Assembly: GCF_000526215.1 (NCBI RefSeq)
Contig: NZ_JAFQ01000004.1
Location: forward strand, 7,998,001-8,062,000
DNA: 64,000 nt
Reading direction: 5' to 3'
Origin: Nocardia sp. BMG51109
GTDB taxonomy: Bacteria; Actinomycetota; Actinomycetes; Mycobacteriales; Mycobacteriaceae
The notes below the pieces were generated by a model. That model ran no database searches. It was not told the origin of the DNA and was given only the letters and a program-made list of their open reading frames with translations. This document shows, piece by piece, positions 1 to 64,000 of the stretch (within the stretch, counting starts at the first letter, position 1; each line of letters begins with the position of its first letter). Both the position numbers and the translations under genes were made by a program.

Positions 1-613
1 TACGCTCGGTGGGCAGGCGCCCCAGTTCGGTGTGCGGGTCCAGGCCGCGGTTACACGCATCGGCATAGACGTTGGCGATGTCGATCAGCAGGTACACGCC
101 GGTGCGTTCGACGAGTTCGGCCAGGAACTCCGCCTCGGTGTAGCACCGCTCGGGCCAGTCGAACAGTGCGGCGATGTTCTCCACCGCGAGGGGAACGTCC
201 AGACCTGCTCGAGTCCGGGTTATGTTGCGCACCAGTACATCCAGGGCCTCGCGGGTGCGTGGCACCGGCAGCAGATGCCCCGCCTCGACGCCCTCGGCGC
301 GGACGAACGCGATGTGCTCGCTGACCAGCGGCGCGCGCAGCGTGCGAGCACAGGCGGCCAGGTGCGCGACCCGGCCGCCGTCGACCGGGTCGGTACCGCC
401 CAGCGACAGCGAGATACCGTGGGGCACCACCGGAACGCCGCGGTCCCGCAACCGCCGCAACTCGTCGGGTACGCTTACCGAACTCCCTTGGGGCGACAGC
501 GATTCGGCGATCACCTCGCAGAACCCCAGCCCGTCGAGCGCATCGATCAGTCCGCAGATCTCGGGCCGCCAGCCGAGTCCCATCGCACCGTCGGACAGCC
601 GGCGCTCATCCAC
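1..613 (-). CDS. DUF692 (MNIO) family protein, C-terminus beyond window edge
   Basis: Partial gene: about 204 codons are present and the C-terminus runs off the left edge. The reading frame gives the typical DUF692 opening (GLGWRPEI, then EVIAESL, VVPHGISLSLGG, HLVSEH-like SEHIAFVRAEG, LAVENIAALF and LIDIANVYADACNRGLDP). DUF692 proteins are TIM-barrel, multinuclear non-heme iron oxidases (MNIO); characterised members such as MbnB and TglH modify cysteines of ribosomal peptides. The His, Glu and Asp clusters expected for metal binding (SEH, VEN, DIANVY) are visible. The start is taken as GTG at 613, which overlaps the upstream gene by 8 bp; ATG at 583 is an alternative. The overlap implies translational coupling with the membrane protein. 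The exact substrate is unknown. Confidence 0.85.
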   Translation of the reverse strand, partial: MDERRLSDGAMGLGWRPEICGLIDALDGLGFCEVIAESLSPQGSSVSVPDELRRLRDRGVPVVPHGISLSLGGTDPVDGGRVAHLAACARTLRAPLVSEHIAFVRAEGVEAGHLLPVPRTREALDVLVRNITRTRAGLDVPLAVENIAALFDWPERCYTEAEFLAELVERTGVYLLIDIANVYADACNRGLDPHTELGRLPTER

Positions 614-1487
614 CGCATCCGCCGCCGTCACCACCACCGCCGCCGGAATCGCCTCCCCCGGAGCCGCCGGAGGAGGTAGACACGCTGAACCCGAGCATCT
701 GGGTCGTGGCGACGAGCGCCGGATCTATCGACCGCACCGCCGTGACACCGAACAGCGCCACGGCCAGGGCCACACTGGCCGGTCCGTAGGATCCGAACGA
801 CGGATGATTTTTCGGATCCAGGTATCCGTGCCGGTCGCGATCTCCGTTCAGCGCTGCCCGCCCGCGTGCGGTGACGGCGGGCGCCTTCGAAAGCAGCAGG
901 CCGACTATCACCAGAACGAAGAGAACGAATACCAGGAATCCGATCGGCTTGCCTCCGCGAGATCCGTCGAATGCGCGCAGCACCCCCACGATCACGACGA
1001 GCCACACCGGAACAGCGGTGCGCCGCACCTTCTTCCGCAACCCGGAGTCCGGTAGATAGCCTCGGTCGAGCAGCCAATTGTGTTGTGCCGCCAGGGCATT
1101 CCGGATACCGAAGCGACGGCGGGCGACCGGACCGGACAGCGAATCATGCAGCATGCAGGCGAACCGGTCGAAGGCGGGCGGCTGTTCCGCGGGACTCCGC
1201 GGCCGGATCGGCGTACCGGCGGAATCGATGAGACCGTGACCGCGCAGATAGGCCAGCCCGGTCAGCACGGTGCGCGGATTGCCGCTCAGGGCAGCGAGTT
1301 CGGTAGGGCTGAGCCGATCGGGAACTGTCTCGTCCTGATCCTTCAGCACCCGCCACCGCAGCACGGATCCGACGATCACCGCCACCACGCCGAGCGGGAT
1401 GTACAGCAGGAGAAACTCCGGACCGGACAGACCCCAAGTGTCGCCGGCCGACGGCAGGGCAGCCGTCCGGCTCAGAGCGTGGAGCAT
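606..1487 (-). CDS. TIGR04222-type membrane protein with Gly-rich, single-Cys tail
   Basis: 293 aa. One hydrophobic segment lies near the N-terminus (EFLLLYIPLGVVAVIVG, residues about 26-45). Two or three more lie at about 165-210 and 238-255. The C-terminus is a run of glycine with Ser and Asp ending in GGGCGG, so a lone cysteine sits three residues from the end. This architecture matches what I recall of the TIGR04222 family, whose members often sit beside DUF692 genes. The start ATG has AAGGTG about 8 nt upstream. The downstream DUF692 gene begins inside the end of this gene. Function is not established; a membrane-tethered substrate or partner of the MNIO enzyme is inference. Confidence 0.75.
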   Translation of the reverse strand: MLHALSRTAALPSAGDTWGLSGPEFLLLYIPLGVVAVIVGSVLRWRVLKDQDETVPDRLSPTELAALSGNPRTVLTGLAYLRGHGLIDSAGTPIRPRSPAEQPPAFDRFACMLHDSLSGPVARRRFGIRNALAAQHNWLLDRGYLPDSGLRKKVRRTAVPVWLVVIVGVLRAFDGSRGGKPIGFLVFVLFVLVIVGLLLSKAPAVTARGRAALNGDRDRHGYLDPKNHPSFGSYGPASVALAVALFGVTAVRSIDPALVATTQMLGFSVSTSSGGSGGGDSGGGGGDGGGCGG

Positions 1488-1646
1488 CGAAGGTCACCTT
1501 ACGAGCGGGTATGACAACCTGCCGACACTGTTACACGGCACCGGGCCGGTTGCAGGCAGAATTGACTACCACCGAACCGATCTGCCGTGATTCACCAGTT
1601 CCGACAACCGATTTCCGAGGAATATCACCCGCGGCCCGCGGTAGTG

Positions 1647-2606
1647 TTAACCCAATCCGCGGCGGCGGTCCGCCTTCTGGCGCATCTCCATGGCGGCGGC
1701 GCGCATTGCGGGGGTGATCTTGAAGTGTCCGCCCCATTCGTTCAGGTCGTCGGGGCCGTATTCCGGGTCGGGCAGGATCTGGCGTAGCAGCTTGTCGGGG
1801 AGGCCGCGGCGCTGCCATTCGCGCGGGTAGCCCAGCGACACCTCTTCGTGGCGGACGCCGTCGTAGAAGGTGGTGCGCGGGATGTGCAGGTGGCCGTAGA
1901 TCGAGCAGACCGTGTTGTAGCGGGTGTGCCAGTCGGCGGTCAGTTCCGTGCCGCACCACAGCGAGAACTCGGGATAGAACAGCATCCGGGTGGGCTCGCG
2001 GTTGAGCGGGAAATGGTTGATCAGCACCACGGGGGTGTCGGGTCCGAGTTCGTCCAGGCGGCGCTGGGTGTACTGGACCCGCGCATGGCACCAGGCGTCG
2101 CGAGTCACGTACGGCTCCGGCGACAGCAGGAACTCGTCCGTCGCAACGACATTGCGGTCGCGGGCGATGGCCATCGCCTCGGCCTTCGTGGTGGCGCCGC
2201 TCGGCCGCCACGAGTAGTCGTAGAGCACGAACAACGGTGCCACCGTGACCGCGCCGCCGTACTGCTCGGCGCCGGCGCCCTCCCAGACCGGGAACGGATC
2301 CTCCGGCGTCAGCACGTCCAGGTCGCGGCACATCGTTACCAGATAGTCGTAGCGGGAGGCGCCGTGCATCTGCACCGGGTCCTTGGTGGTGGTCCACAGT
2401 TCGTGATTGCCCGGCACCCAGATCACCTTGGCGAACCGCTCGCGCAGGAGCCGGAGCGCCCACCGGATGTCGTCGGACTTCTCGGCCACATCCCCCGCAA
2501 CGATCAGCCAGTCCTCGGGTGAGTCCGCCACGATCTGCTCGACGACGGGCTTGTTGCCCTGGTGCCCGACATGAATGTCGCTCACCGCCATCAGCTTCGG
2601 AACCAC
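1647..2606 (-). CDS. metallophosphoesterase
   Basis: 319 aa, calcineurin-like metallophosphoesterase closely resembling M. tuberculosis Rv2795c as remembered. The metal-binding motifs are in order: DIHVGH near the N-terminus, GDVAE, GNHELW, NHFPL and GHLH. The substrate is unknown; family members hydrolyse phosphomonoesters or diesters. The GTG at 2606 is chosen over upstream in-frame starts because AGAGG lies 9 nt before it and residues further upstream (Arg/Gly/Trp-rich) do not look like this family. The C-terminus is Arg-rich. It sits alone, reading leftward, between the dinF-type pump and the TIGR04222 gene. Confidence 0.85.
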   Translation of the reverse strand: MVPKLMAVSDIHVGHQGNKPVVEQIVADSPEDWLIVAGDVAEKSDDIRWALRLLRERFAKVIWVPGNHELWTTTKDPVQMHGASRYDYLVTMCRDLDVLTPEDPFPVWEGAGAEQYGGAVTVAPLFVLYDYSWRPSGATTKAEAMAIARDRNVVATDEFLLSPEPYVTRDAWCHARVQYTQRRLDELGPDTPVVLINHFPLNREPTRMLFYPEFSLWCGTELTADWHTRYNTVCSIYGHLHIPRTTFYDGVRHEEVSLGYPREWQRRGLPDKLLRQILPDPEYGPDDLNEWGGHFKITPAMRAAAMEMRQKADRRRGLG

Positions 2607-2770
2607 CCGGAACCACCTCTCTACTCGCACGCACCATCCCCGGAAACGGCGACGGCCCCCTCCAGATTCCCACGCCCGCCCGACACCGTCCCACCGGGGA
2701 ACGATCACGCCGAACAGACCGGGCAAACCAACTGGCCAGAATGCTGCCGGGTCTTTTTATCCGCAGCGTG

Positions 2771-4192
2771 TTACCTCGCACCGCGCGGGATCTCCGCACC
2801 CACCCTGGCCCAGCGACCCGACAGCGCCCGGACGCTCACTGCAACTGTACGCAGCACGATGAACAGGGACAGGCCGGTCCAGATTCCGGCGATGCCCCAA
2901 TCGAAGGCCAGCGACAGCCAGATGACCGGCAGGAAGCCGATCAGCGCCGCGCCCATGGTGGTGTTGCGCAGGTAGATCGCGTCGCCCGCACCGAGCAGTA
3001 CACCGTCGAGCGCGAACACCACGCCGGCGATCGGGATGATGGCGACGAAGAACCACCAGATGACCTCGGTGCGATCGATGACCTGCGGATCGGTGGTGAA
3101 CAGCGCCGGCACCACCGCATAGCCCGCGGCGAAGCAGGCCGCCAGCGCGATCGCGAACAGCAGCGACCAGACCGTGACCCGCCGGGCCAGCCGCTCGGCT
3201 CCGGGCACATTCCCGGCGCCGAGCGCCGCACCCGTCAGCGTCTGCGCCGCGATGGCCAGCGAATCCAGCGTCAGTGTCAGGAAATTCCACAGCTGCAGCA
3301 CCAGTTGGTGCGCGGCCACCGAGGCCGCGCCGAACCGCGACGCCACCGCACCGGCCGATACGAAACACGCCTGGAAGGCCAGGCTGCGCACGATCAGATC
3401 CCGCCCCAGCACCAGCTGCGCCCGCATGATCGCCGGCTGCGGAGCCAGCGAGACCCGCTCGGAGCGCTCCGGCACGAACAGGCATTCCCGCACCAGCGCA
3501 CCGAGGAACAGCACCGCCGCGACGGCCTGCCCGATCACATTGGCGATGGCCGACCCCTCCAGTTCCAGCCGCGGCGCGCCGAGCAGCCCGTGCACGAGAA
3601 TCGGGCACAGGACGGCCGAAATACCCAGTCCCACAACCACATACGCGAGCGGCCGCCGGGTCTGCTGCACCCCGCGCAACCACCCGTTCCCGGCCATCGT
3701 CAGCAGAATCAGCGGCACACCGATCAACGCGATCCGCAACCAGCCCAGCGCCGCGTCGACGATGTCGGCGCCGCCGGCGATCAGCTCGGTGATCGGGCGC
3801 GCGAGGACTTCCAGCACGACGAGGATCGCCAGCCCGATCCCGATCGCCGTCCAGCTCGCCTGCACCCCCTCCTGAACCGCCCCCGGCCGATCCCCCGACC
3901 CGAACCGCCGTGCCGACCGCGCGGTGGTGCCATAGGTCAGAAACGTCAACTGCGTACTGACCTGCCCGAGAATCAACCCACCCACCGCCAGCCCGGCGAG
4001 CGCCAACGCCCCCAGCCGCCCCACGACAGCCATATCCCATAGCAGGTAGATCGGTTCGGCGACAAGCACACCCAGCGTCGGGACGGCGATCCCCAGGATC
4101 CTCCGCGGCCCGGCGTCGGCCGAATCCTCCGTGTCTGCGGGCGCGGCAACAACCGCGCCCTCCGCTTCCTCACGCCCCTGCCGCTCCGTCAT
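2771..4192 (-). CDS. dinF: MATE family efflux transporter, DinF type
   Basis: 473 aa integral membrane protein with about twelve hydrophobic segments in two similar halves, typical of MATE drug/sodium or proton antiporters. Family features seen include IAVPTLGVLVAEPIYLLWD near the N-terminus, VGRLG, and the internally repeated pattern around AFQACFVSAGAVASRFG in the second half. The ATG at 4192 is preferred over an upstream ATG at 4225; a purine-rich GGAGGAAGGGGG precedes it. In mycobacteria dinF follows the rbfA/DHH genes directly. Here a toxin-antitoxin module on the opposite strand separates it from the DHH gene. Substrate unknown. Confidence 0.88.
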   Translation of the reverse strand: MTERQGREEAEGAVVAAPADTEDSADAGPRRILGIAVPTLGVLVAEPIYLLWDMAVVGRLGALALAGLAVGGLILGQVSTQLTFLTYGTTARSARRFGSGDRPGAVQEGVQASWTAIGIGLAILVVLEVLARPITELIAGGADIVDAALGWLRIALIGVPLILLTMAGNGWLRGVQQTRRPLAYVVVGLGISAVLCPILVHGLLGAPRLELEGSAIANVIGQAVAAVLFLGALVRECLFVPERSERVSLAPQPAIMRAQLVLGRDLIVRSLAFQACFVSAGAVASRFGAASVAAHQLVLQLWNFLTLTLDSLAIAAQTLTGAALGAGNVPGAERLARRVTVWSLLFAIALAACFAAGYAVVPALFTTDPQVIDRTEVIWWFFVAIIPIAGVVFALDGVLLGAGDAIYLRNTTMGAALIGFLPVIWLSLAFDWGIAGIWTGLSLFIVLRTVAVSVRALSGRWARVGAEIPRGAR

Positions 4193-4310
4193 CGCGGCAC
4201 ACCCCCTTCCTCCCCCGGCCCGCACCCGATCACCCGACCTCCCGCTCGTCTCATCGCGAGATCACCATCGCACAGCCCACCGACACGAGGGGATCAACCC
4301 AACAGCATCG

Positions 4311-4350
4311 GTAGCACCTAGTAGCACCGTGCAGCACCACAGCGTATTCT
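4311..4350 (+). promoter_or_regulatory. triple 10-bp repeat and -10 box of the phd/vapC module
   Basis: GTAGCACC at 4311-4318 and 4321-4328 and GCAGCACC at 4331-4338 are spaced exactly 10 bp, about one helical turn. They are followed by TATTCT at 4345-4350. The antitoxin ATG at 4357 is 6 nt after TATTCT, which suggests a leaderless transcript starting at or near the A of the ATG. The repeats would then cover the -35 region, a plausible autoregulatory operator for the antitoxin. The repeats and spacing are seen directly; the operator role is inference. Confidence 0.5.
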
Positions 4351-4356
4351 CGACCC

Positions 4357-4626
4357 ATGAGCGCCGAACCCGAGATCACCCAAAGAGACCTGCGCAATCG
4401 GTCCAAAGAGATCATGGATGCTGTTCAGGAAGGACAGTCGTTCACGGTTACCCGCGACGGCCATCGCATTGCCGAACTGATACCGATCCGGCGGCGTCGA
4501 CGTTTCGTCAGTCGCGAAGAATTCGCTGCCATGTCGCGCAACGCTCCGGCCATCGATCCTGATGCCTTTCGCGCCGATCAGGATGCTGCATTCGATCACG
4601 AGGTGACCAGCCCGTATGAACGATGA
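4357..4626 (+). CDS. Phd/YefM-type antitoxin
   Basis: 89 aa. The N-terminal half (ITQRDLRNRSKEIMDAV, then GQSFTVTRDGHRIAELIPI) is the Phd/YefM DNA-binding and dimerisation fold: a helix pair followed by a strand ending in AELIPI. The acidic and flexible C-terminal half (from about residue 50) would wrap around and neutralise the toxin. The gene overlaps the following PIN toxin gene by 11 bp, the usual arrangement for co-translated toxin-antitoxin pairs. There is no Shine-Dalgarno sequence; the start fits a leaderless mRNA. The module stands between dinF and the DHH gene on the opposite strand and looks inserted into an otherwise conserved operon. Confidence 0.88.
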   Translation: MSAEPEITQRDLRNRSKEIMDAVQEGQSFTVTRDGHRIAELIPIRRRRRFVSREEFAAMSRNAPAIDPDAFRADQDAAFDHEVTSPYER

Positions 4627-5065
4627 CAAGGCCGATGCAGGCTTGCTCGATACGAACATCCTGATCCTCCGCGGACATCTGGACCCCGCCGAACTACCGG
4701 CACAGATGGCTATCACTGCGGTCACCCTCGCCGAGTTGTCCTCCGGGCCACACGAAGTGCGCAGCAACAACGAGCAAAACGACTACGACGAACACGAGGA
4801 GCGTGCCCGCAGAATGGATGTCCTGCAGCGCGCAGAAAGCGAGTTCGACCCGATACCCTTCGATGCCGAGGCTGCGCGCACGTATGGACGAATCGCGGCA
4901 GCAACCGTCGCAGCCGGTCGAAAACCACGGCGCCGTATCGCGGACCTGATGATCGCCGCCGTCGCGGTCGCCGAGAACCTCCCGCTGTACACGACCAATC
5001 CGGACGACTATCGCGGACTCGACAAGTTGCTCACCGTCGTACCGATTGCCCGCCCGGAAATCTGA
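4616..5065 (+). CDS. vapC: VapC-type PIN-domain ribonuclease toxin
   Basis: 149 aa PIN-domain protein. The acidic metal-binding residues expected of VapC are present: Asp in LLDTNILI (near residue 12), Glu in TLAELSSG, Asp in RRRIADLMIAA and the final Asp in TTNPDDY. VapC toxins cut tRNA or rRNA and are blocked by a cognate antitoxin, here the overlapping Phd-type protein. A Phd antitoxin with a PIN toxin is a common pairing. The charged stretch around residues 48-70 (NNEQNDYDEHEERARR) is a larger insertion than in many VapC proteins. The gene ends 5 bp before the convergent DHH gene. Confidence 0.88.
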   Translation: MNDDKADAGLLDTNILILRGHLDPAELPAQMAITAVTLAELSSGPHEVRSNNEQNDYDEHEERARRMDVLQRAESEFDPIPFDAEAARTYGRIAAATVAAGRKPRRRIADLMIAAVAVAENLPLYTTNPDDYRGLDKLLTVVPIARPEI

Positions 5066-5069
5066 CCGA

Positions 5070-6074
5070 CTATCCCCGCAGCTCCGCCAGGAGCGCTGCC
5101 ACCAATTCCTCCGGTGTGCCCTCGGTCGTGTAGCCGGCCGCGTAACGGTGTCCGCCGCCGCCCAACCGCGTGGCCACCCGGGCCACGTCGACGCCGTCGT
5201 CCAGGCCGACGCCGGTGTCGCGGGAGCGTAGCGAGACCGTCCACTGGCCCGGCGTGGTGCGTGACTCCTTGAACACCGCGGCGATCGCGGCCTCGGAGGT
5301 GGTGCGGACGACGTCGATGACGCTCTCCACCTCCTCCGAGCGCAGGCCGGTGATGTCGTCGCGGTGCACGAACGCGTACACCAGCCCGGCACCGGCCGCC
5401 GCGTCGGGTTCCAGGTGGGCCGAGCCCAGCACCCGCGACAGCATCGGCAGCCAGCCGAACGGGTGGGTGTCCATGAGCGTCCGGGTGATGCCCGCACCGT
5501 CTATTCCGGTCGACAGCAAACGTTCGGCAAGCCGATGGGTGCCCGGTCCGGCCCACCGGAAGCAGCCGGTGTCGGTGACCAGGCCCGCGAACAGGCAATG
5601 CGCCACCGAACGATCGATCGGCTCATCCCAGGCGTCGAATACCCGGGCCAGCAGGCTGGTCGTCGACTCGGCCGTCTCGTCTATCACGTTCACGGTGCCG
5701 AAGCGGGTATTGGAGCGATGGTGGTCGAGCACCAGAGTCGTTGCGGCACCGGCGATCCGATCGGCCAACCGGCCGAGTCGTCCGGCGCTGCCGCAGTCGA
5801 CGGCGACCAGCAGATCCACCTCCGCCGGCACCTGGCCGGGCGGCACCAGGAACTCCACCCCCGGCAGCGACCGCATCGAGGCCGGCAGCTCGGCCGGCTC
5901 GGCGAACGACACCCGGACCGGAATCCCGCGCCGGTGCAGCACCTGCGCCAGTGCCAGCCCGCTGCCGACGGTGTCGGCATCGGGCTGCACGTGACACAGC
6001 ACCGTCGCCGATCGCGCGGCGTCCAGAACCTCGACGGCCGCGGCGAGATCCGCCGTCGGCGTAACAGCTGTCAT
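5070..6074 (-). CDS. nrnA: DHH/DHHA1 phosphoesterase (NrnA-like)
   Basis: 334 aa. The N-terminal DHH domain has HVQPDADTVGSGLAL, VDCGSAGRLG and the DHH motif itself in LVLDHHRSNTRFG. The C-terminal DHHA1 domain carries GGGGHRYAAGYT, the conserved glycine-rich nucleotide-binding loop. Family members are nano-RNases / pAp phosphatases; the M. tuberculosis counterpart (Rv2837c, CnpB) also hydrolyses cyclic di-AMP. It is read leftward after rbfA, the same order as in mycobacteria. A 102-bp gap separates it from rbfA. It probably terminates the translation-factor operon here because dinF is cut off by the toxin-antitoxin module. Confidence 0.9.
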   Translation of the reverse strand: MTAVTPTADLAAAVEVLDAARSATVLCHVQPDADTVGSGLALAQVLHRRGIPVRVSFAEPAELPASMRSLPGVEFLVPPGQVPAEVDLLVAVDCGSAGRLGRLADRIAGAATTLVLDHHRSNTRFGTVNVIDETAESTTSLLARVFDAWDEPIDRSVAHCLFAGLVTDTGCFRWAGPGTHRLAERLLSTGIDGAGITRTLMDTHPFGWLPMLSRVLGSAHLEPDAAAGAGLVYAFVHRDDITGLRSEEVESVIDVVRTTSEAAIAAVFKESRTTPGQWTVSLRSRDTGVGLDDGVDVARVATRLGGGGHRYAAGYTTEGTPEELVAALLAELRG

Positions 6075-6176
6075 AGCACGTAGCTCACTTCTCTGGCGTC
6101 GGAATCGAACCCGCCGCGCTGCCGCGGCCCGCGTTCGGGGAGCCCGACGATTCCGTCGCCCACCACCCTACGGTGG

Positions 6177-6614
6177 TCAGTCTTCCTCGTCGCTCTTATA
6201 GGGATCGGCTTCGCCGGCGTAGGTCGCGTTCGCCGCCACCTGCGCCACCTGGTCGTCGGCCGCTCGGGCCTTGGCCAGCAGCTCCTCCATCTGCCGTGCC
6301 GCATCCGGGACGGTGTCCAGGACGAAACTCAGCGTGGGAGTGAACTTGATACCGGTGGCGGCGCCCACCTTCGAACGCAGCACGCCCGTGGCCTTCTCCA
6401 GCCCGGCCGCGGCACCGGTGAAATCCGGTTCGGCGTCGATGGTCTCGCCCATCACCGTGTAGTAGACGGTGGCGTCGCGCAGGTCGCCGGTCACCTTCGC
6501 GTCGGTGACCGTGACGAAGCGCAGCCGCGGGTCCTTGATCTCGTACTCGATCGCGGTACCGACGACGGTGACGATGCGTTTCGCGAGCCGGCGTGCCCTG
6601 GCCTGATCCACCAT
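6177..6614 (-). CDS. rbfA: ribosome-binding factor A
   Basis: 145 aa, the usual length. RbfA is a KH-like protein that binds the 30S subunit and assists maturation of the 5' end of 16S rRNA. The family signature is visible as [20 protein letters not shown] at the N-terminus, then [27 protein letters not shown], ending the fold with RMEELL-type helix ([16 protein letters not shown]). The start ATG has a GGAGGG-type site upstream. It lies between the DUF503 gene and the DHH gene in the conserved leftward operon. Confidence 0.95.
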
Positions 6615-6682
6615 GGCCGACCCTCCTTGTCTGTTTGTTCACTGGCGACGGTAGCGCGGGCTCGACGCTCCCGTCGCGGACC

Positions 6683-6973
6683 TCAGTCCTCTGGTCCGAA
6701 GATCCGGCGGCGCACTGCCAGCAACTGTAACTCCGGACGCGCCGCCACGTGGCGTTCACACCGGTCGAGTACCTCTGTGAGATGCCCCATCCCGCCGCTG
6801 ACCATGGCCACGCCCAGCAGCGTGCGGCGATACCGGTCCTGTTCCCCGCCCTCGGTCGCGCAGACGCCGAAACGCTGCAATTCGGCCAGGATGGGCCGGA
6901 CAACGGAGCGCTTCTGTTTCAGCGAATGCACATCGCCGAGCAGAATGTCGAACTCCAGCGCCCCGACGAACAC
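6683..6973 (-). CDS. DUF503 (YlxP-like) protein
   Basis: 96 aa, one DUF503 domain. The sequence shows FDILLGDVHSLKQKRSVVRP at the start, then a compact alpha/beta segment ending in a basic tail. These small proteins are usually encoded between infB and rbfA, as here, and a role in ribosome assembly has been proposed for them. The start is GTG at 6973 with TGAGGTG four bases upstream. A strong hairpin (7004-7038) separates it from infB, so expression may be partly independent of infB or attenuated. Confidence 0.88.
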   Translation of the reverse strand: MFVGALEFDILLGDVHSLKQKRSVVRPILAELQRFGVCATEGGEQDRYRRTLLGVAMVSGGMGHLTEVLDRCERHVAARPELQLLAVRRRIFGPED

Positions 6974-7003
6974 GGCTCACCTCATTGTCATCTCTCGGCG
7001 CAG

Positions 7004-7038
7004 CCCGCGCCGGGCGAATACTATTCGCCCGGCGCGGG
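7004..7038. terminator. perfect 17-bp inverted repeat between infB and DUF503
   Basis: Arms 7004-7020 and 7022-7038 are perfect reverse complements around a single central base. The arms begin CCCGCGCCGGGCG on the plus strand. The hairpin lies 14 bp past the infB stop codon and about 30 bp before the GTG of the DUF503 gene. There is no clear U-tract in the leftward direction, as is common for actinobacterial terminators. It probably terminates or attenuates infB transcripts, or protects the infB 3' end. Confidence 0.7.
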
Positions 7039-7051
7039 TTTCGGCTCGTTC

Positions 7052-10063
<3,012 letters not shown>

Positions 10064-10174
10064 TGCTCTCCTCACTGAGAGGTCGAGCGTGACAGTCCGC
10101 CCTCACTGGACGGAAGCCCGCACGACCTCCGGTTATCTTCGATGGCCGTTCATCGTTGGTTCTTCACGGTGTGC

Positions 10175-10528
10175 TCATGAGTGCTCGTGCCTGTTCTCCA
10201 CGTAGTGCTCCAGGGCTGAGATATCCAGTTTTCCGGACACTCTTAGCGCTCTGCCGAACGCTCGGCGCCGAACTGCCGTGCTCAGACAAGCCGAAGCGGG
10301 GTGCAACCAGGCACCCCGTCCGGGAAGTCCGTGCCGCGGATCGGGAACGACCGCAACGCCCTCGGTATCCGACGACAGCGCCACGACCCGCAACAGATCG
10401 GCGGCCAGCTCGCGTTTCCGGCATCCCACACACGTCCGAACGGGACCCGAGGGTGGTGCCTCGGCCCGCGCAGAGCGCGGAGAGGCCGGAGACTCGTGCT
10501 GAGCCTTCGTCCACTCTACCGCTGCCAT
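10175..10528 (-). CDS. ylxR: YlxR family nucleic-acid-binding protein
   Basis: 117 aa from the ATG at 10528 (an upstream ATG at 10582 would collide with the end of nusA). The YlxR/DUF448 signature is present: PVRTCVGCRKRELAADLLRV and the GRGAWLHP turn, followed by CLSTAVRRRAFGRALR. YlxR proteins lie between nusA and infB; a Bacillus subtilis homolog has been reported to bind RNA and RNase P. GGAG lies about 9 nt before the start. The N-terminal about 35 residues are a poorly conserved linker. Confidence 0.9.
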   Translation of the reverse strand: MAAVEWTKAQHESPASPRSARAEAPPSGPVRTCVGCRKRELAADLLRVVALSSDTEGVAVVPDPRHGLPGRGAWLHPASACLSTAVRRRAFGRALRVSGKLDISALEHYVENRHEHS

Positions 10529-10583
10529 GTCCCGATCTCCGCATCCAGCCCTCTGGTTAGTTACCAACATGTCACTCGGCACC

Positions 10584-11612
10584 TCAGCTGTACGGTGCCT
10601 CCGTGGGGATCGTGCCGGATACGTCGGGTGCGGCGTCGCTGCGGATGTCGATGCGCCAGCCGGTCAGCCGGGCCGCCAGCCTGGCGTTCTGGCCTTCCTT
10701 ACCGATCGCCAGCGAGAGCTGGAAGTCGGGGACCACGACCCGCGCGGCGCGTGCCTCGGCGTCCACGATCGTGACCGAGACAACCTTCGAGGGGCTCAGC
10801 GCATTCCCGACGAAGGTGGCCGGATCGTCGGCGTAATCGATGATGTCGATCTTCTCCCCCGCCAGCTCGCTCATCACGTTGCGCACCCGCTGCCCCATCG
10901 GGCCGATGCAGGCGCCCTTCGCGTTGACGCCGGGCACGGTGGTGCGCACCGCGATCTTGGAGCGGTGCCCGGCCTCGCGGGCCACCGCGACGATCTCCAC
11001 CGAACCGTCGGCGATCTCGGGCACCTCCAGGGCGAACAGCCGCCGCACCAGATTGGGATGCGAGCGCGAGAGGTTGATCTGCGGGCCGCGTGCGCCGCGC
11101 GATACCGCGTAGACGTAGCACTTGATCCGGTCGCCGTGCTCGTAGGTCTCGCCGGGGACCTGCTCGGCCGGCGGGATCAGGCCCTCGGCGCCCTGCGCCT
11201 CGCTGCCGATCCGCACCACCACCGTGCCGCGCGCGTTCATCCGCGCGTCGCGCTGCACCACGCCGCCGACGATGTCGCCCTCGTGCGTGGAGTACTCGCC
11301 GAAGGACTTCTCGTTCTCCGCGTCGCGCAGCCGCTGCAGCACCACCTGCCGGGCGGTGGTGGCCGCGATGCGGCCGAAACCCTCCGGGGTGTCGTCCCAT
11401 TCGGAGATGGTGTTGCCGTCGGTGTCGACCTCGCGGGCCAGCACCCGGACCATGCCGGTCTTCTGGTTGATGTCGATGCGGGCGTTGGGCTGATGGCCCT
11501 CGGTGTGCCGGTAGGCGGTCAGCAGCGCGGACTCGATCGCGGAGATCACCGTCTCCATCGAGATCCCCTTGTCCGCGACGATCGCGCGCAGGGCTTCGAT
11601 TTCGATGTTCAT
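10584..11612 (-). CDS. nusA: transcription termination/antitermination factor NusA
   Basis: 342 aa, the short actinobacterial form without the C-terminal acidic repeats of E. coli NusA. It binds RNA polymerase and nascent RNA and modulates pausing, termination and rRNA antitermination. The N-terminal domain ([18 protein letters not shown]) is followed by an S1 domain (about residues 110-180) and two KH domains ([20 protein letters not shown] and [19 protein letters not shown]). The ATG at 11612 overlaps the rimP stop codon in an ATGA, so the two are translationally coupled. A longer open frame upstream of this ATG is only read-through across rimP. Confidence 0.96.
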
Positions 11613-12217
11613 TCCACGATCCCTTCGGTCGGCGCGGCTACTGAATCGGCTGCTTCCCCATCTTTTTCTCCCGGCCCGGGACGCCCCGGCGCCACTCCTC
11701 CGGCCAGCTCCAGCTCCGCGGCTCCCGGTGGCGAGAACTCCACCTGGACGACGGCCCTGCCGATATCGGCCAGCGGCACCGTGACGCGGTGCGGTTTTCG
11801 TTTTCCGCCCAGCACCAGGGCCACCTCGGAGTCGGTGGTGATGCCGACCCGCGCGTCGAACGTGTCCGCGTCCTCCGGACCGGATACGCCCGGGCGCATG
11901 GTGACCCGCACCTTGCGGCCGCGGGCGCGCCGCCAATGCCGGGGCGCGGTGAGCGGGCGGTCGACACCGGGAGTGGTCACCTCGAGCAGATACGAGGCGT
12001 CGCCGAATTCGTCGGCCTCGTCCAGAACCTCCGACACCTCGGAACTCAGTTCGGCGATCGTGTCCAGATCCAGGGCCTCGTCGCCGTCGACGGTCACCGT
12101 CACCCGCGCCTGCTCCCGACCGGAGGCCGCAATCGACACGCCCTCGAGGTCGAACCCTCGGCGCTCGAGGAGTCCAGCAACGAGCTGGCTCACCCTTTCC
12201 TCGGTCGGCATCGGCAT
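11609..12217 (-). CDS. rimP: ribosome maturation factor RimP
   Basis: 202 aa. RimP helps assemble the 30S head. Family features are [38 protein letters not shown], and the signature [20 protein letters not shown] at about residues 80-100. The last 35 residues (Pro/Gly/Glu-rich) extend beyond the core domain. It is the first gene of the leftward operon rimP-nusA-ylxR-infB-ylxP-rbfA-DHH, overlapping nusA by 4 bp. The divergent gene at 12481 starts 263 bp away. Confidence 0.95.
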
Positions 12218-12480
12218 GTGGGGCGGCTCCTGGTTCAGTTGTGGCGTGGTGGAGTTGTCGGTATCGGTCCTGGTCGGGCATGGTCAGCGCGGATCGACGG
12301 CGAATCACTCCGTCGCAGTTCCAGCGTAACGTGCTGAAAGAGTGTAAAGGACCAGCCAACCTTCTCGAATTTCGCGCCCGCGCCGGTGACCTGCCGACAA
12401 CGACTCCGAGATTCGGCAGGGATCGCGTGTCGAATGCCCTCGGCGCATCCGGGCGAGACACAGGCTGGCACGATGTACGC

Positions 12481-13041
12481 GTGCCGAGCACCCCCCACAC
12501 CGTTCCGCCCCGCCGAGTCGCGGCCGACTCGGCGGCCCGCGTTCCCGCGAGTTCCGCCGTCCCGAACCGTCGTTCGGTGCTGCGCGCGACCGGCGGCGGC
12601 GCCCTCGCGATCGCCGTACTCGGCGCCGCGGCCTGCACCGACGACAAGCCCCTCGAACCGGATGTGCTGCTGGCACAGGAACAGTCGGCGCGCACCGACG
12701 CCGTGTGGGCGCAGGCCGCCATGGCGGGCGCACCGGAGCACAGTGCCGCCCTGACCACGATCGCCGCACAACGCACCGAGCACGCGGATACCCTGCGCGC
12801 CGAAATCGACCGGGCGATCGGCATTTACGGCGACGGCACCAAGCCGAAGTCGGCCACGCCGCCGGTGTCCCCGCCGCCCGCGCCCACCCCGCCGCCGACG
12901 GTGGCGGCGCTGCGCGAGCAGCTGACCCGTTCCCAGCGCTCGGCCGCGGATCTGTCGGTCGGACAGGAGGGCTATCGCGCCGGGCTGCTGGCCTCGATCA
13001 GCGCGTGCTGTGCCACGCATGCGGGGGTGCTGCTCGCGTGA
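12481..13041 (+). CDS. exported alanine-rich protein, Rv2843-like, ferritin-like helices
   Basis: 186 aa from the GTG at 12481. An N-terminal export signal is visible: [12 protein letters not shown] followed by a hydrophobic stretch ending LGAAACTDD. This could be a Tat-type signal and a weak lipobox with Cys at about residue 51. The mature part is two or more long alanine-rich helices ([17 protein letters not shown] and [19 protein letters not shown]) with a Pro-rich linker around residue 130. Position and character match the Rv2843/Rv2844 pair of M. tuberculosis. It is followed by a DUF4439 gene. Function unknown; a ferritin-like fold is inference. Confidence 0.65.
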
Positions 13042-13219
13042 GAGCGCGCGGCCGACGAAACGACCACGCGGACGGCCGAATCCGGGTGCGACGGCAGGAC
13101 ACGGCACGCGCCCGGACGGATAACGGCACGGCCCGCACGGCGCCCGCCGGGCATCCCGCCCGAAGCCTGCCGGACAGCACCGCGGCGAGACATGCGCATG
13201 CCGGAAAGGACACAGCAGC

Positions 13220-13654
13220 ATGACGACACCCGACCAGCAGGCGCTGGCCGACGCCCTCACCGCCGAGTACGCCGCCGTGTACTCCTACGGCGTGATCTCC
13301 GCCTATGCGTCGAGCGAGCGCAACCAGATCATCGCGGAGTACCTGGCAGCACACCGGGCACGGCGCGATGGCACCATCGACGCCCTGCAGCGGCTCGGCG
13401 CGCCCGTGCCCGCTCCCGCCGCGGCCTACCCGCCGCCGTTCCCGGTGAACGACCCCATCCCCGCCGCGAATTTGGCGGTCACGGTGGAGTCCGGCGCCGC
13501 CGTCGCCTGGCGCTCGGTGGTGGAGCGCGCGAGTTCCCCCGACATCCGCCGCATCGGCATCGACGCACTCACCGAATCCGCCACCCGCCTGGCCACCTGG
13601 CAGTCGATCCTCGGAACCACCCCGCCCACGGCGGCATTTCCCGGACAGCCGTGA
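13220..13654 (+). CDS. DUF4439 ferritin-like protein
   Basis: 144 aa, alanine-rich and helical. The N-terminus (LADALTAEYAAVYSYGVIS) and the ending (TPPTAAFPGQP) match the DUF4439 proteins next to rimP in actinobacteria (Rv2844 in M. tuberculosis). DUF4439 is classed with ferritin-like four-helix bundles, but the usual E-x-x-H iron ligands are sparse here (EYLAAHRARRD is the nearest), so metal binding is doubtful. AAGGA precedes the ATG by about 10 nt. It is separated by 178 bp from the related exported protein, and the two probably form one unit. Confidence 0.75.
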   Translation: MTTPDQQALADALTAEYAAVYSYGVISAYASSERNQIIAEYLAAHRARRDGTIDALQRLGAPVPAPAAAYPPPFPVNDPIPAANLAVTVESGAAVAWRSVVERASSPDIRRIGIDALTESATRLATWQSILGTTPPTAAFPGQP

Positions 13655-13684
13655 AAGGCACTGCGGGCATCCGGTTCTGGTGAG

Positions 13685-14101
13685 TCAGTCGACAGACCCT
13701 CGTGGAACCACCCACCCGCACGACTGACCGGTCATGTCCGAGATCAGATCGAAGTCATGGTCGTAATGCAGAAGGGTCAGCTCTTCTCGTTCCGCCGCCG
13801 CTGCAACGACGAGATCCGGAACCTTCCGGCCCTTCAGCCCAGCGGCCGCCAAGGCACGCTGAACGCCACAAGCACGCGCATAGTCCTGCGGGAGTACGTC
13901 GACAGCGGCAAACGCCCGCAGCGCACGGTGAAGATCGTCCCACTCACGTGCATTTCGGGCCGAAAAACCGATCTCCAGGTCCGAATACGTACAGCGCGCT
14001 AGAGCATCCTGTTTCGCCAGTGGAAGCAAGGCTTTGCTCACACTCGGATGTCGCAGCCTCGACAGGGCACTCGTCTCGGCAAGATGCGTCAGCGACGCCA
14101 T
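13685..14101 (-). CDS. vapC: VapC-type PIN-domain toxin
   Basis: 138 aa PIN domain. The acidic residues are Glu in LAETSALSRL (residue 9, where most VapC proteins have Asp), Glu in CTYSDLEIGF, Asp in GRKVPDLVVAAAA and Asp in HYDHDFDLI. It is expected to be a Mg-dependent RNase held in check by the overlapping antitoxin. The 13-bp overlap with vapB supports co-translation. The Asp-to-Glu change at the first metal ligand could weaken or retune activity. The pair sits between the DUF4439 gene and proS, adjacent genes in M. tuberculosis. Confidence 0.88.
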   Translation of the reverse strand: MASLTHLAETSALSRLRHPSVSKALLPLAKQDALARCTYSDLEIGFSARNAREWDDLHRALRAFAAVDVLPQDYARACGVQRALAAAGLKGRKVPDLVVAAAAEREELTLLHYDHDFDLISDMTGQSCGWVVPRGSVD

Positions 14102-14292
14102 GAGGCGTCCCGGTCCTCATCGGTGAGCCGCACCCCTGCCAGCACCTCGAACGCCGCCTCGACCTCACGCTCACGCCGGCCCGCCGCCTCGGCGAGGGCG
14201 GCGTTCACGGTGTCCTTGATCGTCTCTGTACGGAAGTGCGCGCGGGCGGCATCCAGTAACTCGTCATCGACATCGATCAGCCTTTTCGTCAC
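14089..14292 (-). CDS. vapB: VapB-type antitoxin
   Basis: 67 aa. The N-terminus TKRLIDVDDELLDAARAHF followed by TIKDTVNAALAEAAGRR is the ribbon-helix-helix pattern of the VapB antitoxins that start with the TK-R-I-D-DD motif. The C-terminal EVEAAFEVLAGVRLTDEDRD would contact the toxin. The start is GTG at 14292. TATACT lies 6 nt upstream and there is no Shine-Dalgarno site, consistent with a leaderless transcript. It is co-encoded with the downstream PIN toxin. Confidence 0.9.
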   Translation of the reverse strand: MTKRLIDVDDELLDAARAHFRTETIKDTVNAALAEAAGRREREVEAAFEVLAGVRLTDEDRDASWRR

Positions 14293-14298
14293 TTATCG

Positions 14299-14327
14299 AG
14301 TATATATCCAACAGCACGGTATATATC
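14299..14327 (-). promoter_or_regulatory. vapBC promoter with repeated TATATAC elements
   Basis: On the minus strand TATACT at 14304-14299 is followed by 6 nt and the vapB GTG. GATATATAC occurs twice (14327-14319 and 14308-14300) with 19-bp spacing, covering the -10 and -35 regions. The two flanks ATCGAG and CGAT make the block roughly symmetric. Two operator half-sites for VapB autoregulation are a natural reading. The block starts 9 bp after the proS stop codon. Confidence 0.5.
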
Positions 14328-14335
14328 GATTGAAC

Positions 14336-16093
14336 TCAGCCGCGGGCCCTGGTCAGGACGACCGGGACCGCGTCGGCCGCCGGGACCTCCTCGGTGGCGC
14401 CGGTGAAGCGGTCGCGCAGTTCGACCGTGCCGTCGGCCCAGCCGCGGCCGACGACCAGGACCAGAGGCATGCCGAGCAGTTCGGCGTCCTTGAACTTGAC
14501 GCCGGGGGACGCGGTGCGGTCGTCCAGCAGGACGTCCAGGCCGGACGCATCCAGTTGGGCGGCAACCTGTTCGGCGCCCTCGCGGGCGGCGGCATCCTTG
14601 TTCGCGATGACGACGTGCACGTCGAACGGGGCGACCTCGCGCGGCCAGCGCAGGCCCTTCTCGTCGTGCAGCTGTTCGGCCAGCACCGCGACCATGCGGG
14701 AGACGCCGATGCCGTACGAACCCATGACGAGGCGCACCGGCTTGCCGTTCTCGCCGAGCACGTCGACCTCGAAGGCGTCGGTGTACTTGTAGCCGAGCTG
14801 GAAGATGTGGCCGATCTCGATGCCCCGCGCGGCGTGCAGCACGCCGCGCCCGTCGGGCGAGGGATCGCCGTCGCGCACCTCGGCGGCCTCGATGGTGCCG
14901 TCGGGGGTGAAGTCGCGCCCGGCGACCAGGCCGACCACATGCCGGCCGGGTGCGTCGGCGCCGGTGATCCAGGACGTGCCGGCCACCACGCGGGGATCGA
15001 CCAGGTAGCGAACGCCGTTGTCCCGCAGCGACTTCGGGCCGATGTAGCCCTTGGTCAGGAACGGGTTCGCGGCGAAGTCGGCCTCGGTGAGCAGCTCCAC
15101 CTCGGCGGGCTCCAGCGCGGCGCCCAGCCGCTTGCCGTCCACCTCGCGATCGCCCGGCACGCCGATGCCGAGGATCTCGGACTTGCCGTCGGGGTGATGC
15201 AGCTTCACCATCACGTTCTTGAGTGTGTCGGCGGCCGTCACCGGGCGGCCCAGCCGCTCACCGATTCCCGCGGCGTTGGCCCAGTCGACGAGGGTCGCGA
15301 TGGTCGGGGTGTCGGGCGTGTCGTGCACCTGCGCCTCGGGCTGCCCGGCGATCGGGAGCTCCGGCGGCGCCGGGGTGACCACGGCCTCGACATTGGCGGC
15401 GTAGCCGGACTCGCGACAGATCACGTAGGTGTCCTCGCCGACCGGGCTGTCGGCCAGGAACTCCTCGGACGCGCTGCCGCCCATCGCGCCGGAGGTGGCC
15501 GCGACGATCACGTAGTCGACCCCGAGCCGATCGAAGATGCGCCGATACGCCTCGCGGTGCGCGGCATAGCTGGCCTTCAGCCCGTCCTCGTCGAGGTCGA
15601 AGGAGTAGGCGTCCTTCATGACGAATTCGCGGCCGCGCAGGATGCCGGCGCGGGGGCGTTCCTCGTCGCGGTACTTGATCTGGATCTGGTACAGCGTGAC
15701 CGGCAGATCCTTGTAGGAGTTGTACTCACCCTTGACGGTGAGCGCGAACAGCTCCTCGTGGGTGGGGCCGAGCAGGTAGTCGGCCTTCTTGCGGTCCTGC
15801 AGCCGGAACAGGCTGTCGCCGTACTCGGTCCAGCGTCCGGTGGCCTCGTAGGGCTCGCGCGGCAGCAGCGCCGGGAGCGAGATCTCCTGGTCGCCGATGG
15901 CGTCCATCTCCTCGCGCACCACGTTCTCGATCTTGCGCAGCACCTTCAGGCCCAGCGGTAGCCACGAGTAGACCCCCGGCGCGACGCGGCGGACGTATCC
16001 GCCGCGGACGAGCAGCTTGTGGCTGGGCACCTCGGCGTCGGCCGGATCGTCACGCAGGGTGCGCAGGAAAAGGTGGGAGAGACGGGTGATCAC
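14336..16093 (-). CDS. proS: proline-tRNA ligase
   Basis: 585 aa, bacterial-type class II prolyl-tRNA synthetase with the inserted editing domain. Motif 2 and 3 regions are clear: [20 protein letters not shown], and [17 protein letters not shown] near residue 450. The C-terminal anticodon-binding domain contains [11 protein letters not shown] and [20 protein letters not shown]. The insertion domain spans roughly residues 210-400. The GTG at 16093 gives [20 protein letters not shown], the standard N-terminus; an upstream ATG would add an unrelated Arg/Gly-rich leader. It is read leftward with the vapBC module 43 bp downstream. Confidence 0.97.
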
Positions 16094-16237
16094 GGGTGGA
16101 CAGCGTAGCCCCCGGCCGCGCCGGCCCGCGCCGCGCCCGGCCACGGCGGCGGAGATTCGGTACGAACCGGGCGTCGCGTCGTCCTGCGAGCTACCGGCGC
16201 CGAGCGCCGGCCGGTCGCGTCGGTAGCGTATCGGCTC

Positions 16238-16981
16238 GTGCTGGTGATATTGCCTCCCTCCGAAACGAAGTCAGACGGTGGTGTGCTCGGTCCACTGGAT
16301 CTGGACGAGCTGTCGCTGCCACAGCTCACGACGGTCCGGGACAAGCTGGTCACCGAACTGGTGGAGTTGGCGGCCGATCCGGCGGCCGCCCGCGCGGCGC
16401 TCGCGCTCGGCAAGGGGGCCGATCCGGAGATCGCCCGCAACGCGGCGCTGCGCACCTCCGCCACCCGGCCGGCGCTGGAGCGCTACACCGGTGTGCTCTA
16501 CGACGCGCTCGATGCCCGGGCGTTCACCAAGGCGCAGCGTGCGAAGGCCGAGGCCCGGCTGGCGATCGGCTCGGCGTTGTTCGGGGTGGTGCGGGCGGGC
16601 GATCCGATTCCGGCCTACCGGTTGTCGGGTGGGTCGAAACTGCCGGGGCTGCCGACACTTTCGTCGCTGTGGAAGCCGGTTCTGGTCCCGGCGCTGCGCG
16701 CGGAGACCGCGGGGCAACTCGTCGTGGACCTGCGCTCGGGCAGCTATCAGCAGCTGGGCCGCGTCCCGGGCGCCGTCACCGCGACCGTGCTCACCGAACG
16801 CCCGGACGGCACCCGCACCGTGGTCAGTCACTTCAACAAGCATCACAAGGGGCTGCTGGCGCGGGCGCTGGTGTGCGGCCGCGCCGAACCGGCCGACATC
16901 CGCGGACTGGCACGGGTCGCCGAAAAGGCCGGGCTGCGGGTGGAAATCGCATCGTCCACCGAACTTCTCGTCCTCACCTGA
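16238..16981 (+). CDS. yaaA: YaaA family peroxide stress protein
   Basis: 247 aa. The N-terminus [15 protein letters not shown] and the later [22 protein letters not shown] and [15 protein letters not shown] are diagnostic of YaaA/DUF328. E. coli YaaA is OxyR-controlled and lowers free iron during peroxide stress. The GTG start at 16238 lies 8 nt after TAGCGT, a possible leaderless start. It diverges from proS with 144 bp between the start codons. Whether it responds to peroxide here cannot be seen. Confidence 0.9.
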
Positions 16982-17197
16982 GTGAATTCCAGGTGTCGTA
17001 CCACCCAATTCGAATCGAATAGCCAGCGGCTTGTTTTCGAATACTCGGTTACCGAAAAAGGTGTCGCCCAGTACATTCCGATATGGCCGCACCGGAATAT
17101 ATTGTCTCGCTTGGGAATGTCGGGCGGCATAACGTAAGGTTGTCGCCGCGCGCCGACCGCGCGCATATTTTTTCGTTGCGATGCCGAGGAGCTTGGC

Positions 17198-18631
17198 GTG
17201 GGTGCCCATTCCACCCCTGATGACAAGGCCGCCCGTGAAGAAAAAGCGCTGCGCGAGCTGACCGGTCGACTTGTCGATGCCTATGACGACAGCCATTCCC
17301 GTGAACGGGTGGAAAGTGCGGTCGGCACGGCCCGGAGTAGATTCGACGGAACGTCCGTTCGCGATTTCGTACCGATTCTGGTAGAGCGCCTGGCCCGGCG
17401 GGAACTGGAAGAACCGCAGGAACCCGAAGCCGCCGAAGGTGATTCGGCGCCGGACGATTCCGTCCCCGGCGGTTCGGTGGAACCCGGCGGCCGCATCGAG
17501 CGATTGCGTTCCGCCGCAAAGGATCTGGTGCCGCCGCCCTGGACGCCGCGCAAGCTCGCGGTGCCCGCCGGCGTGCTCGTGGTCGTCGTGGCCGTGGCCG
17601 TCGCGATCGGCGTCGGTGGTTCCTCCACCGAATCTCCCACTGCCGCAACCGAACCGCTGACCACCGTCAGCGGCGTCGTCGGCTCGGAGAAGGCGGCCTT
17701 CTTCGCGGATCCGCGGGTGGCCGACGCACTGGCCCGGCACGGCCTGCGCGCCGAGGTGGATCCGGCCGGGTCGCGCCAGATTTCCAGCACGGTGGACCTG
17801 GGCAACTACGACTTCGCGTTCCCGTCGAGCGCCCCCGCCGCGGAACGCCTTCTGCGCCAGCGGAATACCACCGTCTCCTACACGCCGTTCTCCTCCCCCA
17901 TGGCGATCGCGACCTTCCGGCCGATCGTGGACCTGCTGACCAGGGCGGGGGTGGTGCGGCCGGGACCGGTGCCGACCTTCGACATGAACCGGTACCTCGA
18001 TCTCACCCAGCGCGGCGTGCAGTGGGACCAGCTCGAGGGCAACACCGAATATCCGGTGCGCAAGAGCGTGCTCATCTCCACCACCGATCCGCGCACCTCG
18101 AATTCGGCCGCCATGTACCTGGCCGCCGCCGGCTACGTCGCCAACGACAATTCGATCGTGCGCGGCCGCACCGCCGAGGAGTTCGTGGTGTCCAAGGTGG
18201 CGCGGCTGTTCACCAAGCAGGGCTACACCGACAACTCCAGCGAGGGTCCGTTCGCCCAGTACCTGTCGTCGGGGATGGGCCCCACGCCGCTGGTGTGGAG
18301 CTACGAGGCGCAGTTCGTGGAGGCTGGGGTGCAGGGCAGGTTGCAGCCGGATATGACCCTGCTGTACCCGTCGCCGACCGTGATCTCGCGGCACACCCTG
18401 GTGCCGATCACTCCCGAGGGTGACCGCATCGGCAGCCTGCTGACGACCGACCCCGAACTGCAGCGCCTGGCCGCCGAGCACGGCTTCCGGCCCAACGACG
18501 GCGCCCAGTTCGCGAAAGTCGTTGCCGAGCACAATGTTCCGGCCGCGCAAAACGTCGTCGACGTGGTGGACACCCCCGCCTACGACACCCTCGAGCACCT
18601 GCTCGACGGCGTCGCGGAGTCGTTCAACTGA
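17198..18631 (+). CDS. membrane-anchored protein: N-terminal helical domain, TM, periplasmic binding-like domain
   Basis: 477 aa in three parts. Residues about 15-70 (KALRELTGRLVDAYDDSHSR, FDGTSVRDFVPILVERLARR) resemble the small three-helix-bundle dimerisation domain found in many actinobacterial proteins. A Pro/Glu/Gly linker follows. A single membrane segment lies at about 122-142 (KLAVPAGVLVVVVAVAV). The remaining about 330 residues look like an extracytoplasmic type-2 substrate-binding fold (DYDFAFPSSAPAAER, MYLAAAGYV, TPLVWSYEAQFVEAG, DMTLLYPSPTVISRHTLVPI). GAGGAG sits 6 nt before the GTG start. No transporter genes are adjacent. The cytoplasmic domain suggests dimerisation or sensing; function unknown. 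Confidence 0.6.
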   Translation: MGAHSTPDDKAAREEKALRELTGRLVDAYDDSHSRERVESAVGTARSRFDGTSVRDFVPILVERLARRELEEPQEPEAAEGDSAPDDSVPGGSVEPGGRIERLRSAAKDLVPPPWTPRKLAVPAGVLVVVVAVAVAIGVGGSSTESPTAATEPLTTVSGVVGSEKAAFFADPRVADALARHGLRAEVDPAGSRQISSTVDLGNYDFAFPSSAPAAERLLRQRNTTVSYTPFSSPMAIATFRPIVDLLTRAGVVRPGPVPTFDMNRYLDLTQRGVQWDQLEGNTEYPVRKSVLISTTDPRTSNSAAMYLAAAGYVANDNSIVRGRTAEEFVVSKVARLFTKQGYTDNSSEGPFAQYLSSGMGPTPLVWSYEAQFVEAGVQGRLQPDMTLLYPSPTVISRHTLVPITPEGDRIGSLLTTDPELQRLAAEHGFRPNDGAQFAKVVAEHNVPAAQNVVDVVDTPAYDTLEHLLDGVAESFN

Positions 18632-18693
18632 GCTGCGGATGACACGCCGGGCCCCGCTCGGCCGACCCGGCGCGGGGTGGTAGAAGTGGCCTG

Positions 18694-19089
18694 GTGGAGA
18701 GCGAAGGGCTGGATCCGGAGCTGATCGAACTGGCGTCGAAGATCTTCGACCTGGCCAGAACGGGTGATGCGGCGACGTTGGCCGCCTACCTGGAGGCCGG
18801 TGTGCCGGTGAATCTCGCCAACGACCGTGGCGACACGCTGCTCATGCTCGCCGCCTACCACGGGCACCCGGAGGCCGTCACGGTCCTGCTCGACCGCGGC
18901 GCCGACCCCGACCGCGTCAACGACCGGGGCCAGACCCCGGCCGCGGGCGCGGTGTTCAAGGGCGAGGACGAGATCGTGCGCGCGCTGCTCGCCGCGGGCG
19001 CCGACCCGGACGCCGGAACACCGTCGGCCCGCGACTCGGCCACCCTGTTCGGCAAGACGGAACTACTGGAATTGTTCGGCGAGCACTGA
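18694..19089 (+). CDS. ankyrin-repeat protein
   Basis: 131 aa. About three ankyrin repeats are recognisable: DAATLAAYLEAGVPVNLAND, then GDTLLMLAAYHGHPEAVTVL, then GQTPAAGAVFKGEDEIVRAL, each with the G-x-T-x-L-x-x-A core. The protein is a compact cytoplasmic protein-interaction module. The GTG at 18694 fits the frame; no strong Shine-Dalgarno is seen. It follows the membrane-anchored binding protein by 62 bp, a gap containing a GC-rich inverted repeat (CGCCGGG at 18645 and CCCGGCG at 18666). Partner unknown. Confidence 0.85.
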   Translation: MESEGLDPELIELASKIFDLARTGDAATLAAYLEAGVPVNLANDRGDTLLMLAAYHGHPEAVTVLLDRGADPDRVNDRGQTPAAGAVFKGEDEIVRALLAAGADPDAGTPSARDSATLFGKTELLELFGEH

Positions 19090-19156
19090 GCCGAGCTTCC
19101 CTCGCACCACCGGTCGTGGGGTTACGGGAACCGGGGAGGCAGGTACCGTCTCCGCC

Positions 19157-19525
19157 ATGCCACTACGACCCGAGCGTTGGAGGCCGCCGCCCGCGCCGCC
19201 ACGCGCCCGCGAAACTCGCAGTGCCCCACCGATGCCCACGCCGCGGTTGGTGCCGTTGCCCGGTTCCGGACCCGAGGATGTGGTACTGGCGGCGGACGGG
19301 CGGGTGTGCACCGGGGTGGCGGACGGGTCGCTGCTGGCCGTCGATCCCGACAGCGGTGCCGTGGAGAAGATCGGCGACACCGGCGGCCGGCCGCTCGGCC
19401 TGCACGCCGAACCCGATGGCGCCCTGCTGATCTGCGACTCCGAGCGCGGCCTGCTCAGTTCTGCTGAGCCTGCTTCTCCGCCTGCTGCGCCTGGGCGAGT
19501 TCCTGCGGGGTGTAGCGCAGGCTGA
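19157..19525 (+). pseudogene. truncated SMP-30/gluconolactonase-like gene
   Basis: The open frame starts at ATG 19157. From about residue 26 it reads like the N-terminal blades of SMP-30/strictosidine-synthase-type beta-propellers: PLPGSGPEDVVLAADGRVC, TGVADGSLLAVDPDSG, GRPLGLHAEPDGALLICDSE. Homologous character stops at RGLL (about 19456), exactly where the 3' end of the convergent EfpA-like pump gene begins; the remaining codons to 19525 are antisense to that gene. Intact family members are about 300 aa, so about two thirds is missing. A deletion or rearrangement at the pump's stop codon is the simplest explanation. The missing C-terminal part was not found in this window. Confidence 0.65.
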
Positions 19526-20939
19526 GGGCGATCACGCCGACGATGGCCGCGCCGATCCCGCAGACCAGCAGCACCAGGGTGTAACCGCTGCTGAGCGCCG
19601 AGATATCGCTCGGGCTCATATCCGCGGCGCGACCGGTACGGCCGCCCAGCGCCAGCGTGCGGGACGCGGCGATCGGGCTGAGGATGCCGATCGCGAGCGG
19701 CGTACCCAGATTGAAGATCATCTGCCCGATCGCCGACAGCGGACCGACCTCCGTGGCCGGAACGCCGACCAGCAGGCACAGCGGCGCCACCACGATCACG
19801 ACGCCGACACCGAGTCCCGCACCCACGAGCAGGATGAGCAGCGTCGGCGCATAGCTCACGCCGCCGTCGAGGGTCGAGCCGTAGATTCCGGACGCGGACA
19901 GAATTGCCGCGGAAACCGCCAGCAGCCATCGCGGTTTGACGACCATGGCCCCCTTGGAGGCCACGGCGGTGCCGACGCCGGCACCGAGCGTGAACGGGAT
20001 CGACGCGACACCCGCCACCAGTGGGCTGTAGCCGATGACATTCTGCAGGAACTGCGCGACGAAATACGTCATCCCGGCAAGGACGCCCGAACCGAGCAGC
20101 AGTGCCACGAACGTGACGGACCGATCCCGGTGACGGAACAGCGACAGCGGCAGCACCGGATTCTCGGCGGTGCGTTCCACCAGGACGAAAGCCACCAGTA
20201 GCAGCAGGCCCGCGACGAGGGAGCCGATAATCCACGGGCTGGTCCACCCCATGGCGGGCCCTTCGGTGGCACCGAACACAACCGCGACGCATGCCGCGGT
20301 GCCCAGCACCGATCCCGGAACGTCGAGCGCCAAACGGTGCTGTGCCGTATCCCGAAGCACCATCACCGCACCGAGCACGATGAATACACCGATGGGGACA
20401 TTGATCAGAAAGACCAGGCGCCAATCCAGCTGAGTCAGGGCGCCGCCGACGACCAATCCGCCGACCGACCCGACGGCCTGCATCGAGGCGAAGACCGCAA
20501 TGGCTTGATTGCGCACGGAGCCGGGCGCATAGGTGCTCACGACCAGCGCCATTGCCGACGGGGCGGCAATCGCGCCGCCGAGGCCCTGAACGGCGCGGGA
20601 CGCGATGAGCATCGCCTCGTTCTGCGCGAGCCCACAGGCCAGCGACGCCGCCGTGAATATCAGAACGCCGATGATGAGAACGCGCTTGCGGCCGAACAGA
20701 TCCCCGAGCCGCCCGCCGAGCAGCATCAAACCGGCGAACGTCAGCCCGTACGCGGTAACCGTCCATGCGCTGCCCGAACTCGACAGGCCCATCTGTTCCT
20801 GCAGACGGGGCAGCGCCAGAATCACGATGGTGCCGTCGAGAATGACCATCAGGTTCAATCCGCTGAGCACCAGAATCGGCAACCCGAAGGCCCGCTTCGT
20901 CACCGGATATTGCGTCGTCGTAGCGGGGTTGTCGAGCAC
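19455..20939 (-). CDS. efpA: EfpA-like MFS multidrug exporter (DHA2, 14 TM)
   Basis: 494 aa with about 14 hydrophobic segments. Motif A is GGRLGDLFGRKRVLI, and motif C-type glycines are present (SVGGLVVGGALTQ). The central and C-terminal portions (VERTAENPVLPL, RTLALGGRTG, LRYTPQELAQAQ) closely recall M. tuberculosis EfpA, which also sits beside the CysG-type gene. Proton-driven drug or lipid export is expected. The GTG at 20939 begins VLDNPATTTQYPVTKR. The open frame continues far upstream but that part overlaps the methyltransferase gene in another frame. A perfect 11-bp inverted repeat lies 79-106 bp upstream. Confidence 0.85.
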   Translation of the reverse strand: MLDNPATTTQYPVTKRAFGLPILVLSGLNLMVILDGTIVILALPRLQEQMGLSSSGSAWTVTAYGLTFAGLMLLGGRLGDLFGRKRVLIIGVLIFTAASLACGLAQNEAMLIASRAVQGLGGAIAAPSAMALVVSTYAPGSVRNQAIAVFASMQAVGSVGGLVVGGALTQLDWRLVFLINVPIGVFIVLGAVMVLRDTAQHRLALDVPGSVLGTAACVAVVFGATEGPAMGWTSPWIIGSLVAGLLLLVAFVLVERTAENPVLPLSLFRHRDRSVTFVALLLGSGVLAGMTYFVAQFLQNVIGYSPLVAGVASIPFTLGAGVGTAVASKGAMVVKPRWLLAVSAAILSASGIYGSTLDGGVSYAPTLLILLVGAGLGVGVVIVVAPLCLLVGVPATEVGPLSAIGQMIFNLGTPLAIGILSPIAASRTLALGGRTGRAADMSPSDISALSSGYTLVLLVCGIGAAIVGVIALSLRYTPQELAQAQQAEKQAQQN

Positions 20940-21017
20940 AGTGAGCCACTGTATCGGATGTCCGGGCCGCCGCTCCGAACCCGTTGTGCGCACCCCTACC
21001 CGGCACACCGGTGGGAC

Positions 21018-21045
21018 GATCCGTTCGCGCGGCAGCGAACGGATC
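21018..21045. promoter_or_regulatory. perfect 11-bp inverted repeat upstream of the MFS pump
   Basis: GATCCGTTCGC (21018-21028), six bases, then GCGAACGGATC (21035-21045). It lies between the methyltransferase stop codon (21197) and the pump start (20939). It could be an operator for a TetR-like repressor of the pump, or a terminator of the methyltransferase transcript. No regulator gene is adjacent. Confidence 0.45.
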
Positions 21046-21196
21046 ACCGGTAACCCGGTCGTCGGTGCGGATACGAAAACCGTTGTCCGCATAGCGCTTC
21101 CGTTGATCTGCTCGCACCCGGCAATGCGCGCCGGACGGATCCGCCGGAGATCGCGGAGGTCCTCCGAGCGGGCGAACTCCCGGCGGCGCGCGGCGG

Positions 21197-22462
21197 TCAG
21201 CCGATCGCGGAGGTCTCCGCCGCGTCGGGAGCGCCCGCGGTGAAATCCGCCGTGGGACCGATCACGATGATGGCCGGGGGCCGGATGCCCTCGGCGCGCA
21301 CGCGCTCGGCGGCGGTGGCGAGGTCGGCGCGCAGGATGCGCTCGGTGCGCAGGCTGCCTTCCTGCACGACCGTGACCGGGGTGTCGGCGGGCCGGCCGCC
21401 GGCCACCAGGGCGTCGGCGAACTGCTCGATCCGCTCCACCGCCATGAGCAGGACGAGGGTGCCGCGCAGCCGGGCCAGGGCGGGCCAGTCGACCAGCGAA
21501 TCCGGATGGCCGGGCGCGATGTGACCGCTGACCACCACGAATTCGTGGGTGACGCCCCGGTGCGTGACGGGGATTCCGGCGAGCGCGGGCACGGAGATGG
21601 CGCTGGTGACGCCGGGCACCACCGTCACCGGCACCCCGGCGGCCGCGCATGCCTCCACTTCCTCGTAGCCGCGCCCGAACACGTACGGGTCGCCGCCCTT
21701 GAGCCGCACCACGAACTTGCCCGCCTTGGCGCCCTCCACGAGTGCGGCGTTGATGGCGTCCTGCGCCATCGCCCGGCCGTACGGGATCTTCGCGGCGTCG
21801 ATCACCTCGACATCCGGGCCGAGTTCGGCGAGCAGTTCCGGCGGGGCGAGCCGGTCGGCGACGACGAGGTTCGCCTGCGCCAGCAACCGCCGGCCGCGCA
21901 CGGTGATCAGGTCCGGATCGCCCGGGCCGCCGCCCACCAGGGCGACGCCGGGGACGGGCGGGGCGGAATCGTCGGTCACGAGCCCGGACTGCAGCGCCTC
22001 GAGCAGCGCCGTCCGCACCGCCGCCGACCGGCGATGCTGGCCGCCCGCCAGTACGCCCAGCGTCATCCCGTCGTAGCGGGCGGTGGCGGGGGTGACGGCG
22101 GTGCCCAGCCGGGCGATGTCGGCGCGCACGCAGAAGATGCGGCGGCGGGTGGCCTCGTCGACCACCGCCGCGTTGGTGTCGGGCTCGTCGGTGCAGGCGA
22201 TGGCATACCAGGCGCCGTCGAGATCGCCGTCGGCGTACTCGCGCAGTTGCAGCGTCACCTGTCCGGAACTCGCCATCCCCTCGACGGCCGGCGTGACGGT
22301 ACGGCTGATCACATGGACGTCCGCACCGGACGAGATGAGCAGCCCGAGCCGGCGCTGGGCGACGCTGCCACCACCCACGACGACGACGCGGCGTCCGGCG
22401 AGATCGAGCCCGACCAAGTAGTTCGGATCCCCGGCATGCGGGTCGGCTGGCGTATTCGGCAC
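21197..22462 (-). CDS. cysG: CysG-like uroporphyrinogen-III C-methyltransferase with precorrin-2 dehydrogenase domain
   Basis: 421 aa, two domains. Residues about 15-150 are a CysG-N type NAD-binding domain (LAGRRVVVVGGGSVAQRR, YAIACTDEPDTNAAV), expected to oxidise precorrin-2 to sirohydrochlorin. Residues about 170-410 are the SAM-dependent methyltransferase: ALVGGGPGDPDLITVRG, DRLAPPELLAEL, VVRLKGGDPYVFGRG and VPGVTSAISVPALAGIPVTH. It feeds siroheme and cobalamin synthesis. The start is set at GTG 22462, giving VPNTPADPHAGDPNYLVGL; the upstream Arg-rich codons are not family-like. No B12 riboswitch was recognised upstream. Confidence 0.92.
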   Translation of the reverse strand: MPNTPADPHAGDPNYLVGLDLAGRRVVVVGGGSVAQRRLGLLISSGADVHVISRTVTPAVEGMASSGQVTLQLREYADGDLDGAWYAIACTDEPDTNAAVVDEATRRRIFCVRADIARLGTAVTPATARYDGMTLGVLAGGQHRRSAAVRTALLEALQSGLVTDDSAPPVPGVALVGGGPGDPDLITVRGRRLLAQANLVVADRLAPPELLAELGPDVEVIDAAKIPYGRAMAQDAINAALVEGAKAGKFVVRLKGGDPYVFGRGYEEVEACAAAGVPVTVVPGVTSAISVPALAGIPVTHRGVTHEFVVVSGHIAPGHPDSLVDWPALARLRGTLVLLMAVERIEQFADALVAGGRPADTPVTVVQEGSLRTERILRADLATAAERVRAEGIRPPAIIVIGPTADFTAGAPDAAETSAIG

Positions 22463-22852
22463 AAGGTTCGAGCCTACGGCCTGCGCGGGCGACCGCCGCA
22501 ATCGCCCACGCAACCGATAAACAGCTCACCGCGAGACGGCGCCGCCGAAGACGTGGACCGCGACGGCGTCGGCCCGACGGCGCGATGCCGGACCATGGAA
22601 TGCGCACCGGTCGGCGTGGCTCACCGTCGGGTGCGCCGATCCGCACCAGCCGCCACCGGTAGGCCGCCGATCACGGCCCGTTCGCGGCGACCCGATCGAT
22701 ACACACCACAACGACCGCAGGACCGGACGCCGCTCACCGGACGGAACTCACTACCGGCCGCGCGGGCCGCCGACAGCGGCACTCCGATCGGTGCACGCCA
22801 CAACGACCCCGGACCGGACGCGGCTCGCCGGAGGCGCCTCGACCGGCGGGGC
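22463..22852. repeat. non-coding stretch with an imperfect 49-bp direct repeat
   Basis: No gene is recognisable in these 390 bases between the methyltransferase start and the end of the next leftward gene. Two similar blocks occur at 22692-22740 and 22784-22831 (both contain CCGATCG, then CCACAACGACC, then GGACCGGACG and GCTC-CCGG). They are about 92 bp apart, with one single-base length difference. This looks like a decayed tandem duplication of a roughly 92-bp unit. Confidence 0.55.
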
Positions 22853-23260
22853 TCAGAAGCGCCCGAGCACCTTCGTCGGCGTGATGCGCACGATGACGCG
22901 CTCGGCGTCGTTGGCCGAGTCCGGGTTGAAGTCGGCGTAGCGCTTGCCGGTGTACTTCAGCGACAGGCGGTCCGGCAGTTCCTCGGTGGCGTCCGGGGTG
23001 AGGGTGACCGTGCCGCGGATCTCGGCGTACACGTAGGGATTGTCGGGCGGGTTGATCGCCACCGTGATGCGCGGATCGCGCACCAGGTTCTTGTACTGCT
23101 GCCGGGACACGGTCGTGGAGTACTGCAACTCGTCGCCGTCGCGTTCGATCCAGTTGACGGTGAGATGCGGCTGGCCGTCGCGGCCGATGGTGGCCATCGT
23201 GGCGAAGACCTTGGTGTTGTCCAGATGCTTCTTCAGCTCATCGGAGAATTCGACTGTCAC
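22853..23260 (-). CDS. PPOX-class F420-dependent oxidoreductase-like protein
   Basis: 135 aa split-barrel protein of the pyridoxamine-5'-phosphate-oxidase superfamily. Recognisable features are LDNTKVFATMATIGRDGQPH at the N-terminus, VNWIERDGDELQYSTT, QYKNLVRDPRITVAI and YVYAEIRGTV. Actinobacterial proteins of this size usually bind F420 or FMN and reduce small substrates. The GTG at 23260 is chosen; the open frame further upstream overlaps the divergent hydrolase region and is not family-like. It diverges from the secreted hydrolase gene with 81 bp between start codons. Confidence 0.85.
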   Translation of the reverse strand: MTVEFSDELKKHLDNTKVFATMATIGRDGQPHLTVNWIERDGDELQYSTTVSRQQYKNLVRDPRITVAINPPDNPYVYAEIRGTVTLTPDATEELPDRLSLKYTGKRYADFNPDSANDAERVIVRITPTKVLGRF

Positions 23261-23341
23261 ACCAGGTGCGAACCGGGTTCGCGGGAGGCGTATTCCGCCC
23301 GGAACCGGGTGAACCGAGCGGTCCGCTTCTATGCTCCGAGT

Positions 23342-24304
23342 ATGCGACGAGCCCTGTTCCGGATTCTGGTGATGCTCAGCGCGCTGACCCTGGCCGCGGC
23401 GGGGACCGCGCACGCCGGCGAGCCGTATCGCCCGACCGGTGCGATCGAGGCGGAATTCTCGCAGCGCGGCCCGTGGGCGGTCACCGCACAGACCCACTTC
23501 GGCTGCTGCGACACCACCGGCGCCGCCTACGACATCTGGTACCCGACCGATCTGGGCGCGCACGGCGTCCGCCATCCGATCGTCACCTGGGGCATCGGCA
23601 CCAACTCCGAACCGCACCGGTACGCGTACCTGCTGGAACACCTGGCGTCCTGGGGGTTCGTGGTGATCGCCACCGAGAATCGCAACACCGGCTCGGGCGT
23701 CGACATCGCCGGTGCGGCACGGTATCTCGTCGACGCCGCCGCCGATCCGGCCAGTCCGTTCCACGACCGGCTCGACACCGGCGCGATCGGCGCGATGGGC
23801 CACTCGCAGGGCGGCAGCGGCGCGCTCAACGCCATGGCGGACTCGGAGGGGCTGATCGACACCGCGGTGCCGATCGAGCTTCCGGCGCAGGCGTTCTGCA
23901 GCGGGGCGAGCTGTGCCGATACCGCCAGGCTGCGCTCCGGCTCGGTGCTGTTCGTCAACGGCGCCGACGACGCGCTGATCTCGCCGTCGAATCAGCCGCC
24001 GTGGCAACCGCAAGGGCTGCAATCGAATCGGGCCTACTACGACGCCACGCCGCCGCCGGTGACCAAGGCGTGGGGAACGCTGGTGCGGGCCAACCACAAC
24101 GACCCGCAGGGCGCCCCCGACTGCGCCCACGCCTCGGCGCCGTGCAGCACCGGCGTCTACGGCTATCTCGGTTATCCCACCGCCTGGCTGGTCGCGCAGC
24201 TGTGGGGCTGCGACCACGCGCGCCGGGCGTTCGAACCCGGATCGGGCGAGTTCTACCGGCCGAACCCGAACTGGGCCAATCAGATCGGCGCGACGGCACG
24301 GTAG
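23342..24304 (+). CDS. secreted alpha/beta hydrolase
   Basis: 320 aa with a Sec signal peptide (RRALFRILVMLSALTLAAAG, cleavage after AHA at about residue 26). The nucleophile elbow is GHSQGGSGA (about residue 158). Asp in NGADDALISPS and His in RANHNDPQG are candidates to complete the triad. Paired cysteines (FGCCDTT, FCSGASCAD, CAHASAPCST) fit a disulfide-stabilised exported enzyme. It resembles chlorophyllase/PAF-acetylhydrolase-like esterases. TATGCT lies 6 nt before the ATG, indicating a leaderless transcript. Confidence 0.82.
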   Translation: MRRALFRILVMLSALTLAAAGTAHAGEPYRPTGAIEAEFSQRGPWAVTAQTHFGCCDTTGAAYDIWYPTDLGAHGVRHPIVTWGIGTNSEPHRYAYLLEHLASWGFVVIATENRNTGSGVDIAGAARYLVDAAADPASPFHDRLDTGAIGAMGHSQGGSGALNAMADSEGLIDTAVPIELPAQAFCSGASCADTARLRSGSVLFVNGADDALISPSNQPPWQPQGLQSNRAYYDATPPPVTKAWGTLVRANHNDPQGAPDCAHASAPCSTGVYGYLGYPTAWLVAQLWGCDHARRAFEPGSGEFYRPNPNWANQIGATAR

Positions 24305-24469
24305 CCGGTGCGTGCGAGGTAACCAGTGCGTGCGACGACACGGGACCACGGCGTGCGACAGCACGGGTGACCGGCCGCACGCCCCGCCCGGTGCGTGGGA
24401 ATCGGGCGGGGCGGCCCTGCCGCGCGGGGCGCGGCGGCTCGGCGGGGGCGGGCGGGGCGCCCCCGGCTG

Positions 24470-25807
24470 TCACTGGCTGGGCCCTTCCTGCACCCACCGG
24501 AATCCGGTGCCGCGCAACGGGAAGCTGTCCGGATCCACTCGCTGTAGCGTGATCGTCACCGGATGTCCGTCCAGCTCGCCGGACAGCGTTGCCCGGTCGG
24601 GAGCGGGCTGCTCGAAGGTCAGCGCGGCCGGTCGCTGCGCGCCTCCGGTGAGTTCGATGCGGCGGGTGGCGGCATCGACCGTGCCCGGAACCGTGACCAT
24701 GGTCCCATCCATCTGCTGGAACGAAACCTGGCCGACGTAGTCGAATACTACCGTGCGCCATCGCGTTTCGTCGGTGAGCAACGGCGGCACCGGCTGCCCG
24801 TCGCGCACGAATTCCGAGACCGACCAGATGCCGTACAGCGGCGGTTTCGGGCGATCGGGACCCAGTTCCTGCCAGAAACCCCAGTACACGTGCACCATTC
24901 CCGCCACGACCCAGATCCCGAGCAGCACCTGCGCCAGCGCCGCGCGGCGACGGGAGCGGGCCGTGCGCCAGGGGTCGGGCGCGGTGGACGGGCCGGTCGG
25001 CCGGTTCAGCACCAGCACCGCGGCCAGCCGCCGCACCTCCGGCGCCAGCAGCACCAGGCTCATCAGCAACAGATGGCCGGACAGGATCTTCACCGGCACA
25101 CCGAAGGTCATGTTCAGCAGGAACACCTGCGACATGCCGACGAGGGTCAGCAGGGCGCCCGGTAACGCGGTGCGCGGAATGAACAGCAGAATTCCGGCCA
25201 GCAGTTCCGCGGAGCCGAGCAGCATCTGGTAGACCGGCGACACGCCGACCTGATTCCACAGCACGGCGAACGGCGGCTGCATGCCGTAGGGCTCCAGCAG
25301 GGTCGCCAGGGCCGGCGCCGGCATCTGCGTCGGGATCACCTTGGCGACGCCGTAGGTCACCATCTGCCCGGCCACGCACAGGCGCAGGAACAGCAGGAAC
25401 CATCCGGCGAGCCGCCGATGATCGGTGCGGCGGTCCAGCAGCGTCCACACCAGCGTCCCGGCCACCGCGATCACCAGCAGGCAGAACAGCAGCACCCACA
25501 GAATGCCCTGATCACCGCTGCCGGTCGGATGCAGCCGCACATCCGCCCCGAAGACCGTGCGCCCGACCCAGGACAGCACCGGCTCCAGCGTGTGCACCTG
25601 CCACCGCACCGCGTCGTCGGGCAGCCAGTCGCCGGCCCAGCCGAGGAACGCGAACACCGGCTGCGGATAGATCAGGCAGAACAGCCCGAAGTACAGAAAA
25701 CAGAACCGGAACGCGATCCGGGTGAGTGGATTCCACCGCACCGGGTCGGTGTCCGCCTGCGCCGCCGGTACTTCCGGTACCTCGGAGGCCGTGACGACTG
25801 CGCTCAA
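24470..25807 (-). CDS. DoxX-like multi-pass membrane protein
   Basis: 445 aa. Residues about 25-310 contain six to eight hydrophobic segments (RIAFRFCFLYFGLFCLIYP, GILWVLLFCLLVIAVAG, LLGSAELLAGILLFIP, LGIWVVAGMVHVYWGFWQEL). The last about 110 residues are a soluble extracytoplasmic part with VSEFVRDGQPVPPLL and repeated beta-like segments. The GSAELLAGILL stretch with small residues recalls DoxX. The start appears to be TTG at 25807 (TTG AGC GCA), preceded by GAGGGG; this is an unusual start. The leader contains two perfect hairpins. Function unknown. Confidence 0.65.
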   Translation of the reverse strand: MSAVVTASEVPEVPAAQADTDPVRWNPLTRIAFRFCFLYFGLFCLIYPQPVFAFLGWAGDWLPDDAVRWQVHTLEPVLSWVGRTVFGADVRLHPTGSGDQGILWVLLFCLLVIAVAGTLVWTLLDRRTDHRRLAGWFLLFLRLCVAGQMVTYGVAKVIPTQMPAPALATLLEPYGMQPPFAVLWNQVGVSPVYQMLLGSAELLAGILLFIPRTALPGALLTLVGMSQVFLLNMTFGVPVKILSGHLLLMSLVLLAPEVRRLAAVLVLNRPTGPSTAPDPWRTARSRRRAALAQVLLGIWVVAGMVHVYWGFWQELGPDRPKPPLYGIWSVSEFVRDGQPVPPLLTDETRWRTVVFDYVGQVSFQQMDGTMVTVPGTVDAATRRIELTGGAQRPAALTFEQPAPDRATLSGELDGHPVTITLQRVDPDSFPLRGTGFRWVQEGPSQ

Positions 25808-25869
25808 CCCTCATCCCCTCTCTCTCCTGAAGCCGGCACGTCGAAACTACGCAACGAACAGTACGGACC

Positions 25870-25912
25870 GCCTCGGTGAAGTCACCGAGGCCACACTCCT
25901 CCGAAAGGAGGA
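25870..25912 (-). promoter_or_regulatory. two perfect hairpins upstream of the DoxX-like gene
   Basis: GCCTCGGTGA (25870-25879) pairs with TCACCGAGGC (25882-25891) across two bases. TCCTCC (25897-25902) pairs with GGAGGA (25907-25912) across a GAAA tetraloop. They lie 63-105 bp upstream of the TTG at 25807. In the DoxX direction the second stem contains a GGAGGA-like purine run, so sequestration of a ribosome site or attenuation is possible. Role inferred only. Confidence 0.4.
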
Positions 25913-25981
25913 CTCGCGGAACGTCCGGGTGGCCGCCTCGGCGACCCCGGGAAATCGGCGGATTCCGCCTCGCGGGATAAC

Positions 25982-25995
25982 TATAACGCGTTACA
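25982..25995. promoter_or_regulatory. palindrome matching the KstR-type motif TnnAACnnGTTnnA
   Basis: The bases read TATAACGCGTTACA with the core TAACGCGTTA a perfect 10-bp palindrome. All eight fixed positions of the KstR consensus are met. It lies 86 bp upstream of the phosphotransferase-like gene and 175 bp from the divergent DoxX-like gene. A 14-mer with eight fixed bases is expected about once per 65 kb by chance, so the match alone is weak; its promoter position is what makes it notable. Confidence 0.4.
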
Positions 25996-26080
25996 TTTCT
26001 TCCACCACGCCCTCCGCGCCCCTCGGAGCTCCACGGAAAACGTTGGCACACAGGCACTTCCATAGGTCCAGGAGGACACC

Positions 26081-27238
26081 ATGCCGACCGACCCCGATCC
26101 CGGACAGCGGCACCAGCTGACCACCAGCGCCCGCGACCTCGACGAACTCGGCGAGCGGCTCGCGCGCTGGCTCGGCGCCCGCCTGGGCACCGCGACCCCG
26201 CCGCTGATCACCGACCTGAACCGTCCGGAGACCGGCGGCCTGTCCAGCTGCTCCGTCCTGTTCGATGCGACGTGGCAGGCGGACGGGCGGCCCGAGCAGG
26301 CGTCCTATGTGGCGCGCATGGCGCCCGAGGCCGATTCCTTCCCGGTGTTCCGGACCTACGACCTCGCCATGCAGTACTCGGTGATGGCGGGCGTGGCCGC
26401 GCACACCGACGTCCCGGTGCCGCCGCTGTGCTGGCTGGAGACCGACGAATCGGTGCTCGGCACGCCGTTCTTCGTGATGCGCCGGGTGGAGGGGCGGATC
26501 CCCGAGGACAATCCGCCGTACGTGTTCGTGGGCTGGGTGTTCGACGCCACGCCCGAGGAGCGGTTGCGGTTGACCCACAACACCGTCGACATCATCGCGA
26601 AGATCCACGCCCTCCCCGATCCGGCGGCGAAGTTCCCCCTGCTGACCCGGCCCGCGGCCGGTTCGGCGCTGCGCCACCACGTCGACGGGCAGCGGGCCTG
26701 GTACCGGTGGGCGCTGGCCGACGACGGATACCGAATTCCGCTGCTGGAGCGGGGCTTCGACTGGCTGGAGGAGCACTGGCCGGCCGATCCGGCGCCGGAC
26801 GTGCTCAGCTGGGGCGACGCCCGGCCCGGCAACATCATCTATCAGGGCTTCGAGCCGGTGGCCGTACTCGACTGGGAGATGGCGGCATTGGGGCCGCGCG
26901 AACTCGACCTCGCGTGGATCGTGTTCATCCACCGCTTCTTCCAGGACATCGCCACCCGGTTCGGGCAGCCCGGCCTGCCCGACTATCTGCGGCGCGACGA
27001 CATCGTGGACCGCTACCAGCAGATCACCGGATACACCGTGCGCGACCTGGATTGGTATCTGGTCTACGCCGCGCTGCGGCACGGCATCGTGATGGCCCGC
27101 ATCAAGCGCCGGATGATCCACTTCGGCGAGGACACCGACACCGACGACCGCGACGACTACATCATGCACCGGCCGAGCCTGGAGGCCCTGCTGGCCGGCA
27201 CCTACGACTGGGATCGACCTCTCAGGGAACAGGATTGA
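26081..27238 (+). CDS. APH-type phosphotransferase family protein
   Basis: 385 aa, aminoglycoside-phosphotransferase/choline-kinase fold. The catalytic loop appears as SWGDARPGNIIYQ (His of the usual HGD replaced by Trp-Gly-Asp, common in actinobacterial members) and the metal-binding segment as AVLDWEMAALGPRELDLAW. The N-lobe contains RLARWLGARLG and YVARMAPEADSFPVFR. Mycobacterial members are often encoded near acyl-CoA dehydrogenase or lipid genes and their substrates are unknown. AGGAGG precedes the ATG. The next gene starts 2 bp after its stop codon, so the two form an operon under the palindrome at 25982. Confidence 0.85.
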   Translation: MPTDPDPGQRHQLTTSARDLDELGERLARWLGARLGTATPPLITDLNRPETGGLSSCSVLFDATWQADGRPEQASYVARMAPEADSFPVFRTYDLAMQYSVMAGVAAHTDVPVPPLCWLETDESVLGTPFFVMRRVEGRIPEDNPPYVFVGWVFDATPEERLRLTHNTVDIIAKIHALPDPAAKFPLLTRPAAGSALRHHVDGQRAWYRWALADDGYRIPLLERGFDWLEEHWPADPAPDVLSWGDARPGNIIYQGFEPVAVLDWEMAALGPRELDLAWIVFIHRFFQDIATRFGQPGLPDYLRRDDIVDRYQQITGYTVRDLDWYLVYAALRHGIVMARIKRRMIHFGEDTDTDDRDDYIMHRPSLEALLAGTYDWDRPLREQD

Positions 27239-27240
27239 GA

Positions 27241-28347
27241 ATGTCCGCCACCCCGGTAGCACTCGACGAATATCCCATCCACCAGACGCCGCTGTCGATG
27301 GCCCGCGTCGGCAGCAGCGACCGGAACTTCTACGACCGCAGCTATCTCAACGCCCACGATCGCTCCGGCGGCACGATGCTCGTCACCGGGCTGGGGGTGT
27401 ACCCGAATCTGGGGGTCATCGACGCCTACGCCGCGGTGCGCCACGGCGATACGCAGCGAGCGGTACGGTTCTCCGACGCGCTGACCGAGCGCGGGCTGGG
27501 GCAGCGGGTCGGTGGTTATCGGATCGAGGTGCTGGAACCGCTGCAACGCCTCCGGATCGTCTGCGAGCACGACGATCTCGGCCTCGACCTCACCTGGACC
27601 GGTGCGTTCCCGGCCGTGCAGGAGCCGCCGCATCTGATCCTGGCGGGTGATCGGCCGATCATCGACGCTTCCCGGTTCGCGCAGGTCGGATCGTGGTCGG
27701 GCACACTCTGCCTGGACGGGACGGATATCACCGTCGACCCGGAGGTCTGGACCGGCACCCGGGACCGATCCTGGGGCATCCGCCCCGTGGGCGAGGCCGA
27801 ACCGGCCGGCCGCGCGAATGCCGAAGGCGCGGGCGGGTTCTGGTGGTTGTACGTGCCGCTGCGCTTCGACGACTTCGCGATCGTCGTGATCGCGCAGGAG
27901 AACCCGGACGGGTACCGCACGCTCAACGACGCCGTCCGGGTGTGGCCGGACGGCCGGGTCGAACAGCTGGGCTGGCCGCGCATCCACATCGACTACCGTT
28001 CCGGCACAAGAATTCCCGTCGCCGCCCGCCTGGACCTGACCGCCCCCGACGGCAAGCCGCTGGAGATCGCGATCACCACCCACACCTTCATGGCCCTGCA
28101 CATCGGCTGCGGCTACGGCGGCGACCCGGACTGGGGCCACGGCCATTGGCAGGGCCGCGACTGGACCTCCAGCGTCACCTACGATCTCACCGACCCCGCC
28201 GTCGCCGGCCGAATCCCCTGGGGCGTCATCGATCACGTCGCCCACGCCCGCTGCAACGGCGCGGAGGGCTGGGGCCTGTTAGAACACGCCAGCATCGGCC
28301 GCCACGACCCCACCGGTTTCGCGGAGTGGACCTCGGTGGCGCCGTAG
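27241..28347 (+). CDS. conserved protein co-encoded with the phosphotransferase (DUF7064/7065-like)
   Basis: 368 aa, soluble, beta-rich, no signal peptide. Recognisable elements are DRNFYDRSYLNAHDRSG, LEPLQRLRIVCEHDDLGLDL, DRSWGIRPVG, FWWLYVPLRFDDFAI and GYGGDPDWGHGHWQG. The domain layout recalls proteins annotated DUF7064/DUF7065 that accompany APH-like kinases in mycobacteria; I am not certain of the assignment. The start ATG lies 2 bp after the kinase stop codon. A joint role in modifying a lipid or steroid-like small molecule is inference. Confidence 0.7.
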   Translation: MSATPVALDEYPIHQTPLSMARVGSSDRNFYDRSYLNAHDRSGGTMLVTGLGVYPNLGVIDAYAAVRHGDTQRAVRFSDALTERGLGQRVGGYRIEVLEPLQRLRIVCEHDDLGLDLTWTGAFPAVQEPPHLILAGDRPIIDASRFAQVGSWSGTLCLDGTDITVDPEVWTGTRDRSWGIRPVGEAEPAGRANAEGAGGFWWLYVPLRFDDFAIVVIAQENPDGYRTLNDAVRVWPDGRVEQLGWPRIHIDYRSGTRIPVAARLDLTAPDGKPLEIAITTHTFMALHIGCGYGGDPDWGHGHWQGRDWTSSVTYDLTDPAVAGRIPWGVIDHVAHARCNGAEGWGLLEHASIGRHDPTGFAEWTSVAP

Positions 28348-28382
28348 GCGATCACACCTTTCCCGTGTCGGAAAATGGTTGT

Positions 28383-28400
28383 GCCCAAGATCTATTGGGC
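28383..28400 (+). promoter_or_regulatory. hairpin abutting a start codon
   Basis: GCCCAA (28383-28388) and TTGGGC (28395-28400) are perfect complements around GATCTA. The right arm ends immediately before the ATG at 28401. No Shine-Dalgarno is present. It could end the upstream transcript or occlude initiation of the small exported protein. Confidence 0.4.
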
Positions 28401-28838
28401 ATGATCTCGCGTCGGCTCTCTGTTGGCGTCGCGGTCGTGGCAACGATCGAGAAGTACGCAAGGAAGTCGGTCGCCGCGGCGGCGGTGGTCGGGGCCGGCG
28501 TCGCTGGGATCGCGGCCGTCGGGGTGGGGGCCGCGCCGCAGGCGCACGCGTCGGGCCTGGTCTCGTGTGCACAGGCGCCGGTGGACAGCCGGCTGCAATC
28601 CGACTGCACGAACAACGATGTCGTCGGGGGCACCGTCAACATCATGGGTTTGTGCACCAACCTGCGGTACCTCGGCGGCCAGTGGCGGCTCGCGGCGCGC
28701 GAAACCGTCCACATCGACCTCGACTGCGGGCCGGGTGCCCATCCGATCTGGTGGTCGGGCGGCGGCGAGAGCGATCACGAGGAACAGCAGCGACAGTGGC
28801 AGCAAGAGCAATACGATCGCGAGCAGGGCAACCGATAG
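28401..28838 (+). CDS. small exported protein, unknown function
   Basis: 145 aa from ATG 28401; a GTG at 28438 (VATIEKYARKSVAAAAVV) is an alternative. A long hydrophobic Ala/Gly/Val signal ends in APQAHA (about residue 51). The mature domain has four or so cysteines (SCAQAP, SDCTNND, GLCTNL, LDCGPG) spaced for disulfides, and NDVVGGTVNIMGLCTNLRYL. It ends in a polar Glu/Gln/Arg tail (EEQQRQWQQEQYDREQ). Not recognised as a named family. A hairpin abuts the start codon. Confidence 0.6.
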   Translation: MISRRLSVGVAVVATIEKYARKSVAAAAVVGAGVAGIAAVGVGAAPQAHASGLVSCAQAPVDSRLQSDCTNNDVVGGTVNIMGLCTNLRYLGGQWRLAARETVHIDLDCGPGAHPIWWSGGGESDHEEQQRQWQQEQYDREQGNR

Positions 28839-28854
28839 CGCACGCGATGTTCTA

Positions 28855-29898
28855 GTGTCCACCCTCGTGGCCAAACTCCGGAGCCGGGTGGCCGTGGTGG
28901 CGGAAGCGGCGCTGGCCCGGCAGAAGTATGTGTCCGCGATCGATGTGCTCATCGGCCTGGGATGGCTGCATACGAGCCATGTCGATCGGTGGCGTCAGGG
29001 GCGGGTGGGATCGCTGGAGGAACTCGCCGCGGTGGACGGGCCGCGGCTCGCCGACGCGGTGGGTCTGCTGCGCGAGTGGGCGCGCGACAACGGTTTGACG
29101 TCGAGTGAGACGGCCTACCTGTCGGGGAGTCGTGATCGACAGCCCCTGCGCTTTCTCGCGGACGGCGGAGACGACGCGTTCCGGGTGCACTGGCTCTCGC
29201 CCGATCTGAGTCCGGCGCGCCGGGAGCAGCTGGTCCAGCGGCAGAACAAGGCGCCCGATCTGGTGGTCGTGGAGGCGCAGCAGCCGTGGGAGTGCGTCGA
29301 ATGCGCCGAGACCGGGCCCTATCTCATCATGTCCGGATCCGAGCCGCTGTGTGTGACCTGCGCCGATCTCAACCACCTGGAATTCCTGCCCGCCGGGGAC
29401 GCCGCGCTGAGCCGACGCGCCAAGAAGGAGAGCACGCTGGCCGCCGTCGTGGTGCGGTTCAACAGGCGGCGGAAACGGTACGAGCGGCAGGGCATTCTCG
29501 TCGAGGAGCAGGCGCTGGCCCGCGCCGAGGAGCAGTGCCTCGCCGACGAGGACGCGCGCACGCGGCGGCGCGAACGCGACCGGGTGCGCCGTGCGGAACA
29601 GGACGTCGAATTCGAGGCGCGGATGGCCGCCGAGATCCGCCGGCTGTTCCCGCACTGCCCGTCCGGCCGCGCCACCGAGATCGCCGGGCACGCCGCCGTG
29701 CGCGGCAGCGGGCGGGTCGGGCGCAGCGCCGCCGCCAAGGTGCTCGATCCCGAGGCCGTCACCCTGGCCGTCGTCGCCTCGATCCGCCACCTCGACACCG
29801 ACTACGATCGCCTGCTCATGGAGGGCGTGGCCCGGATGGACGCCCGGGCCGCGATCCGCCCGGATCTCGATCGGGTGCTGGAGTCCTGGCGCGGGTGA
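28855..29898 (+). CDS. DUF2293 domain protein
   Basis: 347 aa. The middle has a zinc-ribbon-like pair of cysteine motifs (WECVECAETGPYL and PLCVTCADLNHLEF). A basic coiled-coil-like stretch follows (KKESTLAAVVVRFNRRRKRY, RTRRRERDRVRRAEQD). The C-terminus carries DUF2293: AAEIRRLFPHCPSGRATEIA, then GRVGRSAAAKVLDPEAVTLA and RHLDTDYDRLLMEG. The GTG at 28855 is chosen; GTG 28867 is possible. It is 16 bp downstream of the exported protein gene. A nucleic-acid role is suggested by the basic helices and ribbon but is not established. Confidence 0.78.
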   Translation: MSTLVAKLRSRVAVVAEAALARQKYVSAIDVLIGLGWLHTSHVDRWRQGRVGSLEELAAVDGPRLADAVGLLREWARDNGLTSSETAYLSGSRDRQPLRFLADGGDDAFRVHWLSPDLSPARREQLVQRQNKAPDLVVVEAQQPWECVECAETGPYLIMSGSEPLCVTCADLNHLEFLPAGDAALSRRAKKESTLAAVVVRFNRRRKRYERQGILVEEQALARAEEQCLADEDARTRRRERDRVRRAEQDVEFEARMAAEIRRLFPHCPSGRATEIAGHAAVRGSGRVGRSAAAKVLDPEAVTLAVVASIRHLDTDYDRLLMEGVARMDARAAIRPDLDRVLESWRG

Positions 29899-30035
29899 AA
29901 TCCCGAAACGGATTTCGCCACAGCGGTTTTGGTAGGAACTCCACGCACGGCGTATTCCGGCCGAGAACGCATCGGAATGGCCGGTGAGGGAAGACCGTGG
30001 GGCGAGAGGGCGTCACGACGGAGGGGCATCCGCTT

Positions 30036-30404
30036 TCAGCCGTCGAATCGTGCGACCGCGATCGCCACCCGGCCCACGACACGCTTGGTTACCGCCAGCC
30101 TGTCGCCCCCGGCGGCTTTCAGCGCGGCCGCTTCCGCGACGCTCGGCGTACCGATGGCCGCCTCGGCACGGGTGGCCGGATTCGGTACGTCGACCTGCGC
30201 CAACTCGGCCGCGGTGAAGGAGACGAGGAGCACGCCCAGATCGGCGGCGGCCCCGACCATTCCGGCCTCCCCCGCACGCCTGCCGACCGTTGCGATGCAC
30301 CGAATCATGCTCGGGTGCACCACTTCCCGTATCGCCGCGACGATCTCCTCAGCCGGGGTCCCGGGACGGCACCCCACCCCCACAGCGAGTTCAGCGGTCG
30401 CCAT
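30036..30404 (-). CDS. cobE: cobalamin biosynthesis protein CobE / CbiG C-terminal domain
   Basis: 122 aa single domain. The sequence LAVGVGCRPGTPAEEIVAAI, PATRAEAAIGTPSVAEAAAL and KAAGGDRLAVTKRVVGRVAI follows the CobE/CbiG C-terminal pattern (conserved G-x-G-C-R, VPNP, GTPSVAEAAAL). CobE acts around the precorrin ring-contraction stage, although its exact job is unsettled. GCGGAGG precedes the ATG at 30404; the open frame before it lacks family features. It lies 347 bp downstream of cobB on the same strand. Confidence 0.85.
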   Translation of the reverse strand: MATAELAVGVGCRPGTPAEEIVAAIREVVHPSMIRCIATVGRRAGEAGMVGAAADLGVLLVSFTAAELAQVDVPNPATRAEAAIGTPSVAEAAALKAAGGDRLAVTKRVVGRVAIAVARFDG

Positions 30405-30751
30405 ATTCCGCCCGCCTCCGCAGCGAACGCGAAGACGGGTGCGACATCCCGACCACGTATCTGCACCACGCCGCAAACCCTGGTCGCCACCAATTCGGCA
30501 GTGCGGAAATGCGAGCGGCGGCCCTATCCCCCATCCCGGCTTGCCTGCCGTCCCCCGTCGCATGCCGACCAGCCGTCATTCGGGCGCATTCGCTTCCGGA
30601 ATCCCTGGGGAGGGTGTGGATCCCGGAACCAGGCCGACCAGGAACAGGACCGTGCCGGTCGGCCGGGTCACACAGGAGGCGACCGTGGGGCGAGGCACGT
30701 CGAGCCGGCGAGGACGCCGATCCCGGGACACCTCCGCGACGAGGCACCGGC
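30405..30751. other. non-coding stretch between cobE-like gene and cobB
   Basis: No convincing gene or RNA element was seen in these 347 bases. Open frames present are short and compositionally like shadows. A decayed cobalamin gene is possible but nothing recognisable remains. Confidence 0.4.
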
Positions 30752-32176
30752 TCACGCATCGGCTCGCGATGCCGCGTAGGCGGCGGCCGCCGATACGAAT
30801 CGTGCGGTGGCCGTGGGGTTTCCGGCGGGGTGGGTGTGCAGGTAGGAGGCGTGGACGCGGTGGATCGAGGCGCCCTCGCGGATCGGTTCGCCGGTCGGGG
30901 AACGCCAGCCCCATGCCGGGGTGTCGACACCCGTGGCGGTCAAACGGGTCCGGTGGAATTCGTGGCCGCGCACCCGTTCGCCCGCGGACCACAGCGGGGA
31001 ATCGGTCAGCGCCACCGCGTCTCGGTATCCGAGGGTGAGGCGCGGGCCGAATTCGGCCGTGGCGTCGAGCACGCCGGCCATGCGGTGGCCGTCGAGCGAG
31101 CGGGTGAGGTAGAGCAGTCCGGCGCATTCGGCGTGCACCGGCATGCCCTGCCGGGCCGCCTCGGCGACCCCGGTCAGCAGGGGTTCGTTGGCGGCGAGTT
31201 CGGCGGCGTGTTCTTCCGGGAATCCACCGGGCAACACCAAACCCGCGGTGCCCGTGGGCAGTTCGTCGCAGAGCGGATCGAAGACCGCCACGGTGGCACC
31301 GGCCGCCTCCAGCAACTCGCGGTGTTCGGCGTAGCCGAAGGTGAACGCCGCGCCCCCGGCCACCGCGATCACCGGCGATCCGGAGGTGCCAGGCTCCGGC
31401 TCACAGCCGGAAGCCGGAGCAATTTCCGCCCCGCGAACTTCACCGACAGGATCCCAGGCAGGCCCCGACACATGAACCGCCGCCAACCGCGCGACGGCCG
31501 CCAGATCCACATGTGCCGCAACGAGTTCGGTCATGGCATCCACGGCGTTCCGAGCGGCCCGGCCGTGCTCCACAGCGGGGATCAGTCCCAGATGACGTGC
31601 GGGCACGGACAATTCCGCCATCCGGGGCAGCGCACCGAGGACGGGCAGGCCGACGCGATCGCAGGCCGCTCGCAGCACCTCCTCGTGCCGCTCGCTACCG
31701 ACCCGGTTGAGAATCACTCCCCCGAGCCGGATCCCGCTGTCGAAGGTCGCGAAACCGTGCAGCAGGGCGGCCAGGCTCTGGCTGTGCCCGCGAGCGTCGA
31801 CCACCAGCACCACCGGCGCCTCGAGAAGCGCGGCCACCTGCGCGGTGGACCCTTCGGCGACAGTCACAGCCTGATCGTCGGCGATGCGGCCGTCGAACAA
31901 CCCCATCACGCCCTCGACAACCGCGATGTCACAGTCATGGGCGCCGTGCCGGTACATCGGAACCACCCGTTCGGCGCCCACGAGCACCGGGTCCAGATTC
32001 CGCCCGGGTCGCCCAGCCGCCAGCCCGTGATACCCGGGATCGATATAGTCCGGCCCCACCTTGAACGGGGCCACGCGCTGCCCGGCCTGCTGCAGCGCAC
32101 CGATCAAACCCGTTGCGAGCGTGGTCTTTCCGCTGCCCGATGACGGCGCCGCGATCACCACCGCGGGGGTACTCAC
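30752..32176 (-). CDS. cobB: cobyrinic acid a,c-diamide synthase
   Basis: 474 aa. The N-terminal ATP-binding domain has the P-loop APSSGSGKTTLATGL, then FKVGPDYIDPGYH and EGVMGLFDGR. The C-terminal class-I glutamine amidotransferase domain has the nucleophile Cys in HAECAGLLYLTRS (about residue 351) and a C-terminal His in ASYLHTHPAGNP. The enzyme amidates carboxylates a and c of (hydrogeno)cobyrinic acid using glutamine. The start is GTG at 32176. It belongs to the leftward cob set with cobO 193 bp upstream. Because the organism has a CobN-type chelatase subunit gene nearby, the hydrogenobyrinate (aerobic) route is likely. Confidence 0.94.
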   Translation of the reverse strand: MSTPAVVIAAPSSGSGKTTLATGLIGALQQAGQRVAPFKVGPDYIDPGYHGLAAGRPGRNLDPVLVGAERVVPMYRHGAHDCDIAVVEGVMGLFDGRIADDQAVTVAEGSTAQVAALLEAPVVLVVDARGHSQSLAALLHGFATFDSGIRLGGVILNRVGSERHEEVLRAACDRVGLPVLGALPRMAELSVPARHLGLIPAVEHGRAARNAVDAMTELVAAHVDLAAVARLAAVHVSGPAWDPVGEVRGAEIAPASGCEPEPGTSGSPVIAVAGGAAFTFGYAEHRELLEAAGATVAVFDPLCDELPTGTAGLVLPGGFPEEHAAELAANEPLLTGVAEAARQGMPVHAECAGLLYLTRSLDGHRMAGVLDATAEFGPRLTLGYRDAVALTDSPLWSAGERVRGHEFHRTRLTATGVDTPAWGWRSPTGEPIREGASIHRVHASYLHTHPAGNPTATARFVSAAAAYAASRADA

Positions 32177-32369
32177 CGCAGCCGCCGGACAGGTGCCGCA
32201 CCCCGTCGGGGGCGGAACGTGGTCAGCGGCGCCGCCGCCGACTGCCGGGTGGTGCCGTTGCGGCTGCTCAGCTGTCCGGAGACCGCACGGTACGACCCGT
32301 CGGCGACAGGTCGTGGAATCCTGTCCGCCGATGCGAGCAGTCCGGGGGAGCGCGGCCGCCGCTCGGATC

Positions 32370-32984
32370 TCACCACTCGATCCCCCGCTGCCCCTTGCGC
32401 CCGGCGTCCATCGGGTGCTTGACCTTGCTCATATCGGTGACCAGGTCCGCGGCGTCGACGAGCGCCTGCGGTGCATCGCGGCCGGTGATCACGACGTGCT
32501 GATTGCCGGGGCGGCCGCGCAGCGTCTCCACCACCTCGTCGACATCCACCCACCCCCACTTCAGCGGATAGGTGAACTCGTCGAGCACGTAGAAGCGATG
32601 CTGCTCGTCGCCCAGCCGGCGGGCGATCTCCTGCCAGCCCGCGAGCGCGGCGGCCGCGTGATCCTCCTCGGTGCCCGCCTTGCGCACCCACGACCAGCCC
32701 TCGCCCATCTTGTGCCACTCCACGGCGCCGCCCGCCCCGGTCTCCTCGTGCAGCCGCCCGAGCGTGCGAAACGCCGACTCCTCCCCCACCTTCCACTTCG
32801 CGCTCTTGACGAACTGGAACACCGCGACATCGAAGCCCTGGTTCCAGGCCCGCAGCGCCATGCCGAAAGCCGCGGTCGATTTGCCCTTACCCACCCCCGT
32901 GTGCACCGCGAGCACCGGCTGGTTGCGCCGCTGCCTGGTGGTCAGCCCGTCGTCGGGAATCGTCTCCGGAACACCCTTGGGCAT
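32370..32984 (-). CDS. cobO: cob(I)yrinic acid a,c-diamide adenosyltransferase
   Basis: 204 aa CobA/CobO-type corrinoid adenosyltransferase. The P-loop is HTGVGKGKSTAAFGMALRA; later markers are VAVFQFVKSAKWKVGEE, GEGWSWVRKAGTEED, FYVLDEFTYPLKWGWVD and HVVITGRDAPQALVDAADLV. It transfers adenosyl from ATP to the Co(I) corrinoid. GAGGAGG precedes the ATG at 32984. A longer open frame upstream is not coding; the divergent sirtuin gene begins 92 bp away. Confidence 0.96.
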   Translation of the reverse strand: MPKGVPETIPDDGLTTRQRRNQPVLAVHTGVGKGKSTAAFGMALRAWNQGFDVAVFQFVKSAKWKVGEESAFRTLGRLHEETGAGGAVEWHKMGEGWSWVRKAGTEEDHAAAALAGWQEIARRLGDEQHRFYVLDEFTYPLKWGWVDVDEVVETLRGRPGNQHVVITGRDAPQALVDAADLVTDMSKVKHPMDAGRKGQRGIEW

Positions 32985-33075
32985 CGCTTCGTTCCTCCTC
33001 ACACCTGCACTGCCGCTCCACGGTGCCACACCGGGGCCGGGCGGCCTCCCCTGACCCGCCCGTACGCTGGGAGGC

Positions 33076-33933
33076 ATGCCGGACATCGCGCCTCCGAATG
33101 CCGTCCGCGGCGTGGACGCCGTGCCGGAGCTGATCGCCGGCCGTCGCGTGGCCGTGCTGACCGGCGCCGGCATGTCCACCGACAGCGGCATCCCCGACTA
33201 TCGCGGCCCGGATTCGCCGCCCCGCAATCCGATGACCTACCAGCAGTTCGTGGGCGATCCGGCGTTCCGTCAGCGCTACTGGGCGCGCAATCACGTCGGG
33301 TGGCGGCGGATGGACGCCGCGCGGCCGAATCCGGGGCACCGCGCGCTGGCCCGGCTCGAACGCGCGGGCGTGGTGACGGGCGTGATCACCCAGAACGTCG
33401 ACCTGCTGCACACCAAGGCGGGCAGCCGCCGGGTGCTCGACCTGCACGGCACCTATGCGCGGGTGCGCTGCCTGCAATGCGGGGACCTCGTGTCGCGGAT
33501 GTCGCTGGCCGACCGGCTGGAGGCCGCGAATCCGGGCTTCGCCGAGGCCGCGGTCACCAACGGACTGGAGGTGGCTCCGGATGCCGACGCCGTGGTCGTC
33601 GACACCGACAGCTTCCGGATGGTCGACTGCGCGCACTGCGGCGGCATGCTGAAACCCGACATCGTGTACTTCGGCGAGAACGTACCGAAGGACCGGGTCG
33701 CGGACGCCTACGCGATGGTGGACGACGCCGAGGTGCTGCTGGTGGCCGGATCGTCGCTGACGGTGATGTCGGGCCTGCGTTTCGTCCGGCACGCCTCGAA
33801 GACGGGCCGGGCCGTCGTGATCGTCAATCGCGGCGCCACACGCGGCGACGACCTCGCCACTCTCACCCTCGACGCGGGATGCTCCCCGGTCCTGTCCGCA
33901 CTCGCCGAGCGGTGCGCGACCGTGCCCGCCTGA
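33076..33933 (+). CDS. Sir2-family NAD-dependent deacetylase (sirtuin)
   Basis: 285 aa. The NAD-binding signature GAGMSTDSGIPDYRG is at about residues 30-44. TQNVDLLH is at about 105-112 and the catalytic His is in LDLHGTYARV (H124). Four zinc ligands are present: C132, C135, C185 and C188 (RCLQCG and CAHCGG). Late nucleotide-contact loops are LVAGSSLTV and IVNRG. It removes acyl groups from lysines, using NAD. TACGCT lies 7 nt before the ATG; GGGAGG falls between them, so either a leaderless or a short-leader start is possible. It diverges from cobO. Confidence 0.95.
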   Translation: MPDIAPPNAVRGVDAVPELIAGRRVAVLTGAGMSTDSGIPDYRGPDSPPRNPMTYQQFVGDPAFRQRYWARNHVGWRRMDAARPNPGHRALARLERAGVVTGVITQNVDLLHTKAGSRRVLDLHGTYARVRCLQCGDLVSRMSLADRLEAANPGFAEAAVTNGLEVAPDADAVVVDTDSFRMVDCAHCGGMLKPDIVYFGENVPKDRVADAYAMVDDAEVLLVAGSSLTVMSGLRFVRHASKTGRAVVIVNRGATRGDDLATLTLDAGCSPVLSALAERCATVPA

Positions 33934-33944
33934 ATCGCAGACCT

Positions 33945-33965
33945 GTTACCCACCACAGGGTTTCG
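33945..33965 (+). repeat. left copy of a 21-bp imperfect direct repeat flanking the DUF4185 gene
   Basis: Reads GTTACCCACCACAGGGTTTCG to within the allowed span; positions 1-4, 6-11, 14 and 16-21 are shared with the copy at 35115-35135 (17 of 21 identical). It lies 12 bp after the sirtuin stop codon. Confidence 0.45.
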
Positions 33966-34037
33966 CCGCTCGAGAATGCGCGGATCGCCCTTCCGGCGTG
34001 GTGGCGTCGTCGGTCGTGCTGTGGGGATAGTGGGGGC

Positions 34038-35048
34038 ATGGGCAACACGACCAAGATCGCCGATCTGACCGGTCCAGGCCGCACCGATGCGTTCGGCGTC
34101 GGCGGCACCGACCTGGGCGTCGTCGCCACCGCACCGGACGGCCGGCTGGTTGCCGTATTCGGTGACAGCTTCGAGGAGGCCACCGTCGGCGGGCCCGGCT
34201 GGCGCTCGCCGGTGGTGCTGTTCGCCGACCCGGACACGGTGGCCGAGGGGTTGCGCTGGACGGGCTCCGGTGGCGACGAGAACGCCTACGCCCGCCAGCT
34301 GATCGAGTATCCGAAGTCGGCGCTGCTGCGCCGCCCGCGGTGCTCGACGATGCTGCCGACGGACCTGATCACGCTCGGCGACACGATGTTCCTGCACGTG
34401 ATGGCGTGCCGGGGCCTCGGCAACGTGCTCTGGACCGAGATCCTCGCCTCGACCGACAACGGGGTCACCTGGTCGAGTACCGGGGCCCGGTGGCCGGGAG
34501 ACGTCTGCGGCGGACTGTTCCAGATGCTGACCTGGGCGGCGGCCGACGACGGATACGTCTACGCGTACACGACCGGGTTCCGCCGCGATGCCGGGCTGCT
34601 CCTGCACCGGGTTCCGGCGGAGTCGCTCGCCGACCCGGAAGCCTGGCAGCCGTGGGGTTTCGCCGACGAGCGCTGGGCCTGGGGCAACCCGCCCACCCTG
34701 ACGCTGCCGGGCGCGTTCGGTGAGCTGTGCCTGCGCCGGGTGCCCGGTCCGGACGGGCAGCGGAACTGGCTGCTCGTATTCTTCGACGCCGGCAACTACC
34801 GGATCGATGCGCTGCTGCTCGACGCCCCCAACGCGGACCTGCACCGCGCACCGCGCACGACCGTCCTCGAGGGAACGAGCTGGAGCGGCGAAGACCACGC
34901 CACCGGCCGGGTCGCCCAGCTCTACGGCGGTTACGTCGTCCCCGGTTCCACCCTGTCCGATCTGCACCTCGTCGTCAGCCAGTGGAACACCGCCACGAAC
35001 TGGCCCTACCACGCGATGCAGTTCCGCACCGATCTCGCGGGCCTGTGA
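34038..35048 (+). CDS. DUF4185 protein
   Basis: 336 aa beta-propeller-like protein. Repeated blades are visible: GVGGTDLGVVATAPDGRLVA, VFGDSFEEATVGGPGWRSPV, DNGVTWSSTGARWPG, and the ending SQWNTATNWPYHAMQFRTDL. DUF4185 proteins resemble glycosyl-hydrolase five-bladed propellers and are usually exported, but no clear signal peptide is seen at the chosen ATG (MGNTTKIADLTGPG). GATAGT precedes the ATG by 6 nt. The gene stands between two copies of a 21-bp imperfect repeat. Confidence 0.8.
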   Translation: MGNTTKIADLTGPGRTDAFGVGGTDLGVVATAPDGRLVAVFGDSFEEATVGGPGWRSPVVLFADPDTVAEGLRWTGSGGDENAYARQLIEYPKSALLRRPRCSTMLPTDLITLGDTMFLHVMACRGLGNVLWTEILASTDNGVTWSSTGARWPGDVCGGLFQMLTWAAADDGYVYAYTTGFRRDAGLLLHRVPAESLADPEAWQPWGFADERWAWGNPPTLTLPGAFGELCLRRVPGPDGQRNWLLVFFDAGNYRIDALLLDAPNADLHRAPRTTVLEGTSWSGEDHATGRVAQLYGGYVVPGSTLSDLHLVVSQWNTATNWPYHAMQFRTDLAGL

Positions 35049-35114
35049 CGGCACCGGCCCACGCCGCCCCGGTGCACTGCGCTCGGATCGCCGGTGCCTG
35101 AACCCATCAAACTC

Positions 35115-35135
35115 GTTATCCACCATGGTGTTTCG
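35115..35135 (+). repeat. right copy of the 21-bp imperfect direct repeat
   Basis: GTTATCCACCATGG... matches the left copy at 33945-33965 in 17 of 21 positions and lies 66 bp past the DUF4185 stop codon. It contains CACCATGGTG, a 10-bp palindrome. Confidence 0.45.
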
Positions 35136-35199
35136 GTCAACGTTTCGGTCAACGATGATTCCGCTCGCGATCCGCCGGGCCGATATCACCCGCTAAGAT
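35131..35199 (+). promoter_or_regulatory. tandem 12-mer and -10 box before the EthD-like gene
   Basis: TTTCGGTCAACG occurs twice in tandem at 35131-35142 and 35143-35154. TAAGAT at 35194-35199 is a good -10 hexamer 34 bp before the EthD-like start. The tandem 12-mer ends 39 bp upstream of the -10 box and could be an activator or repressor site. Confidence 0.35.
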
Positions 35200-35233
35200 C
35201 GACGAACCGACAGTCACCCGTAGGAGGCCGACC

Positions 35234-35554
35234 TTGTATCGATTGACGATCCTGTACGGGCATCCGGACGATCCCGCACAGTTCGACGACTACTACTGGA
35301 ACGTGCACATCCCCATCGCGAAAAAGATGGTGGGACTGAAGAAGTGGACGCTCGGCAAGGGCGAGAGCATCGAGCGGGGCACGCCCGCGCCGTACTATCT
35401 CGTCGTCGGACTGTACGCCGATACCCGCGAAGACCTCGAGCGCATTCTGGCCACCCCGGAGGGGCAGGCGGCGGTCGCCGACGTCCCCAATTTCGCCACC
35501 GGCGGAGTTACATTCGTCTACAGCAACGAGCAGGACGTCATCGACCCGCAGTAG
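35234..35554 (+). CDS. EthD-like ferredoxin-fold protein
   Basis: 106 aa dimeric alpha+beta barrel protein. The EthD pattern is visible: LYGHPDDPAQFDDYYWNVHI, then PIAKKMVGLKKWTLGKG and YYLVVGLYADTREDLERIL. EthD proteins assist or carry out small oxidative or isomerisation steps; the substrate is unknown. The start is TTG at 35234. It is supported by a perfect AGGAGG six bases upstream and by the MYRLTILYGHP-like N-terminus. The last 17 bp overlap the convergent Rv1733c-like gene. Confidence 0.85.
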   Translation: MYRLTILYGHPDDPAQFDDYYWNVHIPIAKKMVGLKKWTLGKGESIERGTPAPYYLVVGLYADTREDLERILATPEGQAAVADVPNFATGGVTFVYSNEQDVIDPQ

Positions 35555-36152
35555 CGGAGCACACCGCGGCCGGACCCGTCATCGCCCGTCCTGCCCGATC
35601 GGTCGACCGATCCGCCGCCGTTCCCGCACGGCGGCGGCCGAGCATCCATCGCGTTGCGACGACAATGACCCCGGCGGCACCGGTCGTGCCGACCAGCACC
35701 GCGAGCCCGGCGCCGATCGCCTGATCGGCAGCCGACCGGTCGACGGGAGCGCGGGTGGGCCGCCCGTCCGGACCGAGCCACACCGGGACCTGATCGCCGC
35801 GCCGCGCGGTGCGGGACACCTCGATCGTCGTCTCACCCGCGTGGCCGTCGTACACCCAGTGGGCGGTCGCCCGGTAGCGGTTCGGCACCGTGTCGCTCGA
35901 CATCGCCGGGGGCACCGGCACGAGCTTCGGGGTATCGGTGAGTACCGCGGGCACTTCGGCTTTCCCGGCGCTCTCGGCATGCATTCGCGCTGTCGCCGAA
36001 CGGTATTCGGCGACGCCGAATACGCCCGACAACGGCACCGCGCACAGTACGGCCGCGGCGGCCACGAGGCGTACGAGCCCGTCGACGCGATCCGATACCC
36101 GCATCGGGGCATTGCGATTCCACGGCCGCGAGGCGAACAGCACAGCAAACAT
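35538..36152 (-). CDS. Rv1733c-like two-TM membrane protein
   Basis: 204 aa. One membrane helix is at about 28-48 (LVRLVAAAAVLCAVPLSGVFG) and another at about 146-168 (GAGLAVLVGTTGAAGVIVVATRW). Between them is an exposed segment with AHWVYDGHAGETTIEVSRTA and RRGDQVPVWLGPDGRPTRAP, the pattern of the Rv1733c family. Function is unknown. TAATTT lies 6 nt before the ATG, fitting a leaderless transcript. A DosR box was sought and not found. The gene ends inside the convergent EthD-like gene. Confidence 0.8.
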   Translation of the reverse strand: MFAVLFASRPWNRNAPMRVSDRVDGLVRLVAAAAVLCAVPLSGVFGVAEYRSATARMHAESAGKAEVPAVLTDTPKLVPVPPAMSSDTVPNRYRATAHWVYDGHAGETTIEVSRTARRGDQVPVWLGPDGRPTRAPVDRSAADQAIGAGLAVLVGTTGAAGVIVVATRWMLGRRRAGTAADRSTDRAGRAMTGPAAVCSATAGR

Positions 36153-36278
36153 GGCAGTAAATTATCTTCCGCATACTTACTGCCACAAGTGGCCGTTATG
36201 CCATTGTCCGAAAATATTCAGCCATGCAACACCGAGAGCGAGCCGCCGAGAGCGAGCGATGTTCTCGTACGCGCCGGC

Positions 36279-38273
36279 TCAGGCCGCGCGGGCGGCACCT
36301 ACCGAACGGACCGCCCCCGCCACCGAATCGCCGGTCAGTTCGGCCAATCGCAGATAGGTGGCGCGCAGGTCACGGGCCAGGTCGGCGGCCAGGCCGAGGC
36401 GAACCATGCCGCGTTCGCAGTCGATGACGACGCCGGACACGCCGTCGCGGGCCAGCACCCCGGCGGCGCTGCGGGCGCGCGCCACGGGTTCGGTGCCGCC
36501 GGTCGCGCGGCCGTCGGTGAGCAGGACGAGCATGGCGCGGCGCTGCGGGTCGCGCACCCGCTCGCGGCGCACGATCTCGCGGGCCTTGAGAAAACCTTGT
36601 GCCAGTGGGGTTTTCCCGCCGGTACGCAGTCCGGACAGGCGGCGCACGGCGATGTCGACCGAGCCGGTCGGCGGCAGCACCACCTCCGCCTCGCTGCCGC
36701 GCACGGTGATCACGGCGACCTTGTCGCGACGCTGGTAGGCATCGCGCAGCAGGGAAACCACCGCGCCGGTGACCGCCGACAGCCGGTCGCGGGCCGCCAT
36801 GGACCCGGAGGTGTCCACCACGAAGACCACCAGATTGCCTTCGCGCCCTTCGCGATACGCGCCACGCAGGTCGCCCGCCTCCAGGGCGAGCCGGCCACCG
36901 GCCCGGCCGCGGGCATGCTGGTGCGGTGCGGCGGCGAAGACCGTGCCCAGCAGGTGCAGCCCGGCCGAGGTGTCGGTGGTGGACCGCACCACCCGGCCGT
37001 GCCGGGTCCGGGCGCGCGAACGACGGCCGGGCGCGCCCTCGCCGACCCCGGAAACCTCCCACCGTGGCGGCCGCGCAACGGAATTCACCGGCGCACCGGC
37101 AGTGCGCTCGGGGGAACGCCCGCCGCCGGGTGAATCGGGGCCACCGTCCGGATCGTCGTCGGGGTCCTCGGGTCCGGGGCCGGGATCGTCGCCGAAACCG
37201 TCCTCGGGGCGGTCCTGCGGTGAATCGGGGGGCGTCTCGGACTCGTCGGGGCCGCTGGAGGATTCGGCCTGTTCACCGGCCTGCTGCATCGCCTCGTCGA
37301 GCTGATCCTCACTGATCCCCGGCTCGTCGAACGGGTCGCGCCGACGGCGGTGCGGCAGCGCCAGTTCCGCGGCCACCCGCACGTCTTCGGCTGTCACGCC
37401 AGCGCTTCCGCGCCAGGCGGCGTGTGCTGTCGCGGTGCGCGCCACCACCAGATCGGCGCGCATGCCGTCGACGTCGAAGGCCGCGCACAGTGCTGCGATC
37501 CGGCGCAGTTCCACATCGTCGAGCGCGACCTCGGCGAGCCGGTCGCGGGCGGTGAGGATGCTCTCGGCCACCTCCTGATCGGCCGCCGCGTAGCGCTCCG
37601 CGAACGCCGCCGGGCCGGCCTCGTAGTCCAGCCGCCGCCGCACCACCGACATCCGCACGTCGACATCCCGGGAGGCCGCCACGTCGACGGTCAGCCCGAA
37701 ACGGTCCAGCAGCTGCGGCCGCAGCTCGCCCTCCTCCGGGTTCATGGTGCCGACCAGCACGAACCGCGCCGGATGCGAATGCGACACCCCGTCGCGCTCG
37801 ATATGCACCCGGCCCATGGCCGCGGCGTCGAGCAGCACGTCCACCAGGTGGTCGTGCAGCAGGTTCACCTCGTCGACGTAGAGCACGCCGTGGTGGGCGG
37901 CGGCCAGCAGACCGGGCCGGAACGCCTGCTCGCCGTCGCGCAGCACCCGCTCCAGATCCAGCGATCCGACCACGCGGTCCTCGGTCGCCCCGACGGGCAG
38001 CTCCACCAGCCGCGCCGGACGCTCACCGTGCTCGTCGACCGCCGGCGGCAGCAACCGCGCGAGCGCCCGCACCACGGTCGACTTCGCCGTCCCCTTCTCC
38101 CCGCGCACCAGCACGCCGCCGATGCCCGGATGCACCGCGCACAGAATCAGTGCCAGCTGCAACCGCTCCTGCCCCACCACCGCCGAGAACGGAAACCCGG
38201 CCTCGCTGTCGCGGGCCGACGGTACGATTTCGGGTCGCGGGGCCAAGCCGTTGCCGTTTCGGGATTCGGACAC
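36279..38273 (-). CDS. magnesium/cobalt chelatase subunit (fused AAA and VWA domains)
   Basis: 664 aa. The N-terminal AAA+ domain (ChlI/CobS type) has the Walker A loop [16 protein letters not shown] and Walker [15 protein letters not shown], with [15 protein letters not shown] strongly acidic Pro/Gly/Asp linker lies around residues 330-390. The C-terminal von Willebrand A domain (ChlD/CobT type) carries the [20 protein letters not shown] and [12 protein letters not shown]. The fused protein is expected to drive ATP-dependent metal insertion with a large CobN/ChlH subunit, which is not encoded in this window. The GTG at 38273 gives [12 protein letters not shown]. Synteny with cobO and cobB supports a cobalt role. 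Confidence 0.88.
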
Positions 38274-38890
38274 GGCCCCAACTCTAGGCGCGCCGCCCGA
38301 CCACGACCCCCGGCCCCCTCCTGTGAGCAACCGCACTCACACAACTCTTCGCACCGAGGTCCCTGCGACGACAGCTCCCCAGAGAGCGTCCTCAGTCCGC
38401 AGTCGACGAGCAGCGCGGCGATCACCCCAACCATCGAAACGGGCGCCGTGGGGGCAGGCGTTCGAACACAGCACCGGCATCCCACGACACCGGGCGCGTT
38501 CACCCCGTACACGCTCGACGACGTACCCGTAACGAGAGAGGAGTGAATGGCGCCGCCGAGGATCGACGAGCCGGCGAGCATCCGCAGGGAACTCGTCGAG
38601 AACCACCACCCGGCCCACAGTCTGCGGTAACGCAGCCGGGTCCGCGGCCGCCACACCGGACGCGACGACAGGCTCGCCGACGGCCCACGGGCCACCGGCC
38701 CTCAGGCGTCGACCACGACCCCGACCGGACTCACTGTGCGGCAACGATTCCCATGCCGCGGCGCGGTGCCCGGCGATGGGAGGCGGGCCGGTCGTACCGC
38801 CCACGTGCCGACGCCGTCCACGCCGGCACTCCACCGCCCCGGACAGCACCGGCGCACAGACCTCCGCCGTCCGCCGATTACGCTGTGCCG
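38274..38890. other. 617-bp region without a confident gene
   Basis: This region lies between the divergent chelatase and EI24 genes. Open frames exist on both strands but none has a convincing start, ribosome site or family signature. One leftward frame (about 38340-38640) has hydrophobic, glycine-rich stretches that vaguely suggest a decayed membrane protein. GAGAGAGGAGTGAATG at 38530-38545 would give only a 27-codon product. Confidence 0.35.
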
Positions 38891-39667
38891 GTGCGTGATC
38901 TGGCGGACGGGTTCCGATACCTCGTGCAGGGGCAGCGCTGGGTGGCGGCGCATCGGCGGTCGCTGGGCCTGGGCCTGGTGCCCGGGCTGATCTCCCTCGT
39001 GCTGTATCTGGCGGCGCTGATCGCGCTGGTGATCTTCGCCGGTGACATCGCCGAGTGGGCCACCCCGTTCGCCGATACCTGGTCCTCGCCGTGGCCGGGG
39101 TTGCTGCGCGGATTCCTCGCGGTGCTGCTGGTGGCGCTCGGGCTGCTGCTGTCGGTGGTGACCTTCACCGCGGTGACGCTGGTGATCGGGCAGCCGTTCT
39201 ACGAGACGCTGTCCGAACGGGTCGACCGCTCCCTGTCCGCGGACGGCTCCGCGCCCGAGTCCGGCCTGCCCTTCCTGCGCGAGCTGTGGATCTCGGTGCG
39301 CGACGGCGTGCGCATCGTGGTGCGCGCCGCCTGCTGGGGCATCCTGCTGTTCGCCGCCGGATTCCTGCCCGTGGTGGGCCAGACCGTCGTCCCGGTGCTG
39401 GGCGTCTGCGTCACCGGCTACTTCCTCACCCAGGAACTCACCTCGGTGGCCCTGGCCCGCCGCGGTATCGTGCTGCGCGAACAGCTGTCGCTTCTGCGCA
39501 CTCGCCGAAAGCTGGTGTGGGGCTTCGGAATCCCACTCGCCGCGGCGTTCCTGGTGCCGTTCGTCGCGGTATTCCTGATGCCGGGCGCCGTCGCCGGAGC
39601 CACCCTGCTCGCCCGCGACCTGTGCGGGGACGAACTGCCCGCTCAGCGAGACTCGTTGCCTCGGTAG
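38891..39667 (+). CDS. EI24-domain (CysZ-like) membrane protein
   Basis: 258 aa with four to five membrane segments: LGLGLVPGLISLVLYLAALI, LLRGFLAVLLVALGLLLSVV, ACWGILLFAAGFLPVVGQTV and AAAFLVPFVAVFLMPGAVAG. The EI24/CysZ pattern includes IGQPFYETLSERVDRSL and LRTRRKLVWGFG. E. coli CysZ transports sulfate; actinobacterial members are uncharacterised. The GTG at 38891 is chosen because TACGCT ends exactly 6 nt before it, the leaderless signature; GTG 38885 is the alternative. Confidence 0.85.
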   Translation: MRDLADGFRYLVQGQRWVAAHRRSLGLGLVPGLISLVLYLAALIALVIFAGDIAEWATPFADTWSSPWPGLLRGFLAVLLVALGLLLSVVTFTAVTLVIGQPFYETLSERVDRSLSADGSAPESGLPFLRELWISVRDGVRIVVRAACWGILLFAAGFLPVVGQTVVPVLGVCVTGYFLTQELTSVALARRGIVLREQLSLLRTRRKLVWGFGIPLAAAFLVPFVAVFLMPGAVAGATLLARDLCGDELPAQRDSLPR

Positions 39668-39817
39668 ATATCCCGGTGCAGCAGGCGGTCACGGTGTTCC
39701 TGACGCTCGGTGCGGTCGCGGGCCATACCTCCGACGCTGGAGCACCGTGACGGCCGACCCGCCACTCCCCTCCATCGGCTCACGACCTGTGCGGGAGCCA
39801 TCTGCACGGCCGGCCGC

Positions 39818-41029
39818 TCACGAACCCGGCGTGTGGCGGCGGCTCGCCATCGCGGTCAGCGTGGCGGTGGCCAGGCAGACCGTCATGAGCACCGCCATCG
39901 GCAGCGCGCTGGCGGTGCCGAAGAGTCCGACGAGTGGCGCGGCGGCACCGCCCAGCAGGAACTGGCCGCTGCCGAGGAGTGCGGAGGTGGCGCCGGGCGC
40001 GTCCCTGCCCAGCTCCTGGGTCGCCGCCGTGACGGCCGGGAAGTACAGTCCGAACGCCGTGATCATCACGAACAGGCACGTCCAGGTGACGGCGGCGGAT
40101 CCGCCGGTGACCGCGACGCTCGCGACGAGCCCGGCCGCGGCCGCCAGGCTGCCGCCGATTCCGGTGATCATCAGCCGGACGGTGCGCACGCGGGCGACCA
40201 GCCATCCGCACAGGGCGCTGCCGGCCATCGTGCCGAATGCGTTCACGCCGTACACGACGCTCGTCGCGGTCGGCGAGAAGCCGTAGATACCTTCGAAGAC
40301 GAAGGTCGACCCGGCCACGTAGACGTACACGGCCGCACCGCCGAAACAGATGCTGAGCACGGAGAAGACCAACGCGGGCCGACCGGAGACCTGCCGCATC
40401 GCGCGCAGCATCGCCAGTGGCCGGGCGGCCGTGCGCCGCACCGGCGGAAGCGATTCGGGCACCCAGATCACCACGGCCGCCAGCTGTGCCACGCTCAGCA
40501 GGGCCAGCACCACGAACACCATCCGCCACGACGCCACACTCAGCACCGCACCGCCGAGGAGCGGCGCGAGAACCGGCGCAGCCGACGTGATGGCGGCCAT
40601 CGCGGAGAACTTCCGCGCCGCCGACGTGCCCTCGAACAGATCCGTGATCACGGCACGGGAAACGACCATTCCCGCCGCACCGGCGACGCCCTGACCCAGC
40701 CGCGCCACGTCGAGCACCGCGGCGGTCGGGGCGAGCGCGCACGCGACCGAGAGAATCGCAAAGGCCGACACACCGGCGAGGAGGACCCGGCGGCGGCCGA
40801 CCGCGTCGCTGACCGGGCCCAGGATCAGCTGTCCGGCCACCACGCCGACCAGGAAGGCGGTCATCGAGAGCTGAACCGCGGACGGTGACGCCTCCAGGGA
40901 CCGGGCCAGGTCGGGCAGGGCCGGGACATACATGTCGGTGGCCAGCGGCGCGGCACCCGTCAACGCGGCCAGAGTGATGATCAAGCCTGCGCCGCTGCGA
41001 TTTTCGGTGTCCGCCGCCGACCGGGTCAC
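39818..41029 (-). CDS. Bcr/CflA-type MFS drug exporter
   Basis: 403 aa, about 12 membrane segments. DMYVPALPDLARSLEASPSA at the first helix and GPVSDAVGRRRVLLAG (motif A) are typical of Bcr/CflA exporters. GVAGAAGMVVSRAVITDLF is the motif C/D region. It is a proton-coupled drug exporter with no specific substrate visible. The GTG at 41029 overlaps the marR stop codon (GTGA), so the pump is translationally coupled to and probably controlled by the MarR regulator. Confidence 0.88.
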   Translation of the reverse strand: MTRSAADTENRSGAGLIITLAALTGAAPLATDMYVPALPDLARSLEASPSAVQLSMTAFLVGVVAGQLILGPVSDAVGRRRVLLAGVSAFAILSVACALAPTAAVLDVARLGQGVAGAAGMVVSRAVITDLFEGTSAARKFSAMAAITSAAPVLAPLLGGAVLSVASWRMVFVVLALLSVAQLAAVVIWVPESLPPVRRTAARPLAMLRAMRQVSGRPALVFSVLSICFGGAAVYVYVAGSTFVFEGIYGFSPTATSVVYGVNAFGTMAGSALCGWLVARVRTVRLMITGIGGSLAAAAGLVASVAVTGGSAAVTWTCLFVMITAFGLYFPAVTAATQELGRDAPGATSALLGSGQFLLGGAAAPLVGLFGTASALPMAVLMTVCLATATLTAMASRRHTPGS

Positions 41030-41508
41030 AGTGGCCCCGCCGCGCCCGGAGCCGACGGAGAGGGCGCGGCCCCCGGCGCGTCCGCCAGCTGCCGCATCAG
41101 ATCCGCCGCCACGCGAAGCACCGCTCGCTCCGCGGGGCTCAGCGTCTCCGCGATTACCTGTGCGAGCCAAGCATTTCCGTCGTGCACATGGTCGGTCAAC
41201 GCCCGCCGGCCCGGCTCGGTGATCGTGATCACCTGTTGTCGCCGGTCCGATTCGTCCGGGGACCGGCCGAGAAATCCGGCCGCTTCCAAACCGTTGACGG
41301 TCCGGGTCAGCGACTGCGGCTGCAGGCCCTCGATGGCGGCCAATGCGGTGAGGGTCAACGGCCCGCTGTGCCGGAGGTTCGCCAGGATCGAGGCCCCCAG
41401 CCGAGTGAGCGCGTCGTCACGCCCGGGCTGCTGAGACCGCAATCGCTGCGACAGCCGCGACACACCCCACCGCAACTCCTGCGCGGCCTCCAGACTCTGA
41501 TCATCCAT
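41026..41508 (-). CDS. MarR family transcriptional regulator
   Basis: 160 aa winged-helix regulator. LTLTALAAIEGLQPQSLTRT is the recognition helix region, followed by VNGLEAAGFLGRSPDESDRR, the DR-x-DxR-type wing, and QVITITEPGRRAL. It is the first gene of a two-gene operon with the Bcr-type exporter, a common autoregulated ligand-responsive arrangement. The last about 15 residues are a Pro/Ala tail. AT-rich DNA with AGATATCT lies just upstream. Confidence 0.92.
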   Translation of the reverse strand: MDDQSLEAAQELRWGVSRLSQRLRSQQPGRDDALTRLGASILANLRHSGPLTLTALAAIEGLQPQSLTRTVNGLEAAGFLGRSPDESDRRQQVITITEPGRRALTDHVHDGNAWLAQVIAETLSPAERAVLRVAADLMRQLADAPGAAPSPSAPGAAGPL

Positions 41509-41532
41509 AGAACAAAGCTAACACTTAATAAC

Positions 41533-41544
41533 TGAGATATCTAA
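41533..41544. promoter_or_regulatory. candidate MarR operator
   Basis: TGAGATATCTAA contains the perfect 8-bp palindrome AGATATCT (41535-41542). Read leftward it is TTAGATATCTCA, near the TTAG-N4-CTAA type of MarR/SlyA sites. It lies 25 bp upstream of the marR ATG, in an AT-rich block unlike its surroundings. Confidence 0.4.
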
Positions 41545-41633
41545 CACGGCCAACATCAATATTTACTAAGCACTGGCGTCGTTTTAGGTTTACCGGCAGG
41601 GCTCCTCCAGGGCACCGCCCAGCCCTGGACGAC

Positions 41634-41701
41634 GGCACCGTGCGGACGACGGCACCGTGCGGACGACAGCACCGTGCGGACGACAGCACCGTGCGGACGA
41701 C
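41634..41701 (+). repeat. four tandem 17-bp repeats
   Basis: The unit RGCACCGTGCGGACGAC repeats four times without gaps: 41634-41650, 41651-41667, 41668-41684 and 41685-41701. The first two begin GG and the last two AG; otherwise the units are identical. Each contains the palindrome GCACCGTGC. The array is in the 348-bp non-coding stretch between marR and the HxlR regulator (41509-41856), which otherwise shows only the MarR operator region. Near-identity suggests recent expansion. Confidence 0.8.
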
Positions 41702-41856
41702 GGAGGTGGCGGCCACGCCGATGTGCCGCCGCCTCCGCTCCACGGGGCACTCCCAGCGACGATCGTCGAACCGGTCGTCTCCCCGGCGTCGGCAGGGATC
41801 TACCACCGCCTCATTGCCGCGCCACACCACGAAACACGATGTGGCAGGCGGCGTGA

Positions 41857-42228
41857 TCATGCACCGAGTGCGGCGGGTTCGTTCCGGATCGGGTCGGTGG
41901 CGTCGACCAGTTCGTCCCAGTGTTCCTCGGCCCATGCGCAGATCGCTCGCAGCGGTTCCAGCATGCTGACACCCAGCACGGTCAGCTCGTAGGTCACCTG
42001 GCGGCCCTCGACCGTCCTGGCGACCAGGCCGAGGCGTTCGAGGGTGCGCAACGACTGGGTCATGACCTTGGGGGTAATGCGTGCCAACGGGATTCGCAAC
42101 TCCGAGTATCGGCGCGGGCCGTCCGCGAGGCACACCACGATCAGGGCGCCCCATTTGTCGCCGATGCGGATGGGTGTCAGCGCGGACGGGCACAGTTCGT
42201 CGAACATCTGCGGGTCGAGCGGGCGCAT
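41857..42228 (-). CDS. HxlR family transcriptional regulator
   Basis: 123 aa single winged-helix domain. The HxlR pattern is visible: IRIGDKWGALIVVCLADGPR, YSELRIPLARITPKVMTQSL, RTLERLGLVARTVEGRQVTY and LTVLGVSMLEPLRAICAWAE. Members often sense electrophiles or redox state and repress a divergent oxidoreductase gene. Here an NAD(P)H-binding protein gene diverges 65 bp away across a perfect 18-bp palindrome. It has no obvious conserved sensing Cys beyond those in the helices (CPSAL, VCLAD, ICAWA). Confidence 0.92.
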   Translation of the reverse strand: MRPLDPQMFDELCPSALTPIRIGDKWGALIVVCLADGPRRYSELRIPLARITPKVMTQSLRTLERLGLVARTVEGRQVTYELTVLGVSMLEPLRAICAWAEEHWDELVDATDPIRNEPAALGA

Positions 42229-42251
42229 ACCGCCAGCTTAGCGAGCAGCGA

Positions 42252-42269
42252 GGTATCCGAACGGATACC
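42252..42269. promoter_or_regulatory. 18-bp palindrome, likely HxlR operator, with the divergent promoter
   Basis: GGTATCCG (42252-42259) and CGGATACC (42262-42269) are perfect complements around AA. AGCGAGG before it and CCTCGCT after it add an outer symmetry. TATCGT at 42281-42286 lies 7 nt before the divergent gene's ATG at 42294, so the palindrome overlaps that promoter's -35 region and lies 24 bp from the HxlR start. Binding by HxlR is inference. Confidence 0.6.
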
Positions 42270-42293
42270 AGCCGCCTCGCTATCGTCGCCGCC

Positions 42294-42914
42294 ATGACCG
42301 ACATCATCGTTTTCGGAGCAGGCGGCCGCGCGGGCCGCGCCATAGCTACAGAGGCACAGTCTCGCGGGCACACGGTGACCCGGGTCGTGCGCGCCCCCTC
42401 CCGGCACCCGGATCTCGACGCGCCGGCGGGGGACGTCACCGACGCCGACCGGATCGCGAAGCTGTCCGCCGGGCATGCCGTCGCCGTGCACGCCGCGGCC
42501 GACCTGGGCACACCGGCGAGCGAATTCTTCCCTGCGGCTATGCGGGCGCTGCTCACCGGGCTCGCCGACGCGGGCGTCCGGCGACTCGTCGCCATCGGCC
42601 TCGCCACGGGCCTGACCGGCACGGACGGCGTCCGCCTGAGCGAGGCCATGGATCTGCCGCCCGAACACCGGGACTTCATCCTCGGCCACGGACGCGGAAC
42701 GGATCTCCTGCGAGCCGCCGACACCGAAATCGAATGGACCATCGTGGCGCCGGCCGGCGACTTCGACCACACCGGCGCCCCGGTCGGCCGCTACCGGATC
42801 TCCCCCGGCGACCCGAACCTGCGCATCACCTACCCGGACTTCGCCCGCGCGGTACTCGACGAGATCGAACATCCGGCCCACTCCCACACCTTCTACGGCG
42901 TCACCGCGGCGTAA
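42294..42914 (+). CDS. NmrA/SDR-type NAD(P)H-binding protein
   Basis: 206 aa Rossmann protein with the atypical-SDR glycine motif at the N-terminus (IIVFGAGGRAGRAIATEAQS). Further features are GDVTDADRIAKLSAGHAVAV, VRRLVAIGLATGL and TIVAPAGDFDHTGAPVGRYR. Such proteins act as small redox sensors or reductases. It is divergent from an HxlR regulator, which probably represses it through the intervening palindrome. TATCGT 7 nt before the ATG and no Shine-Dalgarno suggest a leaderless mRNA. Confidence 0.85.
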   Translation: MTDIIVFGAGGRAGRAIATEAQSRGHTVTRVVRAPSRHPDLDAPAGDVTDADRIAKLSAGHAVAVHAAADLGTPASEFFPAAMRALLTGLADAGVRRLVAIGLATGLTGTDGVRLSEAMDLPPEHRDFILGHGRGTDLLRAADTEIEWTIVAPAGDFDHTGAPVGRYRISPGDPNLRITYPDFARAVLDEIEHPAHSHTFYGVTAA

Positions 42915-42918
42915 ACCG

Positions 42919-43006
42919 CACCCGCCATCCCGGCGTACCCGCCAACCCGACGCACCCCGCCATCCCGGCGTACCCCGTCGACCCGACGCACCCGTCATCC
43001 CGGCTC
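42919..43006 (+). repeat. degenerate tandem repeats beside the palindromic element
   Basis: Two and a half units of 34-36 bp occur at 42919-42952, 42953-42988 and 42989-43006. Each starts with CACCC(C)G-CATCCCGGC, followed in the full units by GTACCC-GACCCGACG. The CATCCCGGC part resembles the end of the adjacent palindrome arms. Confidence 0.6.
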
Positions 43007-43075
43007 ATCCCGGCGCGCTTTCGGCCGGGATCCACTCCGCACAAATGGATTCCGGCAAAAAGCGCGCCGGGATGA
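43005..43075. repeat. long extragenic palindrome, copy 1
   Basis: Arms 43005-43036 and 43044-43075 (32 bp each, about five mismatches) flank a 7-bp loop. The left arm begins TCATCCCGGCGCGCTTTCGG. CCCGTCATCCCGG at 42991-43003 also pairs perfectly with CCGGGATGACGGG at 43067-43079. Copy 2 of the same family is at 59022-59104. It resembles REP/MITE-like elements. Partial degenerate copies continue to about 43141. Confidence 0.7.
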
Positions 43076-43162
43076 CGGGCTATCACGCGGGGATGACGCG
43101 CCGGAACGACCGACTATCACGCCCGAACGACGGATCGGTATGACGGACGGCGGTGCCTGGAA

Positions 43163-43612
43163 TCAGCTGCGGCGCATCGGGATGTGGGAGATGCCGTCCT
43201 CGACGTACTCGTCGCCGTCGGGGGCGAAGCCGTGCTTGGTGTACATGTCGACCAGGTAGGTCTGGGCGTTCAAGCGCACCGTGGCCGAACCGGTTTCGGC
43301 GAGTGCGGCTTGCAGTACGCGGGTGGTGTAGCCGTGCCCGCGGGAGGTCTGAGCGGTGCACAGCCGGCCGATGCGGAACGACTTCACGCCGTCCTTGTGC
43401 TCCTCCAGCAGCCGCAGGGTGCAGATGATCTCACCCTCGTCCTCGAGCCAGATGTGCCGTGTCTCCGGCAGCAGGTCGAGCCCGTCCAGCTCCGGATACG
43501 CGCACTTCTGCTCGACGACGAAGATCGCGACGCGAAGCTGCAACAGCTTGTAGAGGGTCGCGGTATCCAGATCCGCGGCCCACGACCGTTTGAGGGCAAC
43601 CGTTGACATCAT
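43163..43612 (-). CDS. GNAT family N-acetyltransferase (ElaA-like)
   Basis: 149 aa. The ElaA-type GNAT pattern is clear: LYKLLQLRVAIFVVEQKCAY, PELDGLDLLPETRHIWLEDE, then the acetyl-CoA loop IGRLCTAQTSRGHGYTTRVL. The end is LNAQTYLVDMYTKHGFAPDG. It should acetylate a small molecule or protein amine; the substrate is unknown. The ATG pair at 43612/43609 leaves the exact start open. It precedes, in chromosomal position, the mqo gene on the same strand with a 21-bp gap, matching the Rv2851c-Rv2852c order. Confidence 0.9.
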   Translation of the reverse strand: MMSTVALKRSWAADLDTATLYKLLQLRVAIFVVEQKCAYPELDGLDLLPETRHIWLEDEGEIICTLRLLEEHKDGVKSFRIGRLCTAQTSRGHGYTTRVLQAALAETGSATVRLNAQTYLVDMYTKHGFAPDGDEYVEDGISHIPMRRS

Positions 43613-43633
43613 CGCGTCTTGCTATCACATCGG

Positions 43634-45184
43634 TCAGCTCTGCGCGACTCCGGCCGGCACCGGCGTGTTGCCGGATGCACCGCCGCCGACCACGGCCTCG
43701 GCCTGATTCAGCTGCAGCGCCTTGCTGGTCCAGTCCCACACCTCGCTGTAGAGGCCCTGGTTGTCCGAGAGCTTCACACCCAGCGACGGCACCATGGCCT
43801 TCAGCTTCGGAGTCCACTCGTCGTATTCGCGGGGGAAGCACCGCTGCAGCACGTCGAGCATGGCGCTGACACAGGTCGAGGCGCCGGGCGAGGCACCGAG
43901 CAGGCCGGCCACCGAGCCGTCGCCGGCGGCGATCACGGCGGTGCCGAGTTCGAGCACGCCGCCGATGCCCTTACGGCGGATGATCTGCACGCGCTGGCCC
44001 GCGGTGATCAGCTCCCAGTCGTGCCCGTCGGCGCGCGGGATGAACTCCTCCATCGTGTTCACCTTGCCCGCGGGCGACTTGAGCAGCTCGCTGACCAGGT
44101 ACTTGACCAGGCCCAGCTCGCTGGCGGCGACGCCGAGCATCGGCGTGACGTTGCCGGCGCGCACCGACTTCACGAGATCGGTCAGCTTGCCGTCCTTCAG
44201 GAACTTCGGCGTCCACCCGGCGTACGGACCGAACAGCAGGCCCGGCCGGCCGTCGATCACGCGAGTGTCCAAGTGCGGCACCGACATCGGCGGCGCCCCG
44301 ACGGCCGCCTTGCCGTAGACCTTGGCGTTGTGCTGCCGGATCAGCGCCGGATCGGTGCAGCGCAGGAACTGGCCGCTGACCGGGAACCCGGCGAAGCCCT
44401 TGATCTCGGCGACCCCGGACTTCTGCAGCAGCGGCAGCGCGTAGCCGCCGGCGCCGACGAAGACGAACTTGGCGTTCACCGTGCGGGTCGTGCCGGTGCG
44501 GGTGTTGCGAGAGCGGACATTCCAGCTGCCGTCGGACTGCTTGTCCAGGTCGAGCACCTGGTTGCCGAACGCGATCTCCACGCCGGAGGCGCCCAGGTAG
44601 GCCAGCAGCTGCTTGGTCAGGGAGCCGAAGTTGATGTCGGTGCCGCGATCGCTCCAGTTCAGCGCGATCGGATCGGAGAAGTCGCGGCCCTTGGCCATCA
44701 GCGGCAGCCGGCGCGCGAATTCGTCGGGGGTGTCGATGTACTCCATCCCCGCGAACAGCGGGTGGCGGGCCAGCGCCTCGTAGCGCTTGCGCAGATAGTC
44801 GACGCCGTCGGCACCGTGCACGAAGCTGACGTGTGCGATCGGGTTGATGAACTCCGACGGATCGCCGAGCACCCCGTTCTCCACGGCGTAGGCCCAGAAC
44901 TGCCGCGACACCTGGAACCGCTCGTTGATGTCGACCGCCTTGGACACGTCCACCGAGCCGTCCGATTGCTGCGGGCTGTAGTTCAGCTCGCAGAGGGCGG
45001 AATGGCCGGTGCCGGCGTTGTTCCACGGGTCGCTGCTCTCCGGGGCCGCGGCGTCCACCCGCTCGAACATGGTGATCGACCAGTCGGGCTGCAACTGACG
45101 TAGCAGCGCACCGAGGGTGGCACTCATGATGCCGGCACCGATGAGTACTACATCGGTCTTTTCAGTCATCGCAGCGTTCGGCAC
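43634..45184 (-). CDS. mqo: malate:quinone oxidoreductase
   Basis: 516 aa FAD enzyme oxidising malate to oxaloacetate and reducing quinone at the membrane. The FAD-binding N-terminus is [20 protein letters not shown], followed by [32 protein letters not shown] and [16 protein letters not shown]. The C-terminus has [20 protein letters not shown], typical of MQO. The GTG at 45184 is used, with AAGGAAG about 12 nt upstream; ATG 45169 is an alternative lacking a ribosome site. It is upstream of the GNAT gene in the same leftward unit. Confidence 0.97.
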
Positions 45185-45209
45185 GGGTAGATCGACTTCC
45201 TTGTCCTGC

Positions 45210-45245
45210 GGCGGGTAGCGAGCTTCAGCGGGAAGGTTACCCGCC
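45210..45245 (-). promoter_or_regulatory. 8-bp inverted repeat in the mqo leader
   Basis: GGCGGGTA (45210-45217) pairs with TACCCGCC (45238-45245) across 20 bases, 26-61 bp upstream of the mqo start. A regulatory or structural role is possible but unproven. Confidence 0.3.
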
Positions 45246-45360
45246 GTTCACTTCAACCCAATTCTGCCCCTCACCATGCCCGTTTCCGAACCGGGCGACA
45301 CCAGGTGTCCCGAACTTCACTCCACCTGCCGCCGATGAGCGGGTCGAATATCGTGGAGCT

Positions 45361-46398
45361 GTGACGAACGAGACGCCGGTTGCGCCCGTCGATACTCCTG
45401 CCTGGCGGGCCGATGTGCTGGGCGACGGGTACGAACAGTTGACCATTCCGCTGGGCGCCGACCCCGACGGCGAGGGCACCGTAGAGGCCACCCTGGTCCG
45501 CCACACGGCGGGCGATCCGGGCACGGCCCGGGGCACCGTGCTGTATCTGCACGGGTTCACCGACTACTTCTTCCAGAAGCATGTGGCCGAGCACATGTCC
45601 GCGCAGGGCTACCGGTTCTACGCGCTGGATCTGCGCAAGTGCGGCCGGTCGCGGCGGGCCGGGCAGACCGCGCACTACGTCAGCGATCTGTCGCTCTACG
45701 ACGCCGAACTGCACGCGGCGCTGCGCATCGCCCGGGCCGAGACCGGGCTGCCGGTGCTGCTGATGGCGCACTCCACCGGCGGACTGGTGGCGCCGCTCTG
45801 GCTGGATCGGCTGAACCGGTCGGAAGAGGGTGCGGGCCAGGACATTACGGGGTTGGTGCTGAACAGCCCGTGGTTCGATCTGCAGGGACCGGCGTACTAC
45901 CGGACCATCGGCACGGCGGTCATCAAGGGCCTGGGGCGGTGGCGTGGCGGGATGCGGCTGCCCGGCAGCGAGCTGAGCACCTACGGCGACAGCCTGCACC
46001 ACAGCGTGTCCGGCGAATGGGACTACGACCTGGACTGGAAGCCGCTGACCGGCTTCCCCGTGCATCTGGGCTGGCTGCGGGCGATCCGGCAGGGGCACGC
46101 CCGCCTGCAGCGCGGCCTGGATATCGGGGTGCCGGCGTTGATCCTGCGCTCGAAGGTGACGAAGTTCATGCGCCGGTACGGCCCCGCGGCCGATGTCGCC
46201 GATACCGTGCTCGACGTGCGCCAGATCCAGCGCTGGTCGGGCTGCCTGGGCGACCGGACCAGCATCGTGCCGATCGAGGGCGCCCGCCACGACGTGTTCC
46301 TGTCCTCGGCGGCGGTGCGCGACGAGGCGTTCGCCGAGCTGGATTCCTGGCTGGCGTGGCTGGCCGGGTTCACCGCGAAATCCACACCCGCACACTGA
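45361..46398 (+). CDS. alpha/beta hydrolase (monoglyceride-lipase-like)
   Basis: 345 aa. The oxyanion region is TVLYLHGFTDYFFQKHVAEH, the nucleophile elbow is LLMAHSTGGLVAPLW (Ser at about residue 141), and the final His is in IEGARHDVFLSS. RFYALDLRKCGRSRRAGQ is also typical. It matches the lysophospholipase/monoglyceride-lipase-like protein that neighbours mqo in mycobacteria (Rv2854). TATCGT lies 6 nt before the GTG; GGAG in the spacer makes a leadered start possible too. No signal peptide. Confidence 0.87.
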   Translation: MTNETPVAPVDTPAWRADVLGDGYEQLTIPLGADPDGEGTVEATLVRHTAGDPGTARGTVLYLHGFTDYFFQKHVAEHMSAQGYRFYALDLRKCGRSRRAGQTAHYVSDLSLYDAELHAALRIARAETGLPVLLMAHSTGGLVAPLWLDRLNRSEEGAGQDITGLVLNSPWFDLQGPAYYRTIGTAVIKGLGRWRGGMRLPGSELSTYGDSLHHSVSGEWDYDLDWKPLTGFPVHLGWLRAIRQGHARLQRGLDIGVPALILRSKVTKFMRRYGPAADVADTVLDVRQIQRWSGCLGDRTSIVPIEGARHDVFLSSAAVRDEAFAELDSWLAWLAGFTAKSTPAH

Positions 46399-46446
46399 CA
46401 CTCGACCGGGTTACCGGAGGCCCCGCTGCATCTGAGGGCCCCTGCT

Positions 46447-47010
46447 TCACCAGAGGCCGCTGCGCAGGACGATCTCGGTGGCCAGTTCCTGGCCGGCCTC
46501 GGCGGCGACGTGGTCGACGTCGACCTGGGTGACCCGGAACTCGCCGAATACGTGCCGGGCGCTCGCCTCGGCCGCGGCCCGGGGCAGCCGCTTCGTGCCG
46601 ATCACGGTGGTGGGCAGTTCCACGGGCGGGCAGCTGGGGTCGGGGGCCGCGCCGTCCGTGCCGGGGGCGGCGGGATGCGCGCGCCCGGCGACGACGAGGC
46701 CGATGAACCGGCCGAAGCCGCGCGCGCCCAGCTGCCAGGCCAGATCGGCGCCCGCACCGACGCCGGCGAGGTTGGCCCACGGCACGCCGAGCTCGTCGAG
46801 GATGGCGTGTACGCCCTCCCGGTCCAGATCATCGAGTGCTTCGATGACGATCGTGCGCAGGTCGGAGGTGTGCAGCCGCTCGCACACGCGGTCGTAGACA
46901 TCGACCGGGTCGCCCGCGTCGGGCAGCAGCAGCACGGTGTGCCGCGAGGAGGGCCCACCGATGCGCACGGTCCACTCGCGGTCCTCGACCGCGATCCGCC
47001 GACTTTCCAT
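46447..47010 (-). CDS. small alpha/beta-hydrolase-like protein
   Basis: 187 aa. The first strands and helices fit a trimmed hydrolase fold: HTVLLLPDAGDPVDVYDRVC, RTIVIEALDDLDREGVHAIL and ANLAGVGAGADLAWQLGARG. The nucleophile position reads GVGAGA rather than GxSxG, so the catalytic serine appears missing. The product may be a non-catalytic or binding relative. TAGCGT lies 8 nt upstream of the ATG. The gene is separated from cobQ by 178 bp. Confidence 0.6.
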   Translation of the reverse strand: MESRRIAVEDREWTVRIGGPSSRHTVLLLPDAGDPVDVYDRVCERLHTSDLRTIVIEALDDLDREGVHAILDELGVPWANLAGVGAGADLAWQLGARGFGRFIGLVVAGRAHPAAPGTDGAAPDPSCPPVELPTTVIGTKRLPRAAAEASARHVFGEFRVTQVDVDHVAAEAGQELATEIVLRSGLW

Positions 47011-47188
47011 GCCGACTCACGCTACACGTCGACGCCATCCCCGACCGCGTGTTACTGACCACCCTGCGGGGCAGTGAACGCATGCCCGCGGCTCCGGCCG
47101 CTCATTTGTGGAATGTCACTGCCGCACGCACCCGGGAACGCGATTCGTGGTTGCCCGCGCATCCACGGAACGGCGGTTCCGGCGATGG

Positions 47189-48829
47189 TCAACGCCCGAC
47201 GGTGAGGGTCGGCAGGCCAGGCGTCGGGCCGGCGGTGAGCAGTCGCTCGAGGTGGTCGAGATCGAGGTGCTTCTCGATCAGGTCGGCCAGGAGGTCGAGC
47301 TGTTCGGCACGCACCTCGGACACCGAAACATCGTCCGCGGGAACGAAACCCGAACGGCCGGCTGTCGCCGCTACCGCCCGGAGCCAACCGCGCCGGAACT
47401 CGTCGGATTCCATCAGACCATGCAAGTGCGTACCCCAGATCGCGTCGCGCACGCTTCCTTCGGCGCCGCCATCGGACAGCTCGAGCCAGGCGGGGTCGCC
47501 GCTGCGACGCACGCGCCCGTGATGAATCTCGTAGCCGTGCACCGGAACCGGCCCATCTACCGCCTCGTGCGAAGCCCCCGACTCGGCCGGGGCAGACCGC
47601 CCCGGGGCCGCGTCCGGCACACCCGGCTCGGCCGACCGCAGCCGGTCCGGGCCCCCGAGGCCGTCGCTCCGGCCGAGCGCCCGTCCCGCGATGCGGCGCA
47701 ACATCTTCGGGTCGGCGAACTCGATCTCCAGATCCAGCAGGCCGAGGCCCGGTACCGTACCGGCGGCGGACTCGACCTCGTCGTGAATGCGTCGGCCGAG
47801 CATCTGGTAGCCGCCGCAGATGCCCAGGATCGGCCTGCCGGTGCGGGCACGGCCGACCAGCGCGTCGGCGATTCCGGTGCGGCGCAACCACTCCAGATCG
47901 CTCACCGTCGACTTGCTGCCGGGCAGCACCACCAGGTCGGCATCGGCCAGCCGGGACGGATCGGCGACCCAGCGCACCGCGACACCGGGCTCGCAGGCCA
48001 GGGCCTCGACGTCGGTGGAATTGGAGATGCGCGGCAACCGGATCGCCGCGACGGTGAGCCATGCGGTGCCGGCGGGTGGTTGCGAGCGGCCCACCGGTGC
48101 GTCGGCGACGGTCCCCAGCGAGTCCTCGGCATCGATCCACAGGTCCTCGGCGTAGGGCAGCACGCCGAGCGTGGGCCGCCCGGTGAGCGCGGTCAACCGG
48201 TCGATGCCCGGCCGCAGGAGATCGACGTCACCGCGGAACTTGTTGACGATGAATCCCGAGATCAGTTGCTGGTCTTCGGGTTCCAGGATCGCCACGGTGC
48301 CGAACAGATGCGCCAGCACTCCCCCGCGATCGATATCGCCGACGAGCAGCACCGGCAGACCGGCCGCACGAGCCAGCCCCATATTGGCCAGATCCGTTGC
48401 CCGCAGGTTGATTTCGGCGGGCGATCCGGCACCCTCGCAGATCACCACGTCGTATTCGGCGCGCAGCGCGGCCAACTCGTCGACCACGACCCGCCGCAGC
48501 CGGTCCCGATGCCGGAAGTAGTCGGCCGCCCCCACGGTATCGACGGCCGCACCCCGCACCACCAGTTGCGAGCGCCGGTCGCTGCCGGGCTTCAGCAGCA
48601 CCGGATTGAACCGCACGCTCGGCTCCAGCCCGCACGCGCGCGCCTGCAACGCCTGGGCCCGCCCGATCTCCCCGCCGTCGAGCGTCACCACCGAATTGTT
48701 GGACATGTTCTGCGCCTTGAACGGCGCCACCCGCACCCCGCGCCGCGCCAGCATCCGGCAGATCCCCGCCACCACAACGCTTTTCCCGGCGTCGGAGGTC
48801 GTGCCGGCGACCAGCAGCGCACCCTTCAC
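47189..48829 (-). CDS. cobQ: cobyric acid synthase
   Basis: 546 aa. The N-terminal P-loop domain reads [20 protein letters not shown], with [20 protein letters not shown] and [18 protein letters not shown]. The C-terminal glutamine amidotransferase has nucleophile Cys in [14 protein letters not shown] and His in [15 protein letters not shown]. An insertion rich in Gly, Pro and Ser at about residues 405-445 is lengthened relative to many CobQ proteins. It amidates the b, d, e and g side chains of adenosylcobyrinate. The GTG at 48829 overlaps the map stop codon (GTGA), so it is coupled to map. Confidence 0.95.
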
Positions 48830-49689
48830 GGAAGGGTCAGGATCTCGGCGCCTTCGTCCGTCACCACCAGGGTGTGCTCGAACTGGGCGGTCCACTTGCG
48901 GTCCTTGGTGACCACCGTCCAGCCGTCGTTCCAGATCTCGTAGTCGATGCCGCCGAGGTTGATCATCGGCTCGATGGTGAACGTCATGCCCGTCTCGATG
49001 ACCGATTCGATGGCCGGCTGGTCGTAGTGCAGGATCACCAGGCCGCTGTGGAAGGTGGGGCCGACGCCGTGACCGGTGAAGTCGCGCACCACCCCGTAGC
49101 CGAAGCGGTTGGCGTAGGACTCGATGACGCGGCCGATCACATTCAGTGCCCGGCCCGGACGGACCGCCTTGATCGCCCGCTTGGTGGCCTCCTCGGTGCG
49201 CTCCACCAGCAGCCGCACCTCCTCGTCCACCTCGCCCGCGAGGAAGGTCGCGTTGGTGTCGCCGTGCACGCCGTCGATGTAGGCGGTGACGTCGACGTTG
49301 ACGATGTCGCCGTCCTCGATCACCGTCGAATCGGGGATGCCGTGGCAGATCACCTCGTTCAGCGAGGTGCAGCACGACTTCGGAAAGCCCTTGTACCCCA
49401 GCGTGGACGGATACGCGCCGTGGTCGCACAGGTACTCGTGCACGATGCGGTCCAGCTCATCGGTGGTCACGCCCGGCGCGACCGCCTTTCCCGACTCGGC
49501 GAGCGCCTGCGCGGCCAGCTTGCTCGCGAGCCGCATCTTCTCGATCGTCTCCGGCGTCTGCACCCAGGGCTCGCGGCCCTCGTTGACGGTCTTCTTCCAC
49601 GCGTACTCCGGACGCTCGATCGAGCGCGGGACCTCGCGGATCGGCGACTGGGTTCCGGGGACGAGTGGCTGGCGGGTGCGGACAGACAT
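48826..49689 (-). CDS. map: type I methionine aminopeptidase
   Basis: 287 aa. MetAP-Ic features include an N-terminal extension with [20 protein letters not shown], the usual SH3-binding-like motif of actinobacterial MetAP1c. The metal ligands are Asp in [20 protein letters not shown] (two Asp), His in [12 protein letters not shown], and Glu in FTIEPMIN and QFEHTLVV. It removes initiator methionine from nascent proteins. The start is ATG at 49689. It corresponds to mapB (Rv2861c) by position and length. Downstream cobQ overlaps by 4 bp, an unusual pairing of housekeeping and B12 genes. Confidence 0.96.
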
Positions 49690-49849
49690 GCGATCAAGCG
49701 TATCCGCAAGGACGGCTCACGTGCTCGGCACGCCGTTCCTCGGCCCTTATCCGCCACCCGGCAGGTCCGGCCGGAATACAACGGCGGTGTACCCCGTTCC
49801 TTTGGTTGCCATGTCCACCACATAGAGTGGGAAGAAACGAGGAGGCATC

Positions 49850-50989
49850 GTGCAGTTCGGAATCTTCAGCGTCGGGGATGTCACCGCCGACCCGACCACC
49901 GGCCGGACCCCGAGCGAGGCCGAGCGCATTCAGGCGATGGTCGCCATCGCGCTGAAGGCCGAGGAGGTCGGGCTGGACGTGTTCGCCACCGGCGAGCACC
50001 ACAATCCGCCGTTCGTGCCGTCGTCGCCGACCACGATGCTCGGCTACGTCGCCGCGCGCACCGAGCGGTTGCAGCTGTCGACGGCGACGACGCTGATCAC
50101 GACCAGCGACCCGGTCAAGATCGCCGAGGACTTCGCCATGCTGCAACACCTGGCCGGCGGCCGGGTCGATCTCATGATGGGGCGCGGTAACACCGGGCCG
50201 GTGTACCCGTGGTTCGGCAAGGACATCCGCGAGGGCATTCCGCTGGCGATCGAGAACTACCATCTGCTGCGCAGGCTGTGGCGCGAACCGAGCGTGAACT
50301 GGCAGGGCAAGTTCCGCACGCCGCTACAAGGCTTCACCTCGACGCCCGCGCCGCTGGACGGCACGCCGCCGTTCGTGTGGCACGGGTCGATCCGGTCGCC
50401 GGAGATCGCGGAGCAGGCCGCCTACTACGGGGACGGCTTCTTCCACAACAACATCTTCTGGAACGCCGAGCACACCGCGCAGATGGTGAACCTGTACCGG
50501 CAGCGCTACGAGCACTACGGGCACGGCGCCGCCGACCAGGCCGTCGTCGGGCTGGGCGGCCAGGTGTTCATGGCCGAGACCGAGGCGGCGGCCAAGAAGT
50601 TCTTCCGGCCCTATTTCGACAATGCGCCCGTCTACGGGCACGGGCCGTCGCTGGAGGAGTTCACCGAGCTGACCCCGCTGACCGTGGGAACGCCGGAGCA
50701 GGTGATCGAGCGGACGCTCGGATTCGCGGACAACGTCGGCGACTACCAGCGCCAGCTCTTCCTGATGGATCATGCGGGCCTGCCGCTGGAGGTGGTGCTG
50801 GAGCAGCTCGAGATCCTCGGCCACGAGGTCGTCCCGGTGCTGCGCAAGGAGTTCGAGGCGCGTCGCCCGAGCCATGTCCCGAGCGATCCGCCCACGCACG
50901 CCTCGCTGGTGGCCGCCGGGCCCGAGGCGCCGCATCATCTCGTCGAGCCGGCCCGCGAGCACATGCTCGCCGAGGCGCGGAAGGAGTGA
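49850..50989 (+). CDS. LLM-class FMN/F420-type flavin-dependent oxidoreductase
   Basis: 379 aa TIM-barrel, luciferase-like. The pattern MQFGIFSVGDVTADPTTGRT, DVFATGEHHNPPFVPSSPTT, TATTLITTSDPVKIAEDFAM and HLAGGRVDLMMGRGNTGPVY is typical of the LLM family with a reductase partner. EEVGLDVFATGEHH carries the usual flavin-site His. The GTG at 49850 has GAGGAGG upstream. The FMN reductase gene begins 2 bp after this stop codon, so they are one operon and very likely a two-component monooxygenase. Substrate unknown. Confidence 0.92.
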   Translation: MQFGIFSVGDVTADPTTGRTPSEAERIQAMVAIALKAEEVGLDVFATGEHHNPPFVPSSPTTMLGYVAARTERLQLSTATTLITTSDPVKIAEDFAMLQHLAGGRVDLMMGRGNTGPVYPWFGKDIREGIPLAIENYHLLRRLWREPSVNWQGKFRTPLQGFTSTPAPLDGTPPFVWHGSIRSPEIAEQAAYYGDGFFHNNIFWNAEHTAQMVNLYRQRYEHYGHGAADQAVVGLGGQVFMAETEAAAKKFFRPYFDNAPVYGHGPSLEEFTELTPLTVGTPEQVIERTLGFADNVGDYQRQLFLMDHAGLPLEVVLEQLEILGHEVVPVLRKEFEARRPSHVPSDPPTHASLVAAGPEAPHHLVEPAREHMLAEARKE

Positions 50990-50991
50990 TC

Positions 50992-51654
50992 GTGAGCCGT
51001 ACCGTCGTCGTCCTCACCGCCGGACTGTCGCAGCCGTCCAGCACGCGGCTGCTCGCCGACCAGCTGGCCGGTGCCGTCGACGCGGCGGTCACCGCCCGCG
51101 GCGAGTCGGTGGAGTTCGAGGTCATCGAATTGCGCGAGCTGGCAACCGATCTCGCGTCCACCCTGACCACCGGCGGCCTGCCCACCCCGGCGGTGGCCGC
51201 CGCGCGGGACAGGGTGTCGGCCGCCGACGGCCTCATCGCCGTCACGCCGGTCTTCGCGGCGAGCTACAGCGGGCTGTTCAAGATGTTCATCGACGTCCTG
51301 GACCCCGACGCCCTCAACGGCATGCCGGTCCTGATCGCGGCCACGGCCGGAACCCCGCGCCACGCCCTGGTCCTCGACCACGCCATGCGCCCGCTGTTCA
51401 GCTATCTCCGGGCCGTCGTCGTGCCCACCGGAATCTTCGCCGCCACAGAGGATTTCGGAACATCCGGGCTCACCGACCGGGTCCGCCGCGCCGCCGCCGA
51501 GCTGGCCCGGCTGGTGGTCGCGGAGGACACCGCGGTCGGCGGGTTCCTGGGTGAGGAACGCCCCCGCACCTCCGGAAACTCGCTCCCCTCCCCCACCCCG
51601 TTCGCCGAACTCCTCGCCGGTCACACAGGCGAGCCGGCGGACCGGGGTCGTTAG
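50992..51654 (+). CDS. NADPH-dependent FMN reductase (CE1759 type)
   Basis: 220 aa flavodoxin-like protein. Features are VVVLTAGLSQPSSTRLLADQ, then VTPVFAASYSGLFKMFIDVL and DALNGMPVLIAATAGTPRHA, characteristic of the FMN reductases paired with LLM monooxygenases. It supplies reduced FMN to the upstream oxidoreductase. The GTG at 50992 has AAGGAG upstream within the end of the previous gene. The C-terminal 35 residues (ERPRTSGNSLPSPTPFAELL) extend beyond the fold. Confidence 0.9.
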   Translation: MSRTVVVLTAGLSQPSSTRLLADQLAGAVDAAVTARGESVEFEVIELRELATDLASTLTTGGLPTPAVAAARDRVSAADGLIAVTPVFAASYSGLFKMFIDVLDPDALNGMPVLIAATAGTPRHALVLDHAMRPLFSYLRAVVVPTGIFAATEDFGTSGLTDRVRRAAAELARLVVAEDTAVGGFLGEERPRTSGNSLPSPTPFAELLAGHTGEPADRGR

Positions 51655-51672
51655 CACCGAGGCCACCCGACC

Positions 51673-51686
51673 GCACCGGACGGTGC
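51673..51686. terminator. short inverted repeat between convergent genes
   Basis: GCACCG and CGGTGC are perfect complements around GA, between the FMN reductase stop (51654) and the convergent gene end (51688). It may serve as a bidirectional terminator. There is no U-tract. Confidence 0.35.
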
Positions 51687-51687
51687 C

Positions 51688-52071
51688 TCACGGCAGGCGC
51701 AGGAAGCTCCGGACGTCGTCGTACCCGTCGATGGCCCGGCCGTCGACGTCCGACGGGTCGGCCTCGGCTCGTGCCGCCAGCGACTTCGCCAGGGCGAGGG
51801 CATCATCGCCGAGATGCCCGAAACGCCGGACGGTGTGGCCCAGGCACAGGCACGCCGGCCCGAGCAACGGACTACCCGGCACCGCCCGTGTCCCGACCTG
51901 CACGCACCAGTACTCGACGAATTCCCCGTCGTCGTCGTTCAAGGCAGTTCCGATCAGGACACTCGCTGCTTCTCCCTCGACCGTGCGGTCGCGCAAGGCC
52001 CGCTCCAATGTCTCGGCCACGACCTCGTGAGGCAGCGCGGGCGGATTGTCGAAACTCCGATCAGAGTGCAC
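51688..52071 (-). CDS. hypothetical protein
   Basis: 127 aa, not recognised. The sequence is soluble and acidic in the middle (GTALNDDDGEFVEYWCVQVG), with PLLGPACLCLGHTVRRFGHL and a C-terminal SDVDGRAIDGYDDVRSFLRL. It looks like a compact alpha/beta domain without signal or membrane segments. The start is GTG at 52071. It is the first of a group of leftward uncharacterised genes (51688-53167) that look accessory. Confidence 0.55.
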   Translation of the reverse strand: MHSDRSFDNPPALPHEVVAETLERALRDRTVEGEAASVLIGTALNDDDGEFVEYWCVQVGTRAVPGSPLLGPACLCLGHTVRRFGHLGDDALALAKSLAARAEADPSDVDGRAIDGYDDVRSFLRLP

Positions 52072-52128
52072 ACCATCTCCCTCGACATCGACTGCGTTCG
52101 AACGTCGCCGACCGGGACGGCCTGCGGT

Positions 52129-52809
52129 TCAGCAGTGGGAAGGGGCTACCAGCAACGGGATTCGGCGTAGATCGTCGAGTGTCCAGGGCATGCCCGCCAG
52201 CGCGCTGACCACGCGCATACAGATGTCGAAATCGGGCTCGCCCGGCTCGAGATAATCCAGCTCGACGCTACCGGCCGCCTCGAACGCCGCACGGAGTTCG
52301 GGCGGCATCTCGGCCGGATCGGTCTCTAGGTCGAGATCGTCCACGTTGATCCAGGCGAGTTCGTCGCCGTCGGCGTAGTACGTCAGGCTCGCATCGGCAT
52401 TGATGGAGAAGTGGCTCGTCGCCGCGATCCGGCCCGCGGCCGACAACACGTGCACGTCGCCGAACGTGGCCCCGGCATCGTCGTACACGAAGGTCCATTC
52501 GCCGACTCGGCCTGCCAGCAGCGTCATGTCGCCGAGCTCCGGCTCGATTCCGAGAGCCGCCGCGGGCAGGGATGCCCGCCAACCGTCCGGCTTGCGCTCC
52601 GGCAACTCGCACGGCTGGATCAGCCGCGGATCGGCCCCCAGCGCTTCCAGCGCCGCGGCGGGTTCGAGCCCCCTGACCACATGGACGGAATGGTTGGGAT
52701 CATCGTCCGCCAGCCCGCTGATCCACAGCGGACAGCCCTCGTCGTCCAGCGTATTCGGCGGAAATCCGGGTGTTGCCAAACCGTCCTCATCTCTCTCGAC
52801 CGCCGACAC
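52129..52809 (-). CDS. DUF6461-like hypothetical protein
   Basis: 226 aa. WTFVYDDAGATFGDVHVLSA, SHFSINADASLTYYADGDEL, and NPNHSVHVVRGLEPAAALEA-like text recall the actinobacterial DUF6461 proteins, but I am not certain of the name. PLWISGLADDDPNHSVHVVR and MRVVSALAGMPWTLDDLRRI are also notable. The protein is soluble with no signal peptide. Similar proteins are often encoded in variable regions of Streptomyces and Nocardia genomes; function is unknown. It ends 57 bp upstream of the 127-aa hypothetical gene. Confidence 0.6.
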   Translation of the reverse strand: MSAVERDEDGLATPGFPPNTLDDEGCPLWISGLADDDPNHSVHVVRGLEPAAALEALGADPRLIQPCELPERKPDGWRASLPAAALGIEPELGDMTLLAGRVGEWTFVYDDAGATFGDVHVLSAAGRIAATSHFSINADASLTYYADGDELAWINVDDLDLETDPAEMPPELRAAFEAAGSVELDYLEPGEPDFDICMRVVSALAGMPWTLDDLRRIPLLVAPSHC

Positions 52810-52810
52810 C

Positions 52811-53167
52811 CTAGTCCACGGTCCCGACAGGGAGATTCGTCGCGGCAGCCTTATGTCGAAGCGGCGGTCGCAAATCCATCACATTGGCATCGGCCGGCGC
52901 AGACCCCTCCGGTCCAACTGCCCGAGCCGATCGGCAAGGCACACCAACCTGAATGAGTTCGGCCCGAATGAGCTTCCGCACCAAGGTGCTCCATAAACGA
53001 TGGGCTGTCGGAGCGCTACGAGACCCGAATACCGACGTTGTACCGACTCGAAGTGCCCTTGTGTCATGCCGGCGAGCCAACCGTTGCAGGTCGGCGATGT
53101 ACTGCAGCACCGGTGGTCCATAGTCTTCGGCCAGCGACCGGGAAGCTCGCCGGAAGCGGTCGATCAT
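52811..53167 (-). pseudogene. probable truncated or decayed gene fragment
   Basis: The 118-codon open frame begins MIDRFRRASRSLAEDYGPPV and is plausible to about RRHDT (53060). The last third looks like frame-shifted sequence. The same frame extends upstream to about 53270 with helical text (FNAILIHRHHRHTSREDSFE, AISRWNNAM) but no start codon follows the in-frame TGA there. I read this as a remnant with a lost start and a probable frameshift. The family was not recognised. Confidence 0.3.
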
Positions 53168-53321
53168 CGCGTTGTTCCACCGGCTGATCGCCTCGAAGCT
53201 GTCCTCGCGGCTGGTGTGCCGGTGGTGCCGATGAATCAGAATCGCGTTGAACTTCGGCGTGCCCGTATCCTCCTTTCAAGCAGGCGGTCCGAAATTTCAT
53301 GCCGACACGATCGAGGGGCAC

Positions 53322-53906
53322 GTGATATCGAATAAGAGGGCTCGTGCCGTGGCACACCGATTGCTCGCACCGCGCGTTGCCTATCTCATCGGAACGAAAG
53401 ATGATACCGGAGAACCGGACCTCATTCCCGTTTCCAACCTGACATCGGCATCAACCGATCCGCAGCACGTGGTCGTAGCGGTCTTCAAGGAATGGCAGAC
53501 GTACTACAACCTGATGATAGCGCCCGGGTTCACCGTAAGTGTCCCGACGTACAATCAACTGGATGCAGTCTGGAAGCTCGGATCAAAGTATTCAAAATTT
53601 CCGGTCGACTCTATACGGGAAAAACTACAGACTTGTGGTATAGAGCTCGATCATGAGCAGGCGAGCTACGGTCCGATCGCACCATTCGGTATCGGTTGGA
53701 TGAACTGCCGGATTGTTGCTCGGATAGATCTGTCCGGTAACCATGGAATTTTTGTGGGTGAGGTGGAGAATGTCTGGTTCAATCCACAGTTCCTTAACTC
53801 TGACGGCACGCCGAAAGGTTCTGTCGAACCAGTAATGCAGCAGACCGGAAACGTATTCACCACTGCGGACGGGTTGGCCGCTCTACCTTACTTTGCAGAC
53901 GATTGA
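53322..53906 (+). CDS. flavin reductase-like FMN-binding protein
   Basis: 194 aa split-barrel flavin reductase-like domain. Typical features are AHRLLAPRVAYLIGTKDDTG, IPVSNLTSASTDPQHVVVAV, FKEWQTYYNLMIAPGFTVSV and FGIGWMNCRIVARIDLSG, ending EVENVWFNPQFL. The GTG at 53322 is chosen (GAGGGG just upstream, and family-like from residue 1); ATG 53247 would add 25 atypical residues. The third-position GC is clearly lower than in neighbouring genes (for example AAAGTATTCAAAATTT at 53587-53602), which suggests acquisition from a lower-GC source. Confidence 0.75.
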   Translation: MISNKRARAVAHRLLAPRVAYLIGTKDDTGEPDLIPVSNLTSASTDPQHVVVAVFKEWQTYYNLMIAPGFTVSVPTYNQLDAVWKLGSKYSKFPVDSIREKLQTCGIELDHEQASYGPIAPFGIGWMNCRIVARIDLSGNHGIFVGEVENVWFNPQFLNSDGTPKGSVEPVMQQTGNVFTTADGLAALPYFADD

Positions 53907-54031
53907 TCCCATCACCGACCTCGCCCGTCATCATAGTGCCGACGGGACATCCGTATCGACGCCTCACGCGCATGACCTCACGCACAGGGCTACGACGCGA
54001 ACCCGTTCCCGCGTAATGTCTTCCACGACTC

Positions 54032-54916
54032 TCAGGGCTCGGGGATGGGGACTCCGAAGGTCTCGCGGGTGATGTCCTCGGGCTGCGGGCCGCCGCGGAT
54101 GCCGGTGTCGAGGGCGTCGATGGCGGTGAGCCGGTCGGGGGTGAGGTCGAAGTCGAAGATGTCGAAGTTTTCCGCGATGCGTGCGGGGCGCACCGATTTC
54201 GGGATGGCCTGGCGGTTCTGCTGGAGGTGCCAGCGGAGCATCACCTGGGCGGGGGTCTTGCCGTGTTCTGTGGCGATTGCGCCGATCACCGGGTCCTCGA
54301 GGGTCGAGCCGTGCGAGCCGTCGCGGTAGAAGGTGATGCCGCCGATCGGGGACCAGGCCTGGTTGAGGATGCCGTGCTCGGTGTCGACGGCCAGCAGTTC
54401 GGACTGGCGGAAGTACGGGTGCACCTCGATCTGGTTGACCGCGGGCACGATCTCGGTCTCGGCGAGCAGCCGGGTGAGGTGATCGGGCATGAAGTTGGAG
54501 ACGCCGATCGCGCGGACCTTGCCCTCCCCGTAGAGCTTCTCCAGCGCCCGGTACGCCTGAACCGTCAGGTCGAACTCCCCCGGCAGGGCCTGGTGCAGGA
54601 TCAGCAGGTCGATCACCTCGACGCCGAGCTTCCCCGCGCTCTTGTCGAAACCGTGCAGGGTCTCGTCGTAGCCGAAATCGCTGATCCAGATCTTCGTCTC
54701 GAGGAAGATATCGTCGCGGCCGACCTCGGAGCGGCGCACGGCCTCGCCGACCTCGCGCTCGTTGCCGTACGCCGCCGCGGTGTCGATGTGCCGGTACCCG
54801 GTCGCGAGGGCCGACTCGACCGCCGCGATGGTTTCGTCCGGCGGGGTCTGATAGACGCCGAACCCGAGGGCAGGCATCGTGACGCCGTTGTTCAGGGTGA
54901 AACTCGGGATTGTCAT
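54032..54916 (-). CDS. aldo/keto reductase
   Basis: 294 aa TIM-barrel NADPH oxidoreductase. The catalytic tetrad is present: Asp and Tyr in YRHIDTAAAYGNEREVG, Lys in FLETKIWIS and His in DLLILHQALPG. Further markers are GKVRAIGVSNFMPDHLTRLL, VNQIEVHPYFRQ and QNRQAIPKSVRPARIAEN, the cofactor-binding loop. It reduces aldehydes or ketones; the substrate is unknown. AGGAGG precedes the ATG. The DUF2255 gene lies 23 bp upstream in the same unit. Confidence 0.94.
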   Translation of the reverse strand: MTIPSFTLNNGVTMPALGFGVYQTPPDETIAAVESALATGYRHIDTAAAYGNEREVGEAVRRSEVGRDDIFLETKIWISDFGYDETLHGFDKSAGKLGVEVIDLLILHQALPGEFDLTVQAYRALEKLYGEGKVRAIGVSNFMPDHLTRLLAETEIVPAVNQIEVHPYFRQSELLAVDTEHGILNQAWSPIGGITFYRDGSHGSTLEDPVIGAIATEHGKTPAQVMLRWHLQQNRQAIPKSVRPARIAENFDIFDFDLTPDRLTAIDALDTGIRGGPQPEDITRETFGVPIPEP

Positions 54917-54939
54917 ATTTCGCCCTCCTGATGGTCCGG

Positions 54940-55308
54940 CTACCGCGGAACCACACGCATCGTGGTCTCGGCAGCTCGGTTGCTGTTGATCGAGTCGATG
55001 ATCGCCGCGTAACGACGGTACTTCGCGCGGTAGGCGTCGTCGATGCGTTCACCGTCGCCGTCGACATCGACGAAATCGACGTCGACACCGAGATCGGCGG
55101 CCTGCAGATGACCCTCGTGGCGGCGCCGGGTGCCGCGATACCAGCCGGCGGCGGGGCCGATGACCGACCGGATATAGATATCGTCACCGTCCCGGACCGC
55201 CCAGATGGTCCGCGGTCTACTCAGCGTGCCGTCCGCACGGCGGGAGGAAATCTCGATCTCATCGACCCGGTCGGTCGTGGCGAGTTGATCCGGAGTCCAT
55301 GCGGTCAC
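54940..55308 (-). CDS. DUF2255 family protein
   Basis: 122 aa. The family text is clear: WTPDQLATTDRVDEIEISSR, LSRPRTIWAVRDGDDIYIRS, GWYRGTRRRHEGHLQAADLG and DAYRAKYRRY. DUF2255 proteins are small split-barrel-like proteins that often accompany oxidoreductases. Here it is the first gene of a two-gene unit with the aldo/keto reductase. The GTG at 55308 has AAGGAG eight bases upstream. Confidence 0.88.
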   Translation of the reverse strand: MTAWTPDQLATTDRVDEIEISSRRADGTLSRPRTIWAVRDGDDIYIRSVIGPAAGWYRGTRRRHEGHLQAADLGVDVDFVDVDGDGERIDDAYRAKYRRYAAIIDSINSNRAAETTMRVVPR

Positions 55309-55463
55309 GGGAATCTCCTTCGAATCGGTGGACGTCTACCGGTCCGGGTTTCTCACGTGTTCCCTACTGGTCCTTCAGCAAGGGTAGCCCCGTCCCGCCC
55401 TGCATCGTGACCGCACCACCTTCTAGGCTCGGTGGCCGATGCTGGACCAGGGAGGGGTAGGAC

Positions 55464-56408
55464 ATGTTCGGTCGGTTCGGAATCTGTGTCGCGCTGGCGA
55501 TGGGGCTGGCCGCACTGCCGGCGTGCACCGGAGCCCCGGATCGCAGCCGGGAGGTCGAACAGCTGGAGCGAGAAATCTCGGCGATGCCCGGCGTGAAACT
55601 GTTCAGCGCCAACTCCGAGAACAGTTTCGAACGCGGGACGTATCTCGACCTCGAGGCCGAAATGACCGAGGCATCGGAGGACCGGATCGCCGCGGTAGTT
55701 TCGCGAATCGACCAGATCAAGGGGGACGGCTTCGGCGAATACGATCAAAGCGCCGAGTTCACCGTCGGACACGGGCTCAGCGTTGCGCGCAGCGCCGATC
55801 TGGATCCGCGGCAGATCGCCGATGACGCCCGACGACTGCGGCAGGTCACGGCCGCAGTACCGGCAGCCCCCGACTCGGAGATCAAGTGGTTCCGTAACCC
55901 GTCGGTCGCCGACCGGATGGAGGCCGACAACCTTCCGCGACAAGACCTTCTCTCCGCACTCCGCCCGGTGCTGGGCGACGAGGCCGTTCGGGTGCGGATC
56001 AGCTCGGACCGAACGGCCGGTGATGCGGTATGGACGGTCAACTTCCCACTGAGCGCCGAGCGGCAGGACACGGTGGATCACCAGGTGTCCGCGCTCCCGC
56101 TGAAGGCGTTGTCGCTCATCGTGGACGACGGGCATATCTCGCGCCTCACGGTCCGCGTGGACCAGTGGCCCGAGGGAGTCGAGGACGGCCTGGTGCGGAT
56201 CGTCGAGACCATCGGCCCGTCTCCGCAGCATCCCCTGATGCTGCACTGGTCGACACCCAGCGGCCAGGGCCTGGACGGCTCGGTGAACGTCGGCGCCTGC
56301 GCCTACGGCCAGGTCTCCGGTGACGACCCACCCGAGGAGAGCCTGATACCCGACGCCGCCGAACTGCAGAAAAAGCTGCGCTCGAAATACGACACCTGCC
56401 CCAGGTGA
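55464..56408 (+). CDS. lipoprotein of unknown function
   Basis: 314 aa. The signal sequence ICVALAMGLAALPACTGAPD ends in a lipobox with Cys at residue 21. The mature part has a repeated alpha/beta layout (EQLEREISAMPGVKLFSANS, ASEDRIAAVVSRIDQIKGDG, LKALSLIVDDGHISRLTVRV), perhaps two BON- or ACT-like subdomains, and ends with a disulfide-capable pair (GACAYG and DTCPR). It is expected to be anchored at the outer face of the cytoplasmic membrane. No neighbour indicates its function. Confidence 0.75.
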   Translation: MFGRFGICVALAMGLAALPACTGAPDRSREVEQLEREISAMPGVKLFSANSENSFERGTYLDLEAEMTEASEDRIAAVVSRIDQIKGDGFGEYDQSAEFTVGHGLSVARSADLDPRQIADDARRLRQVTAAVPAAPDSEIKWFRNPSVADRMEADNLPRQDLLSALRPVLGDEAVRVRISSDRTAGDAVWTVNFPLSAERQDTVDHQVSALPLKALSLIVDDGHISRLTVRVDQWPEGVEDGLVRIVETIGPSPQHPLMLHWSTPSGQGLDGSVNVGACAYGQVSGDDPPEESLIPDAAELQKKLRSKYDTCPR

Positions 56409-56458
56409 GCTACCGCATTCGGCCGCCCGGACCACGGCATCCGATGCGACCGCGCCGG

Positions 56459-56519
56459 TCGGCAACTCCTCCTTCGCGAAACGGGAAACATCCTCCAGCG
56501 GCCCCGAAAGAGTTGCCGA
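56459..56519. promoter_or_regulatory. 10-bp inverted repeat with 41-bp spacing
   Basis: TCGGCAACTC (56459-56468) and GAGTTGCCGA (56510-56519) are perfect reverse complements. They lie between the lipoprotein stop (56408) and the sensor kinase start (56642). Centres about 51 bp apart (near five helical turns) would suit a looping or paired-site regulator; a terminator is less likely with so long a loop. Confidence 0.35.
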
Positions 56520-56641
56520 GTTCGGGGATTGAGAGGGCCGCTCGCTGGGTATTCCGTTCTGTTGGCCGCTAGCCTTCCGGGTGTTGGTTCGCGTGCGATG
56601 TGCGGACGGGTTGCCGGGCGACGAAACGGGTGTGGGGTCAG

Positions 56642-58843
56642 ATGCGTGTGGGACGGATTCGCCGGGGTGCGCCGGCGCCTGCCACCGGTCGGGCCGAGGA
56701 GCGGGCGCAGCGGGCGCTCGGGGTGGCCGTGGGAGTCGGCAGCGTGCTCTGGCTCGTCACACATCGGCCGACGATCGTGCAGCAGGCCCCGATGATCGCG
56801 TCCTGGTGGACACCGCTGGTGGTCGTGTCCGTGGCGGCGGCCGGAACGGCGGCGGTCGTGGCGGCCGTATTCTTCGGCGGGCGGGCCACGAGAATTTTCG
56901 CGGGGGTCCTGGCCGTGGTCGTGCCGGCCACCATCGCCGCGCTGCCGCTGGCCGGGGACTACGGATGTTTCGAACCCACCGGCACCTGGAGTCCGCCGCT
57001 GGTCGGCTGCACGGTGGTGGCCGCCGTGGTGGCCTGGCGGCGGCGGTGGCCCGTCTACCTGGTGCTGGCCGGCCTGATCGCCGTCGCCGTAGACGTCTAT
57101 GTGGCCAGCAAAGGGGGTGTCCTCGGCACGCTCGAGAGCCTGGCGCGGACCTGGCTGATGGAGGGCTTCTTCGCCTGCACGTCGGCGGGCATCCTGCGGG
57201 CGGCGGTGCAGCTCGACGAGGCCACAACGGCGGCGGTGCGGCAGGCGGCGGTGGCGGCGACGGCCGAGGCGACCGATCGCGAGCGCGCCCGGTTCGCCGG
57301 GCTGATCCACGACAACGTGCTCTCCACCCTGCTCGACGCCGCGCGCGGCAACGATCCGGACGCGCTGTCCCGCGCGGCCGCCCGGACCCTGCGCCAGCTC
57401 GACGACACCGCCCACGACGCCGCCGACGACGTCACCGCGTGGGCCACCATCGAATCCGTGCGCGCGGCCACCGCCGCGGCCGGCGACTTCACCGTCGAGG
57501 CCGACATCGCGGCGCGGGCCGGCGCGCTGCCGCGCGAGGTGGTGACCGCGTTGAGTGCCGCCGCCGCCGAGGCGGCGCGAAACAGTATGCGGCACGCCGC
57601 GATCGACGGCCGCGCGGTCTCGCGCACGCTGGCCGTGGCGGTCGACGGGCACGGCGCTACCGTCCGGATCGCCGACGACGGAGCGGGTTTCGATCCGCGG
57701 CGGGTGGGCGCCGACCGGCTCGGCATCCGGCACAGCATCGTCGCGCGCATGCACCGCGTGCCCGGCGGCGACGCCGTCATCGACGCCCGGCCCGGCCACG
57801 GTTGCGAGGTCGTGCTGCGGTGGATGCGCGCCGAACCGGTCGCGTCCCACCTGCCCACCCTGATCAGCCTGCGCGGCCGGTCCGGGATCGTCATGCTGAT
57901 CCTGATCGAGCTGGCGATCGCGATGCTGATGCTCGGCCCGCTGACCGGCGGCGCCAACCCGGTCACCGCGATCATCGCCTACGCGCTGACCGGGGCGGCC
58001 GGCGCGGCGGTGCTCATCCCCCGCCACGATCCGCTGCCCCCGGCCGCCACCGCACTGATCGTGCTCGCGGGCCCGGCCGCCGTCGTCACCACGCAGATCG
58101 CGCCGCCGGCGCACTTCGTCCACCACGCGTCGTGGATCCTGATGGCCTACGCCTACGCGCTGGCACTACTGGTGGTGCGCGGACGCATCGGCGCCGCCTG
58201 GATCGGGGTGGCCGCGGCCCTCGGAGTCTTCGCGGGCATCGACGCCGGACCGCTGGACGGCGCGGGCGCCGCCGCCGGAATCGTTTTGGCCGTCACCGGT
58301 TTCGCCGTGTACATGCGCCCGACGCTGCGGTCGTTCCATCAGGCCCGGGCCGAAGTGGCCCGGCATGCGGGAGCGGAGGCGCGCACCGCCGCGCAGGACC
58401 GCGAACGCCGCAGCCAGCTGGCCTATCTGGACCGGACGGCGCGGCCGATGCTGGAGCGGATCGCCGCGGGCGCCGCGCTGACCGACGCCCAGCGGGCGGA
58501 ATGCTCGCTGCTGGAGGCGCAGCTGCGAGATCGGTTGCGCGCGCCGGGTTTCGCGACCGCGGAGATGGCGGAGGCGGCCCGCCGCGCACGGTCGCTGGGC
58601 GTCACCGTCACGCTGCTCGACGACGGCGGACTGGATGCGGTGCCCGGGGCGGTGCGCGACCGGGTCCTGGAGATCGCCATCGCGGCCGTGGATGCCGCGA
58701 TCGACGGCCGGATCACCGTGCGCGCCCTGCCGCCGGGCCGCGACCTGCTGGCCACCATCGTCGCGCAGTCGGAGTATCCGCAGCGCATCGAGATCGCACC
58801 GGACGGGTCGGTGCTGCCGGTCCCGGAACCCACCGTGCGGTAA
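56642..58843 (+). CDS. double-module membrane sensor histidine kinase, no adjacent regulator
   Basis: 733 aa from ATG 56642. N-terminal membrane segments (GVAVGVGSVLWLVT, TPLVVVSVAAAGTAAVVAAV, PVYLVLAGLIAVAVDVYV) precede a HisKA_3-like dimerisation helix with phospho-acceptor His in FAGLIHDNVLSTLLDAA (about residue 222). A GHKL ATPase domain follows (AAAEAARNSMRHA N-box, VRIADDGAGFDPRRVGADR G1 box). A second set of membrane helices (about 410-570) and a second kinase-like but His-poor cytoplasmic part (LEAQLRDRLRAPGFATAEMA, ARSLGVTVTLLDDGG) follow. No response regulator gene is adjacent. The second half may be a sensor or decoy domain. Function unknown. Confidence 0.8.
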   Translation: MRVGRIRRGAPAPATGRAEERAQRALGVAVGVGSVLWLVTHRPTIVQQAPMIASWWTPLVVVSVAAAGTAAVVAAVFFGGRATRIFAGVLAVVVPATIAALPLAGDYGCFEPTGTWSPPLVGCTVVAAVVAWRRRWPVYLVLAGLIAVAVDVYVASKGGVLGTLESLARTWLMEGFFACTSAGILRAAVQLDEATTAAVRQAAVAATAEATDRERARFAGLIHDNVLSTLLDAARGNDPDALSRAAARTLRQLDDTAHDAADDVTAWATIESVRAATAAAGDFTVEADIAARAGALPREVVTALSAAAAEAARNSMRHAAIDGRAVSRTLAVAVDGHGATVRIADDGAGFDPRRVGADRLGIRHSIVARMHRVPGGDAVIDARPGHGCEVVLRWMRAEPVASHLPTLISLRGRSGIVMLILIELAIAMLMLGPLTGGANPVTAIIAYALTGAAGAAVLIPRHDPLPPAATALIVLAGPAAVVTTQIAPPAHFVHHASWILMAYAYALALLVVRGRIGAAWIGVAAALGVFAGIDAGPLDGAGAAAGIVLAVTGFAVYMRPTLRSFHQARAEVARHAGAEARTAAQDRERRSQLAYLDRTARPMLERIAAGAALTDAQRAECSLLEAQLRDRLRAPGFATAEMAEAARRARSLGVTVTLLDDGGLDAVPGAVRDRVLEIAIAAVDAAIDGRITVRALPPGRDLLATIVAQSEYPQRIEIAPDGSVLPVPEPTVR

Positions 58844-58884
58844 CACTGCCGACAGGCCCGCACAAGTCCTGGTCGTCCGGGGAT

Positions 58885-59021
58885 GTTCTCGGTCGCAGTG
58901 TCGGGACATGCTCTCGGTCGCAGCGCCCGGACACGCTCTTCGGCCCAGCGTCCAGCAACACACTCGAGCCCGACGTCCGGCAAACACACTCGAACCCCAG
59001 CATCCGGACACGTACTCGACA
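58885..59021 (+). repeat. degenerate tandem repeats of about 26 bp
   Basis: About five and a half units beginning -TCTCGGTCGCAG, -TCTCGGTCGCAG, -TCTTCGGCCCAG, -ACTCGAGCCCGA, -ACTCGAACCCCAG and -ACTCGACACC, each followed by G-TCCGG-ACACG or a variant. They run directly into the palindromic element at 59022. This forms most of the first half of the 487-bp non-coding stretch 58844-59330. Confidence 0.6.
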
Positions 59022-59104
59022 CCCCGTCGTTCCGGCGTGCTCTCGGCCGGGATCCATCGTCGGTTGCGGAGGATTCCGGCCACAAGCACGCCGGAACGAC
59101 GGGG
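59022..59104. repeat. long extragenic palindrome, copy 2
   Basis: Arms 59022-59055 and 59071-59104 (34 bp each, about four mismatches) flank a 15-bp loop. The left arm begins CCCCGTCGTTCCGGCGTGCT and continues TCGGCCGGGATCC, the same order of blocks as copy 1 at 43005. REP/MITE-like. Confidence 0.7.
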
Positions 59105-59125
59105 TGAAGTGGGCCGGTGTCCCGT

Positions 59126-59179
59126 AACGCAACGGATGCGTTGGGTAACACGATCGAAATTGTATACCGGATACGATTT
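59126..59179 (+). promoter_or_regulatory. inverted repeats upstream of the ABC importer operon
   Basis: AACGCA (59126-59131) and TGCGTT (59137-59142) are perfect complements. AAATTGTAT (59157-59165) and ATACGATTT (59171-59179) are complements with one mismatch. The second block is AT-rich against a GC-rich background and about 150 bp upstream of the operon's first start codon. Promoter/operator function is likely but unproven. A CACGG-GAT-CCGTG hairpin at 59265-59277 lies in the leader. Confidence 0.4.
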
Positions 59180-59330
59180 GGCCATCGGGTGGTTCCGCCG
59201 GTCAACCCGGGGCGGGACCGCCCACCGCAGTGCCCTTACCGCGTCACCCAGCGCGCAGTGGCGGCACGGGATCCGTGGGCGCGGAAGCCTTCTCGCGCAA
59301 CGGGTAAGCATCTATCGATCCGGAGCCCCT

Positions 59331-60911
59331 GTGAAGAAACTCCTCGTCTGCGCATCGACGCTGTGCCTTCTCCTCGCCGGCACCGGATGCGGGGCCGACA
59401 CACCCGCCGACCAGGTCACGGTCGGGCTGGCGACGTTCTCGGCCGAACAGGTCGATCCGTCGCTGGACCAGACCGCCGGGCTGAACTACAGCGGGCCGAT
59501 GTTCGACTGGCTCATCGGCGCCACACCCGACGGCGCCCTGTCCCCCGCGACCGGCGCGCTGGAGAGCTGGACGCCCGACGCCGACGCCACCACCTGGACG
59601 CTGCGGCTGCGACCGGGCATGACCTGGCACGACGGCAGCCCGGTGACGGCGCGGGACGTCGCGTTCACGCTGCGGCACTTCACCGCGCCGGAGGCGATCT
59701 GCAGCAGCTGCGTGGCACTGCGCAGCGCCATCCGCGACATCGCCGTCACCGATCCGCGGACCACGGTGCTCACCCTCACCGATCCGACCGTCACCCTGCC
59801 CAGCACGCTCGGCCCGATCGAGGGCGATATCAAACTGCTCCCCGAGAACTACTACAACACGGTGGGCGCCAAGGGATTCAGCGAACACCCGATCGGCAGC
59901 GGCCCGTGGAAATTCGCCGGCAAGCGGGCCGGGGAGTCCATCACCTTCGAACGCAACGACCGGTACTGGGACCGGGCGCGCGTCCCCGGATTCCGTCTGC
60001 TGTCGGTGCAACTGGTCCCCGACCTGACGGCGCGCACGCTGATGATCGGCGACGGCAGCCTGGACGTGGCCGCCGTCGATCCGAACGACGTCCCGCCGTT
60101 GCGCGCCGACGGGACGACCATCCACTCCGTCGAGGACGTCGGCTACACCGCGCTGATGTTCTTCCGCGCCCAGGACCCGCAGTTCCTCACCGGGAACCGG
60201 GATTTCCGTGCCGCACTTGCCCATTCGGTGGACTGGGACACGGTGATCGAGAGCTTCTATCCCGAGGGCGTCGGCAAGCGGCATACCGGCGGCGCCGTCC
60301 CGTTCGCGTCCACCACCAGCGGCGCCCGGGCCGATCTCGCGCCCTACCGCTACGACCCCGAGGCGGCGCGGCGGGAACTGCGGGCCGCCGGATACGCGGG
60401 ACAGCAGCTCACCCTGTACAACTACTCGTTCAACCTGAATCCGGAGCAGCCCACGGTCAACGAGGTGATCGCCGGGTACTGGCGTGCGCTGGGCATCACC
60501 GTGAAACTGGTGCCGGTCGACTGGGGCACCATCCGGCAGTGGCAGCTCCAGGATCCGCCCGCCTTCGATCCGCCGGCGGCGGCCGGGGTGCAGGCGCCGT
60601 CCACCCGCCCGTCGGTGCTGAACAACATGCGCACGTTCATGCTCAGCCATCGCGACGGCGGCTCCATCGACGCCTATCCGAATCCGGACTGGATCGGCAC
60701 GCAGTTCCGGCAGATCTCGTCGATCGTCGACGAGGGCGCGCGCGACACCCGGCTGCGCGAGCTCAACCGCAAGCTCTACGACGACTACTGGTCGATCCCG
60801 ATCGCGGAGACCTCGCTGCCGTTCGCCGTCGGCGACCGGGTGTCGTCCTGGACGCCCACCAACGGCTCACCCAACGATCTCGCCTACGAAACCCTCACTC
60901 CCGCCGGTTGA
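59331..60911 (+). CDS. peptide/nickel-type ABC substrate-binding lipoprotein (family 5)
   Basis: 526 aa. The signal KKLLVCASTLCLLLAGTGCG ends in a lipobox with Cys at about residue 20. The family-5 pattern is clear: TWTLRLRPGMTWHDGSPVTA, RDVAFTLRHF, PIGSGPWKF, FERNDRYWDRARVPGF and the late ELNRKLYDDYWSIPIAETSL. The protein captures an oligopeptide or related ligand for the ABC importer encoded downstream; the ligand cannot be named. GTG 59331 with GGAG upstream. A short ORF (60942) separates it from the ATPase genes. Confidence 0.93.
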   Translation: MKKLLVCASTLCLLLAGTGCGADTPADQVTVGLATFSAEQVDPSLDQTAGLNYSGPMFDWLIGATPDGALSPATGALESWTPDADATTWTLRLRPGMTWHDGSPVTARDVAFTLRHFTAPEAICSSCVALRSAIRDIAVTDPRTTVLTLTDPTVTLPSTLGPIEGDIKLLPENYYNTVGAKGFSEHPIGSGPWKFAGKRAGESITFERNDRYWDRARVPGFRLLSVQLVPDLTARTLMIGDGSLDVAAVDPNDVPPLRADGTTIHSVEDVGYTALMFFRAQDPQFLTGNRDFRAALAHSVDWDTVIESFYPEGVGKRHTGGAVPFASTTSGARADLAPYRYDPEAARRELRAAGYAGQQLTLYNYSFNLNPEQPTVNEVIAGYWRALGITVKLVPVDWGTIRQWQLQDPPAFDPPAAAGVQAPSTRPSVLNNMRTFMLSHRDGGSIDAYPNPDWIGTQFRQISSIVDEGARDTRLRELNRKLYDDYWSIPIAETSLPFAVGDRVSSWTPTNGSPNDLAYETLTPAG

Positions 60912-60941
60912 TCCGGCCGATCTCCTCCCACAGGACATATC

Positions 60942-61085
60942 ATGACAAGCACACCCCGTTCCCGTCGCGCGACCGGCGGCACCGTAGAACGACGCGCACC
61001 CGATGCCGTGCCGACCGGCCACCGGTCGCCGGCGAAGACGACAGCCGGTGACCGGTTCCGGACGAGCACGGCGGCGGAGCGCTGA
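60942..61085 (+). CDS. 47-aa basic small ORF inside the ABC importer operon
   Basis: ATG 60942 is preceded by CAGGA, and the stop TGA overlaps the next gene's ATG as TGATG (61083-61087). The product is Arg/Thr-rich (it begins MTSTPRSRRATGGTVERRAP and ends TSTAAER) with no membrane segment and no cysteine. The precise coupling to the ATPase gene argues for translation, but coding character cannot be proved from one genome. It could be a leader ORF that sets translation of the ATPase gene. Confidence 0.4.
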   Translation: MTSTPRSRRATGGTVERRAPDAVPTGHRSPAKTTAGDRFRTSTAAER

Positions 61086-62086
61086 TGGCCGCCGAGCAGG
61101 ACACACCGGTCCTCGAGGTGTCGGATCTGCGCACCGAGGTCCGCTCCCGGACCGCGCGCGGAACGGCCGTCGACGGTATCAGCTTCACCGTGCATCGCGG
61201 CGAAACCCTGGGCCTGATGGGCGAATCCGGATCGGGCAAGACCCTGGCCGCGCTGTCGGTCATCGGGCTGTGCCCGCAGCCGGCCGCCGGAATCGTCGGC
61301 GGCAGTGTGCGATTGAACGGATCCGAGCTGGTCGGCATGCCGCGGAAACAACTGAACCGGCTGCGCGGCAACGAAATAGCGATGATCTTCCAAGATCCAC
61401 TGACCGCACTGCATCCGGCCCTGACGGTGGGCACCCAACTGGCCCGGGTGTTGCGCACCAAGGCCGGGCTCCGCACCGCGGACGTGCACCGGCGTCAACG
61501 GGAGCTGTTGCGCGAGTTGCAGATTCCCGATCCGGAGCAGAAGCTGCGCGCGTATCCGCATCAGCTCAGCGGCGGGACCCGCCAGCGCATCGTGGGCGCG
61601 ATCGCGCTGGCGGCCGCACCGCGGCTGCTCATCGCCGACGAGCCGACCACCTCGCTGGACGTCACGGTGCAGGCCGCCTATCTGGCCATGCTCCGCGCCC
61701 AGCAGCGCCGGCGCGGGCTGGCGATGCTGTTCATCACCCACGACTTCGGTGTCGCGGCGCGGATCTGCGACCGCATCGCCGTGATGTATCGCGGGCAGAT
61801 CGTGGAGGAGGACACCGTGGGCAACCTCCTGACCGCCCCGGACCACCCCTACTCGCGGGCGCTGCTGGATTCGGCCGATCAGGTCGCCGACCGCGACGGG
61901 CCCGGCCTCACCACCATCCCGGGGGAGCCGCCCTCGGTGTTCGCCCGGCAGAGCGGATGCCGCTTCGCCGAGCGCTGCCCGGCCGCCGAGTCCCGCTGCG
62001 TGCGACACGAACCACCGGTCGTGCCGAAGCGCTCCGGATCCGGGTACACCCGCTGCTGGTTGGGAGCCGACGATGACAACGCCTGA
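61085..62086 (+). CDS. dppD: oligopeptide ABC transporter ATP-binding protein (DppD-like)
   Basis: 333 aa. Walker A is GLMGESGSGKTLAALSVIG, the signature is HQLSGGTRQRIVGAIALA (with T at a position usually M or E) and Walker B is LLIADEPTTSLDV. The C-terminal oligopeptide-type extension carries the cysteines GCRFAERCPAAESRCVRHEP, which bind an iron-sulfur cluster in some relatives. It energises peptide-type import. The start ATG overlaps the small ORF's stop, and its end overlaps the second ATPase gene by 14 bp. Confidence 0.93.
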   Translation: MAAEQDTPVLEVSDLRTEVRSRTARGTAVDGISFTVHRGETLGLMGESGSGKTLAALSVIGLCPQPAAGIVGGSVRLNGSELVGMPRKQLNRLRGNEIAMIFQDPLTALHPALTVGTQLARVLRTKAGLRTADVHRRQRELLRELQIPDPEQKLRAYPHQLSGGTRQRIVGAIALAAAPRLLIADEPTTSLDVTVQAAYLAMLRAQQRRRGLAMLFITHDFGVAARICDRIAVMYRGQIVEEDTVGNLLTAPDHPYSRALLDSADQVADRDGPGLTTIPGEPPSVFARQSGCRFAERCPAAESRCVRHEPPVVPKRSGSGYTRCWLGADDDNA

Positions 62087-63098
62087 CAGCTCACCCGAAG
62101 CGCTGATTCGCCTTGCGGGGGTGTCGAAGTCGTACCGATCGCACCGCCGCGGCCCGGTCGCCGCCGCGACGACGACCGTCCTGCGCGATATCGATCTGAC
62201 CATCCACCGGCGCGGATCCCTCGGCATCGTCGGCGAATCCGGCTGCGGCAAGTCGACCCTGTCGCGGCTGATCCTCGGCCTGGAGCCACCGACCGGCGGC
62301 ACCGTGCACTTCCGCGACCGCGACCTGCGCACCCTGCGGCGCGGCGACCGCAAGAGCTTCCGCCGGGCGGTGCAGGCCGTCTTCCAGGATCCGATGAGCG
62401 CGATCAACCCGAAGATGCGCATCGGCGACTTCATCGCCGAACCCGCCGTGATCGGCGGCCTGGTGACCCGCCGGACCCAGCACGACCTGGTGACCCGGCT
62501 ACTGGCCGCCGTCGGCCTGTCCCAGCGGGACCCGAATGCCTACGCGCACGAGTTCAGTGGCGGTCAGCGGCAACGGATCTCGATCGCCCGGGCCCTGTCG
62601 TCCGAGCCGGCGCTGATCGTGATGGACGAGCCGGTCTCCGCGCTGGACGTCTCCATCCGGGCGCAGATCCTCAACCTGCTGCGGGACATCCAGCACAGCC
62701 GCGACATCGGGTTCGTGATCGTCTCGCACGATCTCGACTCGATCCGGCTCCTGTGCGATTCGGTGATCGTGATGTATCTCGGCAGGATCGTCGAATCCGG
62801 TTCCGCGGCAGCGGTACTGCGCAACCCGGTGCATCCGTACACGCGGGCGCTGCTGGCGGCCGAACCCGAGGTCCGCGCCGCGCCCACCGAATCGGAACCG
62901 CTGCACGGCGATCCGCCGTCGATGACCGATCGCCCGTCCGGGTGCGCCTTCCACACCCGATGCCCGTACCGCGCGCGGTTGGCCGCGGCCGACGCCGGGC
63001 GCTGCGCATCCGACGAACCGGCGGTCCATCGTCTCGGCGGCTCGGAGGTGGCCTGCCATTTCGCCCGCGATCTTGCCGCCGGGGCGGTCCCGTGCTGA
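62073..63098 (+). CDS. dppF: oligopeptide ABC transporter ATP-binding protein (DppF-like)
   Basis: 341 aa. Walker A is LGIVGESGCGKSTLSRLILG, the signature motif is HEFSGGQRQRISIARALS and Walker B is LIVMDEPVSALDVSIRA. The C-terminal oligo_HPY-like extension has GCAFHTRCPYRARLAAADAG, again with spaced cysteines. It pairs with the upstream ATPase to form the heterodimeric engine. It overlaps the upstream gene by 14 bp and the downstream permease gene by 7 bp, so the three are tightly coupled. Confidence 0.93.
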   Translation: MTTPDSSPEALIRLAGVSKSYRSHRRGPVAAATTTVLRDIDLTIHRRGSLGIVGESGCGKSTLSRLILGLEPPTGGTVHFRDRDLRTLRRGDRKSFRRAVQAVFQDPMSAINPKMRIGDFIAEPAVIGGLVTRRTQHDLVTRLLAAVGLSQRDPNAYAHEFSGGQRQRISIARALSSEPALIVMDEPVSALDVSIRAQILNLLRDIQHSRDIGFVIVSHDLDSIRLLCDSVIVMYLGRIVESGSAAAVLRNPVHPYTRALLAAEPEVRAAPTESEPLHGDPPSMTDRPSGCAFHTRCPYRARLAAADAGRCASDEPAVHRLGGSEVACHFARDLAAGAVPC

Positions 63099-64000
63099 CC
63101 GCGCTGGCCGGTCGGCTCGCCCGCTGCGCGCTGACGATGCTGCTACTCCTGGCGGCGGTCTTCGTCGTGGCCCGGCTCACCGGCAATCCCGTGGATCTGA
63201 TGTTGCCGCCCAACGCCTCCGAGGCCGACCGGCGGGCGATGACCGCGGCGCTGGGGCTGGACCGGCCGCTCGTCGAGCAGTTCGTCACCTATCTGGGCGA
63301 CATCGTCACCGGCGACTTCGGCACCTCGATCAAATATCATGCGCCGGTCACCGATCTGGTGCTGCCGAAGCTCGGCGATTCGCTGCTGCTGGCGGGCGCG
63401 GCGACCCTGGTCGCGCTGCTGGTCAGCGTGCCGATGGGGATCTACGCGGCCTACTACCGCGGCCGCGCCGTCGACCGCGGGGTCATGATCGTCTCGCTGT
63501 TCGGCCAGTCGCTGCCCACCTTCGTCACCGGCATCCTGTCGATCCTGGTCTTCGCGGTGAGCCTGCACTGGCTGCCGGCCACCACGCGCAGCGGCGACTG
63601 GACCGGCTGGGTGCTGCCCGCGGTCACGCTCGCGTACTTCATCAGCGCCGGCATCGTCCGGCTGTTGCGCACGAACATGATCGACAGCCTGGCCTCCGAT
63701 CACGTGCAGTTCGCGCGGGCGATGGGGGCGAGCGAGTCCTATATCCTCTGGCGTCACTGCCTGACCAGTGCCGCTCCCCCGGTGATCACCTATCTCGGGG
63801 TGATGTACGGCGTGCTGCTCGGTTCGTCGGTGGCCACCGAGGTCATCTTCAACTTCCCCGGTATCGGGCGGATGGCCTACGACGCGACGACCTCCCGGGA
63901 TTTCCCGCTGCTGCAGTTCATCACCGTGGTCTGGGCGGGCGTGATCGTCGCGATCAACCTTGTGGCCGAGGTGGTTTCGCTGCTCCTCGATCCGAAACAA
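63092..64000 (+). CDS. dppB: oligopeptide ABC transporter permease (DppB-like), C-terminus at window edge
   Basis: 303 codons visible; the gene may end just past the edge (the last residues SLLLDPKQ are near the usual C-terminus). Membrane segments include MLLLLAAVFVVARLTGNP, LLLAGAATLVALLVSVPMGI, MIVSLFGQSLPTFVTGILSI and VTLAYFISAGIVRLL. The ATPase-contact EAA loop is FARAMGASESYILWRHCL. ETHER GDFGTSIKY is the conserved periplasmic sequence. The start is GTG 63092. The second permease (DppC) would be expected beyond the window. The order SBP-ATPase-ATPase-permease differs from the usual SBP-B-C-D-F. Confidence 0.9.
   Translation, partial: MLTALAGRLARCALTMLLLLAAVFVVARLTGNPVDLMLPPNASEADRRAMTAALGLDRPLVEQFVTYLGDIVTGDFGTSIKYHAPVTDLVLPKLGDSLLLAGAATLVALLVSVPMGIYAAYYRGRAVDRGVMIVSLFGQSLPTFVTGILSILVFAVSLHWLPATTRSGDWTGWVLPAVTLAYFISAGIVRLLRTNMIDSLASDHVQFARAMGASESYILWRHCLTSAAPPVITYLGVMYGVLLGSSVATEVIFNFPGIGRMAYDATTSRDFPLLQFITVVWAGVIVAINLVAEVVSLLLDPKQ

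Follow-up and report, generated by a model that had tools for sequence, protein, structure and literature searches.

An MNIO gene overlaps a membrane protein gene at the edge of the window

The window, the whole 64,000-nucleotide stretch of Nocardia sp. BMG51109 DNA that was analyzed, begins with two overlapping genes on its minus strand that encode a TIGR04222-family membrane protein and an MNIO (DUF692) enzyme. The locus contains the following features.

606..1487, minus strand: gene of the TIGR04222-family membrane protein, a putative MNIO substrate (293 aa, ATG at 1487; assigned by profile match, AlphaFold2 model, and hydropathy)
1..613, minus strand: N-terminal half of the MNIO (DUF692, PF05114) enzyme (PF05114 E 1.4e-77), whose gene ends at position 7997303 of the contig (G000:C4)
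606..613, minus strand: 8-bp overlap in which the membrane protein gene ends and the MNIO gene begins at a GTG (start codon inferred; possible translational coupling)
609..695, minus strand: Ser/Gly-rich C-terminal tail, residues 265-293, ending GGGCGG (disordered in the AlphaFold2 model)
615..617, minus strand: TGC codon for Cys291, the only cysteine of the tail and the likely modification site (terminal CGG in 56/57 MNIO-adjacent homologues of the genus)

Profile matches to TIGR04222 and PF05114 bear out the pairing of a TIGR04222-type membrane protein with a DUF692 enzyme that an earlier sequence-only reading of the locus had reported. The 293-residue product matches NCBIfam TIGR04222 over residues 28-251 (E 2.5e-33) with 115.6 bits against a curated cut-off of 43, and a Pfam search with the same protein gave no match at E 1. 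It contains four hydrophobic segments, with hydropathy peaks at residues 25-43, 157-175, 182-200, and 236-254, as well as a Lys/Arg-rich domain at residues 50-158. The AlphaFold2 model has a mean pLDDT of 85.7, and values lie below 50 over residues 273-290 of the tail. This predicted architecture matches the family description in PMC12452194, transmembrane segments followed by an unstructured Ser/Gly C-terminal region, but has a single cysteine there. The long glycine run with one cysteine was likewise described correctly at the outset: the protein ends GGGDGGGCGG before the stop codon at 606-608, Cys291 is the third residue from the C terminus and the sole cysteine of the tail, and the protein has one more cysteine, at position 183 counting back from the end.

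The 8-bp gene overlap stands as first reported if the MNIO starts at the GTG at 611-613; other GTG starts (up to 637) lengthen the overlap, and none is proven. In 14 of 53 gene pairs of the genus, the spacing to the nearest in-frame MNIO start is likewise -8. Elsewhere in the window, two overlapping small ORFs on the plus strand (4357-5065) resemble, by eye, a Phd-type antitoxin and a PIN-domain toxin.

The enzyme has conserved predicted iron ligands and a fused helical domain

About 204 residues of the enzyme lie inside the window. Extension of the sequence to the left, which the sequence-only reading had recommended, completes the ORF 698 bp beyond the window edge and reveals an additional helical domain fused to the C terminus. 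The full ORF encodes 444 aa from its most upstream start and about 436 aa from the GTG at 613. The complete enzyme (P0121) matches PF05114 with 262.6 and 261 bits against a curated cut-off of 25 and has the TIM-barrel fold of MNIO structures. Its predicted iron ligands are H71, H106, E151, D184, N187, H215, D228, H230, and E256, all of which are invariant in our MNIO alignment (A2). The ligands given for TglH in the relevant passages of PMC10880893 are H71, H107, E151, D184, N187, H216, D229, H231, and E258; the ligands of P0121 from E151 onward were aligned to TglH, and H71 and H106 were placed by a 3bww alignment and by numbering.

The helical domain begins after residue ~325, and its helices are predicted within residues 331-430. 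A homologue of this partner domain is encoded at all 54 TIGR04222 loci of the genus, as a separate gene directly 3' of the MNIO gene in 52 and fused to the enzyme in two, namely in the window's genome and in G400/L109. MNIO-partner fusions also occur among Streptomyces-like loci. By its place and helicity, the fused domain fits the PME-type 2 partners described in PMC12452194. When the partner domain profile was compared with PDB sequences, TglI and 3dee were not among the matches listed, and hardly any of this part of the enzyme is covered by the fold list.

The terminal cysteine follows the enzyme within the genus

In the genus sample (118 genomes), MNIO was detected in 56 genomes and TIGR04222 above the cut-off in 54, and all 54 of the latter carry MNIO (Fisher p 9.6e-32; p-values ignore relatedness). 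The 63 genus proteins above the cut-off include 57 that adjoin an MNIO gene. The number of tail cysteines in these neighbors varies from 1 to 8 and their spacing varies too, but the last one is almost fixed at the third position from the tail end: 56 of the 57 tails end CGG, and the remaining one ends CGSS. The 56 include G408, in which an in-frame fused MNIO follows the tail, and which was cut at the junction for tip counts. Among the tails of the sample, only the window's is cleanly single-Cys; L120 also has one apparent tail cysteine and was left uncounted because its frame contains unread bases. Away from MNIO, six genus proteins were found, of which two end CGG, one ends CGGGG, and three have no cysteine at the tip. 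Two genomes, G398 and G408, are internal paralogue controls, in that each encodes an MNIO-adjacent homologue with a CGG tail and a second copy elsewhere that ends GGDGGE without cysteine. The survey of tail cysteine against DUF692 neighbor that the sequence-only reading had called for is favorable within the genus (56/57 adjacent tails).

We also fetched 80 named loci by patterns of the window's MNIO subtype, partly from the same genomes as the samples. TIGR04222 is present in 73 of them; 72 of these have a Gly/Cys tail, and in the other the protein is fused to MNIO. A protein ending CGG is present in 67. Three of the seven loci lacking TIGR04222 have their MNIO at a contig start.

Several individual loci depart from the common layout. 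In L093 (G408:C239) and L312, both from Nocardia carnea 760185008, the membrane protein, a CGG-type tail, and MNIO form one 597-codon frame, and a stop is present after CGG in G050, a close relative; the single frame is either a natural fusion or an assembly error. In L148 (G465:C1), the MNIO gene is broken into two frames, whereas the CGG-tailed membrane protein upstream is intact. Four other MNIOs of the genus (L113, L123, L125, and L147) have neither TIGR04222 nor the partner gene in the fetched DNA and fall outside the main tree group. Upstream of genus TIGR04222 genes, the dyad ATCGAC with 11-base spacing occurs in 8 of 54 regions, compared with at most 2 for any dyad after base shuffling; this enrichment may only reflect relatedness.

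Class-wide distribution of tail cysteines and exceptions

In the class sample (296 genomes), MNIO was found in 66 genomes and TIGR04222 above the cut-off in 74. We read 92 TIGR04222 proteins from outside the genus and defined a Gly/Ser tail as at least 10 such residues among the last 20. With an MNIO gene within 5 kb, 34 proteins have a Gly/Ser tail with cysteine, one (G655) has a tail without cysteine, and 16 have no such tail. With MNIO elsewhere in the genome, the corresponding numbers are eight, two, and nine, and four of these eight Cys tails belong to another paralogue type, with one cysteine that is not in a CGG end. In MNIO-less genomes, they are one, 10, and 10, so that 10 of 11 Gly/Ser-tailed proteins have no cysteine in the last 20 residues; G577 was removed from this group because a contig end cuts the start of its MNIO. 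For glycine tails of the class, cysteine against MNIO gives 43, 1, 3, and 10 (cysteine with MNIO, cysteine only, MNIO only, and neither; p 6.9e-8, relatedness ignored). By these counts, glycine tails are found both with and without the enzyme, but their cysteines go with MNIO.

A cruder count of any cysteine in the last 10 residues, taken per genome over 71 genomes outside the genus, agrees less sharply (cysteine with MNIO, 38; cysteine only, 5; MNIO only, 12; neither, 16; p 1.1e-4). Its five cysteine-only genomes are G577 and four whose proteins have non-glycine-tail ends (G657, G682, G670, and G673); the Gly/Ser criterion scores G657 as a tail with cysteine owing to its serines, and the other three as having no tail. 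The presence of MNIO alone does not predict the cysteine, since the MNIO-bearing genomes G705 and G689 each encode a glycine tail without cysteine away from MNIO, which fits paralogue specificity.

The 16 tail-less MNIO neighbors comprise 15 from one Streptomyces-like genus (g7) and one second copy (G307). Of the 15, four are second copies beside a Cys-tailed protein, whereas 11 are the only TIGR04222 protein found near their MNIO; in these 11 loci, the entire glycine tail is missing and not the cysteine alone. In G655, by contrast, the glycine tail is kept and the cysteine is absent, with MNIO adjacent. The MNIOs of the 11 tail-less loci fall in one 14-tip clade with no Cys-tailed locus inside (support 0.99; 177 tips). 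That tree omitted G352 and G689, two of the nine Cys-tailed g7 loci; both were among seven added sequences, after which the clade held with a support of 0.93 (184 tips, 146 distinct). The Streptomyces-like clade fits a single event in which the tail was lost and the enzyme retained, perhaps to act on another substrate, and a search for an alternative substrate of the 11-locus clade found none.

The sequence-only reading had taken the tail cysteine as the modification site and had named Cys-less homologues beside a DUF692 gene as evidence to the contrary. Such homologues exist at the 11 Streptomyces-like loci and in G655, and they count against the reading there. The part of the claim that stands is that the cysteine tracks the enzyme, as seen at the CGG tips of MNIO-adjacent proteins and between the paralogues of G398 and G408, in a genus where TIGR04222 above the cut-off is confined to MNIO-bearing genomes (54 of 54).

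Other loci have further layouts. In four Rhodococcus loci (L325, L329, L330, and L333), MNIO and the partner gene are present, TIGR04222 is absent from the fetched DNA, and the frame before MNIO resembles, by eye, an AsnC-type regulator. Two or three tandem TIGR04222 matches, most with Gly/Cys tails, precede one MNIO in L335, L337, L341, L344, and L345 (Rhodococcus, Smaragdicoccus, and Tsukamurella). In L278 (G601:C2), a frame at 3934-5142 on the plus strand overlaps the MNIO end and stops before the partner gene; its Gly/Cys tail ends CGGGGCGGS, it has no TIGR04222 match, and it is possibly another precursor type.

Sidedness of the tail

Over 52 sequences, the mean number of Lys/Arg residues is 15.1 in loop 1, 6.8 in loop 3, and 0.4 in the tail. 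By the positive-inside rule, this distribution puts the tail outside, provided that the last segment spans the membrane, and PMC12452194 likewise places the tails of TIGR04222 proteins outside in the passages that deal with them. However, the last helix is weakly hydrophobic (19-residue mean of 1.68 in the window's protein; family mean 1.54, minimum 0.96) and the last segment is broken in the AlphaFold2 model, so the tail may instead be cytosolic. We consider it reasonably likely that the tail lies outside the cell. The enzyme can be cytosolic and the tail outside if modification precedes translocation, an order that would be favored by the gene overlap and by how few residues separate the last segment from the C terminus; modification of the cysteine before export is the course that we somewhat prefer.

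Proposed mechanism and rival explanations

We propose that the locus is a compact protein-modification cassette, in which the DUF692/MNIO iron enzyme and its fused partner domain would oxidize the cysteine of the Gly-Cys-Gly-Gly that ends the TIGR04222 protein encoded upstream. The last hydrophobic segment ends ~40 residues before the C terminus, so that the greater part of the tail emerges from the ribosome only once translation is over. The overlapping genes would bring new enzyme to the emerging tail, so that modification could take place in the cytosol, whether or not the tail later crosses the membrane. The modified tail would remain anchored to the membrane and form a small ligand site, most likely on the outside of the cell. 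By analogy with bufferins, its most plausible ligand would be copper or a different soft metal. Based on association, this explanation as a whole appears likely. Its parts differ in strength. The tail cysteine is very probably the MNIO substrate, and the window holds a genuine pair of MNIO enzyme and substrate that is probably functional. That the modified tail serves to bind metal is close to an even prospect, and a product of the thiooxazole or oxazolone type is a more doubtful one. No conserved neighbor that would point to a metal role lies beside the cassette: the top extra family occurs in 21 of 58 loci, and none of the 14 listed families includes the window's locus.

The lack of a conserved extra gene also bears on a reading in which the tail acts as a carrier of the kind known from pearlins: MNIO would process the cysteine on the membrane-bound scaffold, a protease would later release a small product, and the membrane protein would be a platform that can be reused, not the end product. 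TglH does act on the C-terminal cysteine of a scaffold peptide, according to passages of PMC12452194 and PMC10880893, and the near-terminal position of the cysteine is nearly fixed here. However, the cysteine is encoded and followed by GG, unlike that of TglA-Cys, and tails with up to eight cysteines resemble a chain of displayed sites more than a single carrier site; together with the absence of an additional conserved gene, these features make release of a product unlikely. It is also quite improbable that the cysteine is used unmodified, for metal binding, a disulfide, or redox activity, with the MNIO substrate encoded elsewhere. While the MNIO loci without a Cys-tailed neighbor (the Streptomyces-like clade, G655, and the four Rhodococcus loci) speak for such a substrate, the tip cysteine follows MNIO even between paralogues of one genome and differs between MNIO-bearing and MNIO-less genomes, and a disulfide within a single-Cys tail is impossible.

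Finally, the cysteine could be a functionless by-product of glycine-codon drift, GGC to TGC, in a low-complexity tail. Codons for glycine and cysteine are one base apart, and tail lengths and cysteine numbers are highly variable. Against drift, 56 of the 57 genus tails end CGG, compared with 4.8 on average and never more than 12 when the last 20 residues are shuffled, synonymous variation is found at the tip codons, and cysteine is missing from nearly all Gly/Ser tails of MNIO-less genomes, which leaves drift highly improbable.

Returning to modification of the tail cysteine by MNIO, we tentatively suggest, with some doubt, that the C-terminal Cys-Gly-Gly is a portable tag that MNIO and its partner read and oxidize on full-size actinomycete membrane proteins, giving a permanently tethered metal or redox group at the surface. 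This would be modification of a membrane protein and not a secreted peptide product, present here in a minimal form with one cysteine and one fused enzyme, and with chemistry unlike that of TglH. Should the tail cysteine prove to be modified, the substrates of MNIO enzymes would extend beyond short peptides to full-size membrane proteins, and many actinomycetes would bear an unrecognized membrane group. The window's locus is an unusually stripped-down and convenient test case, because one tail cysteine offers one possible site for a mass shift and the partner domain comes with the enzyme.

Comparison with known systems

The bufferins (Buf1/Buf2) and oxazolins (Buf_EGKCG) share with the window's pair a cysteine target of MNIO and a helper protein. 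Their precursors, as characterized in passages of PMC12452194, have Sec signal peptides and DUF2282, Buf2, or EGKCG motifs, whereas the window's is a 293-residue integral membrane protein. A bufferin precursor (DUF2282/Buf2/EGKCG) was rejected, the protein being TIGR04222 with no Pfam match at E 1. The bufferin maturase model gave the window's MNIO its best NCBIfam score, 180.8 bits, and assignment as a bufferin maturase (BufB model) was rejected against the cut-off of 310.

A pearlin scaffold of the TglA type was rejected as well, since Cys291 is encoded and has Gly-Gly after it. In TglA, the cysteine is added post-translationally as the last residue, and TglHI acts on TglA-Cys, as passages of PMC10880893 report. 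The same source names Asn73 as a key residue of TglH; matched by numbering only, the window's MNIO would have Ile73 in its place, which suggests that its chemistry probably differs from that of TglH.

The closest known systems are the TIGR04222-MNIO clusters of Actinomycetota, whose pairing has already been published (PMC12452194, Microb Genom 2025); the TIGR04222 family also appears in PMC5183585. Passages of PMC12452194 propose that subsets of TIGR04222 proteins may be MNIO substrates via Ser/Gly tails with cysteine. There, TIGR04222 accounts for 40% of the signal-less proteins with cysteine (over 1,000) whose genes precede an MNIO gene, more than a quarter of TIGR04222 proteins have no C-proximal cysteine, one third of TIGR04222 genomes have no MNIO, and PME-type 2 partners are predicted in at least 10% of TIGR04222 clusters. 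Our literature search, in the portions of text that it covered, found no experiments on TIGR04222-MNIO proteins. The passages of PMC12452194 on fusions name an MNIO-nitroreductase fusion and, in a table note, MovX with an extra winged-helix domain, and contain no MNIO-PME fusion; in its main text, there is no mention of CGG, the overlap, the C-terminal extension, or SCO6045.

The window's locus resembles these clusters in its membrane family, MNIO neighbor, Ser/Gly tail with cysteine, and partner. It differs in that its tail has one cysteine and is not Cys-rich, and in that the partner is fused to MNIO. The reading of the tail cysteine as a substrate was itself proposed in 2025 in PMC12452194. 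To it, our analysis adds the covariation of cysteine and MNIO, a terminal CGG that hardly varies, the controls from paralogues, a single-Cys member, the fused partner, and the tail-loss clade, none of which appears in the passages of that paper that our search covered.
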